The translations under genes and the position numbers were made by a program. From the NCBI RefSeq assembly GCF_014930455.1, contig NZ_JAAIYO010000002.1, positions 186,001-250,000 on the forward strand: a stretch of 64,000 bases of DNA, read 5' to 3'. Below, piece after piece: positions 1 through 64,000 of this stretch (positions are counted from its first letter, which is position 1; every line of letters begins with the position of its first letter). The DNA comes from Corallococcus soli. Its GTDB lineage: Bacteria; Myxococcota; Myxococcia; Myxococcales; Myxococcaceae. A model generated the notes under the pieces. It was given only the letters and a program-made list of their open reading frames with translations. It was not told the origin of the DNA and did no database searches.

Positions 1-60
1 GAAGCGGGTGGCGTCATCCGTCCGCGAGCCAATGAGCACGACCTTCTTCTTGGACGCCAT
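1..60 (-). CDS. N-terminal 20 residues of a truncated protein, possible ATP-grasp-type peptide ligase
   Basis: The reading frame runs off the left edge. The visible start is MASKKKVVLIGSRTDDATRF: a lysine-rich start, then a hydrophobic beta strand (VVLIG) and a polar SRTDD turn. MdnC/MvdD-type graspetide ligases often begin with a similar strand-turn arrangement, but so do other nucleotide-binding proteins, so the fragment alone does not identify the family. It begins 28 bases after the stop of the repeat protein at 89-1027 on the same strand, so the two are probably co-transcribed. That position, directly after a candidate multi-core precursor, is the main reason to suspect a modifying enzyme. 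Confidence is for a real gene start, not for the function. Confidence 0.5.
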   Translation of the reverse strand, partial: MASKKKVVLIGSRTDDATRF

Positions 61-88
61 GAGGACCGTGACTCCGCCAGGAGGCTGC

Positions 89-1027
89 CTAGAACGGGCT
101 GTCCATCCGGACCTTCAGCACGTTGCCTTCCAACGGCTTGAGCTCCGGGGGCTTCGCCTTGCCGCCGACGAGGTCGGGGGTGTCCATCCTCACCTTCAGC
201 ACGTTGCCTTCCAGCGGCTTGCGCTCCGGGGGCTTCGCGCTGCCGCCGACGAGGTCGGGGGTGTCCATCCTCACCTTCAGGACGCCCTCGAGGTTGCCGC
301 CACCCTTGACGGGGTTGGTGGGCTCGTCGGCGATGACCTTCACGATGACGCCGTCGTCGATGTCCTTGATCTTGCTGTCCCCGCCACCCTTGATGGGGTT
401 GGTGGGCTCGTCGGCGATGACCTTCACGATGACGCCGTCGTCGATGTCCTTGATCTTGCTGTCGCCGCCACCCTTGACGGGGTTGGTGGGCTCGTCGGCG
501 ATGACCTTCACGATGACGCCGTCATCAATGTCCTTGATCTTGCTGTCGCCGCCGCCCTTGACGGGGTTGGTGGGCTCGTCAGCGATGACCTTGATGGGCC
601 CGCGCGGGAAGCCGACGTCCTTGAAGTCGCCCTTGCCGCCGATGTTGCCCTTGAAGCCGATGTCGTCCCTGAAGTCGCCCTTGGCGCCGCCGACATCACC
701 CTTGAAGCCGATGTCCCCGCCGCCCTTGATGGGGTTGGTGGGCTCGTCCGCGATGACCTTCACGATGTGATCATCGATCTTCAGGCCGGAGTCCCCGCCG
801 CCCTTGACGGGGGTGGTGGGCTCGTCGGCGATGACCTTCACGATGACGCGGTCATTGGCCTTGAGGCCATCCTTGCCGGCCTTCGGGGCCTGCTCGAAGG
901 AGTCGCCCGGGCGCTTGAGGGCCTTCTTCAGCTCGGGCGCGCCCGCGGGCTTGCCCCCGGTCGTGGCGCTCTTCTGCGCCGTCTTGGGCGTTGAAACGAA
1001 TCCCGTCGGAGACTTGATCTTGGTCAT
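89..1027 (-). CDS. 312-residue repeat protein, candidate multi-core RiPP (graspetide-like) precursor
   Basis: No signal peptide, membrane segment or globular domain is visible. Residues 1-60 form a Lys/Ala/Pro-rich leader-like region. After it come six copies of KVIADEPT[TN]P[VI]KGGG (starting at residues 64, 90, 146, 174, 202, 230) and three copies of KVRMD[TS]P (251, 278, 305), the last ending the protein as KVRMDSPF. The two repeat types share K-V-x-x-D-x-P. Residues 105-143 are a separate Gly/Lys/Asp-rich insert. A leader followed by repeated short blocks rich in Asp, Glu, Thr and Lys resembles multi-core graspetide precursors, whose side chains are joined by ATP-grasp enzymes. The start has a good ribosome site (AAAGGA). 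A structural or adhesive low-complexity protein is the main alternative. The CDS is likely; the precursor role is inference. Confidence 0.8.
   Translation of the reverse strand: MTKIKSPTGFVSTPKTAQKSATTGGKPAGAPELKKALKRPGDSFEQAPKAGKDGLKANDRVIVKVIADEPTTPVKGGGDSGLKIDDHIVKVIADEPTNPIKGGGDIGFKGDVGGAKGDFRDDIGFKGNIGGKGDFKDVGFPRGPIKVIADEPTNPVKGGGDSKIKDIDDGVIVKVIADEPTNPVKGGGDSKIKDIDDGVIVKVIADEPTNPIKGGGDSKIKDIDDGVIVKVIADEPTNPVKGGGNLEGVLKVRMDTPDLVGGSAKPPERKPLEGNVLKVRMDTPDLVGGKAKPPELKPLEGNVLKVRMDSPF
341..592 (-). repeat. Three tandem 84-base units inside the repeat protein gene
   Basis: Each unit encodes 28 residues, KVIADEPTNP[VI]KGGGD followed by a spacer SKIKDIDDGVIV. Three units are contiguous (residues 146-173, 174-201, 202-229) and a fourth begins at residue 230 and changes into the second repeat type. 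The copies are nearly identical at the base level, which points to recent duplication or gene conversion. Confidence 0.9.
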
Positions 1028-1150
1028 GGGGGGTCCTTTGCGAAGGGTTATCGCGCCGGATGCCCCGGGAGTTGCTTGATTCTCCGAAGACGAGAGGCTG
1101 GCCCGCCTGCGTCCCTCCGCCCGCCGTCCGCGCCGCGAAAGCCCCTGTGT

Positions 1151-1522
1151 CTACGGGGACTTGGAGGGCCGGTGGTACAGCTTGCGCAGCTCCTCCTTGG
1201 CCTCCTGGAGCGCGCGCTTGCGGGAGGCCGGGAGGTTCCGTCCCGCGCGGTTGCCGTAGAACGTGAGCATCGACATGGCGGACTGGAACGGAGAGGCCTT
1301 CCGCCGGGTGCTGCGTTCGGCGGAGCGTTTCACCGAGCGTGCGATCTCCTTCGGGGAGCGCGTGAAGATCCGATCCTCCAGCGTCATCGCGTCGCTGTGC
1401 TCCGTCACCGACTGGGACCAGCGTCGCTGCTTCGGTGAATGGGACGCGGTGGACGTCTTCCGGGTGGGCGCGCGCTTTCGAGGGCTGTCATGGCCCCCCG
1501 TCTTCCTGGTGACGGCTGCCAT
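1151..1522 (-). CDS. DUF3175 domain protein
   Basis: A 123-residue basic protein. The N-terminal ~35 residues are Lys/Arg/Ser/Thr-rich. The rest matches DUF3175 as I know it: a WSQSVTEHSDAMTLED start, then ARSVKRSAERSTRRKASPF, then SAMSMLTFYGNRAGRNL, and a charged C-terminal helix with KEELRKLYHR. The family has no assigned function; its size and charge would suit a DNA- or RNA-associated protein, but that is only a guess. The start lies 7 bases after the stop of the 59-residue ORF upstream, suggesting a two-gene operon that may continue into the repeat protein 123 bases downstream. Confidence 0.85.
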   Translation of the reverse strand: MAAVTRKTGGHDSPRKRAPTRKTSTASHSPKQRRWSQSVTEHSDAMTLEDRIFTRSPKEIARSVKRSAERSTRRKASPFQSAMSMLTFYGNRAGRNLPASRKRALQEAKEELRKLYHRPSKSP

Positions 1523-1528
1523 CGCGCG

Positions 1529-1708
1529 CTACCTCCCCGTCCGGAGCTTGCCCCGCTGCGCCGCGCTCTCCGCCGAAGCTGACGGAGCCTTCTGGGGAGC
1601 GCGTGCGGGGTCCGGCTCCTCGCGGATGAATTCCCCCTGGACGGTCATGGGGCGCTTGTCCTCGCGCGGGTCCTTCCTGGCTTTGTCGGGGGGCTGCTTG
1701 TCGGGCAT
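1529..1708 (-). CDS. Small hydrophilic hypothetical protein, 59 residues
   Basis: The start is supported by a strong Shine-Dalgarno sequence, CAGGAGGACTCC, directly before the ATG. The protein is Pro/Lys/Arg/Glu-rich and probably disordered, beginning MPDKQPPDKARKDPRED, with a slightly ordered segment around MTVQGEFIREEPDP. I recognise no family. It lies 7 bases upstream of the DUF3175 gene on the same strand. A longer upstream frame exists (to 2017) but overlaps the divergent WD40 gene and lacks a ribosome site, so the short form is preferred. Confidence 0.6.
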   Translation of the reverse strand: MPDKQPPDKARKDPREDKRPMTVQGEFIREEPDPARAPQKAPSASAESAAQRGKLRTGR

Positions 1709-1871
1709 GGAGTCCTCCTGACGGGCTGCGCGCACCATCCTCCCAAACCTGTGGCCGCCGCGCGGAGGGACAAGGTGGGGGGCCGCGCCAGCCTTCGCAT
1801 CGCCTCCCCTGGCTGGTCGCCTGGTCGCCCACCGTTCATGGGAGGAGCCCCATCCACTAGGCTCCGCGTCC

Positions 1872-3992
1872 ATGTCTTCCGGAGGGGCGCGTCCCTTGAA
1901 GAGCCTGAAGCCGCATTGGGGTGTCCTGGCGTTGCTATTCGCCTCGTGCGCGGCGCACGAGCCCACCCGCGCGAAGGACCGGGACGACACGGTGGCGCGG
2001 GACCTGCGGGCCCGCATCTACCTGGCGAAGGGCGAGGCGGCGGTCGAGTCCCGGCGATGGGGCGTGGCGGCGGCCTCCTTCGCGATCGCTCGGGCCTCCC
2101 AGGACTCGCTGGCGGCCCGGTGGGGACAGGGGCAGGCGTCGGGCCGGGCCTCCACGCTGCGCTGGACGAAGTCGTTCGAAGGCTCCGTCCTCGCCGTGGC
2201 GTTCTCTCCGGATGGGCGGGTGCTGGCCTCCGCGGGCTACGACGCCATCGTCCGGCTCTGGGACGTGGAGCGCGGGGACCTGCTGGCGGAGCTCAAGGGG
2301 CACACGGCGGAGGTGCATGCCGTGGCCTTCGCGCCGGACGGGCGTTGGCTGGCGTCCGCCGGCAGGCCCGGGGAGGTTCGTGTCTGGGATTGGCGGCAGG
2401 GACGCCAGGTGGCGCTGTTGCAGGGACATGCGGACGTCGTGCGGGGGCTGGCGTTCTCTCCCTCGGGCGACCGGTTGGCCTCCGGAGGATTGGACAAGGC
2501 GGTCCGCGTCTGGGGCCTGGCCACCGGCACGGAGCACCTTCGCTTCGAACATGACGAGCACGTCATCGCGGTGGCCTTCTCCCCGGATGGGAAGCGACTG
2601 CTCTCGACGAGCATGGACCGGAGCGCGCGGGTCTGGGACCTGGAGACGCGCAAGGAAGCGCACCGCCTCGTCGGTCACGGGGAGAAGGTGGAGTCGGGGG
2701 CCTTCTCCCTGGATGGACAGCGGATCATGACCGCCGCGGCCGACCACGCGCTGCGCTTCTGGGATGCGCGGTCGGGGCAGCTCGTGGACGTCCTGCGAAA
2801 CAGCGGGGATGTGTCGGCCGCCGCCATCGACCCTGCGTTCACGCTCGTCGTCCAGGCGGGGTGGGATGGGCGTGTCCAGCTCGTCGACACGCGTGGCGGA
2901 GCCCTGGTGGAGCGGCTGGAGGCGCATCGGGGATTCGTGATGTGTGTCGCGCTGTCTCCCGACGGGCGCACCTTCGCTTCCGGCGGGATGGATGGCGTCC
3001 TCAAGGTCTGGTCCCGGCCGGGTGCACCGCCGGACACGCTCCTTCGCGGACATGGGGCCTGGGTGGAGGCGCTGGCGTTCTCCCAGGAGCAGGAGTTGAT
3101 CTCCGGCGCGGAGGACGGGCTGCGACGGTGGCGCGTCGCGGACTGGAACAGCGTCGTCTCAAGCGCGGAGGGGACGGAGGCCACGGTGTCGCTCGCCTTG
3201 AGCCCGGACCGGAGGCTCCTCGCGGCGGGCACCTTGAAGGGGAGGGTGCGGGTGTTGGAGGCCGGCTCGGGCCGACCGCTGCTGGAGCTGTCGGGCGTGA
3301 AGGGCTCCGTGCGCGCGGTGGCCTTCAGCCCGGATGGGAAGCTGCTCGCCGCCGCGGGAGACCCGGACCTCCACCTCTGGTCCCTGCCCGAGGGCACGCC
3401 CGTGGGGCGGCTCCAGGGGCACACCGGGAAGCTCTGGGCCCTGGCCTTCGATGGGACGGGGCGCCGGCTCGCGTCGGGCGGCGCGGACACGACCGTGCGG
3501 ACCTGGGACGTGGACACGCGTCAGCCGTTGCTGCGACTCGAAGCAGGGGAGCGGGTCCGGGCGGTGGCGTTCACCCCGTCCGGTGACCGGCTGGTGACGG
3601 CCGGCATGCGGCAACCCATCCGTCTCTGGGACGCGGTGACGGGCCAGCGGTTGATGGCGATGGATGAGGGCACGGTCGGGGTCCTGTCCCTGGCCCTGTC
3701 ACCTGACGGGCGGTTCCTGGCCTCGGGGGGCCTGGACGCGGAGGTGAAGGTCTGGGGCCTGCCCTCCGGGGAGCTGATGGGGCGGGTCGGAGGGCAGCAG
3801 GGCTTCCTGTCGGCACTGGCCTTCTCACCCGACGGCGCGATCCTGGCTTCCGCGGCCTCCGACCGGACCGTGCACCTCATCGGGTTCCAGGCCCTGGCCC
3901 ATCCACCCCCGGCGGGGGCGGGGATTGAAGACCTCCTGCGACGCCATGGGCTCGCCTGGGATGGGGCGCGGTTCCTCGTCGAGCCCCGCTGA
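1872..3992 (+). CDS. WD40-repeat lipoprotein with 14 blades
   Basis: 706 residues. A signal peptide ends in LALLFASC, giving a probable lipoprotein cysteine near residue 25 (the -3 Phe is not ideal for a lipobox). A ~70-residue helical stretch follows. From about residue 98 there are 14 WD40-like units of ~41 residues, each with a VAFSPDG-type strand and ending in a VRLWD-type strand; units 6, 8 and 9 are the most degenerate. Fourteen units would form two seven-bladed propellers, so the likely role is a protein-binding scaffold on the periplasmic face of a membrane. Secreted WD40 arrays are common in myxobacteria, but no partner is visible here. The gene is convergent with the DUF962 gene, 18 bases away. 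Confidence 0.9.
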
Positions 3993-4010
3993 CGCAGCAG
4001 GGGCCCGCGC

Positions 4011-4523
4011 TCAGCGCGAGGGGGCCGTCCCGCCGCTGGCCGAAGTCACCCGGGCGTACAGGTCGCGCTTGAGGCCCATGGAGAAGAGCACCAGGGTGAT
4101 GAGGTACACGGGTTCGATGAAGAAGAGCAGCGGGCCGCCCAGGGACAGCCCGTGGGTCTTCTTCTCGAAGACGACGTGCGCGCCCACCACCAGCGCGAAC
4201 CGCGCCACCATCACGCCCACGGCCACGCCCACGGCGGTGCCGGTGGGCAGCCGGGCCACCGCCTCCGCGGCCATGAGGGTGGGCACCAGCGGCAGCGCCA
4301 TGAGCAGGCCCGCGGTCCACTCCAGCGTCACGGCGTAGAGGACCACCGCGAGCACCAGCAGGTGCGCGGCGGTGAGGGCCACCCCGGGCACCGGCAGGTG
4401 CACCCAGGACAGGGGCACGAGCAGGGAGAACGTGAAGAGGTAGGCCCCCAGGAAGTGCACGGCGCGGCTGACGCCGTTCTCGTGCAGGGGCAGCCAGGGG
4501 CGCAGCTTGTCGGCGAAGCTCAT
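4011..4523 (-). CDS. DUF962 / Mpo1-like integral membrane protein
   Basis: 170 residues from the ATG of MSFADKL; a longer upstream frame to 4850 crosses the palindromic repeat region and is not supported. There are four to five hydrophobic segments. The pattern HENGVSRAVHFLGAYLF near the N-terminus and FFIEPVYLITLVLFSMG near the C-terminus fits the DUF962/Mpo1 family. Yeast Mpo1 is an Fe(II)-dependent dioxygenase that alpha-oxidises 2-hydroxy fatty acids from phytosphingosine breakdown. The two histidines of the HENGVSRAVH region are kept. Myxobacteria contain hydroxy fatty acids and sphingolipids, so a related lipid role is plausible but not shown. Confidence 0.75.
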   Translation of the reverse strand: MSFADKLRPWLPLHENGVSRAVHFLGAYLFTFSLLVPLSWVHLPVPGVALTAAHLLVLAVVLYAVTLEWTAGLLMALPLVPTLMAAEAVARLPTGTAVGVAVGVMVARFALVVGAHVVFEKKTHGLSLGGPLLFFIEPVYLITLVLFSMGLKRDLYARVTSASGGTAPSR

Positions 4524-4684
4524 GGGGGCCGAGCGTAGGCCATCCCGGGGGGACGGGGCACGCCCCGCGCGTGGCGGCGTCCCGGAAGGTCGCCACCGTC
4601 CCGTCCCGCTCCCAGGATGTCTGTCATTGCTGGCGGCGGGGACGGGCCTTCGCTGGACATGAAGCGCAGTCGGCTGGATTGAAA

Positions 4685-4814
4685 GACAGGCGATATCTGC
4701 CGGCACGCTTCGCAGGACAGGCAAGTATTGCCGCAAATGCATACACGGGGCGCCATGGCCGAAGGCAGGCGTAATCTGCCTTGGGTGGAGCCCCAAGGGC
4801 AGGCGATTTCTGCC
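4685..4814. repeat. Four 17-base palindromic repeats, possible regulator binding sites or hairpins
   Basis: Copies at 4685-4701, 4716-4732, 4764-4780 and 4798-4814 fit G[GA]CAGGC[GA]nnnn[CT]TGCC. Start-to-start distances are 31, 48 and 34 bases. Copies 3 and 4 extend into longer inverted repeats, AAGGCAG/CTGCCTT and AAGGGCAG/CTGCCCTT, where the added base is matched on both arms. Copies 1 and 2 are imperfect. The cluster lies about 110-240 bases upstream of the sigma54-like element, the usual distance for enhancer-binding protein sites. REP-like hairpins are the alternative. Confidence 0.6.
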
Positions 4815-4910
4815 CTTCCCCAGAGGGAGACGTGTCTCTGGAACGCCCAAGTCCAGTTACATTGAATTAACCGGATTAAGTCAGTTGATACGATATTTCA
4901 GCTATCGCTC

Positions 4911-4926
4911 TGGCTTTTGGGATGCT
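4911..4926 (+). promoter_or_regulatory. Candidate sigma54 (-24/-12) promoter
   Basis: TGGCTTTTGGGATGCT matches the sigma54 core at TGGC and TGC with the correct 12-base distance between the GG and GC dinucleotides. The -24 side lacks the usual ACG after TGGC. Predicted transcription start is near 4937, leaving a leader of about 317 bases before asnB. It lies in AT-rich DNA downstream of the palindrome cluster. Confidence 0.4.
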
Positions 4927-5004
4927 ATGTGCTGTGCCGGTCGGTTGGGATGAATCAAGCCGCCGGCCTGACCCGTCATGGGTCGTGGTTTCAGAGGGGG
5001 AGTG

Positions 5005-5052
5005 ATGGAAAAACATTGTAGCGGTATGGGGATGCATTCGACGACCGCCTGA
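5005..5052 (+). CDS. 15-codon upstream ORF, possible leader peptide
   Basis: ATG is preceded by AGAGGGGGAGTG, a strong Shine-Dalgarno sequence. The product would be MEKHCSGMGMHSTTA. It lies about 68 bases after the predicted sigma54 start site and stops 10 bases before the hairpin at 5063-5102. This resembles a leader peptide controlling a downstream operon by attenuation or translation-coupled folding. There is no run of a single amino acid to suggest the signal sensed. Being so short, it could be chance. Confidence 0.3.
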   Translation: MEKHCSGMGMHSTTA

Positions 5053-5062
5053 CGAGCCGCTC

Positions 5063-5102
5063 CTGGAAGGGCGCTCGGTCACCTGCGCGTTCTCCCTTCC
5101 AG
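5063..5102 (+). promoter_or_regulatory. Leader hairpin upstream of asnB
   Basis: CTGGAAGGG (5063-5071) and CCCTTCCAG (5094-5102) form a perfect 9-base stem around a 22-base loop that contains an inner CGC/GCG pairing. No T-run follows, so it is not a standard intrinsic terminator. It sits between the 15-codon ORF and asnB. Confidence 0.45.
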
Positions 5103-5253
5103 CGGGCTCCAATCCATTGCCAGAAAACCGTGGTCGGTCTGGACGTGTCTCCAGGACGGACGGCCATGTGCTTCGCCGTGTCGTGGGTGCCTTGGGGGCG
5201 CTCATGTCGCTGGCGCTGACGGACCCGTTTTATCTCGAAGGAAGCAGCCTGCT

Positions 5254-7206
5254 ATGTGCGGATTCATTGGCGTCTACCAGCGTACCCCCGCGTCTTTTGA
5301 CGACCGGGCCCTCCTCACCGCGCTGACCACCCTCCACCACCGCGGACCCGACGAGCGCAGCCTGTGGCATGACCCCGCCGGCCGCGCCGTGCTGGGGCAC
5401 GTCCGCCTGAGCATTATCGGCCTGGACAACGGCAAGCAGCCCATCGTCGCGGACGAGGGTGACATCACGCTGGTGGTCAACGGCGAGCTCTACGACCACG
5501 AGCGGATCCGCCGCGAGCTCCAGGCGCTCGGCTGTCAGTTCAAGACGGACTCCGACAGTGAGATCGCCCTGCACCTGTACCGCCGCTCCGGCCTCGCCGG
5601 GCTCAAGCAGCTGCGCGGTGAGTTCGCCATCCTGCTGTTCGACCGGCAGCGCCGCCTGATGCTGGCCGTGCGCGACCGCATGGGCATCAAGCCCATGTTC
5701 TACGCCCAGCACCGGGGCGCCTGGTACTTCGCGTCGGAGATCAAGGCGCTGCTGGCCGCCGGGGTCCCCGCGGAGTGGGACGAGGACGCCTACGCGAGCC
5801 GCGCCTTCTATCTGCGCGACCACACGCTCTTCAAGGGCGTGCGCAGCGTGCAGCCGGGGTGCTGGGTGATGGCCGACAGCGGTGGCCTGCACCACGGCCG
5901 CTACTGGGACATGGAGTTCGCCCGCCAGGACGCGCCGGATCCCTCCGACGAGCAGGGGATGATCGAAGCCGTCCGCGCCGCGGTGGAGAAGTCCGTGCGC
6001 CTGCGCCTGCGCGCCGACGTGCCCATGGGCGTCTACCTGAGCGGCGGCATTGATTCCTCCGCCATGCTGGGCGTGGCCACCCAGCTTTCGGGCCAGCCCC
6101 TGGACGCGTTCAACCTGTCCTTCACGGACATGGACGACTACGACGAGAACCGCTTCGCCCGGCTGGCCGCGGAGCACAACGGGGCGCGCTTCCACACCGT
6201 GGCCGTGTCCCAGGACGACCTGGCGGACCACTTCGAGCAGGCCCTCTGGCACAACGAGACGCCGTTCTTCAACGCGCACGGCGTGGCCAAGTACATCCTC
6301 AGCCAGACGGTGCGCGACGCCGGGATGAAGGTCGTCCTCACCGGCGAGGGCGCCGACGAGGTCTTCGCCGGCTACCCGCACTTCCGCCGCGACATGCTCC
6401 TGTACAACCCGGAGCGCCAGGACCCGAAGCTCGTCACCCAGCTGCGCCAGCGCATCCAGGAGAGCGAGAACGGCTACCAGCGGCCGGACATGCCCCAGGA
6501 CATCCACTGGATGGTGGAGCAGCTCAGCCACGGCGTGTCCTGGTTGGACAACCAGGCCGGCTGGTTCAAGGCGCTGGAGGCCCTGTACCGCAAGGACTTC
6601 CGCGAGCGCTTCGAGGGCACGGACCCCTACCGCCAGTTCTACGACCGGCTGGACCACCGCAACCTGGAGGGCCGCGACCCGGTCCACAAGTCCATGTACC
6701 TGTGGGCCAAGTCCTACCTGCCCAACTTCGTGCTCACCACGCTGGGCGACCGCATGGAGATGGCCCACAGCATCGAGGGCCGCGTCCCCCTGTTGGATCA
6801 CCACGTCGTGGAGCTGGCCTGCCAGATGCCCGTCTGGATGAAGGTGCGCGGCTCCACGGAGAAGTACGTCTTCCGCGAGGCGATGAAGTCGTACCTGCCG
6901 GATGCCCTCTACAAGCGCAAGAAGCACTACTTCCGCGCGCCCCCGGCCACGCTCCAGCAGAAGGGCCGGCTCTACCAGCTGGTGCGCGACGTGCTGAACG
7001 GCTCGGAGCTGGACTCGCTGCCCTTCTTCGACCCGGCCCGCGTGCGCGACCTGCTCCACCGCCTGCCGCAGTTGAGCGCCCATGAGCAGGGCCTGTTGGA
7101 TCCGATGCTGATGGAGCTGACCAGCCTGTGCCTGTTGCAGAACCGGTACTCGCTGCGCTCCTCCGGCTCGCAGCCCCTGTGGAGCGCCCGCGAGGAGGCC
7201 GCGTGA
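5254..7206 (+). CDS. asnB: Asparagine synthetase (glutamine-hydrolysing), AsnB family
   Basis: 650 residues, normal for the family. Met-Cys at the N-terminus supplies Cys2, the glutaminase nucleophile, followed by HHRGPDE and NGELYDH of the class II amidotransferase domain (about 1-210). The synthetase domain has the PP-loop SGGIDSS at about residue 263, then EGADEVFAGYPHFR and DRMEMAHSIEGRVPLLDHH. All catalytic signatures are present, so it should use glutamine and ATP to amidate an acid, aspartate or another carboxylate. The gene opens a four-gene cassette and overlaps the next gene by 4 bases (GTGA). Coupling to an oxygenase, an acyl-CoA dehydrogenase and a thioesterase suggests a specialised-metabolite role rather than housekeeping asparagine synthesis. 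Confidence 0.9.
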   Translation: MCGFIGVYQRTPASFDDRALLTALTTLHHRGPDERSLWHDPAGRAVLGHVRLSIIGLDNGKQPIVADEGDITLVVNGELYDHERIRRELQALGCQFKTDSDSEIALHLYRRSGLAGLKQLRGEFAILLFDRQRRLMLAVRDRMGIKPMFYAQHRGAWYFASEIKALLAAGVPAEWDEDAYASRAFYLRDHTLFKGVRSVQPGCWVMADSGGLHHGRYWDMEFARQDAPDPSDEQGMIEAVRAAVEKSVRLRLRADVPMGVYLSGGIDSSAMLGVATQLSGQPLDAFNLSFTDMDDYDENRFARLAAEHNGARFHTVAVSQDDLADHFEQALWHNETPFFNAHGVAKYILSQTVRDAGMKVVLTGEGADEVFAGYPHFRRDMLLYNPERQDPKLVTQLRQRIQESENGYQRPDMPQDIHWMVEQLSHGVSWLDNQAGWFKALEALYRKDFRERFEGTDPYRQFYDRLDHRNLEGRDPVHKSMYLWAKSYLPNFVLTTLGDRMEMAHSIEGRVPLLDHHVVELACQMPVWMKVRGSTEKYVFREAMKSYLPDALYKRKKHYFRAPPATLQQKGRLYQLVRDVLNGSELDSLPFFDPARVRDLLHRLPQLSAHEQGLLDPMLMELTSLCLLQNRYSLRSSGSQPLWSAREEAA

Positions 7207-8327
7207 GGGTCGCCATCATCGGCGCGGGCCTCAACGGCCTGGCCTGCGCCGTCATGCTCAAGCGCCTGGGCGTGGACTGCGTCGTCTTCGAGCGGGGCAA
7301 GGGACCCCGGGACTCGGGCACGGGCATCTACGTGTGGCCGCAGGCCATGCAGGTGCTGAGATTCGTGCTCAAGGACCGGAAGTTCCTCTCCCGGGGCCAG
7401 CCCATCGAGTTCCTGGACACGCACGACAAGCAGGGCCGGCTCATCCACAGCCAGCCGGTGCGCCCGGACGGCCTGGGCCTGCCCGCCCCGGCGATGATGT
7501 TCCTTCGCACGGAGCTGTTCCGCCTGCTGGCGGACAGCCTGGAGGAGGACGACATCCACTACGACATGGGCTGTGAGCGGCTGGAGAACGTGGGCGACCA
7601 GGTGCGCCTCACCTTCACCAACGGCCACTGCTTCGACTTCGACCTGGCCGTGGGCGCGGACGGCGTGTCGTCCACGACGCGCGCGTTCGTCAACCCGGGC
7701 CTCGTGCCGCATGACACGGGGCTGGTGGCCAGCCGGGGCGTGGTGGCGTTCGATTCGCCCCTACTGCACTCCGACCGCTGTCAGATCTTCACGTCCCACC
7801 ATTCCCGCGTGGTGACGTACCCGCTCAACAAGGCCAGCTCGCTGCGCTACTGGTTCGCCGCCTACCAGCACCGGAACCAGCCCCTGCTGGACAGGCAGGG
7901 CCTGCTGGAGCTGTTCGCGGCGCTGCCGGAGGACCTGCTGCGGATGATGGGACAGACGCCGGAGGAGGACATCCTCACCCACAAGCTCAAGGCGCTCACC
8001 GGCGAGGGCCAGTGGTTCCGGGGCCGCGTGGTGATGCTGGGCGACAGCATCCACGCGATGCTGCCCACCCTGGGCTACGGCCTGACGCTGGGGCTGGAGA
8101 ACGGCTTCATGCTGGCCCAGGCCCTGGTGGGGCACTGCGACGCTGGCCTGGAGACGGCGCTCCAGCGCTACGAGATCCGCGCGGCGCGGCGCTCCCGGGA
8201 GATGCTCCAGGTGATGAACGACTTCACCCAGCTCTACTACTTCGAACCGGAGGGCGAGGTGTCCCCGGCGCGCCTGTCCCCCATCGTCCAGCGCTTCCAG
8301 CACCTGGCGCAGACCACGGTCTTCTAG
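7203..8327 (+). CDS. FAD-dependent monooxygenase, p-hydroxybenzoate hydroxylase-like
   Basis: 374 residues from a GTG that overlaps the asnB stop (GTGA), indicating translational coupling. The Rossmann dinucleotide motif is at the very start (GAGLNGLACAVMLKRLGVD, then an acidic Glu at the end of strand 2). GADGVSSTTR near residue 150 is the DG motif, and GDSIHAMLPTLGYGLTLGLE near residue 280 is the second FAD motif with the helix after it. This is the class A flavin monooxygenase plan, acting with NAD(P)H and O2. The substrate cannot be told; the neighbours suggest an acyl or amidated intermediate. No signal peptide. Confidence 0.9.
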   Translation: MRVAIIGAGLNGLACAVMLKRLGVDCVVFERGKGPRDSGTGIYVWPQAMQVLRFVLKDRKFLSRGQPIEFLDTHDKQGRLIHSQPVRPDGLGLPAPAMMFLRTELFRLLADSLEEDDIHYDMGCERLENVGDQVRLTFTNGHCFDFDLAVGADGVSSTTRAFVNPGLVPHDTGLVASRGVVAFDSPLLHSDRCQIFTSHHSRVVTYPLNKASSLRYWFAAYQHRNQPLLDRQGLLELFAALPEDLLRMMGQTPEEDILTHKLKALTGEGQWFRGRVVMLGDSIHAMLPTLGYGLTLGLENGFMLAQALVGHCDAGLETALQRYEIRAARRSREMLQVMNDFTQLYYFEPEGEVSPARLSPIVQRFQHLAQTTVF

Positions 8328-8328
8328 G

Positions 8329-9420
8329 GTGGGCACGGACACGATGCCGCAAGCGTTCCGGGAGCAGGTGCGCGCCTTCGTCAACGACCACGTGCGGCCC
8401 CACGTGGACGCCTGGGAGCGCGACGGCGAGTACCCGCTGGAGCTCTACCGGCAGGCGGGCAGGGCGGGCCTGCTGGCCCTGGGGCGCTCCCCGGAGCAGC
8501 TCCCCGACGACCCCCGGGCGCTGGCGGTGCTGGTGGAGGAGCTGACCCTGGGCGGCGCCCAGGGCATCACCATGGGGCTGGCGTCGCACTTCGTCAGCCT
8601 CAGGGCGGTGCAGGGCAGCGACGCCCGGGTGGCGGCGCGCGTGGTGCCGGCGGTGCTCAAGGGCGACCAGGGCATCGTCCTCGCGCTGACCGAACCCCAG
8701 GCGGGCTCCGACCTGCGCGCCTTTGAATGCCGGGCCGAGCCGCACGACGGCGGCCACCGGCTCACCGGGGAGAAGCGCTTCATCTGCAACGGGGGCCGCG
8801 CGGACCTGCTGCTGGTGGGCGCGGTCCACGAGGGCGCCCTGGGGCTGTTCCTGGTGGAGGGCTCCGCGCCCGGCCTGTCCAGCACGCGGCTGGCGTGCCT
8901 GGGCTGGCGGTGCCTGCCGCTCGCCGCCCTGCGCTTCGACGCGACGCCCGCGCGCCTGCTCATCGCGGGGCGCGAGGCGGGGCGCCTGCTCCAGCAGTGC
9001 CTGCAACAGGAGCGGCTGAACCTGGCGGTGATGGCGGTGGCGTCCGCGGAGCTGGCGCTGCGCGACACGGTGGCGCACTGCCGTACGCGCCGCGTGGGCG
9101 GCGAGGCGCTGCTGGACAAGTCCGTCCTGCGCCAGCGCCTGGCCGAACGGCACTCCGAGCTGAGCGTGGTGCGGGTGTACGTGGAGCAGGCCGTGCGCTG
9201 GCAGGCCGAGGGGCAGCTGTCCCCGGCGCAGGCCGCCATCGCCAAGAACTCCGCGGTGGACGTGCTGGAGCGCATCGCGCACGAGGCGGTCCAGCTCCAG
9301 GGCGCGCACGGCTGCGTCGAACCGGCCGTCGTGGAGCGCATCTACCGCGACGCGCGGCTGCTGGGCATTGGCGGGGGCGCGCGGGAAGTCATGCTGGAAG
9401 TCATCGGACGGGCCTTGTGA
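8329..9420 (+). CDS. Acyl-CoA dehydrogenase family protein
   Basis: 363 residues from GTG 8329, one base after the previous stop; ATG 8344 is an alternative start. N-terminal helices (FREQVRAFVNDHVRPHVDAW) and the FAD-contacting ALTEPQAGSDLRAFECRAE block are typical. The C-terminus has LQGAHGCVEPAVVERIYRDARLLGIGGGAREVM in family order (RIYRDARL, then GGGAREV). In many family members the segment after RDAR carries the catalytic Glu (EGT); here it reads GGGA, as in some bacterial subgroups, so the base may lie elsewhere or the protein may act on a carrier-bound or unusual substrate. It probably introduces a double bond into an acyl thioester made or consumed by this cassette. Confidence 0.85.
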   Translation: MGTDTMPQAFREQVRAFVNDHVRPHVDAWERDGEYPLELYRQAGRAGLLALGRSPEQLPDDPRALAVLVEELTLGGAQGITMGLASHFVSLRAVQGSDARVAARVVPAVLKGDQGIVLALTEPQAGSDLRAFECRAEPHDGGHRLTGEKRFICNGGRADLLLVGAVHEGALGLFLVEGSAPGLSSTRLACLGWRCLPLAALRFDATPARLLIAGREAGRLLQQCLQQERLNLAVMAVASAELALRDTVAHCRTRRVGGEALLDKSVLRQRLAERHSELSVVRVYVEQAVRWQAEGQLSPAQAAIAKNSAVDVLERIAHEAVQLQGAHGCVEPAVVERIYRDARLLGIGGGAREVMLEVIGRAL

Positions 9421-9431
9421 CGGGAGACACG

Positions 9432-9893
9432 ATGAAGGACCTGAGTGAACACGCCCGGGCGCACTCGCAGGCGCTCCTGGAGCACGCGTACCAGCGCTAC
9501 TGCGGCCTGCGGCTGATTGAGCAGCGCCCCGGCTTCTGCCAGTGCCGCCTGCGCGTCACGGAGGCCATCGACAACCTGAGCCACACCCTGCACGGCGGGG
9601 TCATCTACTCCATGCTCGACGTGGTCAGCATGCTGGCCACCCTGCCCATGCTGGGGCCTGACGAGTACGCGCTCACCAACAGCTTCAACAGCATGATGAT
9701 GTCCGCCACCCCCCTGGGCGCGGAGGTCCTCTTCGAGGCGAGCGTGCTGCGAAGCGGCCGCAACCTCATCTTCACCCAGAGCCAGGCCTGGAAGATCGCG
9801 GAGGACGGCCAGCGCACGCAGATCGCCTCCGCGCAGCTGAGCAAGTTCCGCATGCGCGTCGACTGGAAGGATGGCGCGGCCCGCAAGGGCTGA
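9432..9893 (+). CDS. PaaI/YiiD-type hotdog-fold thioesterase
   Basis: 153 residues. ATG 9432 has a GGGAGA ribosome site; an in-frame GTG at 9417 would overlap the previous stop and is an alternative. The hotdog signature is NLSHTLHGGVIYSMLDVVSM: the HGG turn followed by the central helix with Asp, as in PaaI-like acyl-CoA thioesterases. The later strands (TNSFNSMMMSATPLGAEVLF and IFTQSQAWKIAEDG) complete the fold. It would release a free acid from CoA. It is the last gene of the cassette and is followed 17 bases later by the convergent LysR gene. Confidence 0.88.
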   Translation: MKDLSEHARAHSQALLEHAYQRYCGLRLIEQRPGFCQCRLRVTEAIDNLSHTLHGGVIYSMLDVVSMLATLPMLGPDEYALTNSFNSMMMSATPLGAEVLFEASVLRSGRNLIFTQSQAWKIAEDGQRTQIASAQLSKFRMRVDWKDGAARKG

Positions 9894-9909
9894 CGCCCGC
9901 CGTCGTGCC

Positions 9910-10839
9910 TCAGCCGCGCTTCGTCGCGGCGGTGTGGCTCCAGCCCGTGTCGCTCGCGAAGCGCCGGGCCAGGAAGTCCACCCAGGCGCGGATCTTCGGG
10001 GTGAGGGTGCGCCCTGGCGCGGCGTGCACGGCCCAGATGGACAAGTCCGGCAGCGCGTGGTCGTCCAGCACCTCCACCAGCTGTCCGCCGCGCAGCTCCT
10101 CCGCCACCGCGAACAGCGGGAACTGCCCGATGCCGGCGTGCCCCAGCACCGCGGTCTTCAGGGCCAGGCTGCTGTTGGCCTGCAGCGGCCCGGTCGTCTC
10201 CACCAGGGTCTCCTGGCCGTCGGGCCCGCGCAGCTTCCAGGCAGTGCCGGAGGCCAGGTAGGTGTACTGCACGCACCGGTGCTGCCGCAGGTCTTCGGGC
10301 CGGTGGGGCGTGCCGTGGCGGTTCAGGTACGCGGGCGTCGCGCAGATGACGCGGCGACTGGACGCGAGCTTCCGGGCCACGAGTGACGAGTCCGGCATCT
10401 GCGCGATGCGGATGCAGACGTCGAAGCCGTGCTCCACCAGGTCCACCACGCGGTCATCCAACTGGATGTCCAAATCTATCTCCGGGTAGCGCTCCAGGAA
10501 CTCCGGCATCGCGGGCACCACCTGCATGAGCCCGAACGTCATCGGGATGCTCACGCGCAGCCGGCCGCGCGGCTTGCGCCGCAGCAGCAGCACCTCCGCC
10601 TTGGCCGCCTCCAGCTCCTCCGTCATGCGCTGGCAGCGCGTGGCCAGCGCATGCCCCTCCGCCGTCGGCGACAGCTTGCGCGTGGTGCGGTGCAGGAGCC
10701 GGACGCCCAGCGTGCTCTCCAGCAGCATCACCTGCTTGCTGACCGTCGCCTTCGACAACCCCAGCGAGCGGGCCGCCACCGTGAAGCTGCCGGTCCGCAC
10801 CACCTCCGCGAACGTGAAATAGGGCGCGACGTGCTCCAT
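9910..10839 (-). CDS. LysR-family transcriptional regulator
   Basis: 309 residues. The winged helix-turn-helix is at residues 8-65 (FAEVVRTGSFTVAARSLGLS, then SKQVMLLESTLGVRLLHRTTR). The effector domain starts near residue 90 with GRLRVSIPMTFG and resembles the CrgA/DsdC-like clade common in proteobacteria. The start has a strong CTGGAGGTGACCA ribosome site. It is divergent from the lipoprotein/epimerase pair at 10915, with 75 bases between, so the pair is the most likely target; it is convergent with the asnB cassette. Confidence 0.92.
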   Translation of the reverse strand: MEHVAPYFTFAEVVRTGSFTVAARSLGLSKATVSKQVMLLESTLGVRLLHRTTRKLSPTAEGHALATRCQRMTEELEAAKAEVLLLRRKPRGRLRVSIPMTFGLMQVVPAMPEFLERYPEIDLDIQLDDRVVDLVEHGFDVCIRIAQMPDSSLVARKLASSRRVICATPAYLNRHGTPHRPEDLRQHRCVQYTYLASGTAWKLRGPDGQETLVETTGPLQANSSLALKTAVLGHAGIGQFPLFAVAEELRGGQLVEVLDDHALPDLSIWAVHAAPGRTLTPKIRAWVDFLARRFASDTGWSHTAATKRG

Positions 10840-10914
10840 TGGTCACCTCCAGGAAACAATCCTTTTCCCTCCTGCGCGTAGTGTCCAGTCGTCAACCCGC
10901 TCTATAGGAAAGTC

Positions 10915-11535
10915 ATGGTTTCCCGAAGGAAGGTCCTCGGGGTGCACGTGGCGCTGTTGTTCGCCGCGACGGCCTGCACCCCCCCAGCGAATGAAGTGCC
11001 CCGCGCGGAGGCGCCGGGCGTGTCGCGGGTGCTGGCCTCCACTGCGCCGGAGCCGTCCTTCCGTCTGGCCGCGCGCAAGGGCCCGCGCCCGGAGACGACC
11101 GACGCGCCCCCGGGCACGCCGCTGGCGCACCGTCAGCTGAGCCAGGTGTCCCCCCCGGACATCCAGGAGCGCCTCTTCACCCGCGCCGCGGCCCTGCCGG
11201 ACGTGACGGTGGCGCCCAGCGGCATCTCCGTGCCGGGCGCCCGCGCCTTCTGGCTGCGGCCGGAGGCCGTGCGAGGGCCCCGGGCGGCCTTCCAGGTGGG
11301 CACGGAGTTCGCGCACATCCACCCTTCGGAGGACGGCAGCCTGCACGTGAAGTTCCCGCCGGACCTGGCGCGGCAGGTGTTCCAGCAGGGCTGGGGCATG
11401 CCCCATCCGCGCTCCGGGACGCCCATGCTCTACGGCCCGCGCGACGCCGAGGAGCTTGAGGTCGTGTGGCAACTGCTGTTGCGCTCCTACGCCTGGGCCC
11501 ATGACGGCCAGGTGGTGGGGGTGACTGTCCAATGA
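10915..11535 (+). CDS. Lipoprotein with luciferase-family (DUF5519-like) domain
   Basis: 206 residues. An N-terminal signal ends ALLFAATAC, giving a lipoprotein-type Cys. After a Pro/Ala-rich linker, residues ~75-200 match the DUF5519/'luciferase family' domain: VGTEFAHIHPSEDGSLHVKF, GWGMPHPRSG, then LYGPRDAEELEVVWQLL. The His-rich HIHP and HP motifs are kept. Despite the family name, a role in light production is not established. It overlaps or abuts the epimerase gene (ATGA at 11532) and is divergent from LysR. Confidence 0.8.
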   Translation: MVSRRKVLGVHVALLFAATACTPPANEVPRAEAPGVSRVLASTAPEPSFRLAARKGPRPETTDAPPGTPLAHRQLSQVSPPDIQERLFTRAAALPDVTVAPSGISVPGARAFWLRPEAVRGPRAAFQVGTEFAHIHPSEDGSLHVKFPPDLARQVFQQGWGMPHPRSGTPMLYGPRDAEELEVVWQLLLRSYAWAHDGQVVGVTVQ

Positions 11536-11564
11536 CTCAACCTGAACTCAAGAAGAGGCTGAAC

Positions 11565-12440
11565 ATGAAGATCCTTGTCACGGGCGCGACGGGCTACATC
11601 GGCGGGGCGGTGGTGGATGCGCTCATGCGCGCGGGCCACCAGGTCGTGGGCCTGGCGCGCTCCGACGATGCGCGCAACAAGCTCACCCAGCGTGGCGTCC
11701 AGGCCGTGGCGGGGGACCTGGCGGACACCGCCGGGCTGGCCTCCCTGGTGAAGGACCTGGACGCGGTCGTCTGGACCGCGACGACCAACAGCGAGGCGGT
11801 GGACGCGCCCGCCGTCGCGGCGGTGCTGGACGCGCTCAAGGGCACGGACAAGACGTTCGTCTACACCAGCGGCGTCTGGGTGCACGGCGACACGCGCGGC
11901 AACGTCGTCACCGAGGAGACCCCGCTGAGCGCGGCGGCGCTGGTCGCCTGGCGCCCGGCCGTGGAGCAGCGCACGCTGGGCACGCCGGGCGTGCGCGGCA
12001 TCGTCATCCGCCCGGGCATCGTCTACGGCAAGGGCGCCGGCATCCCCACCCTGCTCACGTCGTCCGTGAAGGACCACGGCGCCGCCCGCTTCATGGGCAC
12101 GGGTGAGAACCACTGGCCGGTGGTGTTCGTGGAGGACCTGGCGGACCTCTACGTGCGCGCCGTGGAGAAGGCCCCCGCCGGCACGGTGCTGGTCGCGGTG
12201 CAGGGCCCGTCCGTGAAGGTGAAGGACGTCGCCGCCGCCGCCAGTGAAGGCGCTGGCGCCGGGGGCAAGACGGTCGCCTGGCCGCTGGAGGAGGCGCGCA
12301 AGCAGTTCGGCGCGTTCGCGGACGCCCTGGCCCTGGATCAGCAGTTCTCCGCCCAGCACGCGCAGAAGCTCCTGGGCTGGATGCCCAAGGGCCCCGGCAT
12401 CATCGACGAGCTGCGCAGCGGTTCCTACGCGCGGCGCTGA
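11565..12440 (+). CDS. NAD(P)-dependent epimerase/dehydratase (extended SDR-like)
   Basis: 291 residues from the ATG of MKILVTGATGYIGG, which has AGAGG eight bases upstream. An in-frame ATG at 11532 overlaps the lipoprotein stop and would add 11 residues. The start carries the GxxGxxG dinucleotide motif (TGATGYIGG). The Tyr-Lys pair of classical extended SDRs is not obvious: around residue 105 it reads YTSGVWVHGD, and the catalytic YxxxK is absent, as in atypical SDRs acting as NmrA-like sensors or isomerases. It is co-transcribed with the lipoprotein and probably controlled by the divergent LysR. Confidence 0.85.
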   Translation: MKILVTGATGYIGGAVVDALMRAGHQVVGLARSDDARNKLTQRGVQAVAGDLADTAGLASLVKDLDAVVWTATTNSEAVDAPAVAAVLDALKGTDKTFVYTSGVWVHGDTRGNVVTEETPLSAAALVAWRPAVEQRTLGTPGVRGIVIRPGIVYGKGAGIPTLLTSSVKDHGAARFMGTGENHWPVVFVEDLADLYVRAVEKAPAGTVLVAVQGPSVKVKDVAAAASEGAGAGGKTVAWPLEEARKQFGAFADALALDQQFSAQHAQKLLGWMPKGPGIIDELRSGSYARR

Positions 12441-12679
12441 AGACGGACGGTCCCCGCCCGCGCGTCGGTGCCTCCAACACCGAAGCGCGGCGGGCCACCG
12501 CCAGCAGCACGGGTCCTCCGGTGAACGCGGAGCACCCGACGGCGGCAGGGCGGGGTTGGGGCCCCGCGTGAGCCGCCGGCCTTGATTCAATGACACACAT
12601 GGCTTCCCAGGCCACCACGTCCGTGGGGCACGGGAGGCGTGTGCGCGGTGAACACAACGAAGCACCCGAGGGGGCAGTC

Positions 12680-13870
12680 ATGCAGGTGGGCCTGGAAGCA
12701 ATCGGTGTCGCCGTTCCGGACACGTACGTGGAGTTGGCGGACCTGGCGATGGCGCGTGGGGTCGCGCCGGGCAAGTACGTGGACGGCCTGGGCGTGACGC
12801 GCATGGGCGTGCCGCTGGTGGACGAGGACACGGTGACGCTGGCGGCGCGCGCGGCGCGGATGGCGCTGGAGTCGGCCCGCTGCTCGCCCGACGACATCGG
12901 CCTGCTGGTGGTGGGCACGGAGACGGCGGTGGACCACTCGAAGCCGGTGGCCTCCTACGTCCAGGGCCTGCTGGGCCTGTCCACGCGCTGCCGCATCTTC
13001 GAGACGAAGCACGCCTGCTACGGCGGCACCGCCGCGCTCCAACTGGCGCTGGACTGGGTGCGCTCCGGCAGCGCCAAGGGCCGCAAGGCGCTCATCGTGT
13101 GCTCGGACATCGCCCGCTACGGCGTGGGCACGCCGGGCGAGCCCACCCAGGGCGCGGGCGCGGTGGCGATGCTGGTGTCGGACCACCCCGCCCTCGTCGT
13201 CCTGGAGGCCGGCAAGACGGGCGTCTACTCCAAGGACGTGATGGACTTCTGGCGTCCGCTGTATTCGAAGGACGCGCTGGTGGACGGGCACTACTCGGTC
13301 CAGTGCTACCTGGACGCGCTGGAGGGCGCCTACCGGTCCTACCAGGAGGCCGCGGGGGACGCGGGCGGGGAGGGCGCCTACAGCGACCGCTTCGCCGCGC
13401 TCGTCTACCATGTGCCCTACGGGAAGATGTCCCGCAAGGCGCACCGGCACCTGCGCACGCTGGACGGTGACGCCGCGCCGGACGCCAGCTTCGACCGGCT
13501 GGTGGGTCACAGCCTGGTGATGCCGTCGCAGGTGGGCAACATCTACACGGGCTCCATGTACCTGGCGCTGGCGAGCCTCCTGTCGTCCGCCCCGGAGGAC
13601 CTGACGGGCAAGCGCGTGGGCCTGTTCTCCTACGGCAGCGGGTCCTGCGCGGAGTTCTTCAGCGGCGTGGTGCAGGACGGCGCCCAGGCGCGCGTGAAGG
13701 CCCTGGGCCTGGAGGCGCGGCTGGCGCGCCGCCGCGCGCTGTCCATCCCTGAGTACGAAGACGTGATGCGCGCCCGGGAGCACCTGGACGAGCGGCCCGC
13801 CGCGGACGCCGCCGGTTCGGGCTTCCGCTACCAGGGCACGCGCGACCACAAGCGCATCTACGCGACCTGA
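12680..13870 (+). CDS. mvaS: Hydroxymethylglutaryl-CoA synthase
   Basis: 396 residues from ATG 12680, which has GAGGGGGCAGTC ahead; in-frame starts further upstream (12590) lack this. It condenses acetyl-CoA with acetoacetyl-CoA to HMG-CoA. Catalytic residues can be placed: Glu81 in VGTETAVD, the acyl-carrying Cys113 in KHACYGGTAAL, and His244 in YHVPYGKMSRKA. Length and motifs fit bacterial MvaS. A polyketide beta-branching HMG synthase is the alternative, but no ACP, decarboxylase or PKS is nearby. With the HMG-CoA reductase at 38721 it could feed the mevalonate pathway and the sterol cluster; in myxobacteria HMG-CoA also serves isovaleryl-CoA formation. Confidence 0.9.
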   Translation: MQVGLEAIGVAVPDTYVELADLAMARGVAPGKYVDGLGVTRMGVPLVDEDTVTLAARAARMALESARCSPDDIGLLVVGTETAVDHSKPVASYVQGLLGLSTRCRIFETKHACYGGTAALQLALDWVRSGSAKGRKALIVCSDIARYGVGTPGEPTQGAGAVAMLVSDHPALVVLEAGKTGVYSKDVMDFWRPLYSKDALVDGHYSVQCYLDALEGAYRSYQEAAGDAGGEGAYSDRFAALVYHVPYGKMSRKAHRHLRTLDGDAAPDASFDRLVGHSLVMPSQVGNIYTGSMYLALASLLSSAPEDLTGKRVGLFSYGSGSCAEFFSGVVQDGAQARVKALGLEARLARRRALSIPEYEDVMRAREHLDERPAADAAGSGFRYQGTRDHKRIYAT

Positions 13871-13876
13871 TTCCTG

Positions 13877-13903
13877 GCGGCCCCCGTCCACGGCGGGGGC
13901 CGC
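13877..13903 (+). terminator. Hairpin after mvaS
   Basis: GCGGCCCCCG and CGGGGGCCGC form a perfect 10-base stem with a 7-base loop, starting 7 bases after the mvaS stop. No T-run follows directly (GTGATGGTTTTC), so termination is likely but not certain. Confidence 0.55.
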
Positions 13904-13933
13904 GTGATGGTTTTCCTATTGGAGAGCAACACC

Positions 13934-14563
13934 ATGACGTCGTTCCTCAAGTCCCTCGCCTTCGCCGCCGTCCTCGCCGTCCCCTCGCTCGCCGCCGCCA
14001 CCGAGTATGAGATCCACCCGACCAACTCGTCGGCGCTCTTCTCCGTCAAGCACATGATGGTGTCGAACGTGCGCGGCTCCTTCTCCAAGGTGACCGGCAC
14101 GGCGAACATCGACGAGAAGGACCTCACGAAGTCGTCGGTGGAGGCGGTCATCGACGCCGCGACCGTCAACACGAACGACGCGAAGCGCGACGAGCACCTG
14201 CGCGGCCACGAGTTCTTCGACGTGGCGAAGTTCCCGACCCTCACCTTCAAGTCCACCAAGATTGAGAAGGCCGGTGACGGCCTGAAGCTGATGGGCAACC
14301 TCACCATCCACGGCGTGACGAAGCCGGTGGTGCTGGAGGCGGAGGGCTTCACCGTGGAGTCCAAGGACCCGTACGGCAACGTGAAGCGGGGCGGCACGGC
14401 GACCACGAAGGTCAACCGCAAGGACTTCGGCCTGACGTGGAACGCGGCCCTGGAGACGGGCGGCGTGGCGGTGGGGGAGCAGATCTCCATCACCCTCGAA
14501 ATCGAGCTCGTCAAGAAGCAGCCGAAGGCGCCGGTGAAGTCGGCCACGAGCACCACCCCGTAA
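13934..14563 (+). CDS. YceI-family periplasmic lipid-binding protein
   Basis: 209 residues from ATG 13934 (GGAGAG ribosome site). A signal peptide MTSFLKSLAFAAVLAVPSLA leads to a mature start near TEYEIHP. The body is the YceI lipocalin-like barrel: SALFSVKHMMVSNVRGSF, then HLRGHEFFDVAKFPTLTFKS, GNLTIHGVTKPV and a FGLTWNAALETGGVAVGEQI-type end. YceI proteins bind polyisoprenoids or amphiphiles in the periplasm. A short Pro/Lys/Thr tail follows. It sits downstream of mvaS but a strong hairpin separates them, so the isoprenoid link is suggestive only. Confidence 0.93.
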   Translation: MTSFLKSLAFAAVLAVPSLAAATEYEIHPTNSSALFSVKHMMVSNVRGSFSKVTGTANIDEKDLTKSSVEAVIDAATVNTNDAKRDEHLRGHEFFDVAKFPTLTFKSTKIEKAGDGLKLMGNLTIHGVTKPVVLEAEGFTVESKDPYGNVKRGGTATTKVNRKDFGLTWNAALETGGVAVGEQISITLEIELVKKQPKAPVKSATSTTP

Positions 14564-14564
14564 C

Positions 14565-14583
14565 ACCGCCGTCTTCCGGCGGT
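14565..14583 (+). terminator. Hairpin after the YceI gene
   Basis: ACCGCCG and CGGCGGT form a 7-base stem with loop TCTTC, beginning 2 bases after the stop codon, followed by the pyrimidine run CTTCCCCCCTTCCCC. Confidence 0.6.
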
Positions 14584-14612
14584 CTTCCCCCCTTCCCCTG
14601 GGAGTTGGTGTC

Positions 14613-15536
14613 ATGGCTCGGACCACCGCGCATCCCCCGGCCAGCCGCCAGGTCGGGCTCGAGAATCGGCGGCGGCAGTGCGCCGCCTGTGGCGGGCAGG
14701 CGCCCGCGGACTACCGGGCGCGCCGCAACGTGGTGACGCTGAATGGCGTCGTCGCGCTGAAGGTGCAGGTGCGGGTGTGCCACCGGGAGGGCTGTCCGCT
14801 GCGCCTGAAGGCCGTCCGCGCGGAGGAGGAGGGGCTGTGGGTCCTGCCGGAGCATGAGTTCGGCCTGGACGTCATCGCGCTCATCGGGGCGCTGCGCTAT
14901 CAGGAGCAGCGCAGCGTCCCGGCCATCCACGCGGCCCTGCGCTCGCGGGACGTGCCCATCTCCGAGCGCAGCGTCACCAACCTGCTGGCCCGGTACGATG
15001 ATCTGCTGGCCCTGCGGCTGGCGGACTGCCTCCGGCGCAAGGCGGTGACGCAGAAGCTGGGCCGGGTGGTGCTGTCCATGAGCGCCCTGCGCCCGGAGGT
15101 GGGCAGCGAGGTGCTGTGGGTGGCGCGGGAGTGTCTGTCTTCCGAGGTGCTGGGGGCCTGGAGCCTGCCGGATCACCGCGCGGAGGAGCTGGTGCCGCGC
15201 TTCCAGGAGATGGCGAGCGCCCTGGACGTGCCGGTCGTCGGGGTCGTCTCCGACGGGCAGGGCCCGGTGGTGCGCGCGGTGACGGAGTCGCTGCCGGGGG
15301 TGCCGCACCAGCTGCGCCCGTCCCACGCGCGCTTCGATGCGGCGCGTCCCCAGCCGGAGCCGGAGCCGGAGTCCGAGAAGGTATTAGCGCTGCCGTCGTG
15401 CGAGCCGTGCACGGACGCGCACCCCGTCCCGCCCCGGCCGGCGGAGCGCGAGACGTTCGCCACGTTGTGTCTGGCCTTCCTCCTGGGCCCGGAGTTGCTC
15501 CAGTTCGGCGCCGCGTGCGCGCCCGCGGCGCTCTGA
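14613..15536 (+). CDS. Transposase-derived protein, truncated and missing a catalytic Asp
   Basis: 307 residues with a GGGAG ribosome site. The order matches a DDE transposase group that I recall from GC-rich bacteria: an N-terminal Cys cluster (CAACG, CHREGC), a helix-turn-helix (DVPISERSVTNLLARYDDLL), then the start of the catalytic domain. Where relatives carry an Asp in a LDGLQPD-like strand, this protein has LSMSALRPEVG. The second block VVGVVSDGQGPVVRAV is kept, but the following CHFH-type block is changed to RPSHARFDAARP and the rest of the domain is absent, replaced by a Pro/Glu tail. No terminal inverted repeats were noticed. It is a decayed or domesticated transposase with an intact frame. 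Confidence 0.65.
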   Translation: MARTTAHPPASRQVGLENRRRQCAACGGQAPADYRARRNVVTLNGVVALKVQVRVCHREGCPLRLKAVRAEEEGLWVLPEHEFGLDVIALIGALRYQEQRSVPAIHAALRSRDVPISERSVTNLLARYDDLLALRLADCLRRKAVTQKLGRVVLSMSALRPEVGSEVLWVARECLSSEVLGAWSLPDHRAEELVPRFQEMASALDVPVVGVVSDGQGPVVRAVTESLPGVPHQLRPSHARFDAARPQPEPEPESEKVLALPSCEPCTDAHPVPPRPAERETFATLCLAFLLGPELLQFGAACAPAAL

Positions 15537-15582
15537 GCGTCGGGCTTCCCTCTCTTTCTTTTCACCGCTGCCCTCCACCGTC

Positions 15583-16413
15583 ATGACTCCTTTCATTCGC
15601 GCCCTCGGCGCCGCGCTCCTCCTCGCCTCCCCGGCGGCCCTCGCGCAGGGGCCCGCGCCGCGCCCGCCCAACGCGCTGCTGTATGAGACGTATGCCTATT
15701 CCGGGTCGCTCAACGGGCAGCCCACCACGGTGTTCGCCCCGGCGATCTCCGCCTCCGTGGCGCTGTCTGAACGGCTGAGCCTCAGCGCCGCCTGGCTCTT
15801 CGCCTATGCCCCATCCCGGGCGGGGGGCCCCACCGCGTTCCAGGCGGGCAACCCGTCCGTGGGCCTGGGGGGCGTGCTGAGCGACGACGGCGCGTTGAAG
15901 GTCCGCACGGGTGGAAACCTGGTGCTGCCCTTCACACTCATCACCGACCCGGACGACTTCGGCTCCGCGCTGCTGCGGCGCGCGGCCACGCTGCGGGGCA
16001 ACAGCGCCTTCAGCCTGGTGAACCCGGGGCTGCTGGGCCTGACGCCGTGGGTGGACGCGACGCTGAAGACGGGGCGCTTCCGCTTCGGACTGGACGGGCG
16101 CATCCCCATGTCCGCGCAGCTCTCCGAGAAGCGCGGCCAGCGGGTGGACGCGGTCATCCAGGTCTCCGGCTCCGCGAGCATGGACGTCTCCTCCCACGTC
16201 CTGGTGGGGTCCACCTTCCAGGCCATCTACCTGGCGACGGCGGTGGAGGGCGCGGACCCCACCTTCCTCGCGCTCATCCCCCACGCGCGCTTCTACGGTT
16301 CGGCGGGCTTCGTGGAGGCCCGGCTGGTGATGAACCTGGATGCACCGCTGGGCTTCGCCTTCTCCGAAAACGGGCTCTGGGCGGCGGCGCTGGCGCTGGG
16401 CACGACCTTCTGA
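15583..16413 (+). CDS. Predicted outer-membrane beta-barrel protein
   Basis: 276 residues. A signal peptide (IRALGAALLLASPAALAQG) is followed by alternating hydrophobic/polar strands rich in Gly, Ser, Thr and Tyr, and the protein ends in Phe (ALALGTTF), the usual last residue for recognition by the outer-membrane assembly machinery. No specific family recognised. Its stop overlaps the start of the EamA transporter by one base (TGATG), so the two are co-translated and may form an efflux path through both membranes, which is inference. Confidence 0.8.
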   Translation: MTPFIRALGAALLLASPAALAQGPAPRPPNALLYETYAYSGSLNGQPTTVFAPAISASVALSERLSLSAAWLFAYAPSRAGGPTAFQAGNPSVGLGGVLSDDGALKVRTGGNLVLPFTLITDPDDFGSALLRRAATLRGNSAFSLVNPGLLGLTPWVDATLKTGRFRFGLDGRIPMSAQLSEKRGQRVDAVIQVSGSASMDVSSHVLVGSTFQAIYLATAVEGADPTFLALIPHARFYGSAGFVEARLVMNLDAPLGFAFSENGLWAAALALGTTF

Positions 16414-17336
16414 TGAGCGCCCCCCTGCCGCTGACGTCCTCTCCCCGGGCGGGCTCCCGCCTGCGCCAGTGGGGGGACGCGCCCCTGCTGCTGCTCATCG
16501 CCACCGGCATGCTGCTGGGCAGCATGCTGCCCATGTCCCGCGTGGCGCGCGCGGAGGGCTGGTCGCCGCTGGAGTTCGCCTTCTGGCCGGCGCTCGGCAG
16601 CGGGCTGGTGCTGGCGTTCGCCGGGGGCCGGAGCGTGACGGGCTCCCCGGAGGCGCGGCCCGTGCTGCTCTACAGCCTGATCGCCGGCGTGCTGAGCGTG
16701 GCCGTCCCCAACAGCGTGACCTTCATCGTCATGCAGAGCGTGGGCACCAGCGTGACGTCGCTGGTGTACACGCTGCCGCCGCTGTTCACGTATGCCTTCG
16801 CCTGGGGGCTGGGCATTGAACGCTACCGGCCGCTGCGGCTGGCGGGCATCGTGGTGGGCCTGGTGGGCGCGGCCATCCTCGTGCTGGGCCGCACCAGCGC
16901 GCCCGGCACCGGGTCCTCGTGGTGGCTGGCGCTGGCGCTCTGCACGCCCATCAGCATCGCGGCCGGCAACGTGTACCGGAAGCTGCGCATGCCCAAGGGC
17001 GTGCCCGCGAGCCTGCTGGCGGGGGGGATGCTGCTGGGCGGGGCGCTCGCGCTGCTGCCGCTGCTGCTGATGAACGGGGGGCTGCCGCGCCCCGGCCTGG
17101 CGGGGTGGAGCGTCATCCTGGCCCAGTGCTGCTTCACCAGCCTGGGCTACCGCGTGTACTTTCATTTCCAGAAGGTCGCGGACCCGGTGTACTTCAGCCA
17201 GTTCGGCTACGTCGTGTCCGCGACGGGCGTGCTGTCCGGGCTGCTCTTCTTCAACGAGCACCTGACGCTGCCCATGCTGCTGTCCATCGGCGTCATCCTG
17301 GCGGGCATCGCCATGGTGAACGCCCGGAGCGCCTGA
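16413..17336 (+). CDS. EamA/DMT-superfamily transporter
   Basis: 307 residues with about ten hydrophobic segments in two repeated halves. The first EamA half includes ARAEGWSPLEFAFWPALGSG and the segment VGTSVTSLVYTLPPLFTYAF, with the second half ending LFFNEHLTLPMLLSIGVILAG, typical of the drug/metabolite transporter superfamily. Substrate unknown; family members export amino acids, nucleotide derivatives or drugs. Translationally coupled to the upstream outer-membrane protein. Confidence 0.88.
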   Translation: MSAPLPLTSSPRAGSRLRQWGDAPLLLLIATGMLLGSMLPMSRVARAEGWSPLEFAFWPALGSGLVLAFAGGRSVTGSPEARPVLLYSLIAGVLSVAVPNSVTFIVMQSVGTSVTSLVYTLPPLFTYAFAWGLGIERYRPLRLAGIVVGLVGAAILVLGRTSAPGTGSSWWLALALCTPISIAAGNVYRKLRMPKGVPASLLAGGMLLGGALALLPLLLMNGGLPRPGLAGWSVILAQCCFTSLGYRVYFHFQKVADPVYFSQFGYVVSATGVLSGLLFFNEHLTLPMLLSIGVILAGIAMVNARSA

Positions 17337-17355
17337 GCGTCACCGGGAGACGCTC
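17335..17355. terminator. Hairpin between convergent EamA and Usp genes
   Basis: GAGCGTC (17335-17341) pairs with GACGCTC (17349-17355) around a 7-base loop, overlapping the EamA stop codon. It lies between convergent genes, where a bidirectional terminator is expected. No T-run. Confidence 0.4.
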
Positions 17356-17414
17356 CGCGCGGCGCTGCGCGCATCCGCCGCCGCGCGGGACGTGCATTCG
17401 TGCGCGTGCGGAGC

Positions 17415-18704
17415 TCAGCGCGCGGGGGGACGCAGCACCAGCACGGGGCGGCGGCTCTGGGCGAGCACCTGGCGCGTCACCGAGCCGAGCAGGGCCTCCT
17501 TCAGGCCGCCGTGTCCGCGCGAGCCCATGCAGACGAGGTCCGCGTCCAGCCGCTCGGCGGCCTGGGTGAGCATGGCCGCCACCTCCCCCGCGACGAAGAC
17601 CTCCGCCTTCACGCGCACCTGCCGGGGCTCCAGGCCTCGGGGCACGCGCTCCAGGAGCTGACGCTCGAAGTCGCGGTGCTCTTCCGGGGTGAGGGGCTCC
17701 TGCACCACCGTCACCAGGTGCACCTCGGAGCCCGGCGGTGCCAGCGCGAAGGCCAGGGGGATGGCTTCGTCGGAGAGCGGGGACAGGTCCGTGGCCACCA
17801 GCAGCCGCCGCACCTGGGGCAGCGGGGCCTCACCTTGCGAGGCCGCGGGGCGCACCGGCACCGCGGCCACCGCCATGGGCGCGAGGCGCAGCGCGTGGTG
17901 CGCCACCGACGCGAGGTTGCCCAGGACCGTGTGGTGGTGCGTGCCCACCACGAGCACGTCCGCGTCCTGCTCCAGGGCCAGGTCCACCAGGTGGTCGGCC
18001 GCGCGGCCCACGCCCTGCCGCAGGAGCACCCGCACGGGCTGGCCCGCCCACGTGTCCGCGAGCGCGGCCACCTCGCGCGACAGCGTCTCCTGGAGCAGGG
18101 GGCTCGCGTCGTCCATCGTGGCCGGCACGGGCAGCCCCAGCCGCTGGCACTGCTCGTAGACGTAGTAGACGTGGCCGGCCAGCAGCTCCAGGGGGCCGTA
18201 CTCGCTCAACGCCCCCACCCACTGGCGGGCGGCCAGGGTGCCCCGTGAGCGGTCCACCCCGAGCATCACGCGCAGGGGCCGCTGGCCCGCGAGCCAGGCC
18301 TGGAACGGCGCCGCGTCCCGCACCCGGAGCAGCGGCATCGCGGTGGCCTGGGCGATGTGGTCCAGGCTGGCGCTGGCGCCGGGATGGGGCAGCTCCCCGC
18401 GCGGAGGGCCCACCACCAGGAGCTTCGCGTCGTGCTGGACGCAGTGGTCGGTCAGCGCCTGATGGGAGGCGCCCTCCACCAGGGCCACCCGCACCCGTGC
18501 GCCCAGCGCTTCCAGGCGCAGCGCCTCTTCACGCAGCAGGGCCTGGAGGCCCTCGCGCACGGGTTCGGCCGCGACGATGAGCGGCGCCGGAGCGACCTGG
18601 TGCACGAGCCACAAGGTGCGCTCGCGGCGGGCGGCGAGCAGCGCGGCCACCGTCGCCGCCTGGCGGGCTCCCTCGGAAAAGTCGACTGCGCAGACGATGG
18701 TCAT
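17415..18704 (-). CDS. Universal stress protein with three Usp-like domains
   Basis: 429 residues from MTIVCAVDFSEGARQA. Three Usp-like units follow one another at about 1-130, 135-275 and 290-429. The second carries GTHHHTVLGNLASVAHHALR and the third GSRGHGGLKEALLGSVTRQV; both fit the G-2x-G-9x-G-S/T nucleotide-binding signature. The first (VVGPPRGELPHPGASASLDH) lacks the full motif. Proteins of this type bind ATP and accumulate under stress. Most Usp proteins have one or two units, so the triple arrangement is less common. It is divergent from the 105-residue ORF at 19025 across a 320-base spacer. Confidence 0.9.
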   Translation of the reverse strand: MTIVCAVDFSEGARQAATVAALLAARRERTLWLVHQVAPAPLIVAAEPVREGLQALLREEALRLEALGARVRVALVEGASHQALTDHCVQHDAKLLVVGPPRGELPHPGASASLDHIAQATAMPLLRVRDAAPFQAWLAGQRPLRVMLGVDRSRGTLAARQWVGALSEYGPLELLAGHVYYVYEQCQRLGLPVPATMDDASPLLQETLSREVAALADTWAGQPVRVLLRQGVGRAADHLVDLALEQDADVLVVGTHHHTVLGNLASVAHHALRLAPMAVAAVPVRPAASQGEAPLPQVRRLLVATDLSPLSDEAIPLAFALAPPGSEVHLVTVVQEPLTPEEHRDFERQLLERVPRGLEPRQVRVKAEVFVAGEVAAMLTQAAERLDADLVCMGSRGHGGLKEALLGSVTRQVLAQSRRPVLVLRPPAR

Positions 18705-19024
18705 GGACGGACTCCAGACGAAGAGGAGCGCCTCACCTTGGCGCCGGGGCTGACGGGGCGGAGCGCGCCCCCGTTGCTCCCGTGACGTTTCACGATGCAT
18801 GCCGGGCCCCTTCGTGGGCCGTGCCCGGGGAAGGCCGCGCAAGGACTGCGGCGGCCATGGGGCCGCCGCGCAAATCCTGCGCCGCGCGGGGCCTCCTCCA
18901 GGAGCCGCCTGGGCGGAGCAGGCCGTGGGGCCCCGTCCCCGGGCACCCTGCGATTGGCACGCCTCCTGAACCAGATGGGGAGAGGCCCCGTGCCGAATCT
19001 CCGGTGCGCGGAAGGAGGACCCGG
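18705..19024. other. 320-base divergent spacer between the Usp gene and the 19025 gene
   Basis: Contains the long imperfect inverted repeat at 18837-18882. TGGCACG at 18955-18961 is a perfect sigma54 -24 half, but the matching -12 position reads CTGA rather than TTGC, so it is a weak promoter candidate. A strong ribosome site (GGAAGGAGGACC) ends the region. No coding signal seen. Confidence 0.6.
18837..18882. repeat. Long imperfect inverted repeat
   Basis: A perfect 9-base core stem (GCGGCGGCC/GGCCGCCGC, loop ATGG, 18848-18869) is extended outward by imperfect pairing of GCGCAAGGACT with AAATCCTGCGC, giving a structure of about 20 base pairs. It lies between divergent genes, so it is not an ordinary gene-end terminator. 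Confidence 0.5.
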
Positions 19025-19342
19025 ATGGATGCCACGCACGCAGCGCAGCCGCGGGAGGTGCTCCAACGCTGGATGCGCCTGCTCACGCTGCGGCACCAGC
19101 ACCAGCACGTGTCGGTGCTCATCCATACGGCCACCGAATCCGACCTGGTGGACCTCGACGTGGCGCGGGAGGCGGCGTGCCTGCTCGCGCGAATCGAGGC
19201 GCGCGAGCTGGAGGAGTTCCTCGCGCTGGAGCGGGCACTGGAGCGCGTCAGCCCCGAGGACGCGTCGTGCCGCGAGGCCTGTGGCGAGGGCCTGGGCCCC
19301 GCACCCCGGTGCGCCCCGGGTTGCACGGCGCGGGCACGGTGA
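19025..19342 (+). CDS. Small hypothetical protein, 105 residues
   Basis: The start is decided by a very strong GGAAGGAGGACCCGG ribosome site. The N-terminal half is helical and leucine-rich (REVLQRWMRLLTLRHQHQHV), followed by an acidic/alanine helix (DLDVAREAACLLARIEAREL). The C-terminal 35 residues hold four cysteines (SCREACGEGLGPAPRCAPGC), which could bind metal or form disulfides. No signal peptide and no family recognised. It precedes the DksA-type protein by 57 bases on the same strand. Confidence 0.6.
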   Translation: MDATHAAQPREVLQRWMRLLTLRHQHQHVSVLIHTATESDLVDLDVAREAACLLARIEARELEEFLALERALERVSPEDASCREACGEGLGPAPRCAPGCTARAR

Positions 19343-19399
19343 GCCTCCCGGGAAGGCTCCAGGCGTGGGCACGCTTCGTGAAGTCACCCCGAGGACCCC

Positions 19400-19702
19400 A
19401 TGAGCACCGACCCGATGAGCCTCCAGGCGCGGCAGATGCTGCGCTGTCGTTGCGATGCGCTGCGCGGCCAGGAGCTGTCCGCGCGGAGCGCCCCCTCCGG
19501 AAGCGGAGCGCGCTTCTCGTCGAAGGAGCGCTTGGAGCTGGCGGAGGTGGAGGCGGCGCTCGTGCGCATCGACGAGGACCGCTTCGGCGGGTGTGAGGAT
19601 TGCGGAGGCGCCATCGGGCGCCAGCGCCTGCTCGCCGTCCCCGAAGCCCGCTATTGCCTGGGGTGTGCGGACCGGCGCCGAGGTCTGGAGGCCGGCCGTT
19701 GA
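19400..19702 (+). CDS. TraR/DksA-type zinc-finger protein
   Basis: 100 residues. The C-terminal zinc finger is clear: CEDCGGAIGRQRLLAVPEAR then YCLGC, a CxxC-x17-CxxC arrangement. The segment RLELAEVEAALVRIDEDRFG is the usual preceding helix. The N-terminal coiled-coil of full DksA (~150 residues) is shortened, so it is closer to TraR or other short DksA-like proteins. Such proteins bind RNA polymerase through the secondary channel and alter promoter response; the acidic DxxDA tip of DksA is not obvious, so a different action is possible. It lies just upstream of the two-component operon. Confidence 0.85.
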   Translation: MSTDPMSLQARQMLRCRCDALRGQELSARSAPSGSGARFSSKERLELAEVEAALVRIDEDRFGGCEDCGGAIGRQRLLAVPEARYCLGCADRRRGLEAGR

Positions 19703-19740
19703 CGCCGCCCCCCCTCGAAGCGATCTTCCATGCAGGACCC

Positions 19741-21126
<1,386 letters not shown>

Positions 21127-21159
21127 GTCGCACGCCGAGCACGCTGGAAGGGAGCCGCC

Positions 21160-22347
21160 ATGGAGGCCGTGACGGAGAACGTCTTCGAGGAGCTTCAGCA
21201 CTACGTCGACTTCCGCGACGAGGACGGGGCGGCGCTGCGCGCGCTGCACCCCATCGCGCAGGCGCACTTCGAGCGCATCTCGGACGTGTTCTACCGGCGC
21301 ATCCTTGAACACCCGGAGGCGCGCAAGGCGCTGGAGGGGGGCGAGAGCCAGGTGGGCCACCTCAAGGTGACGCTCCAGGACTGGATGGGTTCGCTCCTGC
21401 TGGGGCCCTGGGACAGGGCGTACTTCGAGCGCCGCTGCCGCATCGGCCGGGTGCACGTGCGCATCAGCCTGCCGCAGCACTACATGTTCGGCGCCATGAA
21501 CCTGCTGCGCCAGGCGCTGACGGACATCCTGGAGGAGTCGCTGCGCGGGCAGCCCGACGAGGCCGCCCGGCTGCGGCGCGCGCTGGGGAAGATCCTCGAC
21601 CTGGAACTGGCCATCATGCTCCACACCTACCGCGAGGACCTGCTCGCGCAGGCCGCGCGCGTCGAACGCCTCGCGACCTTCGGACAGCTGGTGGGCTCCA
21701 TTGGCCATGAGCTGCGCAACCCCCTGGGCGTCATCGAAACGTCGCTCTTCATCCTCAAGGGGCGCCCCGCCGCGCAGGAGGACCCGCGCGTGGCCAAGCA
21801 CCTGGAGCGCATTGGCGAACAGGTGGGCGTGGCGAACCACATCGTCACCAGCCTGCTGGACATGATCCGCGCCCGCCCGCTCACCCACGCGCCGGTGCGG
21901 CTTACGGAGGTCTGGGCCTCCGCGCTGGCGGCCGTCGCGCCCCCGGAGCACGTGCGCGTGAGCGCCCGGGGGCTGGACGCGCTGCCCCCGTTGCAGGGCG
22001 ACCCGGTGCAGCTGCTCCAGGTCTTCGTCAACCTGCTGGAGAACGCCGTGCAGGCCCTGGGCGGCGCCGCTGGCGAGGTGCGGCTGGAGGCGGGGCTTCA
22101 GGAGTCCGGCGCGCGGGAGGCGTGGCTCGTGCTGGAGGACAGCGGCCCGGGCCTGGACCCGGCCATCCGGGCGCGCGTCTTCGAGCCCTTGATGACCACC
22201 CGGGCGCGGGGCCTGGGGTTGGGGCTCGCGCTCGTGCGGCGCATCCTGGAGCGCCATGGGGGCGGCATCGAACATGCTCCGCGCGAGGAGGGGCTCGGCG
22301 GGGCGCGCTTCGTGCTGCGCCTGCCCCTGCCACCGGAGGCTCCCTGA
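21160..22347 (+). CDS. Globin-coupled sensor histidine kinase
   Basis: 395 residues with a GGAAGGGAG ribosome site. Residues 1-165 match the protoglobin/globin-coupled-sensor domain: [20 protein letters not shown], then [20 protein letters not shown]. His99 in GRVHVRISL is in the position of the proximal haem ligand. The kinase core follows: His183 in [12 protein letters not shown], the N-box [18 protein letters not shown] and [12 protein letters not shown]. The plan predicts a cytoplasmic oxygen, NO or redox sensor that controls autophosphorylation. There are no membrane segments. Its stop overlaps the double-receiver gene (TGATG), making that protein and the NtrC-type regulator likely partners. 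Confidence 0.92.
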
Positions 22348-23048
22348 TGGGCCGCTTCCTCCTGGTGGACGACAACCGGGCCTTCGCGGAGAACCTGGCG
22401 GAGATCCTGGAGGACGCGGGCCATGTGGCCACGGTGGCGGTCTCCGGAGAGCAGGCCCTGGAGGCCGTGCACGCGCGGCGCTACGACGTGCTGCTCACCG
22501 ACATGCGCATGCCCGGGATGAGCGGCGCCGCGGTGGTGCACCACCTGCGGCGGGTGGACCCGGGGCTCGCGGCCATCGTCATCACGGCGCACCCGGGGGA
22601 GGCCGATCTGGCGTGGGCGCGCGACGAGGGCGTGCTCGCGGTGCTGCCCAAGCCCGTGCCCATGCCCGCGCTGGTGGAGCTGCTGTCGCGGGCGCGGCGC
22701 GACGGGCTGGTGGTGCTGGTGGAGGACGACCCGCACCTGCTGGACAACCTCACGGAGGTGCTGCGCTCCCGGGGCTTCACGGCCGTGTCCGCGCGCTCGG
22801 TGCCGGAGGTGGCGCGGCTGGGGAACGTCAGCCCCTTCGCCGCGCTGGTGGACCTGCGCGTGCCGGGCGGCCCCGACGGTGAGGCGCTGCGCCGCGTGCG
22901 CGCGCTCTTCCCGGGGCTGACCACCTTCGTGCTCACCGCCCACCCGGACGTGCTGCCCGGGGACTTCGACGGCCGGCTGGTCCGCAAGCCCTTCGACACC
23001 GGCGCGCTGCTCGCCGCGCTGGAGCAGGTGCACGGGAGGCGCGGATGA
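22347..23048 (+). CDS. Double-receiver response regulator without output domain
   Basis: 233 residues, two REC domains in tandem. REC1 (1-118) has the acidic pocket LLVDDN and the phosphoacceptor in VLLTDMRMPGMSG, with KP at VLPKPVPMP. REC2 (about 123-230) starts LVVLVEDDPHLL; its phosphoacceptor strand ALVDLRVPGGPDG keeps the Asp, and RKPFD supplies the Lys. There is no DNA-binding or enzyme domain, so it probably relays or buffers phosphate among the operon's kinases, as CheY-like connectors do. It overlaps its neighbours by 1 and 4 bases. Confidence 0.9.
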   Translation: MGRFLLVDDNRAFAENLAEILEDAGHVATVAVSGEQALEAVHARRYDVLLTDMRMPGMSGAAVVHHLRRVDPGLAAIVITAHPGEADLAWARDEGVLAVLPKPVPMPALVELLSRARRDGLVVLVEDDPHLLDNLTEVLRSRGFTAVSARSVPEVARLGNVSPFAALVDLRVPGGPDGEALRRVRALFPGLTTFVLTAHPDVLPGDFDGRLVRKPFDTGALLAALEQVHGRRG

Positions 23049-24214
23049 AGCCGGCACGGACACCGGAGGCCCGGACCGCGCACCGCCCCCGCGTGCTGGT
23101 GGTGGACGACAACGCGGCCCTGCTGGACAACATGGCGGAGCTGCTGGGAGACGCGGGCTACGAGGTCGCGACCGCGACGAGCTGCGCGGGGGCCCTGGAG
23201 CGGGCCCGGGACGGCTTCGACGTGGCGCTGGTGGACGTGCGGCTGCCGGACGGGGAGGGGACTTCGCTCGCGCCCCGGCTCAAGGAGCGCGTCCCGGACG
23301 GCGAGGTGGTGCTGCTCACCGGCCTGGGCATGCTGGAGGCGGCGGTGGCCGCGGTGCACGCGGGCGCGTGCGCGTACCTGCTCAAGCCCTGCGCCACGCC
23401 GGAGCTGCTGCTCACCCTGGAGCAGGCGCTGCGGCAGGTGCGGCTGCACCGCGAGAAGCGGGAGCTGGCCCGTCGCGCGCAGGTGACGGAGAAGCTGGCG
23501 GCGGTGGGCACGCTGACGGCGGGCCTGAGCCATGAGATCCGCAACCCGCTCAACGCCGCCGCATTGCAGCTCACCGTGCTGGAGCGGCGGGTGCGCCGGC
23601 TGGAGGAGGGCGCCCAGGGGCCGCTGCTGGAGCCGCTGCTGCTCGTGCGCGATGAGATCCGCCGGTTGAACCACATCCTGGAGGACTTCCTCCAGTTCGC
23701 CCGTCCCCGGGAGTTCCAGTCGGACGCGGTGGAGGTGGCGCCCCTGCTCGAGCGGGTGCGCAGCCTGTTGTCGGGGCAGGCGGAGCAGCGGGGCGTGGCG
23801 CTGGAGGTGGAGCCCACGCGGGTGATGGCGGTGCGGGGGGATGAGGAGCGCTTGCGGCAGGTGCTGCTGAACCTGGCGCTCAACGCACTGCAGGCGGCGC
23901 CCCCGGGAGGCCGGGTGCGCTTCAGCGCGAGCCCGCGAGGGGATGAGGTCGCGCTGTGCGTGGACGACAGCGGCCCGGGCATCCCCGCCGCCGTGCAGGC
24001 CCGCCTCTTCGAGCCCTTCTTCACCACCAAGGCGGGCGGAAGCGGGCTGGGGCTGTCCATCGTGCACGCCATCGTCACGCAGCATGGGGGCACCGTCACG
24101 GTGGAGGACGGCCCGCTGGGCGGCGCGCGCCTGACCGTCCAGCTCCCCGTGATGGTGGGCGAAGTCCCCTGGGAGGATGACGTGGCGGGACCTCCGCGCC
24201 CAGGCGGGGCGTAG
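23045..24214 (+). CDS. Hybrid protein: N-terminal receiver plus histidine kinase
   Basis: 389 residues. A receiver domain comes first (RVLVVDDNAALLDNM, phosphoacceptor in VALVDVRLPDGEG), then a HisKA with His163 in GLSHEIRNPLNAAALQL, the N-box LNLALNALQAAPPGG, DSGPGIP, and GGSGLGLSIVHAIV. Having the receiver before the kinase suggests the kinase is controlled by phosphotransfer from another kinase, plausibly the globin-coupled one. Begins with a 4-base ATGA overlap to the double receiver, and ends the operon. Confidence 0.93.
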   Translation: MKPARTPEARTAHRPRVLVVDDNAALLDNMAELLGDAGYEVATATSCAGALERARDGFDVALVDVRLPDGEGTSLAPRLKERVPDGEVVLLTGLGMLEAAVAAVHAGACAYLLKPCATPELLLTLEQALRQVRLHREKRELARRAQVTEKLAAVGTLTAGLSHEIRNPLNAAALQLTVLERRVRRLEEGAQGPLLEPLLLVRDEIRRLNHILEDFLQFARPREFQSDAVEVAPLLERVRSLLSGQAEQRGVALEVEPTRVMAVRGDEERLRQVLLNLALNALQAAPPGGRVRFSASPRGDEVALCVDDSGPGIPAAVQARLFEPFFTTKAGGSGLGLSIVHAIVTQHGGTVTVEDGPLGGARLTVQLPVMVGEVPWEDDVAGPPRPGGA

Positions 24215-24368
24215 GACCCCGGCGATGAAGTCTTATGCGTGCCACGAGGCCCGCGCATCCGCGCACGGCGCGGTGTTGGGAAATGGGGAAGCGCACGGTT
24301 AGCAACCGGGCGTGGTCATGGAGCGCCGAAGTGCGTCCCATACGCGGACGCCGAAAGGCAGCATCCCC

Positions 24369-25289
24369 ATGTGGACCGAAACAGCAGCACCCGTAGCAGG
24401 ACGCCCCCTGGTGCCCCTGTCGGTGGGGCGGGTCCGGTTCGACGTGTTCAAGAGCCTCTGGCTCTGGGCCATGCTGCTCCCTGGCCTCGTCTTCGGCCTC
24501 CCCGCCGTGACGCCCGCGCTGCTCGCGGCCTCGCTGGGGATGGCCTTCCTGACGCTGTGCCTGGGCCACTCGGTGGGGCTGCACCGGGGCGTCATCCACC
24601 GCGCCTATGAGGCAGGCCCGGTGGTGCGCGGGGCGCTGCTCTACCTCTTCGTGCTGACGGGCCTGGGCGGGCCGCTGTCGTGGGCGCGGCTGCACGCGGT
24701 GCGCGACTACTGGCAGAACCAGGAGGACTGCCCGCCGTACTTCGCCTACCGGCACCCGGTGTGGCGCGACTTCGTGTGGAACCTGCACCTGCGCTTCGAG
24801 CCGGCGGATGACCGCGCCCTCGCGCGGCTTCCTCCGGGCCTCCTGGAGGACCGGTGGCTGCGGTTCCTGGAGTGGACGTGGCCCCTGCACGTGCTCGCGC
24901 TGGCGGCGGTGACGTTCGCGGTGGGCGGGCCGGGCGCGGTGGCGGTCTTCGTCTGTGCCCGGACCGCGGTGGGCATCCTGGGACACTGGTTCGTCGGCTA
25001 CGCCGCGCATGTCTGGGGTGAGCAGCGGCACGTCATCCCGGGGAGCACGGAGAGCGGCACGAATGTCTGGCTTCTGGGCGTCCTGTCGTTTGGCGAAGGC
25101 TTCCACAACAACCACCACGCCTTCGCCAGCTCGGCGCGGATGGGGATGCGGGCGGAGGAGCTGGACCTGGGCTGGCTGAGCCTCCGCGGCCTGGAGGCCT
25201 GCGGGCTCGTCCACTCGCTCCAGGCCTGGGACCGCCCCCCCGTGAAGGACCGCCAGGCGCATCAGGCCACCCCGGGAGCCTCCGGATAG
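24369..25289 (+). CDS. Acyl-CoA / fatty-acid desaturase family protein
   Basis: 306 residues from ATG 24369; ATG 24318 and GTG 24312 are in-frame alternatives. Hydrophobic segments flank the histidine motifs. The first box is GHSVGLHRGVIHR, and the third is GEGFHNNHHAF, both typical of the membrane desaturase superfamily. The usual second box HRxHH is replaced by LHAVRDYWQNQED, as in a subgroup of bacterial desaturase-like proteins. Without that box di-iron binding may differ, so the reaction could be desaturation, hydroxylation or something else. It stands alone, convergent with the gene at 25325. Confidence 0.82.
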   Translation: MWTETAAPVAGRPLVPLSVGRVRFDVFKSLWLWAMLLPGLVFGLPAVTPALLAASLGMAFLTLCLGHSVGLHRGVIHRAYEAGPVVRGALLYLFVLTGLGGPLSWARLHAVRDYWQNQEDCPPYFAYRHPVWRDFVWNLHLRFEPADDRALARLPPGLLEDRWLRFLEWTWPLHVLALAAVTFAVGGPGAVAVFVCARTAVGILGHWFVGYAAHVWGEQRHVIPGSTESGTNVWLLGVLSFGEGFHNNHHAFASSARMGMRAEELDLGWLSLRGLEACGLVHSLQAWDRPPVKDRQAHQATPGASG

Positions 25290-25324
25290 GGCTCCCCAGG
25301 GCCGGCCCGTGAAGCCCGCCCGCC

Positions 25325-25924
25325 TCAGCGCAGGACGGAGAGGCCTTCCTGGAGGTCCTTGTGCAGGGCCTCGCTCAGGATGAAGCGGCCTCCCTTGCCC
25401 ACGAGGTGCGGCTTCAGGGTCTTCCCGTAGTCGCCCACCTGGGCATCCGCCTTGACCTCGCGCCAGGTCGCATCGTCCGTGATGAGGGTCTCCACCGCGA
25501 GCGTGCCGAACTCCAGCTCGTGGCCCTCCTCGATGAGGATCTTCGCGCTCAGCGTCCCGCCCACGTGCAGCGTGTCCTGGTCGAACGAGTTGGCGTACAG
25601 CACGTGCGCCACCTCCAGGTTGCCCGTGACGTGCACCTCCGAGCCGCACACCATGTCCCGGGCGCGCAGGTTTCCCAGGACGTAGAGCTTCGAGAAATCG
25701 TCCTCGTTCTCGAACGAGTCCGCCAGGCAGCCGGCGACCGCCATGTCCCCGTTCACGATGACGACCTCGTTGCTGTCGAGCTGGAAGTCGCCCGGCATCG
25801 AGAGGGCCCCCCGGTGCATCACGAACTGGAGGTGGTCGTCGTCCTCATCGAACGGGGTCGCGAGGATGTCGGCGAGCAGCTCGTTCGCGCGCTTGCAGTC
25901 GATGGGCTCAAAGTCGTTGGACAT
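25325..25924 (-). CDS. Hypothetical protein with beta-helix-like repeats
   Basis: 199 residues. The middle has a repeating strand pattern with Asn/Gly turns: EVVIVNGDMAVAGCLAD, KLYVLGNLRARDMVCGS, EVHVTGNLEVAHVLYAN, TLHVGGTLSAKILIEEG. Such ladders are seen in bactofilin-like and polymer-forming proteins, but the flanking sequence is longer and more acidic than in bactofilins. No signal peptide. I do not recognise the family with certainty; a cytoskeletal or self-assembling role is one possibility. Confidence 0.75.
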   Translation of the reverse strand: MSNDFEPIDCKRANELLADILATPFDEDDDHLQFVMHRGALSMPGDFQLDSNEVVIVNGDMAVAGCLADSFENEDDFSKLYVLGNLRARDMVCGSEVHVTGNLEVAHVLYANSFDQDTLHVGGTLSAKILIEEGHELEFGTLAVETLITDDATWREVKADAQVGDYGKTLKPHLVGKGGRFILSEALHKDLQEGLSVLR

Positions 25925-26172
25925 GGCGGGACTCTAGCGGAGAAGTCCCGCCTTACGGGGGGTGATTCGCGGCGCGGCGCCTCAACCCGGTGGCGTTTGG
26001 AATCACCGGACTCCACGAAGAACAAACATAGACGGTCTCAGCGCGTGAGAAGTCGCGAGCTGGACGAAAGACATCGCGTTGACACATGCGATTGTCTATA
26101 GACGTGCGGACTCGTCGCTGAGGCTCACGAAGCCCCGACCCGGACTTATTCCCGGCCCGTCTGGAGGCTTCG

Positions 26173-26892
26173 TTGAAACGCTCGCACTCGCTCGTCTTCC
26201 CTACGTCCGTGCTCTACTGGTTCTTCGCGGGCCTCGCCCTGAGCTACGTGGTGCTGGCGATGCTGCTCGTCCCCGCGTCGGTGCACCTGCTGCCCCGGGA
26301 CATGGTGGTCGGCCTGCTCCAGAGCCCCATGGGGTTCTTCATCCTGCTGTTCGGCCTGCCCTGCGGCATCTACTTCATTGGCTGGCGGGCCAGTGACCTT
26401 TTCGTCTGGCTGCGCGCGCCGCACTCCCTGTCGCTGGACGACGAGGGCCTGCGCGTGGGCGCCCTGCGGATTGCCTGGCGGAACGTGGAGTCGGTCCTGG
26501 AGGTCCAGAACCACGACCGGGTCGTGCTGCGCCACCGGGACGGCAGCTACAAGCTGCGGCTGAACCTGTGGAGCGACGCGGAGGCGCTGCACCAGGACGT
26601 GATGGAGCGCGTCGTGCCGGAGCTGCTGGAGCGCGTGCGCGAAGAGGTCGCGGCGGGGCGGGCGGTGCGCTTCGGACCGCTGACCCTGGAGGACGCGGGG
26701 CTTTCCCACAAGGGCCGGCTGATGCGCTGGGAGGAGATCGAGAGCCTCCGCTTCCAGGACGAGTTCGACCACGGCGTGTCCACCCGCCAGCTCGTCATCG
26801 TCGCGCACGGCAAGCCCCGGAAGATCGACGAAGCGAAGATTCCCAACGCGCCAGTGCTGCTGGCCTACCTGTCAGACCGCCTGGCCGGCTGA
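26173..26892 (+). CDS. Membrane protein with PH-like cytoplasmic domain
   Basis: 239 residues from a TTG start, supported by GGAGG six bases upstream. Two hydrophobic segments lie at about residues 13-35 and 52-72. After them is a soluble region with two similar strand patterns: SLSLDDEGLRVGALRIAWRN and GPLTLEDAGLSHKGRLMRWE, each ending in a Trp-containing strand, the form of bacterial PH-like domains that follow membrane anchors. Function unknown. The next gene (26920) is built on the same plan, which suggests tandem divergence of a family. Confidence 0.75.
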   Translation: MKRSHSLVFPTSVLYWFFAGLALSYVVLAMLLVPASVHLLPRDMVVGLLQSPMGFFILLFGLPCGIYFIGWRASDLFVWLRAPHSLSLDDEGLRVGALRIAWRNVESVLEVQNHDRVVLRHRDGSYKLRLNLWSDAEALHQDVMERVVPELLERVREEVAAGRAVRFGPLTLEDAGLSHKGRLMRWEEIESLRFQDEFDHGVSTRQLVIVAHGKPRKIDEAKIPNAPVLLAYLSDRLAG

Positions 26893-26919
26893 CCTTCACC
26901 CCACACCGGGCATCACCTC

Positions 26920-27417
26920 ATGGAAATCTACCGAAACCCCCAGTCGAAGAAGCAGGCTGAACAGCCGCACGCCGTCTACTACTCGCGCCTCAAGCTCATC
27001 GCGGGCGCGCTCCTCTGGTCGCTGGCGCTCGCCTTCTTCGGGGCCCTCACGTACCGGTCGCTGGGGGAGACGGGCGCGATGGCCTTCTTCGCTGTCATCA
27101 CGGCGGGCGCGGGCTGGATGCTCATCACCTGCGTGCGGTGCCTCACCCGGCTGGACACGCCCGCGCTGTTCATCGGCCGGGACGGCATCCGCTTCGCGGA
27201 CGGCGTGCTCATCGCCTGGGACGAGATGAAGGAGAACGTCTACGTCGACCAGAGCTACATGGGCATCCCCATCCTGAAGCTGGTGCAGGTGAAGACGACC
27301 CTGGCGAAGCCCAAGGTGAAGAAGCAGCGCGTCGCCGCGCTCGCCATGGACAGCGACGAATACCTGGCCCTGTGTGACAGCTACAGCCAGGGCGTGATGC
27401 CGGTCACCACACGCTGA
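26920..27417 (+). CDS. Membrane protein similar in plan to the 26173 product
   Basis: 165 residues. Two hydrophobic segments at about 24-45 and 50-72 (GALLWSLALAFFGALTYRSL, AMAFFAVITAGAGWMLITCV) are followed by LDTPALFIGRDGIRFADGVL and IAWDEMKENVYVDQ, the same strand-Trp pattern as in the upstream gene. STM3941-type proteins have this form. It starts 27 bases after the previous stop, so the two are probably one operon. Confidence 0.75.
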   Translation: MEIYRNPQSKKQAEQPHAVYYSRLKLIAGALLWSLALAFFGALTYRSLGETGAMAFFAVITAGAGWMLITCVRCLTRLDTPALFIGRDGIRFADGVLIAWDEMKENVYVDQSYMGIPILKLVQVKTTLAKPKVKKQRVAALAMDSDEYLALCDSYSQGVMPVTTR

Positions 27418-27563
27418 GCAGGGGTTGGCGGGAGGGCGGAGGCCTGTCTGGCTTTCGCCCCATCTCCCCAATCGATGGAAACCATCTATCAATTGCCGAT
27501 TGTGGAGACGTCACGATCCGGCGAGGGTGCCACCCTTCTTCAGCAGGAAAAGGGCACCCCCAC

Positions 27564-28220
27564 ATGGCCACCGCGACCGCTGCTCCGGGCAAGACGCTCC
27601 TCAACCCCAGCGACCACACGCTCATCCTCATCGACTTCCAGCCGCAGATGGCGTTCGCGACGCACTCCATCCACGCGAACCAGCTGCGCACCCACGTCTC
27701 GCTCATCGCCGGAGCAGCGCGGGTCTTCAACGTGTCGACCATCCTCACGACGGTCGCGGAGAAGTCCTTCTCCGGTCCGATGTTCTCCGAGCTGACGGAG
27801 GCGTTCCCGAAGGAGGTGGCCATCGACCGGACGTCGATGAACACCTGGGAGGACCCCCGCATCGCGGAGCGGGTCAACGCCATCGGCAAGTCGCGCATCG
27901 TCCTGGCGGGCCTCTGGACGTCGGTGTGCATCGTCGGTCCCGCGCTGTCGGCGCTGGACCAGGGCTTCGAGGTCTACGTCATCGCGGATGCGTGTGGCGA
28001 CGTCTCCACGGAGGCGCACGAGCGCGCGATGGCGCGGATGATCCAGGCCGGCGCGCGGCCCATGACGTCGCTCCAGTACCTGCTCGAGCTGCAGCGTGAC
28101 TGGGCCCGGGGCCAGACGTACGACGCCGTCGTGGACCTCGCGAAGGCGTCCGGCGGTTCCTATGGCCTGGGGCTCCTCTACGCGAAGACCATGTTCGGCG
28201 GCGGCGAAGGCGGCCACTGA
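27564..28220 (+). CDS. Isochorismatase-like cysteine hydrolase
   Basis: 218 residues. The fold's catalytic residues are visible: Asp in LILIDFQPQM and Cys in GLWTSVCIVGPAL; the usual Lys position is in the segment RTSMNTWEDPR, where no Lys is seen and Arg may replace it. This resembles YcaC-like hydrolases. Substrate unknown. It is followed 40 bases later by a XapX protein and then an amidohydrolase, a trio I recall seeing together in proteobacteria, so they probably act in one pathway. Confidence 0.88.
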   Translation: MATATAAPGKTLLNPSDHTLILIDFQPQMAFATHSIHANQLRTHVSLIAGAARVFNVSTILTTVAEKSFSGPMFSELTEAFPKEVAIDRTSMNTWEDPRIAERVNAIGKSRIVLAGLWTSVCIVGPALSALDQGFEVYVIADACGDVSTEAHERAMARMIQAGARPMTSLQYLLELQRDWARGQTYDAVVDLAKASGGSYGLGLLYAKTMFGGGEGGH

Positions 28221-28260
28221 GCCCCGGCTTTCCGGTGCGCTCCGTGCCTGGTGACCGCTC

Positions 28261-28530
28261 ATGAAGATCTATCTGGTGTCGATGGCCGCGGGGACGCTGA
28301 TGGGGGTCCTCTACGCCCTGTTCGGAGTCCGCTCCCCGGCGCCGCCCCTGGTCGCGCTGGCGGGGCTGCTGGGAATCCTCGTGGGCGAGCAGCTGGTTCC
28401 CGTGGGACGCAAGCTGCTGCGCCGGGAGCCGCTCACGGCGGCCTGGCTCGCCGAGGAGTGCGTTCCGAAGGTCACCGGCGTGTCCCCCTCGCCCCCGGGG
28501 GACGCGCCGCCCCCTCGCCCCAACCCCTGA
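28261..28530 (+). CDS. XapX domain membrane protein
   Basis: 89 residues. The first 55 match the XapX (DUF1427) family: MKIYLVSMAAGTLMGVLYAL, FGVRSPAPPLVALAGLLGIL, GEQLVP, giving two hydrophobic helices. The C-terminal ~35 residues are extra, ending Pro-rich. The family has no known activity. Thirteen bases separate it from the amidohydrolase. Confidence 0.88.
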   Translation: MKIYLVSMAAGTLMGVLYALFGVRSPAPPLVALAGLLGILVGEQLVPVGRKLLRREPLTAAWLAEECVPKVTGVSPSPPGDAPPPRPNP

Positions 28531-28543
28531 AGGAGTCCGCCCC

Positions 28544-30397
28544 ATGTCCCCCGACCTCATCCTGCACCACGGTCGCTTCACCACGCTGATGCCCGGCGCA
28601 CCCGAGGCCGAAGCCGTCGCCATCACGGACGGCCGGTTCTCCGCGGTGGGCACGGCGCGCGACCTGCTCGCGACGCGGGGCCCGGACACCCGGGTGATTG
28701 ACGTGGGGGGAAGGCGCGTCATCCCCGGCCTCATCGACAGCCACACCCACGTCATCCGGGGCGGGCTCAACTACAACCTCGAGCTGCGCTGGGACGGCGT
28801 CCGGTCGCTCGCGGACGCGATGCGGATGCTGCGCCAGCAGGTGGCCCTCACCCCCGCGCCGCAGTGGGTGCGGGTGGTGGGCGGCTTCACCGAGCTCCAG
28901 TTCGTCGAGCGGCGCCTGCCGACGCTCGAGGAGCTGAACGCCGCCGCGCCGGAGACGCCGGTCTTCATCCTCCACCTCTATGACCGCGCGCTGCTCAACG
29001 GCGCGGCGCTCCGGGCGTGTGGCTACACCCGGGACACGCCGAACCCGCCGGGCGGTGAAATCCAGCGCGACCGGCATGGGAACCCGACGGGGCTGCTGCT
29101 CGCGAAGCCCAACGCGCAGCTGCTCTACGCGACCCTGGCCAAGGGGCCGAAGCTGCCCCTGGAGTACCAGGAGAACTCCACCCGCCACTTCATGCGGGAG
29201 CTGAACCGCCTGGGCATCACCGGCGTCATCGACGCGGGCGGCGGCTTCCAGAACTACCCCGACGACTACGCCATCGTGCAGAAGCTGGCTGACTCGGGGG
29301 AGCTCACGCTGCGCATCGCCTACAACCTGTTCACGCAGAACAAGGGCGCGGAGGCCGCCGACTTCCGCGCGTGGACGAAGCAGGTCCGGCCGGGGCAGGG
29401 CAGCGAGCACTTCCGCCACAACGGCGCCGGGGAGATGCTCGTCTTCTCCGCCGCGGACTTCGAGGACTTCCGCGAGCCGCGCCCGGAGCTGCCGGTGGAG
29501 ATGGAGGGGCAGCTGGAAGAGGTCGTCCGGGTGCTCGTCGAGAACCGCTGGCCGTGGCGCCTGCATGCGACCTACGACGAGAGCATCTCGCGCGCCCTGG
29601 ACGTCTTCGAGCGCGTCCACCGCGACATGCCCTTCCAGGGCCTGCACTGGTTCTTCGACCACGCGGAGACGGTCTCCGAGCGGAACATCGACCGCATCGC
29701 GGCGCTGGGCGGTGGCATCGCGGTGCAGCACCGCATGGCCTACCAGGGCGAATACTTCGTGGAGCGCTACGGCGCGAAGGCCGCGGCCCACACGCCGCCC
29801 ATCGCGCGCATGCTCGCCGCCGGGGTCCCCGTGGGGGCCGGCACGGACGCCACGCGGGTCGCCTCCTACAACCCGTGGGTGTCGCTGTCGTGGCTCGTCA
29901 CCGGGAATACGGTGGCGGGGATGTCGCTGTACGGCGAGGACGCGCTGCTGGACCGGGAGACCGCGCTGCGGCTGTGGACCGAGCGCAACACCTGGTTCTC
30001 CTCGGAGTCCGGCAAGAAGGGGCAGCTGGCCGTGGGGCAGTTCGCGGACCTGGCCGTGCTGTCGGCGGACTACTTCAGCGTCCCGGCCGACGAAATCTCC
30101 CGGCTGGAATCCGTGCTCACGATGGTCGGAGGCAAGGTGGTCCACGGCACCGGAGGCTTCGGGAGCTTCGCGCCCCCGCTGCCCCCGGCGATGCCGGACT
30201 GGTCCCCCGTCCGGAGCTTCGGCGGGTACGCGCACGCCCCCGCGGAGGCCCGGGTGTCGCACCCCGAGGCCCACCCCGCGCCGCATGCGTGTGGCGTGCA
30301 TGCGCATGGCGCGCCCGCGGCCTGGCGGCGGCCGGTGCCCGTCGCGGAGGAGTCGACGTTCTGGGGCCTCATGGGCTGCTCCTGCTGGGCGTTCTGA
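28544..30397 (+). CDS. Amidohydrolase family protein (YtcJ-like) with His/Cys-rich tail
   Basis: 617 residues with a GAAGGAG ribosome site. The Amidohydro_3 plan is clear: a small N-terminal beta-sandwich, the metal-binding LIDSHTHV at about residue 66, HATYDESISR and LHWFFDHAETVS for later ligands, and GAGTDATRVASYNPW with the final Asp. Relatives hydrolyse amides or N-formyl compounds or act as metal-dependent hydrolases. Unusually, the last ~50 residues are rich in His, Cys and Pro (HPEAHPAPHACGVHAHG, then GCSCWAF), which may bind metal. It is the last gene of the isochorismatase-like/XapX operon. Confidence 0.88.
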   Translation: MSPDLILHHGRFTTLMPGAPEAEAVAITDGRFSAVGTARDLLATRGPDTRVIDVGGRRVIPGLIDSHTHVIRGGLNYNLELRWDGVRSLADAMRMLRQQVALTPAPQWVRVVGGFTELQFVERRLPTLEELNAAAPETPVFILHLYDRALLNGAALRACGYTRDTPNPPGGEIQRDRHGNPTGLLLAKPNAQLLYATLAKGPKLPLEYQENSTRHFMRELNRLGITGVIDAGGGFQNYPDDYAIVQKLADSGELTLRIAYNLFTQNKGAEAADFRAWTKQVRPGQGSEHFRHNGAGEMLVFSAADFEDFREPRPELPVEMEGQLEEVVRVLVENRWPWRLHATYDESISRALDVFERVHRDMPFQGLHWFFDHAETVSERNIDRIAALGGGIAVQHRMAYQGEYFVERYGAKAAAHTPPIARMLAAGVPVGAGTDATRVASYNPWVSLSWLVTGNTVAGMSLYGEDALLDRETALRLWTERNTWFSSESGKKGQLAVGQFADLAVLSADYFSVPADEISRLESVLTMVGGKVVHGTGGFGSFAPPLPPAMPDWSPVRSFGGYAHAPAEARVSHPEAHPAPHACGVHAHGAPAAWRRPVPVAEESTFWGLMGCSCWAF

Positions 30398-30542
30398 ACG
30401 GGTGGACGCGGCACCTCCTGTTCACTGCCGGGGATTCGCACGTCGTCGCCGGGCCCGCGTCGCGGGCAGTCCCTGGCGCGGACGAGGGCTTCTCCGGTAG
30501 CTGGACGCCCTTCACCCGCTGCCCCATGGTCCCTGCCACCTG

Positions 30543-31178
30543 ATGACTCCCAGCCCCTCCCCCCTGTCCTCCTGGGTTCCCGCGGCGCTCGCGTTCATCG
30601 CGGGCTATGCGGACGCCGTCACCTTCGTCGGCGCGGGGGGCATCTTCTGCGCGCACGTCACCGGCAACTTCGTGGTGCTCGCCGCGGACCTCGCGCGCAA
30701 CGCCAACGCCGACGAATGGCTGAAGCTTTCGACCTTCCCCATCTTCGTCCTGGCCGTCTTCTGCGCCACGCACCTGCACCGTCGTCGGGCGGAGGGGTCC
30801 GCGCGCCTGCTCCTGCTCCTCCAGGCGGTGGCCTTCGGGGCGGCGGCGGCCGTGCCGGTGTTCGTGCAGGGCACGGCGGCGCACAAGGTCGTCGTGGTGT
30901 TCGCGGTCATCGCCATGGGCATCCAGAACGCGATGCACCGGGTGTCCCCCTCGCTGGGGCCGATGACGACGGTGATGACCGGCAACGTCACGCAGTGGTT
31001 CGTGGAGAAGGTCATCCCCGTCGCCCCCGAGCACACCGGCAGGCATCGCTCGCTGGGCTTCATCATCCTGGCGTTCGCGCTGGGGTGCCTGGGCGGCGCG
31101 TTCGGCGTCCAGCACCTGGGGTTCGCGTCGTTCCTCGCCCCCGTGGCGCTCGCGCTGTGGGTGCGCAGCCGGCTGTGA
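30543..31178 (+). CDS. YoaK/DUF1275 family membrane protein
   Basis: 211 residues with about six hydrophobic segments. The family signature starts near residue 15: AFIAGYADAVTFVGAGGIFC then AHVTGNFVVLAADLA, and later NAMHRVSPSLGPMTTVMTGN. The function of the family is unknown; a transporter has been suggested. It lies 145 bases after the amidohydrolase and is convergent with LysR. Confidence 0.88.
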   Translation: MTPSPSPLSSWVPAALAFIAGYADAVTFVGAGGIFCAHVTGNFVVLAADLARNANADEWLKLSTFPIFVLAVFCATHLHRRRAEGSARLLLLLQAVAFGAAAAVPVFVQGTAAHKVVVVFAVIAMGIQNAMHRVSPSLGPMTTVMTGNVTQWFVEKVIPVAPEHTGRHRSLGFIILAFALGCLGGAFGVQHLGFASFLAPVALALWVRSRL

Positions 31179-31206
31179 GGGGCGCCCCCCGCGCCCGCCG
31201 GTGGCC

Positions 31207-32118
31207 CTACCGCTGGCGGCGGGCCTCGCGCGCGCACAGCAGGGTGAGCTGCTCCATCAGCCAGTGGTGCGCCGGCCCGAACACGGTGTCGCTCCGGTAG
31301 ACGGCCAGCAGGTTGAGCGCGTTCTCGTGGTGGCCCCAGGCCAGCGGGCGGATGGCCACGAGCGTGCCCTCGCGCAGGTCGTCGCGGATGAGGTGCTCCG
31401 GCAGGTTTCCCCAGCCCAGGCCCGCGCGCAGCATCTCATGCTTGGTGTAGAGGTCGCCCACGCGCCAGGTGCGCGGCGACAGCCCCACCTGGTCGGAGAT
31501 GCCGGCCTCGTCGCAGTCGGAGAGCACGACCTGGATGGCGTCGGCGAAGTGCCGCGTCGCGATGCGCCCCTTGTGGGCCGCGAGCGGGTGGCGGGGGCTC
31601 ACCACCGGAAGCACCCGGATGGGGGACAGCGCCTGGGCCTCCAGCCCCCGGACGAGCCCCCCGGGGCTCACGACGCCCAGGGTGGCCGTGCCTTCGAGCA
31701 CGCGCTGGGAGACGGCGGACATCACCTGCGTGTCGAGGCGCAGGTCCACCGCCGGGAACTCCCGCGTGAAGGCGGCGCACAGGTCGATGAGCGCCTTCAA
31801 GGGGAAGAAGGCGTCCAGGCACAGCGACACCGACGCTTCAAGCCCCTGCGTCATGCCCGTGGTGAGCCGCCGCAGGCCATCCACCTCCGTGAGCACGCGC
31901 CGCGTGGACGCGAGCACCGCCTGGCCCTGGGGCGTCAGCGTCGCCACCTTCGTTGAGCGATCCCAGAGCGGCACGCCCAGCTGGGACTCCAGGTTGGCCA
32001 TGGACGTGCTGATGGCGGACTGCACGCGGCGAAGCTTGCGCGCCGCCGCGGAGAAGCTCCCCTCCTCGACGACGGTCACGAAGGCGCGGAGCTGGTCGAG
32101 CGTGACGGGATCGAACAT
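31207..32118 (-). CDS. LysR-family transcriptional regulator
   Basis: 303 residues. The helix-turn-helix is at residues 5-65 (FVTVVEEGSFSAAARKLRRV, QSAISTSMANLESQLGVPLW), followed by the periplasmic-binding-like effector domain from about residue 90. It reads away from the kinase gene and towards YoaK. The hydrolase/XapX/amidohydrolase operon is the nearest metabolic target, but it is not divergent from this gene, so the assignment is weak. Confidence 0.92.
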   Translation of the reverse strand: MFDPVTLDQLRAFVTVVEEGSFSAAARKLRRVQSAISTSMANLESQLGVPLWDRSTKVATLTPQGQAVLASTRRVLTEVDGLRRLTTGMTQGLEASVSLCLDAFFPLKALIDLCAAFTREFPAVDLRLDTQVMSAVSQRVLEGTATLGVVSPGGLVRGLEAQALSPIRVLPVVSPRHPLAAHKGRIATRHFADAIQVVLSDCDEAGISDQVGLSPRTWRVGDLYTKHEMLRAGLGWGNLPEHLIRDDLREGTLVAIRPLAWGHHENALNLLAVYRSDTVFGPAHHWLMEQLTLLCAREARRQR

Positions 32119-32219
32119 CCCTGTCCCATCTCATGAAGTGATGGAGCAGGGCAAAAGTGCTGCGGTTCCCAGGATGGTCCGCCCTGTGCCGGCAGGGCGC
32201 CATCAGGCGGCGCGGGGCC

Positions 32220-35200
32220 TCACGTCGCGTCCAGCGGGAGCGCCACCGTGAAGGTGGCGCCTCCACCCTGCGTGGGGAGCAGGCGGATGCTCCCGGCGTG
32301 GGCCTCCGCGACGTGGCGGGCAATCCACAGGCCCAGCCCGAAGCCGCCGTGGTGGTTCACGGGAGCGGCGCGCTCGAAGCGCCCGAAGATGCGCTCCTGG
32401 TCCTCCGGCCCGATGCCCTCGCCGTGGTCCTGGACGGTGATGGTGGCGTGCTCCGCCGCCCGCTCCACGCTCACCTCCACCGGCCTGCCCGCTCCGAACT
32501 TGAGGGCGTTGTCGAGCAGGCTGTCGATGAGCTGGTGCAGCCGCTCGCGGTCGTAGTGGCCCACCACCGGCGCCGGGGCCTTCAAGCTCAGGGCGCAGCC
32601 CGCGCGGGCGGCCTTCTCCCGCGACTGCTCCACGACGGTGGCCGTCAGCTCCGCCAGGTCCACGTCCTGCTTCTCCAGCTCCAGTGGACCCGTGACGAAC
32701 TCCGACACGTCCAGCAGCTGCTCCACCAGGCGCGTGAGGCGCTGGACCTGCTTCTGTGTCGTGCGCGCCTTGTCCAGCAGGAGGGCCGGCGGCGCCTGGG
32801 CGTGGGCTTCGCGGGTGAGGCCCTGGACGTGGAGGGACAGGGCGCTCACGGGCGTGCGCAGCTCGTGGCTGACGAGCCGGAGGAATTCGTCGCGCACGCG
32901 CACGGACTCGCGCAGCGACTCCTTCTCGAACTCGTCGCGCACCACCTTGCGGCGCACGCGGGCCATGTCCAACTGGGTGCGCACCCGCACCAGCAGCTCG
33001 CGCGAGGAGAAGGGCTTCACCAGGTAGTCATCCGCCCCGGTGCGCAGGCCCTCCACCGTGGCCTCGTCGCCCGCCCGCGCGGAGAGCAGGATGATGGGGA
33101 TGGCGCGCGTGCGCTCATCGGCGCGCAGGGCGCGCACCAGGCCGAAGCCGTCCATCCTCGGCATCATCACGTCGGAGAGGATGAGGTCCGGCGGCCGGAC
33201 GCGGATCCGCTCCAGCGCCTCCAGCCCGTCCGTGGCGGTGTCGATGTCGGGGAAGCCCTGCCGCAGCAGCGCAGCGACGTAGGCGCGCAGGTCGGCGTTG
33301 TCGTCCACCAGCAGGATGCGGGACCGCGCCAGCTCCGGGGGCACCTCCAGCGCCGGGCCCCGTGACTCCAGGATGTCCGACGTGCCCATCCCCGCGGTCT
33401 CCGACGACCAGCGCCGGGCCTCCTCGACGAAGGGCTCGGCGCCGGTGGCGGCCACGCTGCGGGGGGCCTCCCTTTCGACGCGCTCCGCGGGCAGGTGGGC
33501 GAAGCCCTTCGGCAGCCGCACGGTGAAGGTGGTGCCCTCCCCGAGCGTGCTCGCCACCGAGACGGTGCCCCCGTGCAGCTTCACCAGCTCCTGCACCAGC
33601 GCGAGCCCGATGCCCGTCCCCTCGTGGCTGCGGCCCTGGGTGGCGCGGACGCGGTAGAAGCGCTCGAAGATGCGCGGCAGCTCCTCCTCCGGAATCCCCA
33701 CCCCGGTGTCCTGGACGGTGAGGACCGCCTGCGTGCCCTCCCACTGGAGCCACACGCGGATCTCCCCCTGGTGGGTGTACTTCACCGCGTTGGACAGCAG
33801 GTTGAGGACAACCTTCTCCCACATCTCTGGATCGACGTAGAGGGGCTCGGGCAGGGGCGGGCAGTCCACCACCAGCCGGAGGCCCGCGCTCTCCACCGCG
33901 GACTGGAAGGCGCTCGCGAGGCTCGTGGTGAAGGCCGCGAGGTCCGTGGGCAGGTAGCGGGCCTGGGCGCGCCCCGCCTCCATGCGGGAGAAGTCGAGCA
34001 GGGTGTTGACCAGCTTGAAGAGCCGCAAGGCATTGCGGCGCACCAGGTCCAGCGGCGCTCCGTCCAACGACTTCGTCGCCTTGGCCAGCGCGTCCTCGAC
34101 GGGGCCGAGGATGAGCGTGAGCGGCGTCCTGAACTCGTGGCTCACGTTGCTGAAGAACGCGGTCTTCGCCTGGTCCAGCTGCGCCAGCTCCTCCGCGCGC
34201 TGCTTCTCCTGCTCATAGGACCGCGCGCTGGTGATGCTGGCGGCCAGCTGCCGCGCCAGCAGCTGCAGGAAGCCGCGGTACTCGTCGTCCAGCGCCCGCA
34301 GGGGGCTCAGGCCCGCCACCAGCACGCCGGTGGTGTCGGCATCCGCGCCCATGGGCACCGGCAGGACGAGGGCGCGCGTCGTGGGCTCCGGCCAGGGCCC
34401 GCCGGTGAGGGGCCCGAAGCGGCTGGCCAGGTCCTCCACCAGGGCCTCCTGCCGCGAACGCGCGACGCTGGCGAGCGGCCAGGCCCGCGCGTCGTCCAGG
34501 CGCGACTCCAGGGGCGCGGCGGGCACGCCCCGGGCGAGGCCCGCGCAGCTCACCAGGCGGGCCGTGTCATCCTTGACGACGTAGAGGAGCGCGAAGGGCA
34601 GGTCGTGGCCCGCGTTCGTGAGCACGTCCTCCAGCGAGCGGAAGATGGCCTCCACCTTCTTGTCGAGCGCCGTCCGGATGGACAGCTCCCGGAGGATGGC
34701 GAGCCGGCGGTCCCCCACCACCTGCCGCGTCGTCTCGCTCGCGATGGCGAAGAGGCCCGCGATCTCCCCCGACTCACCGATGGTCGGGTTGTAGGACCAG
34801 GTGAAGTAGGACTCCTCGCGCAGGCCGCCCGGCCGGCGCGCGAAGTTGACGTTCCCGTCCTGGATGAAGAGGGGCTCGCCCGTTTCGTGGACGCGCTTCA
34901 TCAGGGGGCCCAGCTGGGCCCACTCCTCGGCGAGCGCTTCGTGCCCCCGGGCGCCCACCGTCCCCGGGTGCTTCGCGCCCAGGATGGGGCGGAACGGGTC
35001 GTTGTATAGCATGCGCAGCTCCGGACCCCAGAAGAGGATGATGGGGTAGGGCGAGCGCAGCATGGTGCTGACGGAGGTGCGCAGCGACTGGGGCCAGCCT
35101 TCCAGCGGGCCCAGCGAGTTCGTGGACCAGTCGAAGGCGCGCATGAGGCCGCCCATCTCTCCGCCTCCCTGGATGAAGGACTCGTCCTGCCCCCGTCGCG

Positions 35201-38200
35201 ACGGGGCCGGGGAGGGCTGGTGCCGCTCGGGCCACGCCGCGGGCGACACCGCCCGCCGCTCCGGTTCGGCAGGAAGGGAGAACCAGAAGGTGCTGCCCCG
35301 GCCCTCCTCGCTCTCCACCCAGATGCGCCCCCCGTGGCCCTCCACGATGCCCTTCGCGATGGAGAGGCCCAGGCCGTGGCCCTCCCGCTGCTTCTGGGCC
35401 GCGTGCCAGTAGCGGTCGAAGATATGGGATTGCACCCCTGGCGCGACGCCCGGGCCGGTGTCCGCCACGCCGAAGCGCACGTCCCGGCTCCCGGCCTGCG
35501 CCTCCACCCGCAGGCCCACGCTGCCGCCGTGCGGCGTGAACTTGATGGCGTTGGAGAGCAGGTTGCCGAGCGTCTGGAGGATGCGCTCCTTGTCGCACCG
35601 CAGGACGAGCCCCGGCGCCATGTCCACGGTGAAGCGCAGGCCCTTGTCGGCCGCCTGGGGCGCGAAGAGCTCCCGCGTCTCCCGGACGAGCTCCTCCACC
35701 GTCTGGGGGTGCACGTCGATGGAGAGCGTGCCCGCGTCGATGCTCGCCAGGTCGAGCAGGTCCGCGATGAGCAGGTTCATGCGGCCCACCGAGCGCCGGA
35801 TGGCGTCGGTGTGCTTGCGCAGCCGCGTCTCCCGCTCGTCGTTGCCCAGGGCCCGCTGGAGCAGCTCCGCCGACGTGCCGATGGCGGTGAGCGGGGAGCG
35901 CAGGTCGTGGCTGACGACGGCGAGCGTCTCCTCGCGGGCGCGGGTGGCCCGCCGGGACGCCTCCAGCAGGCGGGTGGTCTCCTGCGCGTGCATGCGCTCC
36001 GCGCGCAGGGCCTCCTGCCGCAGCCGGGACACGGTGAGCTGCGCGTTGACGCGCGCGAGCAGCTCGTTGGAGGAGAAGGGCTTGACCAGGTACTCGTCCG
36101 CGCCGCTGCGCAGGCCCTCGATGGTGGCCTCCTCCCCCGCGCGGGCGGAGAGGAGCACCAGCGGGATGGTCCGGGTGCGCTCGTCCTGGCGCAGGGCCTG
36201 GATCAGCTCCATGCCGTTCATGCCGGGCATCATCACGTCGGAGAGGATGAGGTCGGGCGGGTTCGCCCGGGCCGCGTCGAGCGCCTGGAGGCCGTGGGTC
36301 GCCGTCTCCACGCTCCAGTGCGGCGCCAGCAGGCGCGTGAGGTAGTGGCGCATGTCGGCGTTGTCGTCCGCCACCAGGATGCGGGTCTTCGCCTGGACGG
36401 AGGCGGAGGGCGTCCAGGCGGGGGCCGGCGTCGCGGCGGGAGCCCCGGCCGTGTCCCACTGGGACAGCTCCGCGAGGAACGCCTCGGCCTCGCGGCTCGC
36501 GGCGACGTGCGTCCCGTCCCCGCCCGCGCGCCCTTCGGGCAGGTGCGCGCAGCCCGTGGGCAGGCTCACCGTGAAGGTGGCTCCCTCGCCGGGACGGCTT
36601 CGCACGCTCACGGTGCCGCCCTGGAGCTTCACCAGCTCCCGCACCAGGGCCAGCCCGATGCCCGTCCCTTCGTGGCTGCGGCCCCGGGCGCCCTCCACGC
36701 GGTGGAAGCGGTCGAAGATGCGGGGCAGCTCCGCCTCCGGGATGCCCACGCCGGTGTCCTGGACGTGGAGGTCCACGCGCGTGTCCGCCCACCGGAGCGC
36801 GACGCTTATCTCCCCCTCGAAGGTGAACTTGAAGGCGTTGGAGACGAGGTTGAGGACAACCTTCTCCCACATCGTCGGGTCGACGTGGACGGCCTCGGGC
36901 AGGGGCGGGCAGTCCACCACCAGCCGGAGGCCCACGGCCGTCATCGCCGAGTCGAAGCTGCTGACCAGGTCCCGGGTCAGCGCGGACAGGTCGGTGGGGG
37001 CGAAGGAGGCCTGGGTGCGGCCCGCTTCGATGCGGGCGAAGTCGAGCAGGGTGTTGACGAGCTTCTGGAGCCGCAGGCCGTTGCGGCGCACCAGCTCCTG
37101 ACGCTCGCGCTGCGGCGGTGGGAGGGGCGCGGCGGCGTCCGCGAGCCCGTCCTCGATGGGCCCCAGCATGAGGGTGAGGGGCGTGCGGAACTCGTGGCTG
37201 ACGTTGCTGAAGAAGGTCGTCTTGGCGCGGTCCAGCTCCGCCAGCGCCTCCGCGCGCTTCGCCTCCTCCTCATACGCCCGGGCGCTGGCGAGGGAGGCGG
37301 CGAGGTTGCCGGTCACCAGCTCCAGGAACTCGCGGTACTTCGGATCGCGTCCGAGCAGGGGGGCGAGGCCCACCACGAAGAGCCCCGCGGGCTTCACGTC
37401 ACCCGGCCGGACCACCGGCATCACCAGCGCGGAGGTGGGAGTGGGCAGGCCCTCGCGCGAGGGCAGGGCGCCGAAGCGCTCCCCCAGCCCGTCCACCTGC
37501 ACCGGACGGCCCGCGCCCACGACCGGGGCGAAGGGCCACGGGGCCGCGCCCAGCTCCACCCGTGAAGGCCAGGCCGGGCCGCTCGCGTCGGGGTGGGTGT
37601 GGGCCGCCAGGTGGGCGCCGCTCCCCTGCGCATCCAGCAGGTAGAGCGCGGCGAAGGGGATGTCCCAGGGGTCCTCCGACAGGGCGTCCAGCGCCCTGGC
37701 GCAGGCGTCCGCGACGCTCTGGGTGCCCGTCGTGCGGGCCGTCATCTTCTGCAGCAGGGTGATGCGGCGCGCGTTCAGTACCTGGGCCGTGGTCTCGAGG
37801 ACGACGGTGAAGATGCCGCCCACGCCGCCGCTCTCGTCACGGATGGGGCTGTAGGAGAAGGTGAAGTAGCTCTCCTCGGTGAAGCCGTGCCGGTCGACGA
37901 GCAGGAACTGGTCCTCCGACCAGGTCGCCTCGCCCCGGGCGAGCACCCCTTCGAGCATGGGGCCGATGATGTTCCAGATCTCCGGCCAGCACTCCTGGCC
38001 GCGCTGCCCCACCGAGCGCGGGTGCTTGTTGCCGAGGATGGACGCGTACGCGTCGTTGTAGAGCATCACCATGTCCGCGCCCCACCACACCAGGATGGGG
38101 GAGCGGCTGTTCAAGCAGGTGCTCACCGTCGTGCGCAGCGACTGGGGCCACGCGCTCACGGGTCCGAGCGCCGTCGCGGACCAGTCCTTCGCACGCATGA

Positions 38201-38318
38201 GGGCGCCCATCTGCCCGCCGCCGCCGAGCACCTCCGCGGTGTCATCGCGTGACGCAGACGGGGAGGCGTCCACGCGGGAGCTTTCCTGAGGCGCGCGGGA
38301 GTCGGTGCCGTGGCTCAT
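32220..38318 (-). CDS. Giant sensor protein with four histidine-kinase cores and two receivers
   Basis: 2032 residues from MSHGTDSRAP; a longer frame upstream is not supported. The order is PAS (about 30-170), GAF (190-330), HisKA/HATPase 1 (His about 376), receiver 1 (from about 645), HisKA/HATPase 2 (His about 803), then the same set again: PAS (from about 1055), GAF, HisKA/HATPase 3 (His about 1393), receiver 2 (from about 1668), HisKA/HATPase 4 (His about 1818). Key residues are kept in all four kinases (SHEFRTPLT, SHDLRSPLT, SHEFRTPLT, SHELRTPVS; N-boxes such as LNLVSNAFKF) and both receivers (LILSDVMMP). No membrane segment is seen, so it is probably cytoplasmic. The halves are clearly related, so it arose by duplication and fusion of a PAS-GAF-HK-REC-HK gene. 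Confidence 0.88.
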   Translation of the reverse strand: MSHGTDSRAPQESSRVDASPSASRDDTAEVLGGGGQMGALMRAKDWSATALGPVSAWPQSLRTTVSTCLNSRSPILVWWGADMVMLYNDAYASILGNKHPRSVGQRGQECWPEIWNIIGPMLEGVLARGEATWSEDQFLLVDRHGFTEESYFTFSYSPIRDESGGVGGIFTVVLETTAQVLNARRITLLQKMTARTTGTQSVADACARALDALSEDPWDIPFAALYLLDAQGSGAHLAAHTHPDASGPAWPSRVELGAAPWPFAPVVGAGRPVQVDGLGERFGALPSREGLPTPTSALVMPVVRPGDVKPAGLFVVGLAPLLGRDPKYREFLELVTGNLAASLASARAYEEEAKRAEALAELDRAKTTFFSNVSHEFRTPLTLMLGPIEDGLADAAAPLPPPQRERQELVRRNGLRLQKLVNTLLDFARIEAGRTQASFAPTDLSALTRDLVSSFDSAMTAVGLRLVVDCPPLPEAVHVDPTMWEKVVLNLVSNAFKFTFEGEISVALRWADTRVDLHVQDTGVGIPEAELPRIFDRFHRVEGARGRSHEGTGIGLALVRELVKLQGGTVSVRSRPGEGATFTVSLPTGCAHLPEGRAGGDGTHVAASREAEAFLAELSQWDTAGAPAATPAPAWTPSASVQAKTRILVADDNADMRHYLTRLLAPHWSVETATHGLQALDAARANPPDLILSDVMMPGMNGMELIQALRQDERTRTIPLVLLSARAGEEATIEGLRSGADEYLVKPFSSNELLARVNAQLTVSRLRQEALRAERMHAQETTRLLEASRRATRAREETLAVVSHDLRSPLTAIGTSAELLQRALGNDERETRLRKHTDAIRRSVGRMNLLIADLLDLASIDAGTLSIDVHPQTVEELVRETRELFAPQAADKGLRFTVDMAPGLVLRCDKERILQTLGNLLSNAIKFTPHGGSVGLRVEAQAGSRDVRFGVADTGPGVAPGVQSHIFDRYWHAAQKQREGHGLGLSIAKGIVEGHGGRIWVESEEGRGSTFWFSLPAEPERRAVSPAAWPERHQPSPAPSRRGQDESFIQGGGEMGGLMRAFDWSTNSLGPLEGWPQSLRTSVSTMLRSPYPIILFWGPELRMLYNDPFRPILGAKHPGTVGARGHEALAEEWAQLGPLMKRVHETGEPLFIQDGNVNFARRPGGLREESYFTWSYNPTIGESGEIAGLFAIASETTRQVVGDRRLAILRELSIRTALDKKVEAIFRSLEDVLTNAGHDLPFALLYVVKDDTARLVSCAGLARGVPAAPLESRLDDARAWPLASVARSRQEALVEDLASRFGPLTGGPWPEPTTRALVLPVPMGADADTTGVLVAGLSPLRALDDEYRGFLQLLARQLAASITSARSYEQEKQRAEELAQLDQAKTAFFSNVSHEFRTPLTLILGPVEDALAKATKSLDGAPLDLVRRNALRLFKLVNTLLDFSRMEAGRAQARYLPTDLAAFTTSLASAFQSAVESAGLRLVVDCPPLPEPLYVDPEMWEKVVLNLLSNAVKYTHQGEIRVWLQWEGTQAVLTVQDTGVGIPEEELPRIFERFYRVRATQGRSHEGTGIGLALVQELVKLHGGTVSVASTLGEGTTFTVRLPKGFAHLPAERVEREAPRSVAATGAEPFVEEARRWSSETAGMGTSDILESRGPALEVPPELARSRILLVDDNADLRAYVAALLRQGFPDIDTATDGLEALERIRVRPPDLILSDVMMPRMDGFGLVRALRADERTRAIPIILLSARAGDEATVEGLRTGADDYLVKPFSSRELLVRVRTQLDMARVRRKVVRDEFEKESLRESVRVRDEFLRLVSHELRTPVSALSLHVQGLTREAHAQAPPALLLDKARTTQKQVQRLTRLVEQLLDVSEFVTGPLELEKQDVDLAELTATVVEQSREKAARAGCALSLKAPAPVVGHYDRERLHQLIDSLLDNALKFGAGRPVEVSVERAAEHATITVQDHGEGIGPEDQERIFGRFERAAPVNHHGGFGLGLWIARHVAEAHAGSIRLLPTQGGGATFTVALPLDAT

Positions 38319-38720
38319 GTCCGGAGCGTTAACACACCTCCACCGGACGGGACCCGGGGAGGACGCGCGCAAGCCGTGCCCCCCTGCGGACCGCTGCTCC
38401 CCTGGCCCCTCTCCGTCCGCGCATGCTGACAAGTCAACGTTCGACGTGGCCGGAGGAACAATGCGGCGCGCGGTCCAAGCGAGCCTGGGCTCCCCTGGCG
38501 AAGGACGTCCCCCGCTGAAGGGCGCGCCTTCCGGAAGGTGGCCTCTCGCACCGGAGGGAGGGGCGGCTGCCGCCGCAAAGGCCAGCGGTCCACAACAGCG
38601 TGCCGTGCCGTCCGGTCCTGGACCGCCCTGAAGGATGAACTGCCCCGGTCCCCCTGCCCGGGGCCCCTGGCCGTCACCAGTTCCCTGGGGCGTCACGGGT
38701 CCAGGGGCGGGGGGCATCAC
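38319..38720. other. 402-base divergent region between the giant kinase and mvaA
   Basis: It must hold the promoters of both genes. I see an inverted repeat TGACAAGTCA (38427-38436) and a 56-codon candidate ORF (38461-38631). No convincing -35/-10 pair or sigma54 site was found. Confidence 0.5.
38461..38631 (+). CDS. Possible small ORF of 56 residues upstream of mvaA
   Basis: ATG preceded by GGAGGAACA, a strong ribosome site. The product (MRRAVQASLGSPGEGRPPLK and a Gly/Ala/Pro-rich remainder) is low in complexity, has no recognisable domain, and may be chance in GC-rich DNA. Confidence 0.22.
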   Translation: MRRAVQASLGSPGEGRPPLKGAPSGRWPLAPEGGAAAAAKASGPQQRAVPSGPGPP

Positions 38721-40064
38721 ATGGCGGATGGGATGGACGATGGATTGCCGGCGGTTCCACCGGACCTGCCGTCCTCACGCCTGCCGGGCTTCCACCGCCT
38801 GGGCGTGGACGAGCGCTGGCGGGAGCTGGCCCGGCGCGGGGACGTCTCCGCCGAGGAGCTGCACGTGCTGCGGGCGCTCGGCGCGCCGTCGTTCGACGTC
38901 GTCAACCAGATGATCGAGAACGCGGTGGGGGTGTTCGCCCTGCCGCTGGGGCTGGGCCTGAACCTCACCGTCAACGGGCGTGACCACCTGGTGCCCATGG
39001 CGGTGGAGGAGCCGTCGGTGGTGGCCGCGGTGTCCTACGCGGCGAAGGTGGTGCGCCACGCGGGCGGCTTCAGCGCGGACGCGGACGCGTCGATGATGAT
39101 CGCCCAGGTGCAGCTGACCCGCTACGGCTCGCCGGAGCTCGCGCGCGAACGGCTGCTGGCGAACCGGGAGCCGCTGCTGGCCCTGGCGAACAGCATCCAC
39201 CCGGCGCTCCAGCGGCGGGGCGGCGGCGCGCGCGACGTGCAGGTGCGCGTCCTGCCCGCGCCGGAGGGGCCGCAGGGCGAGCCGCTCTTCATCGTGCACC
39301 TGCTGGTGGACACCCAGGAGGCCATGGGCGCCAACCTGCTCAACACCATGGCGGAGGGGGTGGCGCCGTTCATCGAGCAGCTCACCGGGGGCCGCGTCTT
39401 CGTGCGCATCCTGTCCAACCTGGCCGACCAGCGGCTGGCGCGCGCGTCGTGCCGCATCCCGCTGGCCGCGCTGGCGGACTTCGACCTGCCGGGCGAGGAC
39501 ATCGCCGAAGGCATCCTCCAGGCCAGCCGCTTCGCCGAAGCCGACCCCTACCGCGCGGCCACGCACAACAAGGGCGTGATGAATGGGATTGACGCGGTGG
39601 CCATCGCCACGGGGCAGGACTGGCGGGCCATCGAGGCGGGCGCGCACGCCTATGCGTGCCGCACGGGCCGCTACGGGCCGCTGTCGCGCTGGACGCTGGA
39701 GCAGGGGCACCTGGTGGGGCGCATCGAGCTGCCGCTGGCGCTGGGCATGGTGGGCGGGCCCATCAAGGTGCACCCCGGCGCGCAGCTGGGGCTCAAGCTC
39801 CTGCGGGTCTCCACCGTGCGCGAATTGGCCATGGTGTTCGCGTCGGTGGGGCTGGCGCAGAACTTCGCGGCGGTGCGCGCGCTGGGTTCGGTGGGCATCC
39901 AGAAGGGGCACATGGCGCTGCACGCGCGGTGCGTCGCGGTGACGGCGGGCGCGCGGGGCCTGGACGTGGAGAAGGTGGCGCGGCTCCTGGTGGAGCGCGG
40001 CAGCGTCAAGGTGGAGACCGCGCGGGAGATCCTCGCGTCCTGCCAGGAAGTCCCCGCGCCATGA
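38721..40064 (+). CDS. mvaA: Hydroxymethylglutaryl-CoA reductase, class II type
   Basis: 447 residues from ATG 38721. It interconverts HMG-CoA and mevalonate with NAD(P)H. Class II catalytic residues are in place: Glu in VEEPSVVAA (about 96/97), Lys284 in HNKGVMNGID, Asp300 in ATGQDW, and His401 in GHMALHAR. The N-terminal PGFHRLGVDERWRELARRG is the family's dimer arm. Class II enzymes include biosynthetic and degradative members; here the gene overlaps an MMPL transporter by 4 bases and heads the sterol region, which supports isoprenoid biosynthesis. The HMG-CoA synthase at 12680 could supply its substrate. Confidence 0.92.
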   Translation: MADGMDDGLPAVPPDLPSSRLPGFHRLGVDERWRELARRGDVSAEELHVLRALGAPSFDVVNQMIENAVGVFALPLGLGLNLTVNGRDHLVPMAVEEPSVVAAVSYAAKVVRHAGGFSADADASMMIAQVQLTRYGSPELARERLLANREPLLALANSIHPALQRRGGGARDVQVRVLPAPEGPQGEPLFIVHLLVDTQEAMGANLLNTMAEGVAPFIEQLTGGRVFVRILSNLADQRLARASCRIPLAALADFDLPGEDIAEGILQASRFAEADPYRAATHNKGVMNGIDAVAIATGQDWRAIEAGAHAYACRTGRYGPLSRWTLEQGHLVGRIELPLALGMVGGPIKVHPGAQLGLKLLRVSTVRELAMVFASVGLAQNFAAVRALGSVGIQKGHMALHARCVAVTAGARGLDVEKVARLLVERGSVKVETAREILASCQEVPAP

Positions 40065-42319
40065 GCGAACCGACCCGCGCCTCGCCGTCCCTGTTCACCC
40101 GGCTGGCCCGGGGGGTGTACCGGCATTGGAAGGCGGTGCTGGGGGGCGGCGCGGTGCTCCTGGCGCTGGCGGTGTGGGGGCTGCTCCAGGGCGGCCACCT
40201 GACGACGGGCACCATCGAGGGCATCGAGTCCTCGCGGGCGGAGGCGCTGGCGCGGGGCGCCGCCGCGGGGTCGAACGACCAGACGCTGGCGGTCATCTTC
40301 CACCACGACGCCTGGACGGCGGACGACCCGCGCTTCTCCCAGGCGGTGGCGTCGGTGCTGGAGCGCGTGGCCCGGCTGCCGGAGGTCGAAGCGGTGGTGT
40401 CTCCCGTGGGGGCGCCGGAGGCCTTCCGGGCCCGCTTCGTGGCGGCGACGGGGCACGACCTGCTGGCGCTGGTGCGGCTGAAGGGCGGTGAGCGCGAGGC
40501 GACCGCCGCGTTCCCCACCGTGCGCGCCGCGCTGGAGGACCCGCGCCTTGAGACGACGCTCACCGGCAAGGTGGCCTTCCTGCATGCGCTGAACACGCTG
40601 CTGGAGCACGACCTGCTCCGCGCGGAGCTGCTCTCCTTCCCGCTGGCGCTGCTGGTGTTGCTGTGGGTGTTCCGCACGGTGGTGGCGGCCATGTTGCCGC
40701 TGGTGGTGGGCGGGCTGGCGGTGCTCTGCGGCGTGGCGGGCGTGCTGCTGCTGTCGCGGTACACGAACATGGCCCAGTACACGCTCAACGTGGTGTCGCT
40801 CATCGGGCTGGGCGTGGCCATCGACTACTCGCTCTTCATCGTGAGCCGCTTCCGCTCCGAACTGGCGGACGGCCTGACGACGGAGCAGGCCCTGGAGCGC
40901 ACCCTGGACACCGCGGGCCGCGCGGTGGCGTTCTCCGGGCTCGCCGTCACGGTGGGGCTGGGGGGGCTGCTCTTCTTTCGCGGCTCGTACCTGAGCGCCA
41001 TGGGGCTGGGCGGCGCGCTGGTGGTGGCCTTCGCGGTGCTCTTCGCGCTCACCGTGCTGCCCGCGCTGCTCTCCTGGCTGGGGCCGAGGGTGAACAGGGG
41101 ACGGCTGCCCTTCGCCCGCGTCGAGAGGCGCGGCGGCCTCTGGCACGCCCTGGCCACCTGGGTGATGCGGCATCCCTGGTGGGTGCTGCTGCCCACCCTG
41201 ACGCTGCTGCTCGCCATGGGGCTGCCGTTCCGGCGGCTGGAGCTGGCGGCCACGGACATCACGGCGCTGCCGCGGGGCACCGAAGCGCGCCAGGGCGCCC
41301 AGACGCTGGCCCGGTTGTTCCCGCGCGAGGCCGCCACGCGGGTGCTGGTGGCGGTGGAGTTCCCCTCGGGCAATCCCCTCACGCCGGAGCGCGCGGGCGC
41401 CCTCTTTGATGCCAGCCGGAGGTTCGCCTCCCTGCCGGGTGTGGTGGGCGTGGAGAGCGCGGTGGACCTGGGGCCGGGCATGGACCGGGCCACCGTGCAG
41501 CGGATGGCGGGCGCGCCCCCCCAGGCCCTGCCGGCGGAGCTCCAGGCCGCGCGCGCCGCGTACCTCACCGGGAACGTGGCGGTGTTGCAGGTGCTGACGT
41601 CCTTCGCGCCCAGCAGCCGCGAGGCGCGGGAGCTGGTGCGGACGCTGCGCGAGGAGCGCTCCGTGGGGGACGGGCGCTTCGTGGTGGGCGGACAGACGGC
41701 CACGGACGTGGACGCGGCGGCCTTCGTGAAGCAGCACACGCCCGCGGCGGTGGGCTTCGTGATGGGGATGACGTGCGTGGTGCTCTTCGTGCTCCTGCGC
41801 TCCGTGCTGCTGCCGCTCAAGGCGCTCCTGATGAACCTGCTGTCGCTGGCGGGCTCGTTCGGGGCGCTGGTGTGGATCTTCCAGGAGGGGCACCTGCAAG
41901 GGCTGCTGCGCTTCGAGCCGGGGCCCATCGAACCGTCGCTGCCCATCCTGTTGTTCTGCGCCCTGTTCGGCCTGTCCATGGACTACGAGGTGCTGCTGCT
42001 CAGCCGCATCCGCGAGGAGTGGCTGCGCACGGGGGACAACACCCACGCGGTGGCCGAGGGGCTGGAGCGGACCGGCGGGCTCATCACCAGCGCGGCGGCC
42101 ATCATGGTGGCGGTGTTCGCGGCCTTCTCGCTGGCGTCGGTGGTGGTGGTGAAGGCGATGGGGTTGGGCATGGCCATCGCGGTGGCGCTGGATGCCACGC
42201 TGGTCCGGGTGCTCATCGTCCCTTCAATGATGCGCCTGATGGGGGACCTGAACTGGTGGGGGCCGGGCCACTCCGGCCGCGCGCGGGCGCGGATGAAGCA
42301 GCGGGAGGTGGTGCCATGA
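40061..42319 (+). CDS. MMPL/RND-family transporter
   Basis: 752 residues with about 12 membrane helices in the RND arrangement: one N-terminal helix, a periplasmic loop, a five-helix block, and the same again. The signature GLGVAIDYSLFIVSRFRSEL and its second-half counterpart FGLSMDYEVLLLSRIREEW carry the proton-relay Asp residues. MMPL proteins export lipids; HpnN-like members move hopanoids to the outer membrane. Overlapping mvaA upstream and the glycosyltransferase downstream (ATGA junctions), it probably moves a triterpenoid or glycolipid, which is inference from context. Confidence 0.9.
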   Translation: MSEPTRASPSLFTRLARGVYRHWKAVLGGGAVLLALAVWGLLQGGHLTTGTIEGIESSRAEALARGAAAGSNDQTLAVIFHHDAWTADDPRFSQAVASVLERVARLPEVEAVVSPVGAPEAFRARFVAATGHDLLALVRLKGGEREATAAFPTVRAALEDPRLETTLTGKVAFLHALNTLLEHDLLRAELLSFPLALLVLLWVFRTVVAAMLPLVVGGLAVLCGVAGVLLLSRYTNMAQYTLNVVSLIGLGVAIDYSLFIVSRFRSELADGLTTEQALERTLDTAGRAVAFSGLAVTVGLGGLLFFRGSYLSAMGLGGALVVAFAVLFALTVLPALLSWLGPRVNRGRLPFARVERRGGLWHALATWVMRHPWWVLLPTLTLLLAMGLPFRRLELAATDITALPRGTEARQGAQTLARLFPREAATRVLVAVEFPSGNPLTPERAGALFDASRRFASLPGVVGVESAVDLGPGMDRATVQRMAGAPPQALPAELQAARAAYLTGNVAVLQVLTSFAPSSREARELVRTLREERSVGDGRFVVGGQTATDVDAAAFVKQHTPAAVGFVMGMTCVVLFVLLRSVLLPLKALLMNLLSLAGSFGALVWIFQEGHLQGLLRFEPGPIEPSLPILLFCALFGLSMDYEVLLLSRIREEWLRTGDNTHAVAEGLERTGGLITSAAAIMVAVFAAFSLASVVVVKAMGLGMAIAVALDATLVRVLIVPSMMRLMGDLNWWGPGHSGRARARMKQREVVP

Positions 42320-43515
42320 GCGGGCGCGACGGCGCGTGGGTGGCGGCGGGGGCGGCGGGGCTGGGCCTGCTGGTCCACGGGCACCTGGCGTTGATGGCCG
42401 GCCTGCGGCGGCGCCCATCGCCGGCCCCGAAGCCGTTCGAGCCGCCGTCGGTGACGGTCATCCGCCCCATCCGGGGCCTGGACGTGGAGGCGCGGTGGAA
42501 CGTGCGCGCGCTGCTCGACCTGGACTACCCCGGGGAGTGGGAGGCCCTCTTCGTCTTCGACAGCGAGGACGACCCGGCGTTCGCCCTCACGCGGGAGGAG
42601 CTGCGCACGCACCCGACGCGCGCGAAGCGGGTGGCGCTGCTCGTGGCGGGCGAGCCTCCGCCCGGCCTGACGGGCAAGATCAACGCCATGCGGCTGGGGG
42701 TGGCGCACGCGCGGTGCATGCTGCTGGCCTTCAACGATTCGGACACGCGGCCCGCGCCCGGGGGGCTCACGGCGCTGGTGGGGGCGCTGCTGGAGGATGC
42801 CCGGACGGGCGCCACGTTCGCGCCCGTCTACGCGGCGGCGGACGCGCCCCTGGCGGGGGACGTGGGCTACGGGCTGCTGGTGAACGCGTGGTACGGCGCG
42901 TCGGTGGCGCGCACGGCGCGAGCGGACGGCGCGCTGCCCTTCATCATGGGGCAGTTGATGGTCTTCCGCCGGGAGGCGCTCGCGGCCATCGGGGGCGTGG
43001 AGTCCGCCGCCGGCCAGTTCGTGGACGACATGTACCTGGGGCGCCGGCTGCACGAGGCCGGGTGGAAGAACCGCGTCATCCACGCGCCCCTGCGCATCGT
43101 CACGGGCCAACTGGGGCTGCGCGCGTTCCTGCGCATCTTCCGGCGGTGGATGCTCTTCTCGGAGTCCGGCCTGCCCTGGGACTTCAGGCGGCCCAACTGG
43201 GTGCGCGGGGTGGTGGGCTGGGTCGCGTGGGGGGGCCTGCTGGGGGCGGTGGCGCGGAGGGCCTGGGGCCGCGCGGCGGTGGCGGCGCTGCCCATTGGCT
43301 TCTCCGTGTGGAGCCAGCTCGCGCTCCAGCGGGCCTGCCACGGGCCGCGCGTCGCGCCCCGGCACCTCTGGGTTCCGGCCGTGCTGCCGCTGCTGGCGGC
43401 GGGGGTGGCGCTGTCCGCGCGGCTGTCGCGCCAGGTGGACTGGCGCGGCCGGGGCTACCGGTTGGATGCGAAGGCGCGCCTGGGGGAGGCCCAGCCGGCC
43501 CGGGCCAGCCTGTAG
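42316..43515 (+). CDS. GT2/GT21-type glycosyltransferase, HpnI/ceramide-glucosyltransferase-like
   Basis: 399 residues. An N-terminal membrane helix precedes the GT-A domain. Motifs in order: VFDSEDDPAF and FNDSDTRP (Asp residues that bind nucleotide-sugar and metal), QFVDDMYLGRRLHEAG (third Asp), and RRWMLFSESG near the (Q/R)xxRW motif of processive or GT21 enzymes. Two or three helices follow. This plan fits ceramide glucosyltransferase and the hopanoid enzyme HpnI. Genomic context with sterol genes suggests glycosylation of a triterpenoid or sphingolipid. The 3' end overlaps the convergent squalene monooxygenase gene by 61 bases. Confidence 0.85.
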   Translation: MSGRDGAWVAAGAAGLGLLVHGHLALMAGLRRRPSPAPKPFEPPSVTVIRPIRGLDVEARWNVRALLDLDYPGEWEALFVFDSEDDPAFALTREELRTHPTRAKRVALLVAGEPPPGLTGKINAMRLGVAHARCMLLAFNDSDTRPAPGGLTALVGALLEDARTGATFAPVYAAADAPLAGDVGYGLLVNAWYGASVARTARADGALPFIMGQLMVFRREALAAIGGVESAAGQFVDDMYLGRRLHEAGWKNRVIHAPLRIVTGQLGLRAFLRIFRRWMLFSESGLPWDFRRPNWVRGVVGWVAWGGLLGAVARRAWGRAAVAALPIGFSVWSQLALQRACHGPRVAPRHLWVPAVLPLLAAGVALSARLSRQVDWRGRGYRLDAKARLGEAQPARASL

Positions 43516-44864
43516 ACGGGACGGCGGACGCGACGATGCAGCCAGCTCCCCATCTGCTCCATCGCGCTGGCCAGGGTGCCCCGCAGGGGCGGGCCCGCCG
43601 AGCGCAGCAGGGGCCCGGCGGAGCGCAGCCGGCGGCCCCGGCCCAGCGGCGAGAACATCGCGATGAAGGCGTGCCCGACGACGCGCAGGTACTCGCGCGC
43701 CATCACCCGCATGCGCGGCTCCTCGGAGGAGAGCAGGGCCATGGAGGCGCGCGCGCCGCGCGGGCTGTGCTCCCAGTAGTGCAACAGGCCCATGCGCAGT
43801 GCCCGCATGCCTTCGTCCTGTCCGGCGAAGGCGCTGTAGAGCGCGGACGCGAGCGCGACGCGGGTGCGCTGCGCGGGCCGCCGCTCGTTCGCGTAGCGCT
43901 CGAGCGCCCGCGCGATGTGGCCCGGGTGGCGGTGCAGGGCCTCCTGGAGGGCGCGCGCGTCGTGGAAGCAGGACGCCATGCCGCTGGCGGTGAGCGGATG
44001 GCAGCACGCGGCGGCGTCGCCCACGAGCACGGCGCTCCCCGCCCAGACGGTCTCCGCCAGCCAGTCGTCATTGGAGGCCATGCGCGGCGCGGGGCGCTGC
44101 TCCAGCGCCTGTTGGACCTCCGCCCCCAGCCTCCGGGGCAGGGCGAGCAGCAGCTCCGGCCGGGCCTTCAGCGTCTGGGCGGTGCTGCCCAACGGAAGGT
44201 CCACCATCACCCGCGCCACGCCGGGCTGGATGGCATAGGCCAGCGCGTGCACGGGGCCGCCCACGAACTGGTGGCCATGTTCGGGGTGGGGCAGGCAGGC
44301 GCTGTCCACGGTGACGCCCAGCATGGTGGAGAGGCGCTGGTGGTGTTCGGCGATGCCCAGCATCCGCCGCACGGGCGACGCGCGTCCGTCCGCGGCCACG
44401 AGCAGGCGGGTGTGGACCGTGTGCTCGACGCCCTGGTAGCAGAAGCGCAGCCGGACGCCCCGCGCATCGTTGTGGTCCACGGCCGTCACGCGGGCCCGCG
44501 AGTACACGGTGACGTTGTGCCGCCGGCCCACCGACTCCAGGAGGGGGACGGTGAGGGTGGCGTGTTCGAGCGACAGCCCGGTGACACCCCGACCGTAGGG
44601 CAGGAGGAGGGTGCGGGCAGGGGCATGGAAGCGCACCGCGAAGCCGCGCACCGGCTGGGACACCCAGGCGTCCACGACGTCCCCGAAGCCCAGGGCGTGC
44701 AGGTCCCGCACCCCGGTGGGGTGGAGCAGCTCGCCCGCGAGCTGCTTGTGGCGGTCCACGCCCGCGTCCACCAGCAGCACGGCCAGCCCCAGTTCGGCGA
44801 GCGCCGCCGCCACCGCGCATCCCGCGGGCCCGCCACCGGCAATCACCACGTCGACTTCGTCCAC
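43455..44864 (-). CDS. Squalene monooxygenase (epoxidase)-like FAD enzyme
   Basis: 469 residues from GTG 44864, chosen because GGTGGGGGGC lies just ahead; ATG 44903 would add 13 residues but has no ribosome site. GGGPAGCAVAAALAELG near the N-terminus binds FAD, VAADGRASPVRR is the DG motif, and LVGDAAACCHPLTASGMAS matches the second FAD motif of squalene epoxidases (GDA...HPLT.SGM). The C-terminal ~130 residues are basic with hydrophobic helices, suiting membrane association. It should convert squalene to 2,3-oxidosqualene with O2. It is divergent from squalene synthase across 86 bases, which supports the role. Confidence 0.88.
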   Translation of the reverse strand: MDEVDVVIAGGGPAGCAVAAALAELGLAVLLVDAGVDRHKQLAGELLHPTGVRDLHALGFGDVVDAWVSQPVRGFAVRFHAPARTLLLPYGRGVTGLSLEHATLTVPLLESVGRRHNVTVYSRARVTAVDHNDARGVRLRFCYQGVEHTVHTRLLVAADGRASPVRRMLGIAEHHQRLSTMLGVTVDSACLPHPEHGHQFVGGPVHALAYAIQPGVARVMVDLPLGSTAQTLKARPELLLALPRRLGAEVQQALEQRPAPRMASNDDWLAETVWAGSAVLVGDAAACCHPLTASGMASCFHDARALQEALHRHPGHIARALERYANERRPAQRTRVALASALYSAFAGQDEGMRALRMGLLHYWEHSPRGARASMALLSSEEPRMRVMAREYLRVVGHAFIAMFSPLGRGRRLRSAGPLLRSAGPPLRGTLASAMEQMGSWLHRRVRRPVYRLARAGWASPRRAFASNR

Positions 44865-44898
44865 GCTTGCCCCCCACCGGTCATGGAGCCATCCGTCT

Positions 44899-44920
44899 GT
44901 CATTGAGAGCTAGTCATTGA
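44899..44920. promoter_or_regulatory. Direct repeat GTCATTGA x2 in the divergent squalene-gene spacer
   Basis: GTCATTGA occurs at 44899-44906 and 44913-44920, 14 bases apart, in the 86-base gap between squalene monooxygenase and squalene synthase. Such a repeat could bind a shared regulator. A TGTCACG follows at 44923-44929, similar to the ECF41 -35 element, but no matching -10 was found. Confidence 0.3.
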
Positions 44921-44950
44921 AGTGTCACGCCGCATACAGAGGAGGCGAGC

Positions 44951-46000
44951 ATGGCTGTTTCAGGAGAGGCGTTCTGCCGTACGCAGCTGCCCCGGGTTTC
45001 CCGGACGTTCGCGTTGAACATCCCACTGCTGCCCGAGCCCCTGGACCTGGCCGTGACGGTGGCCTACCTGCTGTGCCGCATCGCGGACACGCTGGAGGAC
45101 GAAGCCCCCGGGGCGCTCCAGCAGGGATTGCTGGATGAGCTGGCGGTCCTGGTGGAGCTGGGGCCGGACTGGGAGGCCCGCGCCCGCGCCTTCGCTCGCG
45201 GGGCGGAGCTTGCCCTGCGCGAGGAGGCCCCCGTCGCGGAGGCGGAGCTGCTGGCGGGGACGCCCACGGTGCTGGAGACCCTGGCCTCGCTCCCCTCCTG
45301 GGTCCATCCCCACGTCGCGCGGTGCGTGCGCACGATGACGGGCGGAATGAAATACATCCAACGGCGATACGGGGGCGGCGGCCGTGTCGAGGGCCTGCCG
45401 GACCTCCAGGCGACGTTCATGTATTGTTATTACGTCGCGGGGGTGGTGGGGGAGATGCTGACCGGCCTCTTCATCGCCTCCTCGCCGCGGGTCGCCGCGC
45501 GCCAGGACGCGCTCGCCCCACGGGCGCTTGCCTTTGGCCGCGCGTTGCAGCTCACCAACATCCTGAAGGACGTGCGCGAGGACCTGGACCGGGGCAGTTG
45601 CTGGCTGCCCAGGGACCGCATGGCGGCGCACGGGCTGGAGCCTGGGACGCTCGCGCTGCCGGGCCACCGCGCGCGGGCGGTCGCGCTGATGGGGGAGCTG
45701 GTGCGGGTGGCGCGAGGGGAGCTGGAGGTCGCGCTGGAATACGCCCTGGCGCTGCCAGCCGGGGAGCCGGGGCTGCGGCTGTTCTGCCTCTATCCGCTCT
45801 TCTTCGCGGTGGAGACGCTCAACACGCTGGAGGGCAACCCCGCGGTGTTCGACCCCGAGCCGGTGAAGATGGGCCGGGAGTCGGTGCTCCGGGTGATGCT
45901 GCTCACGCAGGAGCGCGTGGCGTCGGATGAGGCGCTGCGGGCGCTCTACGCGCAGTGTTCGCGCATGTCCTCCCCCGAGCCGGTGGAGGTGATGACGTGA
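44951..46000 (+). CDS. Squalene synthase (squalene/phytoene synthase family)
   Basis: 349 residues, ribosome site AGAGGAGGCGAGC. First Asp-rich motif CRIADTLEDE (about 41-50), second TNILKDVREDLDRG near residue 205, and YCYYVAGVVGEMLTGLF between them, which resembles the YCHYVAGLVG motif of squalene synthases more than phytoene synthases. It should couple two farnesyl-PP with NADPH to squalene. Its stop overlaps the cyclase start (TGATG), so they are translated together. Absence of separate HpnC and HpnD genes suggests a one-enzyme route. Confidence 0.9.
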   Translation: MAVSGEAFCRTQLPRVSRTFALNIPLLPEPLDLAVTVAYLLCRIADTLEDEAPGALQQGLLDELAVLVELGPDWEARARAFARGAELALREEAPVAEAELLAGTPTVLETLASLPSWVHPHVARCVRTMTGGMKYIQRRYGGGGRVEGLPDLQATFMYCYYVAGVVGEMLTGLFIASSPRVAARQDALAPRALAFGRALQLTNILKDVREDLDRGSCWLPRDRMAAHGLEPGTLALPGHRARAVALMGELVRVARGELEVALEYALALPAGEPGLRLFCLYPLFFAVETLNTLEGNPAVFDPEPVKMGRESVLRVMLLTQERVASDEALRALYAQCSRMSSPEPVEVMT

Positions 46001-47931
46001 TGGCGCGGGCCCGCGACGTGCTCCGCCGGACGCAGGAGGTGGATGGCTCCTGGAAGGGCGACTACGGGGGGCCGCTCTTCCTGAGCCCCATGTACGTGGC
46101 CGGGCTGTATGTGATGGGGCGGGCCCCGGAGGCGCGCGTCCGGGACGGGATGCTCGCCCACCTGCGCGCCCACCAGAACGCGGACGGGGGCTGGGGGCTG
46201 GACGAGGAGTCGCCCAGCCTCGTCTTCACGACGGTGCTCAACTACGTGGCGCTGCGGCTGCTGGGCGTCGCCGCCCACGACGGGGACCTGCTCCGCGCGC
46301 GGGCGTGGTTCCTGCCCCGGGGCGGCGCCCTGGGCAGCAGCTCCTGGGGGAAGTTCATCCTCGCCCTGCTGGGGCTCTACGCCTACGACGGGCTTGCGCC
46401 CCTTCCTCCCGAAGCGTGGCTGTTGCCGCGAGCGCTGCCGTTCCATCCGTCGCGGCTGTGGTGCCATTGCCGCATGGTGTACCTGCCCATGGGCTGGCTC
46501 TACGGGCGCCGGGCCCGCGCGGCGGAGACGCCCCTGCTGGCCGAGCTGCGGCGCGAGCTGTATCCCATGCCCTACGCGGAGGTGGACTGGGAGGCCGCGC
46601 GCGCCCGGGTGGCGCCCTCGGATGCCTACACGCCCCGGAGCGTGTGGCTGCGCGCCGTGAACCGCGTGCTCGGCCTCCACGAGCGGATTCACTCGAAGCG
46701 GCTGCGCGCCCGCGCGCTGGACGAGTGCCTGGAGCTGATTCGCGGGGAGGACGAGGCCACGCACCACCTCTGCATCGGGCCCATCAACAAGGTGCTCAAC
46801 GCCGTGGTGTGGCACCTGGCCCGGCCGGAGGGGCCGGAGGTGCGGGCGCACCTGGAGCGCCTGCCGGACTACCTCCAGCACTGCCCCGACGGGGTGAAGC
46901 TCAACGGCTACAACTCCTCCCAGCTCTGGGACACCGCGTTCGCGGTGCAGTCGCTGGTGGCCTCGGGGCAGGCGGACGGTGCTCGGGACACGCTGGCGCG
47001 CGCGGGCCGCTTCCTGGAGGCGGAGCAGGTGCTGGAGGACTCGCCGTGCGCCGCGCGCAACCACCGGCACCCCAGCCGGGGCGGGTGGCCCTTCAGCACG
47101 CGCGCCCATGGCTGGCCCATCAGCGACTGCACCGCGGAGGCCGTGAAGGCGTGTCTGTTGTTGGAGCCGCTCGGGCTCAACCGCGTCCCCCACGCGCGGC
47201 TGGCGCAGGCGGTGGGGTTCATCCTCTCGCTGCAGAACCGTGACGGCGGGTGGGCCACCTACGAAAGACAGCGGGGGCCGCGCTGGCTGGAGCGCTTCAA
47301 TCCCTCGGACGTGTTCGCCGACATCATGGTGGACGCAAGCTTCGTGGAGTGCACGTCGGCCTGCGTGCAGGCGCTGCTGGCATGGAGCAGGGCCCATCCG
47401 GAGGCGCGGGTGGCGCGGCCCATCGCGCGGGGCCTGGACTTCCTGCGCCGCACGCAGCGCGCGGACGGGAGCTGGGAGGGCTCCTGGGGTGTGTGCTTCA
47501 GCTATGGCACCTGGTTCGCGGTGACGGGGCTGGTGGCCGGGGGCATGAAGCCCGGAGACCCGGTGCTGCGCCGGGCCGCCGCGTTCCTCCAGGCCCACCA
47601 GCGCGAGGATGGCTCCTGGAGCGAGACCATCCAGAGCTGTCGTGAGCGCCGCTGGGTGGACGGTCCCACGGGGCACGCGGTGACGACGTCCTGGGCCTTG
47701 ATGACGCTGGTCGCCACCGGAAACGGGGACTCGGTGGCGGCCCAGCGGGGCGGGGCCTGGCTCCGCGCGAGGCAGGGCGCGGATGGGCGGTGGCCCCCCG
47801 AGCCCATGGCGGGCGTGTTCAACCGCTCCTGCGCCATCCACTACGACACCTACCTGCGAGTCTTCCCCCCGTGGGCGCTGTCCCTCGCGATGCACAGCGA
47901 CTGCATCCGCGCCGCGGGGGTCGGGAGCTGA
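46000..47931 (+). CDS. Oxidosqualene cyclase, cycloartenol-synthase type
   Basis: 643 residues, somewhat shorter than plant and animal enzymes. Many QW repeats are present (GGWGLDEESP, DGGWATYE, DGSWEGSWG, DGSWSET, DGRWPPE). The catalytic motif is DCTAE (Asp376), as in oxidosqualene cyclases, not the DxDDTA of squalene-hopene cyclases. WCHCRMVYLPMGWLYGRR is likewise oxidosqualene-specific. Product-deciding residues match plant cycloartenol synthase: Tyr304 (NGYNSSQLW), His370 and Ile374 (HGWPISDCTAE); lanosterol synthases carry Thr, Cys/Gln and Val there. Predicted product: cycloartenol. Overlaps squalene synthase by one base. Confidence 0.92.
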   Translation: MARARDVLRRTQEVDGSWKGDYGGPLFLSPMYVAGLYVMGRAPEARVRDGMLAHLRAHQNADGGWGLDEESPSLVFTTVLNYVALRLLGVAAHDGDLLRARAWFLPRGGALGSSSWGKFILALLGLYAYDGLAPLPPEAWLLPRALPFHPSRLWCHCRMVYLPMGWLYGRRARAAETPLLAELRRELYPMPYAEVDWEAARARVAPSDAYTPRSVWLRAVNRVLGLHERIHSKRLRARALDECLELIRGEDEATHHLCIGPINKVLNAVVWHLARPEGPEVRAHLERLPDYLQHCPDGVKLNGYNSSQLWDTAFAVQSLVASGQADGARDTLARAGRFLEAEQVLEDSPCAARNHRHPSRGGWPFSTRAHGWPISDCTAEAVKACLLLEPLGLNRVPHARLAQAVGFILSLQNRDGGWATYERQRGPRWLERFNPSDVFADIMVDASFVECTSACVQALLAWSRAHPEARVARPIARGLDFLRRTQRADGSWEGSWGVCFSYGTWFAVTGLVAGGMKPGDPVLRRAAAFLQAHQREDGSWSETIQSCRERRWVDGPTGHAVTTSWALMTLVATGNGDSVAAQRGGAWLRARQGADGRWPPEPMAGVFNRSCAIHYDTYLRVFPPWALSLAMHSDCIRAAGVGS

Positions 47932-47937
47932 GGCTCC

Positions 47938-48009
47938 GTGCCCGGGGGCTGTAACCTTTCGCTGCCCTCCGTCGTGGTGCCCGTTGAGACCCTGGATCTT
48001 CCCGGGCAC
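47938..48009 (+). promoter_or_regulatory. Inverted repeat and candidate ECF41-type promoter before the FAD oxidoreductase
   Basis: GTGCCCGGG (47938-47946) and CCCGGGCAC (48001-48009) flank TGTAACC (47950-47956), 16 bases, then CGTG (47973-47976). The ECF41 group is known to use TGTCACA and CGTC elements; this is a near match at each. It lies just upstream of the gene pair that encodes an ECF41 factor, so autoregulation is plausible. Two to three mismatches keep confidence low. Confidence 0.35.
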
Positions 48010-48026
48010 GCGAATGGAGGACGGGC

Positions 48027-49331
48027 ATGCAGGCGATGAAGGTGGCGGTGGTGGGCGGTGGACTGGGCGGCCTCACGGCCGCGGCGCTGCTGGCGCGCGG
48101 TGGCTGTGACGTGACGCTGTTCGAGCGCTCGAAGCACCTGGGCGGGCGGGCCCAGACGTCGGAGGTGGAGGGCTTCCGCTTCAACCTGGGCCCGCATGCG
48201 CTGTACCGGGCGGGCGCGGCCCTGCGCGTGCTGGGGCGGCTGGGGGTGAAGCCCCAGGGCGACATCCCGGCGCAGACCGGCGGTTACGCGCTGCGCGCGG
48301 GCCGGCTGCACACGCTGCCCCGGGGGCCGGTGTCGCTCATGACGACGGACGTGCTGTCCCTGGCGGGAAAGCTGGAGGTGGCGCGGCTGCTGGCGGGGCT
48401 TGGCCGCATCGACACGGACGCGCTGGGCTCCCTGTCCACGCGCGAGTGGCTGGACACCCGCCTCGCCCGGGAGGACAGCCGGGCGCTGCTCGCGGCCCTG
48501 GTGCGGGTGGCCACGTACTGCGCGGACCTCACGGCGCTCAGCGCGCAGGCGGCGGTGAGGCAGGTCCAGGCCGCGACCGCCGCCAACGTGCTGTACGTGG
48601 ACGGCGGGTGGAGCACCCTGGTGGAGGCGGTGGCGCTCCAGGCCCGCGAGGCTGGAGCCCGGCTGGAGCTGTCCACGCGCGTGGCGGCCGTCGTCCTCCG
48701 GGAGGGAGGCGGCCGGGTGGAGGGCGTGCGGCTCGCGGACGGCACGGTGCGCGCCGTGGACGCGGTGGTGGTGGCGGGGGGCCCGGCGGAGGTGGCGGCG
48801 CTGGTGCCCGGGGACGCGGCGCTCGCGCGGGACGCACAGGAGGCGGTGCCGGTGAAGGCGGCGACGCTGGAGCTGGGGCTGTCGGGGCTGCCCAGGCCGG
48901 ACGCCCTGTTCGCGCTCGGGGTGGACGGGCCATGGTACGCGTCGGTGCACTCGGCCTCCGCGAGGCTGGCGCCGGAGGGAGGCGCGATGATTCACGTGGC
49001 GAAGTACCTGGGCGGTTCGGATGCGGCGCCGAAGGAGGCGGAGCTGGAGGCGGTCATGGACGCGCTCCAGCCCGGCTGGCGCGCCCGGGTGGTGGCGCGG
49101 CGCTTCCGTCCCGCGCTCACCGTCAGCGAAGGCCTGCCCCTGGCGGCGAAGGGCGGCCTGGCGGGGCGCCCCACCGTGGAGGTGCCGCACCTGGGCGGGC
49201 TGTACCGGGTGGGGGACTGGGTGGGCGGGGAGGGGATGCTCGCGGACGCGGCCCTGGCGAGCGCCGAGGCGGTGGAGCGCGCCCTGCTGCAAGGCACGGT
49301 GGCGCCACGGCGCCGCGCGGTGGGGGCGTAG
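48027..49331 (+). CDS. FAD-dependent oxidoreductase, phytoene desaturase/amine oxidase-like
   Basis: 434 residues with GGAGGACGGGC ahead of the ATG. The N-terminal dinucleotide motif GGGLGGLTAAALLARGG, ERSKHLGGRAQTSEVEG and LGPHALYR fit the phytoene dehydrogenase/amine oxidase group, and YRVGDWVGGEGMLADAALAS is the C-terminal FAD-binding motif. Relatives include carotenoid desaturases and the hydroxysqualene dehydroxylase HpnE. Lying after the cyclase and 4 bases before an ECF41 sigma gene, it is either a triterpenoid-tailoring enzyme or the oxidoreductase partner often found beside ECF41 genes. Confidence 0.88.
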   Translation: MQAMKVAVVGGGLGGLTAAALLARGGCDVTLFERSKHLGGRAQTSEVEGFRFNLGPHALYRAGAALRVLGRLGVKPQGDIPAQTGGYALRAGRLHTLPRGPVSLMTTDVLSLAGKLEVARLLAGLGRIDTDALGSLSTREWLDTRLAREDSRALLAALVRVATYCADLTALSAQAAVRQVQAATAANVLYVDGGWSTLVEAVALQAREAGARLELSTRVAAVVLREGGGRVEGVRLADGTVRAVDAVVVAGGPAEVAALVPGDAALARDAQEAVPVKAATLELGLSGLPRPDALFALGVDGPWYASVHSASARLAPEGGAMIHVAKYLGGSDAAPKEAELEAVMDALQPGWRARVVARRFRPALTVSEGLPLAAKGGLAGRPTVEVPHLGGLYRVGDWVGGEGMLADAALASAEAVERALLQGTVAPRRRAVGA

Positions 49332-49335
49332 CGGG

Positions 49336-50295
49336 ATGGACGCCCGGGCGCGAGCAGCACTGGCGGAAGCAGCCCGCGAGCATGAGCCCTTCCTCTGGGG
49401 GCTCTGCTACCGGATGACGGGCGTGGCGGCGGACGCGGACGACCTGGTGCAGGAGGTCCACGCGCGCGCCCTCGCGAACCCGCCGGAGCGGCTGGACACG
49501 CTGCGCCCGTGGCTCACGCGGGTGGCGGTGAACCTGGCCAGGGACCTGCTGCGCCGCCGCCGCCGCGAGGGCTACGTGGGCCCCTGGCTGCCTTCGCCCT
49601 TGGAGACGGGGGACGAGGAAGCGCCGCCGTCGGTGGAGGCGAGGCTCCCGGGAGGCGGCTCGACGGAGGGACGCTACGAATTGCTGGAGAGCGTGTCCTT
49701 CGCCTTCCTGCTGGCGCTGGAGGCGCTGTCGCCCAAGCAGCGGGCGGTGCTGCTGTTGCGCGACGTCTTCGACTACTCGGTGCGCGAGGTGGCGGAGGCC
49801 CTGCGCATGAGCGAGGCGAACGTGAAGGTGGTGCACCACCGCGCGCGGACGGCGATGGACGCGTACGACAAGGAGCGCTGCGTGCCCACGCGGGACCTGC
49901 GGGAGCGCTCACGGGCCGCGCTGGAGGGCTTCCTGGGCGCGCTGCTGACGGGGGACGTCGCGGCGGCGGAGTCGCTGCTGGCCTCGGACGTCCGGGCGCT
50001 GTCGGACGGTGGCGGCCAGATGCGGGCCGCGCTCGTGCCGGTGGTCGGCGCGCAGCGGGTGCTCCTCTTCTTCCGCCGGCTGCTGGAGATGCGGGGCACG
50101 CCCCTGGCGGTGGAGTCGCGGATGCTCAACGGGCTGCCCGCGGTGGTCGCGGTGTTCGACGCGGCGAAGGACCCGCTGCTCGCCGTGCGCACGGTCCTCC
50201 GCGTGGAGCTGGACGCGAGCGGGCGGATAAAAGAGCTGCACTCGGTGCTGGCGGACCGGAAGCTCGTGGGCGTGCGCATGCCCGTCCCTGGCTGA
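49336..50295 (+). CDS. ECF41-type RNA polymerase sigma factor with SnoaL-like C-terminal domain
   Basis: 319 residues. Sigma region 2 is at about 15-80 (CYRMTGVAADADDLVQEVHA) and region 4 at about 130-180 (LSPKQRAVLLLRDVFDYSVR, SEANVKVVHHRAR). The linker has WLPSPLETG and the C-terminal extension has SDGGGQMRAALVPVVG; these match the WLPEP and DGGGR/K signatures of the ECF41 (SigJ-like) group, where a fused SnoaL-like domain replaces a separate anti-sigma factor and both activates and restrains the protein. ECF41 factors usually control an adjacent oxidoreductase, carboxymuconolactone decarboxylase or epimerase gene, here the FAD enzyme. Confidence 0.92.
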   Translation: MDARARAALAEAAREHEPFLWGLCYRMTGVAADADDLVQEVHARALANPPERLDTLRPWLTRVAVNLARDLLRRRRREGYVGPWLPSPLETGDEEAPPSVEARLPGGGSTEGRYELLESVSFAFLLALEALSPKQRAVLLLRDVFDYSVREVAEALRMSEANVKVVHHRARTAMDAYDKERCVPTRDLRERSRAALEGFLGALLTGDVAAAESLLASDVRALSDGGGQMRAALVPVVGAQRVLLFFRRLLEMRGTPLAVESRMLNGLPAVVAVFDAAKDPLLAVRTVLRVELDASGRIKELHSVLADRKLVGVRMPVPG

Positions 50296-50344
50296 GCGCC
50301 CGAACGTCGATTTCCTAGATCTTCTGGGATGCCCGTCCGTTGAC

Positions 50345-50371
50345 GGGGGGGCTGTGAATGCAGTCCCCCCC
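50345..50371 (+). terminator. G/C-rich hairpin after the sigma factor gene
   Basis: GGGGGGGCTG pairs with CAGTCCCCCCC (one bulged T) around a 6-base loop, 49 bases after the sigma stop. It probably marks the end of the oxidoreductase/sigma transcript, though AAAA rather than T follows. Confidence 0.45.
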
Positions 50372-50388
50372 GAAAAGGATGTCGAGCG

Positions 50389-51789
50389 ATGCTGAAGACG
50401 CGGTTGTTCCCCGGCGTGTTGATGTGGAGTGGTCTGTCGCTGTTCGCCGCCTGCGCCCCCGAGCCCCGGCCCGTCGAGGTCATCTCCTCTCACAGGCCCG
50501 GAGACGTGGCGCTGCTCATTGAACGGGAGGGGGGCGCGGGCCCCTACGTGGAAGGGACGCCGGAGCGCTTCCGCATCGTCGCCTCGGGAGAGGCCTTCAA
50601 GTCGGTGCGCTGGAGCACCGACGCCGGGGTCCTCGCGTCCGACGTGGAGCAGGTCACCTGGACGCTGCCCCCGGCGGGAACGGCGTCCCTGTCCGTCTCC
50701 GTGGAGACGGAGTCCGGCAAGACGGCGGAGGGGGCCTTCCACTTCAGCGTGGTGGCCGCTCCGCTCGCCACCAGCACGGTCATCGACCCGGGGCCGGACG
50801 AGACGGGCAGCGTCTGCGAGCTTGCGTTCGACGACGCGGGCAAGGGGCACGTCGTCTACACGAACGACACCCACAACACCCTCTGGTACGCGAGCTGGGA
50901 CGGCACGACGTGGACGAGGGAGCAGATTGACGGCCCCGGGTTCAACACCGGCGGCATGTTCATCACGAAGCCCGTGCTGGCGCTCGACGCCGTGACTGGC
51001 ACGCCGCACGTCGGCTATCTCAAGAGCACCGGCCCTGTCTCGACCGCCATGTTCCGCGTCGGATACGCCACGCGCGTCAATGGCACATGGACTCGCGAGG
51101 CGGTGGACACCCCGAACACGTCCCGCCTGGGCATCGCGCTCAACCCCGCGCAGGGCCAGCAGCCGACCCTCGTCGTCGCCAACTCCATCGGGAGCCTCCG
51201 GGTCATGACGCGGACGGCGGCCAACACCTGGGCCGCCAACCCCCTGTCGGCCCTCACCACGTCCCACCTCACGGGAGAGCCGGTCTTCGACGCGACCGGT
51301 GCGCTGTATGTCATGACGAATCAGGTCTCGACCGCCACCCCAGCCAACTACCTGCGGGTCATCCGGGGCTCGGTCATCGACTCCTTCAAGGTGCGTGACA
51401 CCGGCACCGGCTTCACCTCCAGTTGGAACTCGCTCGTCTGGGGGCAGGGCCCGCACCTGCTCGTGATGGTCAGCGGCATCCTTGAAGGAGAGCGGGCCGC
51501 CATCGATGACGTCACGGTGGGCACGCCCCTGTCGGCCAGCACCGTGAGCTCCTCGCCGGTCGACTACAGGTATCAGGCCTCGGACCTGGCGTACGGTGGG
51601 GGCAAGCCAGTCGCCGTCCTGCGCAACGGGACGGCGATGGAGCTCACCACGCCGGATGCGCAGGGGTTCTGGACGTATACCCAGCTGGGGACGGTGGATG
51701 ACGCCACGCGCCCGAGCGTGGCCATCCGCCCCACGGATGGCACGCCGCACGTCTGCTACCAGCGGGACGGCAAGGTGAGCTTCCAGTAG
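50389..51789 (+). CDS. Secreted lipoprotein with propeller-like repeats
   Basis: 466 residues. The signal ends SLFAACAPEP, with the lipoprotein Cys at about residue 22. After an Ig-like segment (~30-125), the rest has repeats with FDDAGKGHVVYTND, GTPHVGYLKSTG, ATGALYVMTNQ and DGTPHVCYQRDG-type strands spaced 40-60 residues apart, indicating a beta-propeller. I know of no assigned role; many such lipoproteins occur in myxobacteria. Confidence 0.82.
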   Translation: MLKTRLFPGVLMWSGLSLFAACAPEPRPVEVISSHRPGDVALLIEREGGAGPYVEGTPERFRIVASGEAFKSVRWSTDAGVLASDVEQVTWTLPPAGTASLSVSVETESGKTAEGAFHFSVVAAPLATSTVIDPGPDETGSVCELAFDDAGKGHVVYTNDTHNTLWYASWDGTTWTREQIDGPGFNTGGMFITKPVLALDAVTGTPHVGYLKSTGPVSTAMFRVGYATRVNGTWTREAVDTPNTSRLGIALNPAQGQQPTLVVANSIGSLRVMTRTAANTWAANPLSALTTSHLTGEPVFDATGALYVMTNQVSTATPANYLRVIRGSVIDSFKVRDTGTGFTSSWNSLVWGQGPHLLVMVSGILEGERAAIDDVTVGTPLSASTVSSSPVDYRYQASDLAYGGGKPVAVLRNGTAMELTTPDAQGFWTYTQLGTVDDATRPSVAIRPTDGTPHVCYQRDGKVSFQ

Positions 51790-51810
51790 CCGTCCGCCGT
51801 GTTGGAGGCC

Positions 51811-52317
51811 TCAGGGGGCGCGCATGCTGAGCGTCCCCAGGTAGTCCGCCTTGCCCAGGCTGACGCCGTTGTGGCGCAGCAGCGCGTACACGTGGGTGGT
51901 GTGGAAGAAGAAGTTGGGGACCGCGTACTCCAGCAGGAAGTCCGCGCCGCTCATCACCTTGCCCTCCCAGCGGGGCTGGGTGATGACGCGCTCGGCGGCC
52001 CCTTCGAAGTCCCTGGCGGTGAAGCCGTCCAGGTAGGCAATCACCGACCGGACGCGGGCCACCAGCTGCTCCAGGGTCTGCTCCGTGTCGGGGTGGGTGG
52101 GGGCCTCCTTGCCGGTCAGCCGTGACGCCCCGAGCTTCGCGGAGTCACAGGCGATCTGCACCTGCCGGGAGAAGGGGAGCTGGTCGGGCGCCAGCCGCAA
52201 CCCGAGGTAGACGTTCGGGTCGAAGGACTTCGCCTTGGCGTGGCTCGCGGCCGTCTCCAGCCACGCGTTGAGCTGCCCGAGCATCTTCTTCATCTGGGAA
52301 AAGGTCTGGAAGTACAT
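51811..52317 (-). CDS. DUF1993 family protein
   Basis: 168 residues from MYFQTFSQMKKMLGQLNAWL. DUF1993 signatures are visible: RLAPDQLPFSRQVQIACDSA, HPDTEQTLEQL and LLEYAVPNFFFHTTHVYALLR with conserved His residues. The family is DinB-like (four-helix bundle) and may bind metal; function unknown. An upstream frame to 52368 is not supported. Confidence 0.88.
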   Translation of the reverse strand: MYFQTFSQMKKMLGQLNAWLETAASHAKAKSFDPNVYLGLRLAPDQLPFSRQVQIACDSAKLGASRLTGKEAPTHPDTEQTLEQLVARVRSVIAYLDGFTARDFEGAAERVITQPRWEGKVMSGADFLLEYAVPNFFFHTTHVYALLRHNGVSLGKADYLGTLSMRAP

Positions 52318-52421
52318 GGCGCGCAACCTAACCGCCGGCCTTCCCGTCCACCACCCGAACTGCGGCATCCGGGCCCGGGAGGGTCCGGATGCCGCCCGTC
52401 ACGCCCCCGTCACGCCTGACG

Positions 52422-53012
52422 TCAGAAGGTGATCGTCAGGTCATGCAGAACCGCCGAACACCCCGTCCGACTCCCCGCCTCGTCACCGCTCGTGTCGCCC
52501 ACGCAGGTGAGGTTCTGCACGATGCGCGTGTTCCCGGTCAGCTGCGGGAAGTACCAGGCGTCCTGCGAGTGCCCCGTGTCCGTGTACTCGAAGTGGAACT
52601 CCGGTCCGTTAGCGGAGTACTGGCTGAACGGCCAGGGCGTCGGCGAGATGCTCACGATGGGGCTCGTGGTGGTGGCGATGTGGTAGAAACGATCACCGTG
52701 CACCTTGGTGGTCCCACCCACCTCGTGACCCCAGATGCGCATGGCGATCCACAGCTCATTGCCATTGCGCACGTCCAGCTCGAAGTCGATGTCCATCTTC
52801 GGCCCGTTGCCGGCGAAGTCCTCGTCCCCGCCCGTCTTCGGCGGGACGTAGAAGCCCAGCGGGAAGTCGTTGATGGTGATGGTGCTCAGCCCCTGCTGGA
52901 CGGTGCCTGGCGCTTCAGCGGGCGCCTCGGACGGCTCAAGGGTTTCGGGGCCGCAGCCTCCAAGCATCAGCGCGGTCGCCGGGACGACGTAGGACACGAA
53001 TCGACGCAGCAT
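52422..53012 (-). CDS. Hypothetical secreted lipoprotein
   Basis: 196 residues from MLRRFVSYVVPATALMLGGC: lipobox LGGC at residues 17-20. After a Pro/Ala/Glu linker the protein is beta-rich with many aromatic residues (WIAMRIWGHEVGG, DRFYHIATT, FHFEYTDTGHSQDAWYFPQL) and two Cys that may pair (LTCVGD, TGCSAV). No family recognised. It is divergent from the LytTR regulator, 238 bases away. Confidence 0.78.
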   Translation of the reverse strand: MLRRFVSYVVPATALMLGGCGPETLEPSEAPAEAPGTVQQGLSTITINDFPLGFYVPPKTGGDEDFAGNGPKMDIDFELDVRNGNELWIAMRIWGHEVGGTTKVHGDRFYHIATTTSPIVSISPTPWPFSQYSANGPEFHFEYTDTGHSQDAWYFPQLTGNTRIVQNLTCVGDTSGDEAGSRTGCSAVLHDLTITF

Positions 53013-53250
53013 GGTGACTCCAGACAGCGAATGGGAAGCGTTGGACGGCCGGACCGCGCCTCCCGCGGTGCGGCCGCCACCCCGGTGGGCCGGAGCGCCG
53101 TGAGGAGTACCGGGATTGACAGACATGGACCATCGCCGTGCCGCCAGTGGCTCCATGCGTGTGACGAAGCGGCCCATTGCATCCGTGAACAGGACATTGA
53201 CCGCAGGGCGGCGGCCGGGCCGTCAGGCATTGAAGAGAGGCTGGGGGACG

Positions 53251-54054
53251 ATGGTCGTTCGAGAGGAGCTGTACGGATCCGCGCCCATGCGCGTCATGGT
53301 GGTGGATGGTGAGCCGGAGAGCCGGCGGCTCGTGGGGGCGGTGCTGGACGCGGATGCCGAGCTGGTCGTCGCGGGCGTCCACGAAGGCGGGGGCCGGGCC
53401 GTGGAGGCCCTGCGGCGCGAGCCCGTGGACATCCTCTTCCTGGATGTGTCCCTGGAGGACCTGGACGGCTTCCAGGTGCTCCGCGAGGCGGGGAGCACGT
53501 GCGCGGGCGCGGTCGTCTTCATGACCGCGAGGCAGGAGCACGCGCTCCAGGCGTTCGAGGCGCGCGCGCTGGACTACGTCCTCAAGCCCCTGGTGCCGGA
53601 GCGCTTCGTCCAGGTGCTGGACCGGGCGAAGGAGCACGTGCGCCGGGGGCGCATCCAGCACCTGGTGCGGCAGCTCGCGGGCATGGTGGAGACGCTGCCC
53701 GGCCCCCACCGCGCCCCGCGCTACCTGGAGCGGCTGGTCATCCGGGAGGTGGGCCGGGTGACGTTGCTCTGCGTGGAGGACGTGGACTGGATGGCGGCGG
53801 AGGACAACTACGTCCAGGTGCACGCGGGCGCCCGGAGCTACCTGGTGCGCCAGCCCTTGAGGGACCTGGAGGCCCGGTTGGATCCGGAGCGGTTCGTCCG
53901 CATCCACCGCTCCACCCTCATCAACCTCCAGCGCGTGCAGGAGCTCCGCCCGCTGCTCCACGGGGAGTACCAGGTCATCCTGAGGGATCGCACCACGCTG
54001 AAGCTCAGCCGGGGCTACCGCGAGCGCCTGGACACGCTGCTGGCCCAGGGCTGA
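53251..54054 (+). CDS. LytTR-family response regulator
   Basis: 267 residues from ATG 53251 (GGGGGACG ahead); ATG 53287 is an alternative that would start at the receiver. Receiver domain ~13-130 with the phosphoacceptor in ILFLDVSLEDLDG and the KP loop LDYVLKPLVPERF. A LytTR DNA-binding domain (~165-265) has VEDVDWMAAEDNYVQVHAG, YLVRQPLRDLE, and FVRIHRSTLINLQRVQELRP. No histidine kinase lies beside it. The 3' end is 3 bases from the convergent BTAD gene. Confidence 0.92.
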   Translation: MVVREELYGSAPMRVMVVDGEPESRRLVGAVLDADAELVVAGVHEGGGRAVEALRREPVDILFLDVSLEDLDGFQVLREAGSTCAGAVVFMTARQEHALQAFEARALDYVLKPLVPERFVQVLDRAKEHVRRGRIQHLVRQLAGMVETLPGPHRAPRYLERLVIREVGRVTLLCVEDVDWMAAEDNYVQVHAGARSYLVRQPLRDLEARLDPERFVRIHRSTLINLQRVQELRPLLHGEYQVILRDRTTLKLSRGYRERLDTLLAQG

Positions 54055-54057
54055 CGG

Positions 54058-56229
54058 CTACCGCGTCCTCCCGGCGGGAGCCCGGGCGGACCAGGCCGGC
54101 TGGAGGTGGGGGCCGGCGGCGGAGGCCTGGAGGCGGCAGCGCGCTTCGGCGGCCCGCGCCCGCACGGCGTCCTCCAACTGGCCCGTGGCCACCATGAGGG
54201 CGGCGGCCCGGGCGTAGTGGTCCGCCGCCTGCTCCGGGGGCAGCACCTGTTCATCCGAGTGCGCCGACGCCAGCAGGTGCGGCAGTCCCCGCTCCACGCG
54301 CCCCGCTTCAATCCAGTGGTGGGCCAGGAGGATGGCGGGGGCCGCGTCCTCCTCCAGCGCCGTGGCGAGCCGGCCGTGCAGCGCCCGCTCCTCCCCGGGC
54401 ACCATCCCGGCCCGCACGGCCTCCATCACCAGGTCGTGGCTGAAGCGCTCTCCCAACAAGATCTGCGCCGACTCCAGCTCCACGAGCGCTTCGTGCGCGG
54501 CCGCCGCCGTCACCTGGAGCACCCGGGGCACGAGCGACGTGCGGAAGAAGGCGCCCGCCAGCGCCGCCAGCCGGGCGCACTGGAGCGCCAGCGCGGACAG
54601 CCGCTCCAGCCGCAACTGGATGAGGGGCCCCACCCGGTCCGGGGGCGGCAGCCGCTGGGGCCAGTCCCGGAGCAGCGAGTCCGTCTCCAGCAGGTGCTTC
54701 AGGGTCTCCACCACGTACAGGGGATTGCCGCCCGTGTAGCGCGTCAGGTTGTCCGCGTGCGCCTCCGCGCCGGGCAGCCCCATGGCCGCCACCATGCGCT
54801 TCACCCCCTCGCCCGTCAGCGCCTCCAGCTCCACGACGCGCGCCAGCCCCGCGTCGAGCAGCCGCACCACGTGGGCCCGCGTCGCGGCGGGCAGCTCACC
54901 CCGGCGGTAGCAGTCGATGAAGCGAAGGGGCTGGGTGCCCCGGGAGGCGGCTTCGAACATCCGGGGGAGCGCGAAGAAGAAGGACTTGGTGCTGGCCGCG
55001 TCCCAGTACTGCACGTCGTCCGCGATGCTGATGTCGTCGTGCTCGTGGAGCAGGTAGAGCGCCACCGCGCCCGCGTCGTAGAAGCGCAGCATGCCGGTCT
55101 CGGAGTCCAACGGCGGCAGCAGCCGCGTCTCCCCCAGCTCCGGCAGGATGCGCGACAGCTCGGTGCGCACCCAGTCCGGCAGCTTCACGTCCGGCCAGCG
55201 CGCCAGCTGCGTGCGGAAGGCGCGCGCCTGCGAGGCGAACGGCACGTCGCTGTCTCCCTCCCGCCCCTCGACGCGGCCCCAGCGTCCCTTCGCGGTCGCG
55301 AACTCCTCCGCCAGCCGCGTCTTGCCGCTGCCGGGGGCGCCGGAGATGAACAGCATCTGGCCCGCCTCCCAGCCGTCCTCCAGCTGCCGCCACGCGGCCT
55401 CCCGACCCACGAGCACCGGCGGGCGCAAGACGGACAGGGGCAGCGCCGTGCGCGGGCTCGCGGTGGGGCGGGGGCGCTGCGTGCCCTTCTCCACCTCCCG
55501 CACCAGCGCGAGCGTCTCCGGCAGGGGCGTGACGCCCAGCTCGCGTTCGAGCACGCCGCGCAGCTGTTCGAAGGCCGCGAGCGCCGCGCCCCGGTCTCCC
55601 TGCAGGTAGTGCAGGCGGATGAGGTGGCGTCCCGCCTGCTCGGACTCGGGCTCCTGCCGCGCCCACGCCTGCGCGAGCCCCAGCGCGGCGCTCCAGTCCC
55701 CCCCGGACGTCAGGTGCTCGATTCGCGCCTCGCGCGCCTCGCGCACCCAGCCCTCGACGCCCGCGCGGGCCCCGTCCAGCCAGCGCGCGAGCTCCGGGCA
55801 GTCATCGAAGTCGAAGCCGGCCAGCAGCGCGCCGCCTTCGGCCCCGACGGACTCCAGGGCCTGGGCATAGGCCCGGGCCTCGGTGGTGGACTTCAGGCTG
55901 GCCACGTCCACGTTCGACGGCGCCACCAATGCCAGCCGTTCGGTGTCGCCCTCCACCAGGGCCTCCCCACCGCTGGCGAGCCGCAGGCGGCGCAGCAGCT
56001 GCCGCATGTTGTTGCGCGCCGTGGTGGGAGGCGAATCCGGCCAGAGGAGGGACGCCAGGGCGTGCTTGGACGAAGGCCCCTGCAATCCCAGCCACGCCAG
56101 CAGCGCCGCGGCGCGCCGCTCCAACCTCACCCGCTGGCCTTCGGGGCCCCACAGCTGCGCCAGCCCCAGCACCTGCACCCGCCATTGCGTCCCAGCCACC
56201 CGCCACCCTCCACGCTGTCGCGCCGTCAT
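54058..56229 (-). CDS. BTAD-type regulator with AAA ATPase domain
   Basis: 723 residues. Residues ~15-100 form a SARP-like winged helix (VLGLAQLWGPEGQRVRLERR, then NMRQLLRRLRLASGG), ~100-255 a bacterial transcriptional activation domain with TPR-like helices (HYLQGDRGAALAAFEQLRGV), and ~270-500 an AAA ATPase with Walker A SGAPGSGKTRLAEEF and VALYLLHEHDDISIADDVQ for Walker B. The C-terminal ~180 residues are helical repeats. This is a STAND-like switch that senses a ligand through the repeats and activates transcription in the ATP form. Neighbouring targets are unclear. Confidence 0.88.
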   Translation of the reverse strand: MTARQRGGWRVAGTQWRVQVLGLAQLWGPEGQRVRLERRAAALLAWLGLQGPSSKHALASLLWPDSPPTTARNNMRQLLRRLRLASGGEALVEGDTERLALVAPSNVDVASLKSTTEARAYAQALESVGAEGGALLAGFDFDDCPELARWLDGARAGVEGWVREAREARIEHLTSGGDWSAALGLAQAWARQEPESEQAGRHLIRLHYLQGDRGAALAAFEQLRGVLERELGVTPLPETLALVREVEKGTQRPRPTASPRTALPLSVLRPPVLVGREAAWRQLEDGWEAGQMLFISGAPGSGKTRLAEEFATAKGRWGRVEGREGDSDVPFASQARAFRTQLARWPDVKLPDWVRTELSRILPELGETRLLPPLDSETGMLRFYDAGAVALYLLHEHDDISIADDVQYWDAASTKSFFFALPRMFEAASRGTQPLRFIDCYRRGELPAATRAHVVRLLDAGLARVVELEALTGEGVKRMVAAMGLPGAEAHADNLTRYTGGNPLYVVETLKHLLETDSLLRDWPQRLPPPDRVGPLIQLRLERLSALALQCARLAALAGAFFRTSLVPRVLQVTAAAAHEALVELESAQILLGERFSHDLVMEAVRAGMVPGEERALHGRLATALEEDAAPAILLAHHWIEAGRVERGLPHLLASAHSDEQVLPPEQAADHYARAAALMVATGQLEDAVRARAAEARCRLQASAAGPHLQPAWSARAPAGRTR

Positions 56230-56358
56230 GCGGCCGTGTTGTGCCCCGGAGTCTACGAGGAGAATGTGCGGCCGATTTCCGCATACTGCGCCAGCCGTGT
56301 TTTTCCAGCGTGGGTGTCTGGCAATGGAGTGGCTGGAACTCCGGGGGCGGGGCTCCGC

Positions 56359-57150
56359 TCAGGCGGACCCTGGCGTGGGCTCCCGGGGCTCGTGGACGCA
56401 CACCTGCGTCCCACCCGACAGCACCCGCGAGGGGGCGATCCCGAAGCTCTGCCGGAAGGCCTTGCTCAGGTGCGCCGAGTCCACGAACCCGGCCTCGTGT
56501 GCCGCCAGCGTGAGGCTCTCGCCCGCCGCGAACCGCCGGCTGACGTCGCGCAGGCGCTGCCAGGTCCGCAGCTGGCGCGGCGTGACGCCCAGCTCGGCCT
56601 GGAAGAGGTGCTGGAGCCGGGAAGGGGAGACCCCCGTGCGCGCGGCCAGCGTGTCGAGCCGCCAGGGCACCCGGGGCTGACGGGAGATCAACGCCGCGGC
56701 CTCCTCCACCCGGTCATCGCTTCCGTAGCGCCCAGGAGGCGGCCCCACCTGCCGCGCCACCCACGCCTCGAGTTCCTCCACCGGCAGCTCGCCCGCGAGG
56801 ATGGCCCCCAGCGCCTCACGCCGCCGCCGGGGGGAGCCCAGCACGAGGACGTTCTCGAAGGAGGGCAGCTCCGCGTGCTCGCAGAGCTGCCGGTGGTCGG
56901 CCAGCCCTGGCGTCAGCAGGAGGACGCCCATCAGGGTCTCGCCGCAGTCCAGCTCGTGGAGGCAGCCGGGCGCGACGACTAAGTGCTCCACGGGCCGCCA
57001 CGGCGCGCCGGCCCGGGCCTCCCGGAACCCGAACCGACCGTCGATTCCCACGAGCAGCGCCGAACTCGTGTGCGCATGGGCCGCCACGCGTCCCAGCCGC
57101 GCGATGGTCAGCACCCGGTCCTCCCATAGGTCGATGCGCGCCTGGAACAT
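56359..57150 (-). CDS. AraC-family transcriptional regulator
   Basis: 263 residues from MFQARIDLWEDRVLTI. Residues 1-130 form a cupin-like sensor (RLGRVAAHAHTSSALLVGID, CLHELDCGETLMGVLL). The C-terminal ~100 hold two helix-turn-helix units (LDTLAARTGVSPSRLQHLFQ, HEAGFVDSAHLSKAFRQSFG). It is divergent from the small membrane protein at 57212 across 61 bases, the most likely target. Confidence 0.9.
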   Translation of the reverse strand: MFQARIDLWEDRVLTIARLGRVAAHAHTSSALLVGIDGRFGFREARAGAPWRPVEHLVVAPGCLHELDCGETLMGVLLLTPGLADHRQLCEHAELPSFENVLVLGSPRRRREALGAILAGELPVEELEAWVARQVGPPPGRYGSDDRVEEAAALISRQPRVPWRLDTLAARTGVSPSRLQHLFQAELGVTPRQLRTWQRLRDVSRRFAAGESLTLAAHEAGFVDSAHLSKAFRQSFGIAPSRVLSGGTQVCVHEPREPTPGSA

Positions 57151-57211
57151 CGTCCCAGCGTAGCCGGTTCGTACAAGCTCCGGGGGACGCGCGGCGGTCA
57201 CACTCGCCTGC

Positions 57212-61572
<4,361 letters not shown>

Positions 61573-61709
61573 GGGCGGCCTACGGCGGTGGCTGGCCGGG
61601 CCCATCCCTGCGTGGGGGCCCGGCCGCGCGTGCGTGTCATGGGCCCGCGCTGTCGGGCCTGGAGTCCGCGCCGCGAAGGTGAACCGGCGGCGTCAACCAA
61701 GCCTGGCGC

Positions 61710-62651
61710 TCACAGCGCGTGGCGATCAAGCCAGCCACGAACGGCCTGCGCGATCTCCTCCGGAGCGTCTTCAGGCGCATGGTGCCCCGCCCGGGCCAGT
61801 GGGATGATTTCGAGCGCCGGGAGCGTGCTCCGTGCCCACTCGATGATCTTGGGTGCGCTGAGCCCGGTGTCACCGAACGTCAGCAGGAGCGCCGGCTTCG
61901 CGGAGCGCGCGAGCCACGCGTCATAGGCTTTGATCACCGCGGCGACGTCGGCGGGCTCGCCGTCGATGGGAATCTCCCGAGGCCACTGCAGCACCGGCCG
62001 GCGCGAGGCCGGGTCGGGGAAGGGGGCGTCATAGACGTCACGGTCGCTCGACGACAGGCCGCGCAGGACGCCGTTCGCGAGCGACCGCGCCAGGAACTCG
62101 TTCTTCTCGAGCACCAGCTCCTCGCCAGTCCCCGGTGTGCGCAGCGCGCGGAACAGCCGCTCGCCCTGTGGAGGCCAGTCGCTCCAGTGCATCGGCCGGA
62201 GGAACGTCTCGAACACGACCACGCCGCGCACGCGGTCCGGGTGCCGCCGCGCCCAGTCCAGGGCGAGGACACCTCCCCAGTCGTAGCCCACGAGCACGAC
62301 GTCACGCAGGTCGAGCGCCGCGAACCACGCATCCAGGTACCGCGCGTGATCCGCGAAGCGATAGGGGATGTCGGGCTTGCCCGAGTGCCCCATGCCGATG
62401 AGGTCGGGCGCGAGGCACCGGCCGCGGTCGGCGAGCCGTGGAATCACGTTGCGCCAGACGTGCGAGGACGTGGGGTTGCCGTGCAGGAACACGATGGGCG
62501 AGCCGGCTCCGGATTCACGGTACGCGATGAACGAGTCGAGGACCTGGAGGTGCTGCACCGTGGACATGGGAGTGCTCCGAGGAGGAAGGAGGGTGGGGGA
62601 GTGGCACGCGATGAGCGCACCCGCGACGAGCCCGCCGAGCAACTTGTGCAT
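61710..62651 (-). CDS. Haloalkane dehalogenase-like alpha/beta hydrolase, possibly a lipoprotein
   Basis: 313 residues from MHKLLGGLVAGALIAC, whose LIAC is a good lipobox; the alternative start MSTVQHL at 62567 gives 285 residues and has the better ribosome site (GGAGCACTCCC). The core matches haloalkane dehalogenases: HGNPTSSHVWRNVIPRL with the halide-binding Asn, the nucleophile Asp124 in GYDWGG followed by the halide-binding Trp, and ending ARAGHHAPEDAPEEI with the catalytic His. An Asp rather than Ser nucleophile also fits epoxide hydrolases, but HGNPTSS favours dehalogenases. Divergent from LysR at 62719. Confidence 0.85.
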   Translation of the reverse strand: MHKLLGGLVAGALIACHSPTLLPPRSTPMSTVQHLQVLDSFIAYRESGAGSPIVFLHGNPTSSHVWRNVIPRLADRGRCLAPDLIGMGHSGKPDIPYRFADHARYLDAWFAALDLRDVVLVGYDWGGVLALDWARRHPDRVRGVVVFETFLRPMHWSDWPPQGERLFRALRTPGTGEELVLEKNEFLARSLANGVLRGLSSSDRDVYDAPFPDPASRRPVLQWPREIPIDGEPADVAAVIKAYDAWLARSAKPALLLTFGDTGLSAPKIIEWARSTLPALEIIPLARAGHHAPEDAPEEIAQAVRGWLDRHAL

Positions 62652-62718
62652 GCCCGAATCATGGGTTCGACAAACCCTCCCTGGTAGTGATGGTTGGTGA
62701 GGTCTAACCTCACGGGCC

Positions 62719-63639
62719 GTGAGCAATCCCATCACCTCCCTGGACCTCAACCTCCTCGCGATGCTCCACGCCGTGCTCACCGAGGGCAGCGTGGCGCGCG
62801 CGGCGAGCAGGCTCCACGTCACGCCGTCCGCGGTCAGCAACGGCCTGGCCCGCCTCCGTTCGGTGCTTGGGGATCCGCTCGTGACGCGCAAGGGGCGCGG
62901 CATCGTCCCCACGCCTCGCGCGCTCGCGCTCGCGCCCGCCATCGCTCGTGGCCTGCGTGAGCTGGAGCTCGCGATCCACGAAGCCCCGTTCGAGCCGACA
63001 GGCTGCACGCGCGCCTTCACGCTCGCCGTCGCGGATGCGGGACAGCTCACCTGGGTGCCGCGCATCGTCGCGCTGATGGCCGAGGAGATGCCCAGGGCGC
63101 GCCTCTCGGTGGTGGGCATCGACTCGCTGGTCTCGCTCGGCGACCTCGCGTCGCCCCGGATCGACCTGCACATCGGTCTGGCCGGACGGGGCACGGGGCT
63201 GCACCTCCAGCCGCTGTTGGAGGAGCGCACCGTGCTCGTGGCCCGGGGAGGCCATCCCGCGCTGGGGGCACGCGTGTCCGCGCGGGTGCTTGGTACGCTC
63301 CGGCATGTCGGCGTGGAGATGGTGCCGGGCAAGGCCTTTCGTGATCTCGTCGGCGCTGCGTACGCGCGCGCGGGCATCCGTCGCGAGGTCGCGGTGACGG
63401 TGCCTTCGTTCACGGCCGCCGCGGCGGTCGTGAACGCGACGGATTTCGTCGCGACGCTGCCAGGATCACTCGTCGCCGCCCAGGGCACACGCCTGGGGGT
63501 GTGCGCCGTCAACGCACCGTTTCCGGCACACACCGTCAAGCTCGCGCTGTGCTGGCATGAGCGCACCCACGCTGACCCTGCGGCCCAATACCTGCGCGGG
63601 CTTGTCCGGCGCGCGGTCCTGGGGGCGGCAGCGAGCTGA
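62719..63639 (+). CDS. LysR-family transcriptional regulator
   Basis: 306 residues from GTG 62719. The helix-turn-helix is at residues 9-65 (LNLLAMLHAVLTEGSVARAA, HVTPSAVSNGLARLRSVLGD), then an effector domain of the NodD/LinR kind (FTLAVADAGQLTWVPRIVAL). LinR-like regulators control dehalogenation genes in some bacteria. The divergent dehalogenase-like gene 67 bases away is the probable target. Confidence 0.92.
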   Translation: MSNPITSLDLNLLAMLHAVLTEGSVARAASRLHVTPSAVSNGLARLRSVLGDPLVTRKGRGIVPTPRALALAPAIARGLRELELAIHEAPFEPTGCTRAFTLAVADAGQLTWVPRIVALMAEEMPRARLSVVGIDSLVSLGDLASPRIDLHIGLAGRGTGLHLQPLLEERTVLVARGGHPALGARVSARVLGTLRHVGVEMVPGKAFRDLVGAAYARAGIRREVAVTVPSFTAAAAVVNATDFVATLPGSLVAAQGTRLGVCAVNAPFPAHTVKLALCWHERTHADPAAQYLRGLVRRAVLGAAAS

Positions 63640-63660
63640 CGGCCCTGGCGAGCGGTAGCA

Positions 63661-63848
63661 GCAGCCCCGGTTGTCTCCCAGGGCCGTGGGTGATGCGGAG
63701 GGGAGCGTGCCCCGGGCGGGCGGCAGCCCCGGTTGTCTCCGAGAGCCGTGGGTGATGCGGAGGGGAGCGGGCCCCCGGGCGGGCGGCAGCCCTGGTTCCT
63801 ACCAGGGGCGTGGGTGATGCGGAGAGGAGCGAGCCCCCGGAAGGGCAC
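63661..63848. repeat. Three-copy 62/63-base tandem repeat in the 319-base gap after LysR
   Basis: Copies begin at 63661, 63723 and 63786. Each has GCAGCCCCGGTTGTCTCC, a variable stretch, CGTGGGTGATGCGGAG, GGAGCG and a G/C run. The third is the most divergent (CCTGGTTCCTACCAGG). The unit is not a multiple of three throughout (62 then 63) and no protein is supported on either strand. No coding signal in the rest of the gap (63849-63958). Confidence 0.85.
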
Positions 63849-63958
63849 GGGCGGCGCCAGCGGACGCGGACGCCGCCCCCTACCCGGGGGGGCGGGCCTG
63901 TCACGCCCCGTCACCGCGCTCCCCCGACGTCAGGCCCGCGCTCCACGAACCCTCGGGC

Positions 63959-64000
63959 TCACGGCGCGGGAGCCGCGGATGCGTTCACGAGCACGTCATG
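63959..64000 (-). CDS. C-terminal end of a truncated gene
   Basis: The minus strand reads HDVLVNASAAPAP then TGA at 63959-63961 and is open to the right edge. An Ala/Pro-rich end is common in this genome, but 13 residues cannot identify a family, and the frame could be chance. Confidence 0.3.
   Translation of the reverse strand, partial: HDVLVNASAAPAP

Follow-up and report, generated by a model that had tools for sequence, protein, structure and literature searches.

A probable corallotide (group 15 graspetide) cluster in Corallococcus soli with a nine-unit precursor and a short leader, and related loci beyond the genus

The left edge of the analysed window (the whole stretch of 64,000 nucleotides, G000:C2:186001-250000, from the 9.44-Mb genome of a predatory myxobacterium of soil) very probably belongs to a corallotide, i.e. 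group 15 graspetide, cluster corABCD, whose chemistry in this strain we infer from that of Corallococcus exercitus. Corallotide was characterised from the latter species in March 2026; the published cluster is comprised of CorA with KxxxD repeats, CorB (TIGR04187), CorC (PF13640) and CorD (PF00144). In that system every KxxxD receives a Lys-Asp isopeptide from CorB, which makes Lys-Asp amides only; CorC hydroxylates carbon 5 of the lysine, besides binding CorB and activating it, and CorD is non-essential (PMC13097080). Direct observation covers the genes and their order, together with the repeats and the conserved active-site residues described below. The chemistry itself is already published for corallotide, and what is added here concerns the leader, the spread of the locus, a gene fusion and variation in corD.

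The precursor gene corA occupies window positions 89..1027 on the minus strand, starts with ATG and encodes 312 residues (32.3 kDa; computed mass 32,261.5 Da) with a GC3 of 0.94. An initial annotation had described, leaving the strand unstated, a repeat protein of this length with a leader-like region of about 60 residues and nine K-V-x-x-D-x-P repeats; the gene proved real, and by our count 63 residues precede the first repeat lysine and nine units follow. Six units are KVIADEP and three KVRMD(T/S)P. When the same residues were shuffled 10,000 times, KxxxDxP occurred 0.39 times on average and at most 4 times, as opposed to nine times in CorA. According to the alignment, and all on the minus strand, KVIADEP units 1 to 6 lie at 818..838, 740..760, 572..592, 488..508, 404..424 and 320..340, with predicted isopeptides Lys64-Asp68, Lys90-Asp94, Lys146-Asp150, Lys174-Asp178, Lys202-Asp206 and Lys230-Asp234, respectively. 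They are followed by two KVRMDTP units at 257..277 (predicted Lys251-Asp255) and 176..196 (Lys278-Asp282) and by KVRMDSP at 95..115 (Lys305-Asp309). A Gly/Lys/Asp-rich insert of the GFKGDVGG-KGDF type (596..715, minus strand) is specific to the clade in an alignment of four close relatives.

In the DNA, the array is made up of 84-bp tandem repeats (3.5 copies, 96% match) and 81-bp repeats (2.3 copies, 92%), so that the number of units shifts through recent in-frame duplication; precursors of relatives carry 5 to 9 strict units. CorA has no significant family in Pfam or NCBIfam. The second place in the genome that matched in DNA sequence (L002, C16) was dismissed as chance, being 69 bp within a peptidase gene. 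In the CorA of Corallococcus sp. CA053C (L012:3875-4960, plus strand), a His-rich insert, HHGHGHVHHGHHTH, separates the leader from the units.

Reading the DNA past the left window edge revealed the order corA, corB, corC, corD, all on the minus strand, which bore out the guess of a graspetide locus. The second gene, placed by the initial annotation 28 bases downstream and considered a possible ATP-grasp enzyme, indeed starts at window position 60, 28 bases past the corA stop, and its protein opens with MASKKKVVLIGSRTDD. It is complete (corB, G000:C2:185122-186060, minus strand, 312 residues), with only its first 20 codons inside the window (1..60). CorB matches the ATP-grasp families RimK and GSH-S_ATP in Pfam, and its best NCBIfam model is TIGR04187, “ATP-grasp ribosomal peptide maturase” (E 2e-24, under the model's 350-bit cutoff). 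Its best PDB relatives are 7drm, 7drn, 7dro and 7drp, with 7drm matching at E 2.7e-40 across 297 residues. We take these entries to be PsnB, the plesiocin ligase. All CorB-type ligases carry E-[F/Y/L/W]-R at the site of D-V-R in the 7drm sequence; C. exercitus CorB, orthologous to the enzyme whose activity was demonstrated, likewise has EFR. The nearest named relatives of the genome belong to Corallococcus, with 96% identity of the ligase in C. praedator and C. terminator. In the CorB gene of the MAG PMG_225 (L015:666-1520, minus strand) about 43 internal residues are missing in frame, either by real deletion or by assembly error.

The 2OG-Fe(II) oxygenase gene corC (C2:184419-185219, minus strand; PF13640, E 8.7e-9), predicted to add the hydroxyl, lies outside the window and thus outside the DNA seen initially. 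It overlaps corB; as the earliest start codon falls within that gene, the beginning of corC is uncertain. The HxD...H...R residues of CorC are intact. A single-sequence search of PDB with CorC gave no match, while a CorC profile recovered OGFOD1 (5e-6) and HIF prolyl hydroxylases (~0.01), which agrees with the fold only. Also outside the window, corD (C2:183070-184323, minus strand) encodes a serine beta-lactamase fold (PF00144, E 6e-69). Values of dN/dS against the nearest relatives are 0.19-0.22 for corB and 0.29-0.41 for corC, and both enzymes are therefore under purifying selection. A cyclase of the ATP-grasp type accompanied by a second enzyme acting on the cyclised core is also known from fuscimiditide and the graspimiditides (group 13); there, a leader is required and the second enzyme is a PIMT methyltransferase that gives an aspartimide (PMC13003496), in place of the 2OG oxygenase of the window locus.

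Several other features of the window were recorded. A DUF3175 gene (1151-1522) precedes corA in the same orientation; several relatives likewise have it upstream of their corA, but the C. exercitus group does not. Consecutive genes at 5254-9420 resemble those for asparagine synthase, FAD monooxygenase and acyl-CoA dehydrogenase, and possibly belong to another secondary-metabolite cluster. A multi-domain histidine kinase of 2166 residues at 32220-38720 has four HisKA/HATPase pairs and two receiver domains.

The association of precursor and ligase is regular: the search for homologous precursors beside ATP-grasp genes, suggested as a check of the graspetide proposal, found every one directly upstream of such a gene. 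It would be possible to regard CorA, which is large, of low complexity and without a Pfam family, as a structural or regulatory repeat protein that forms no macrocycles and merely adjoins an unrelated RimK-like amino-acid ligase. This explanation is extremely improbable given the strict linkage of precursor, ligase and oxygenase in about 20 genomes, leaderless and fused forms included, and the biochemistry of the homologous corallotide system.

The assignment to corallotide is based on the comparison with C. exercitus. All four genes, their order, the KxxxD-x-P units and the catalytic residues match between the two loci; window CorB is 85% and CorC 80% identical to the C. exercitus proteins, and the precursors are homologous. 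The 17-residue peptide solved by NMR, NPDDGVIVKIVADDPLR (PMC13097080), is encoded in the C. exercitus precursor that we retrieved (L013). The initial annotation did not recognise the core motif among known graspetides; it corresponds to the KxxxD motif of corallotide. Differences are evident as well. Window CorA has nine units where five have been published, of the types KVIADEP and KVRMDTP as opposed to KIVADDP, KVMMDDP and KIRMDDP, carries the GFKG/KGDF insert, and has an apparently unfolded leader of 63 residues where C. exercitus has a helical domain of about 86.

Conservation of residues was followed in 140 D-x-P sites from 20 precursors. Lysine occupies position -4 in 134 of them, flanked by V or I, and none of the 134 sequences matching the unit context has lost the Asp. 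An unbiased inspection of alignment columns found K91/D95/P97, K119/D123/P125 and K192/D196/P198 invariant. Position +1 of the unit sites is mostly D, E or S, while the residue after Pro is variable across precursors, so that Thr does not serve as a donor in general. Since Thr and Glu positions are unconserved, ester chemistry through them was set aside, and only Lys-Asp amides are expected in window CorA. Of the ester or amide links through Asp, Glu, Thr and Lys originally envisaged, the amide thus stands in the form of Lys-Asp and the part assigned to Thr and Glu does not. Window CorA has additional KxxxD sites, KGGGD (five) and KDIDD (three), which are not kept across the family but might in principle react.

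Plesiocin (group 2) resembles the window system in having a multi-repeat precursor and a single PsnB-type ATP-grasp enzyme, and in its myxobacterial origin. Its core forms TTxxxxEE ester hairpins. A plesiocin-like product, with Thr hydroxyls bound to Asp or Glu as esters, possibly beside Lys-Asp amides, could be proposed on the grounds that the 7drm ligase is the nearest PDB entry to CorB and that TTP or TNP adjoins DEP in the units of the window clade. Direct reading of window CorA found neither TTxxxxEE nor any EE pair, and the Thr after the unit is unconserved, position +3 being T in 64 of 140 sites and I, V, L or others in the rest. In addition, the homologous system yields only Lys-Asp amides (PMC13097080). 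We consider esterification of this kind highly unlikely; one Lys-Asp amide per unit, and an oxygenase in addition, would distinguish the window locus from plesiocin. The PFFARFL leader and TxKxPSD core of microviridin (group 1) are also absent from window CorA, as read directly.

The simplest mechanism for the window member would be the published corallotide one, operating on nine units. Using ATP, CorB would phosphorylate the Asp of every [V/I/L]-K-[V/I]-x-x-D-x-P unit in CorA; attack by the Lys lying four positions before it would then close a Lys-Asp isopeptide ring, up to nine in all. CorC would bind and activate CorB and, with 2-oxoglutarate, Fe(II) and O2, hydroxylate carbon 5 of each ring lysine. 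CorD would be an accessory protein. CorB acting alone is predicted to change the mass of CorA by about -162 Da, and nine hydroxylations would bring the net change to about -18 Da.

The leader of window CorA (residues 1-63; 839..1027, minus strand) is short and proline-containing compared with those of other Corallococcus. Leaders of about 88-101 residues are common to 13 precursors from Corallococcus and the genus g19, while lengths of 63-66 residues were found in the window strain, C. praedator, C. terminator and the MAG PMG_225. In the alignment, members of this short-leader clade lack about 13 central residues, have an altered leader end and carry prolines in place of the leucines of others. 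In C. exercitus, residues 1-86 of CorA make up a helical domain that binds CorB, CorC and CorD, an example that does not define the group (PMC13097080). AlphaFold2 placed helices in the C. exercitus leader at 7-21, 30-37, 47-59 and 64-75 (block pLDDT about 57-78) and none in window CorA, whose model, too poor as a structure (mean pLDDT 29), was used solely as absence of predicted helix. Alignment depth (four rows for the window protein, nine for C. exercitus) may explain part of this contrast; the full-length helical N-terminal domain is clearly absent from window CorA. The window clade is nested among long-leader Corallococcus relatives in the ligase tree, and its short leader therefore looks like a loss. 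Leader-only dN/dS was 1.8 to C. praedator and 0.39 to C. terminator, with 60 codons being too few for interpretation. With the helical leader eroded, substrate choice in the window clade is probably governed chiefly by the repeats, or else by a short segment at the N-terminus. As most of the enzyme-binding leader is missing, the efficiency of modification could differ from that in C. exercitus.

Group 15 has been reported from Corallococcus only (PMC13097080). Cor-like loci reach beyond this genus, and that statement needs widening. The order corA-corB-corC is present in three g19 genomes (G110, G113 and G116) and in G043 of genus g3, whose 176-residue precursor has a recognisable leader and five KVKMDEP/KIKMDEP units. 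Two g4 genomes, G051 and G050, encode near-leaderless CorA-like precursors (L045:7310-7633, minus strand, and L046:4823-5326, plus strand, respectively) with five units of the KIRAD(D/E)P type. These start with MRIR and proceed at once to GGGIKKI(R/A)AD, leaving 11-12 residues before unit 1 counted from MRIR, and their spacers are rich in collagen-like G-K-P triplets. Both enzymes are kept beside them, at about 40-44% identity. A CorC profile search over the phylum added two genomes of other families. In G185 a CorB-CorC fusion of 587 residues (L071:2850-4613) comes directly after a precursor-like protein of 470 residues (4547-5959; both minus strand) with only two KIRADDP units within a large, otherwise unrelated sequence. 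G182 (L070:5045-8148, minus strand) carries CorB, CorC, a further, distant ATP-grasp and, at the end of the contig, an ORF in which VIKVRADDP occurs twice, as VIKVRADDPID repeats, with GEEDGG spacers. No corD was found in the stretches examined around corC of G043, G050, G051, G110, G116 and C. sicarius, of which all but the last lie outside Corallococcus. Across these loci CorB and CorC form the conserved pair, and the leader and CorD vary.

An eroded leader could also mean that the cluster is decaying in the window clade and that CorA is now processed poorly. The loss of about 13 central leader residues, the gain of prolines and the lack of a predicted helix are in line with decay, and a true relic exists in the sister Corallococcus genome G070 (L047:5144-7275, plus strand), where a piece of the corA leader is joined to the end of corC, corB is lost and corD is intact; G069 had no cor match. 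Decay is nevertheless improbable for the window clade: corB and corC are under purifying selection, nine units are intact and were recently amplified with the reading frame maintained, the same leader form is shared by C. terminator, C. praedator and a MAG, and relatives with almost no leader persist. More tentatively, and at somewhat less than an even chance, cor might be an old, leader-optional pathway in which CorB and CorC read the repeat unit itself and can act fused. On this reading, recognition of the unit would explain why the leader is eroded in the window clade and essentially absent in two other genomes. If true, cor would be a naturally occurring machine that staples long structural repeats independently of a leader.

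As for the role of the product, our guess is a stapled, collagen-like structural or matrix protein in preference to a small antibiotic that diffuses, since none of the cor genes was recognised as encoding a transporter or protease and the published product aggregates and has no antibacterial activity (PMC13097080). This guess leans on absence of evidence and on the aggregation and CD data of that one paper. The natural variation described here, from the nine units and eroded leader of window CorA to the leaderless relatives, the fusion and the absence of CorD, bears on the mechanism of the family. The fusion of ligase and oxygenase independently supports the CorB-CorC complex that has been reported, and a naturally leaderless pair would be an obvious tool to staple repeat proteins.
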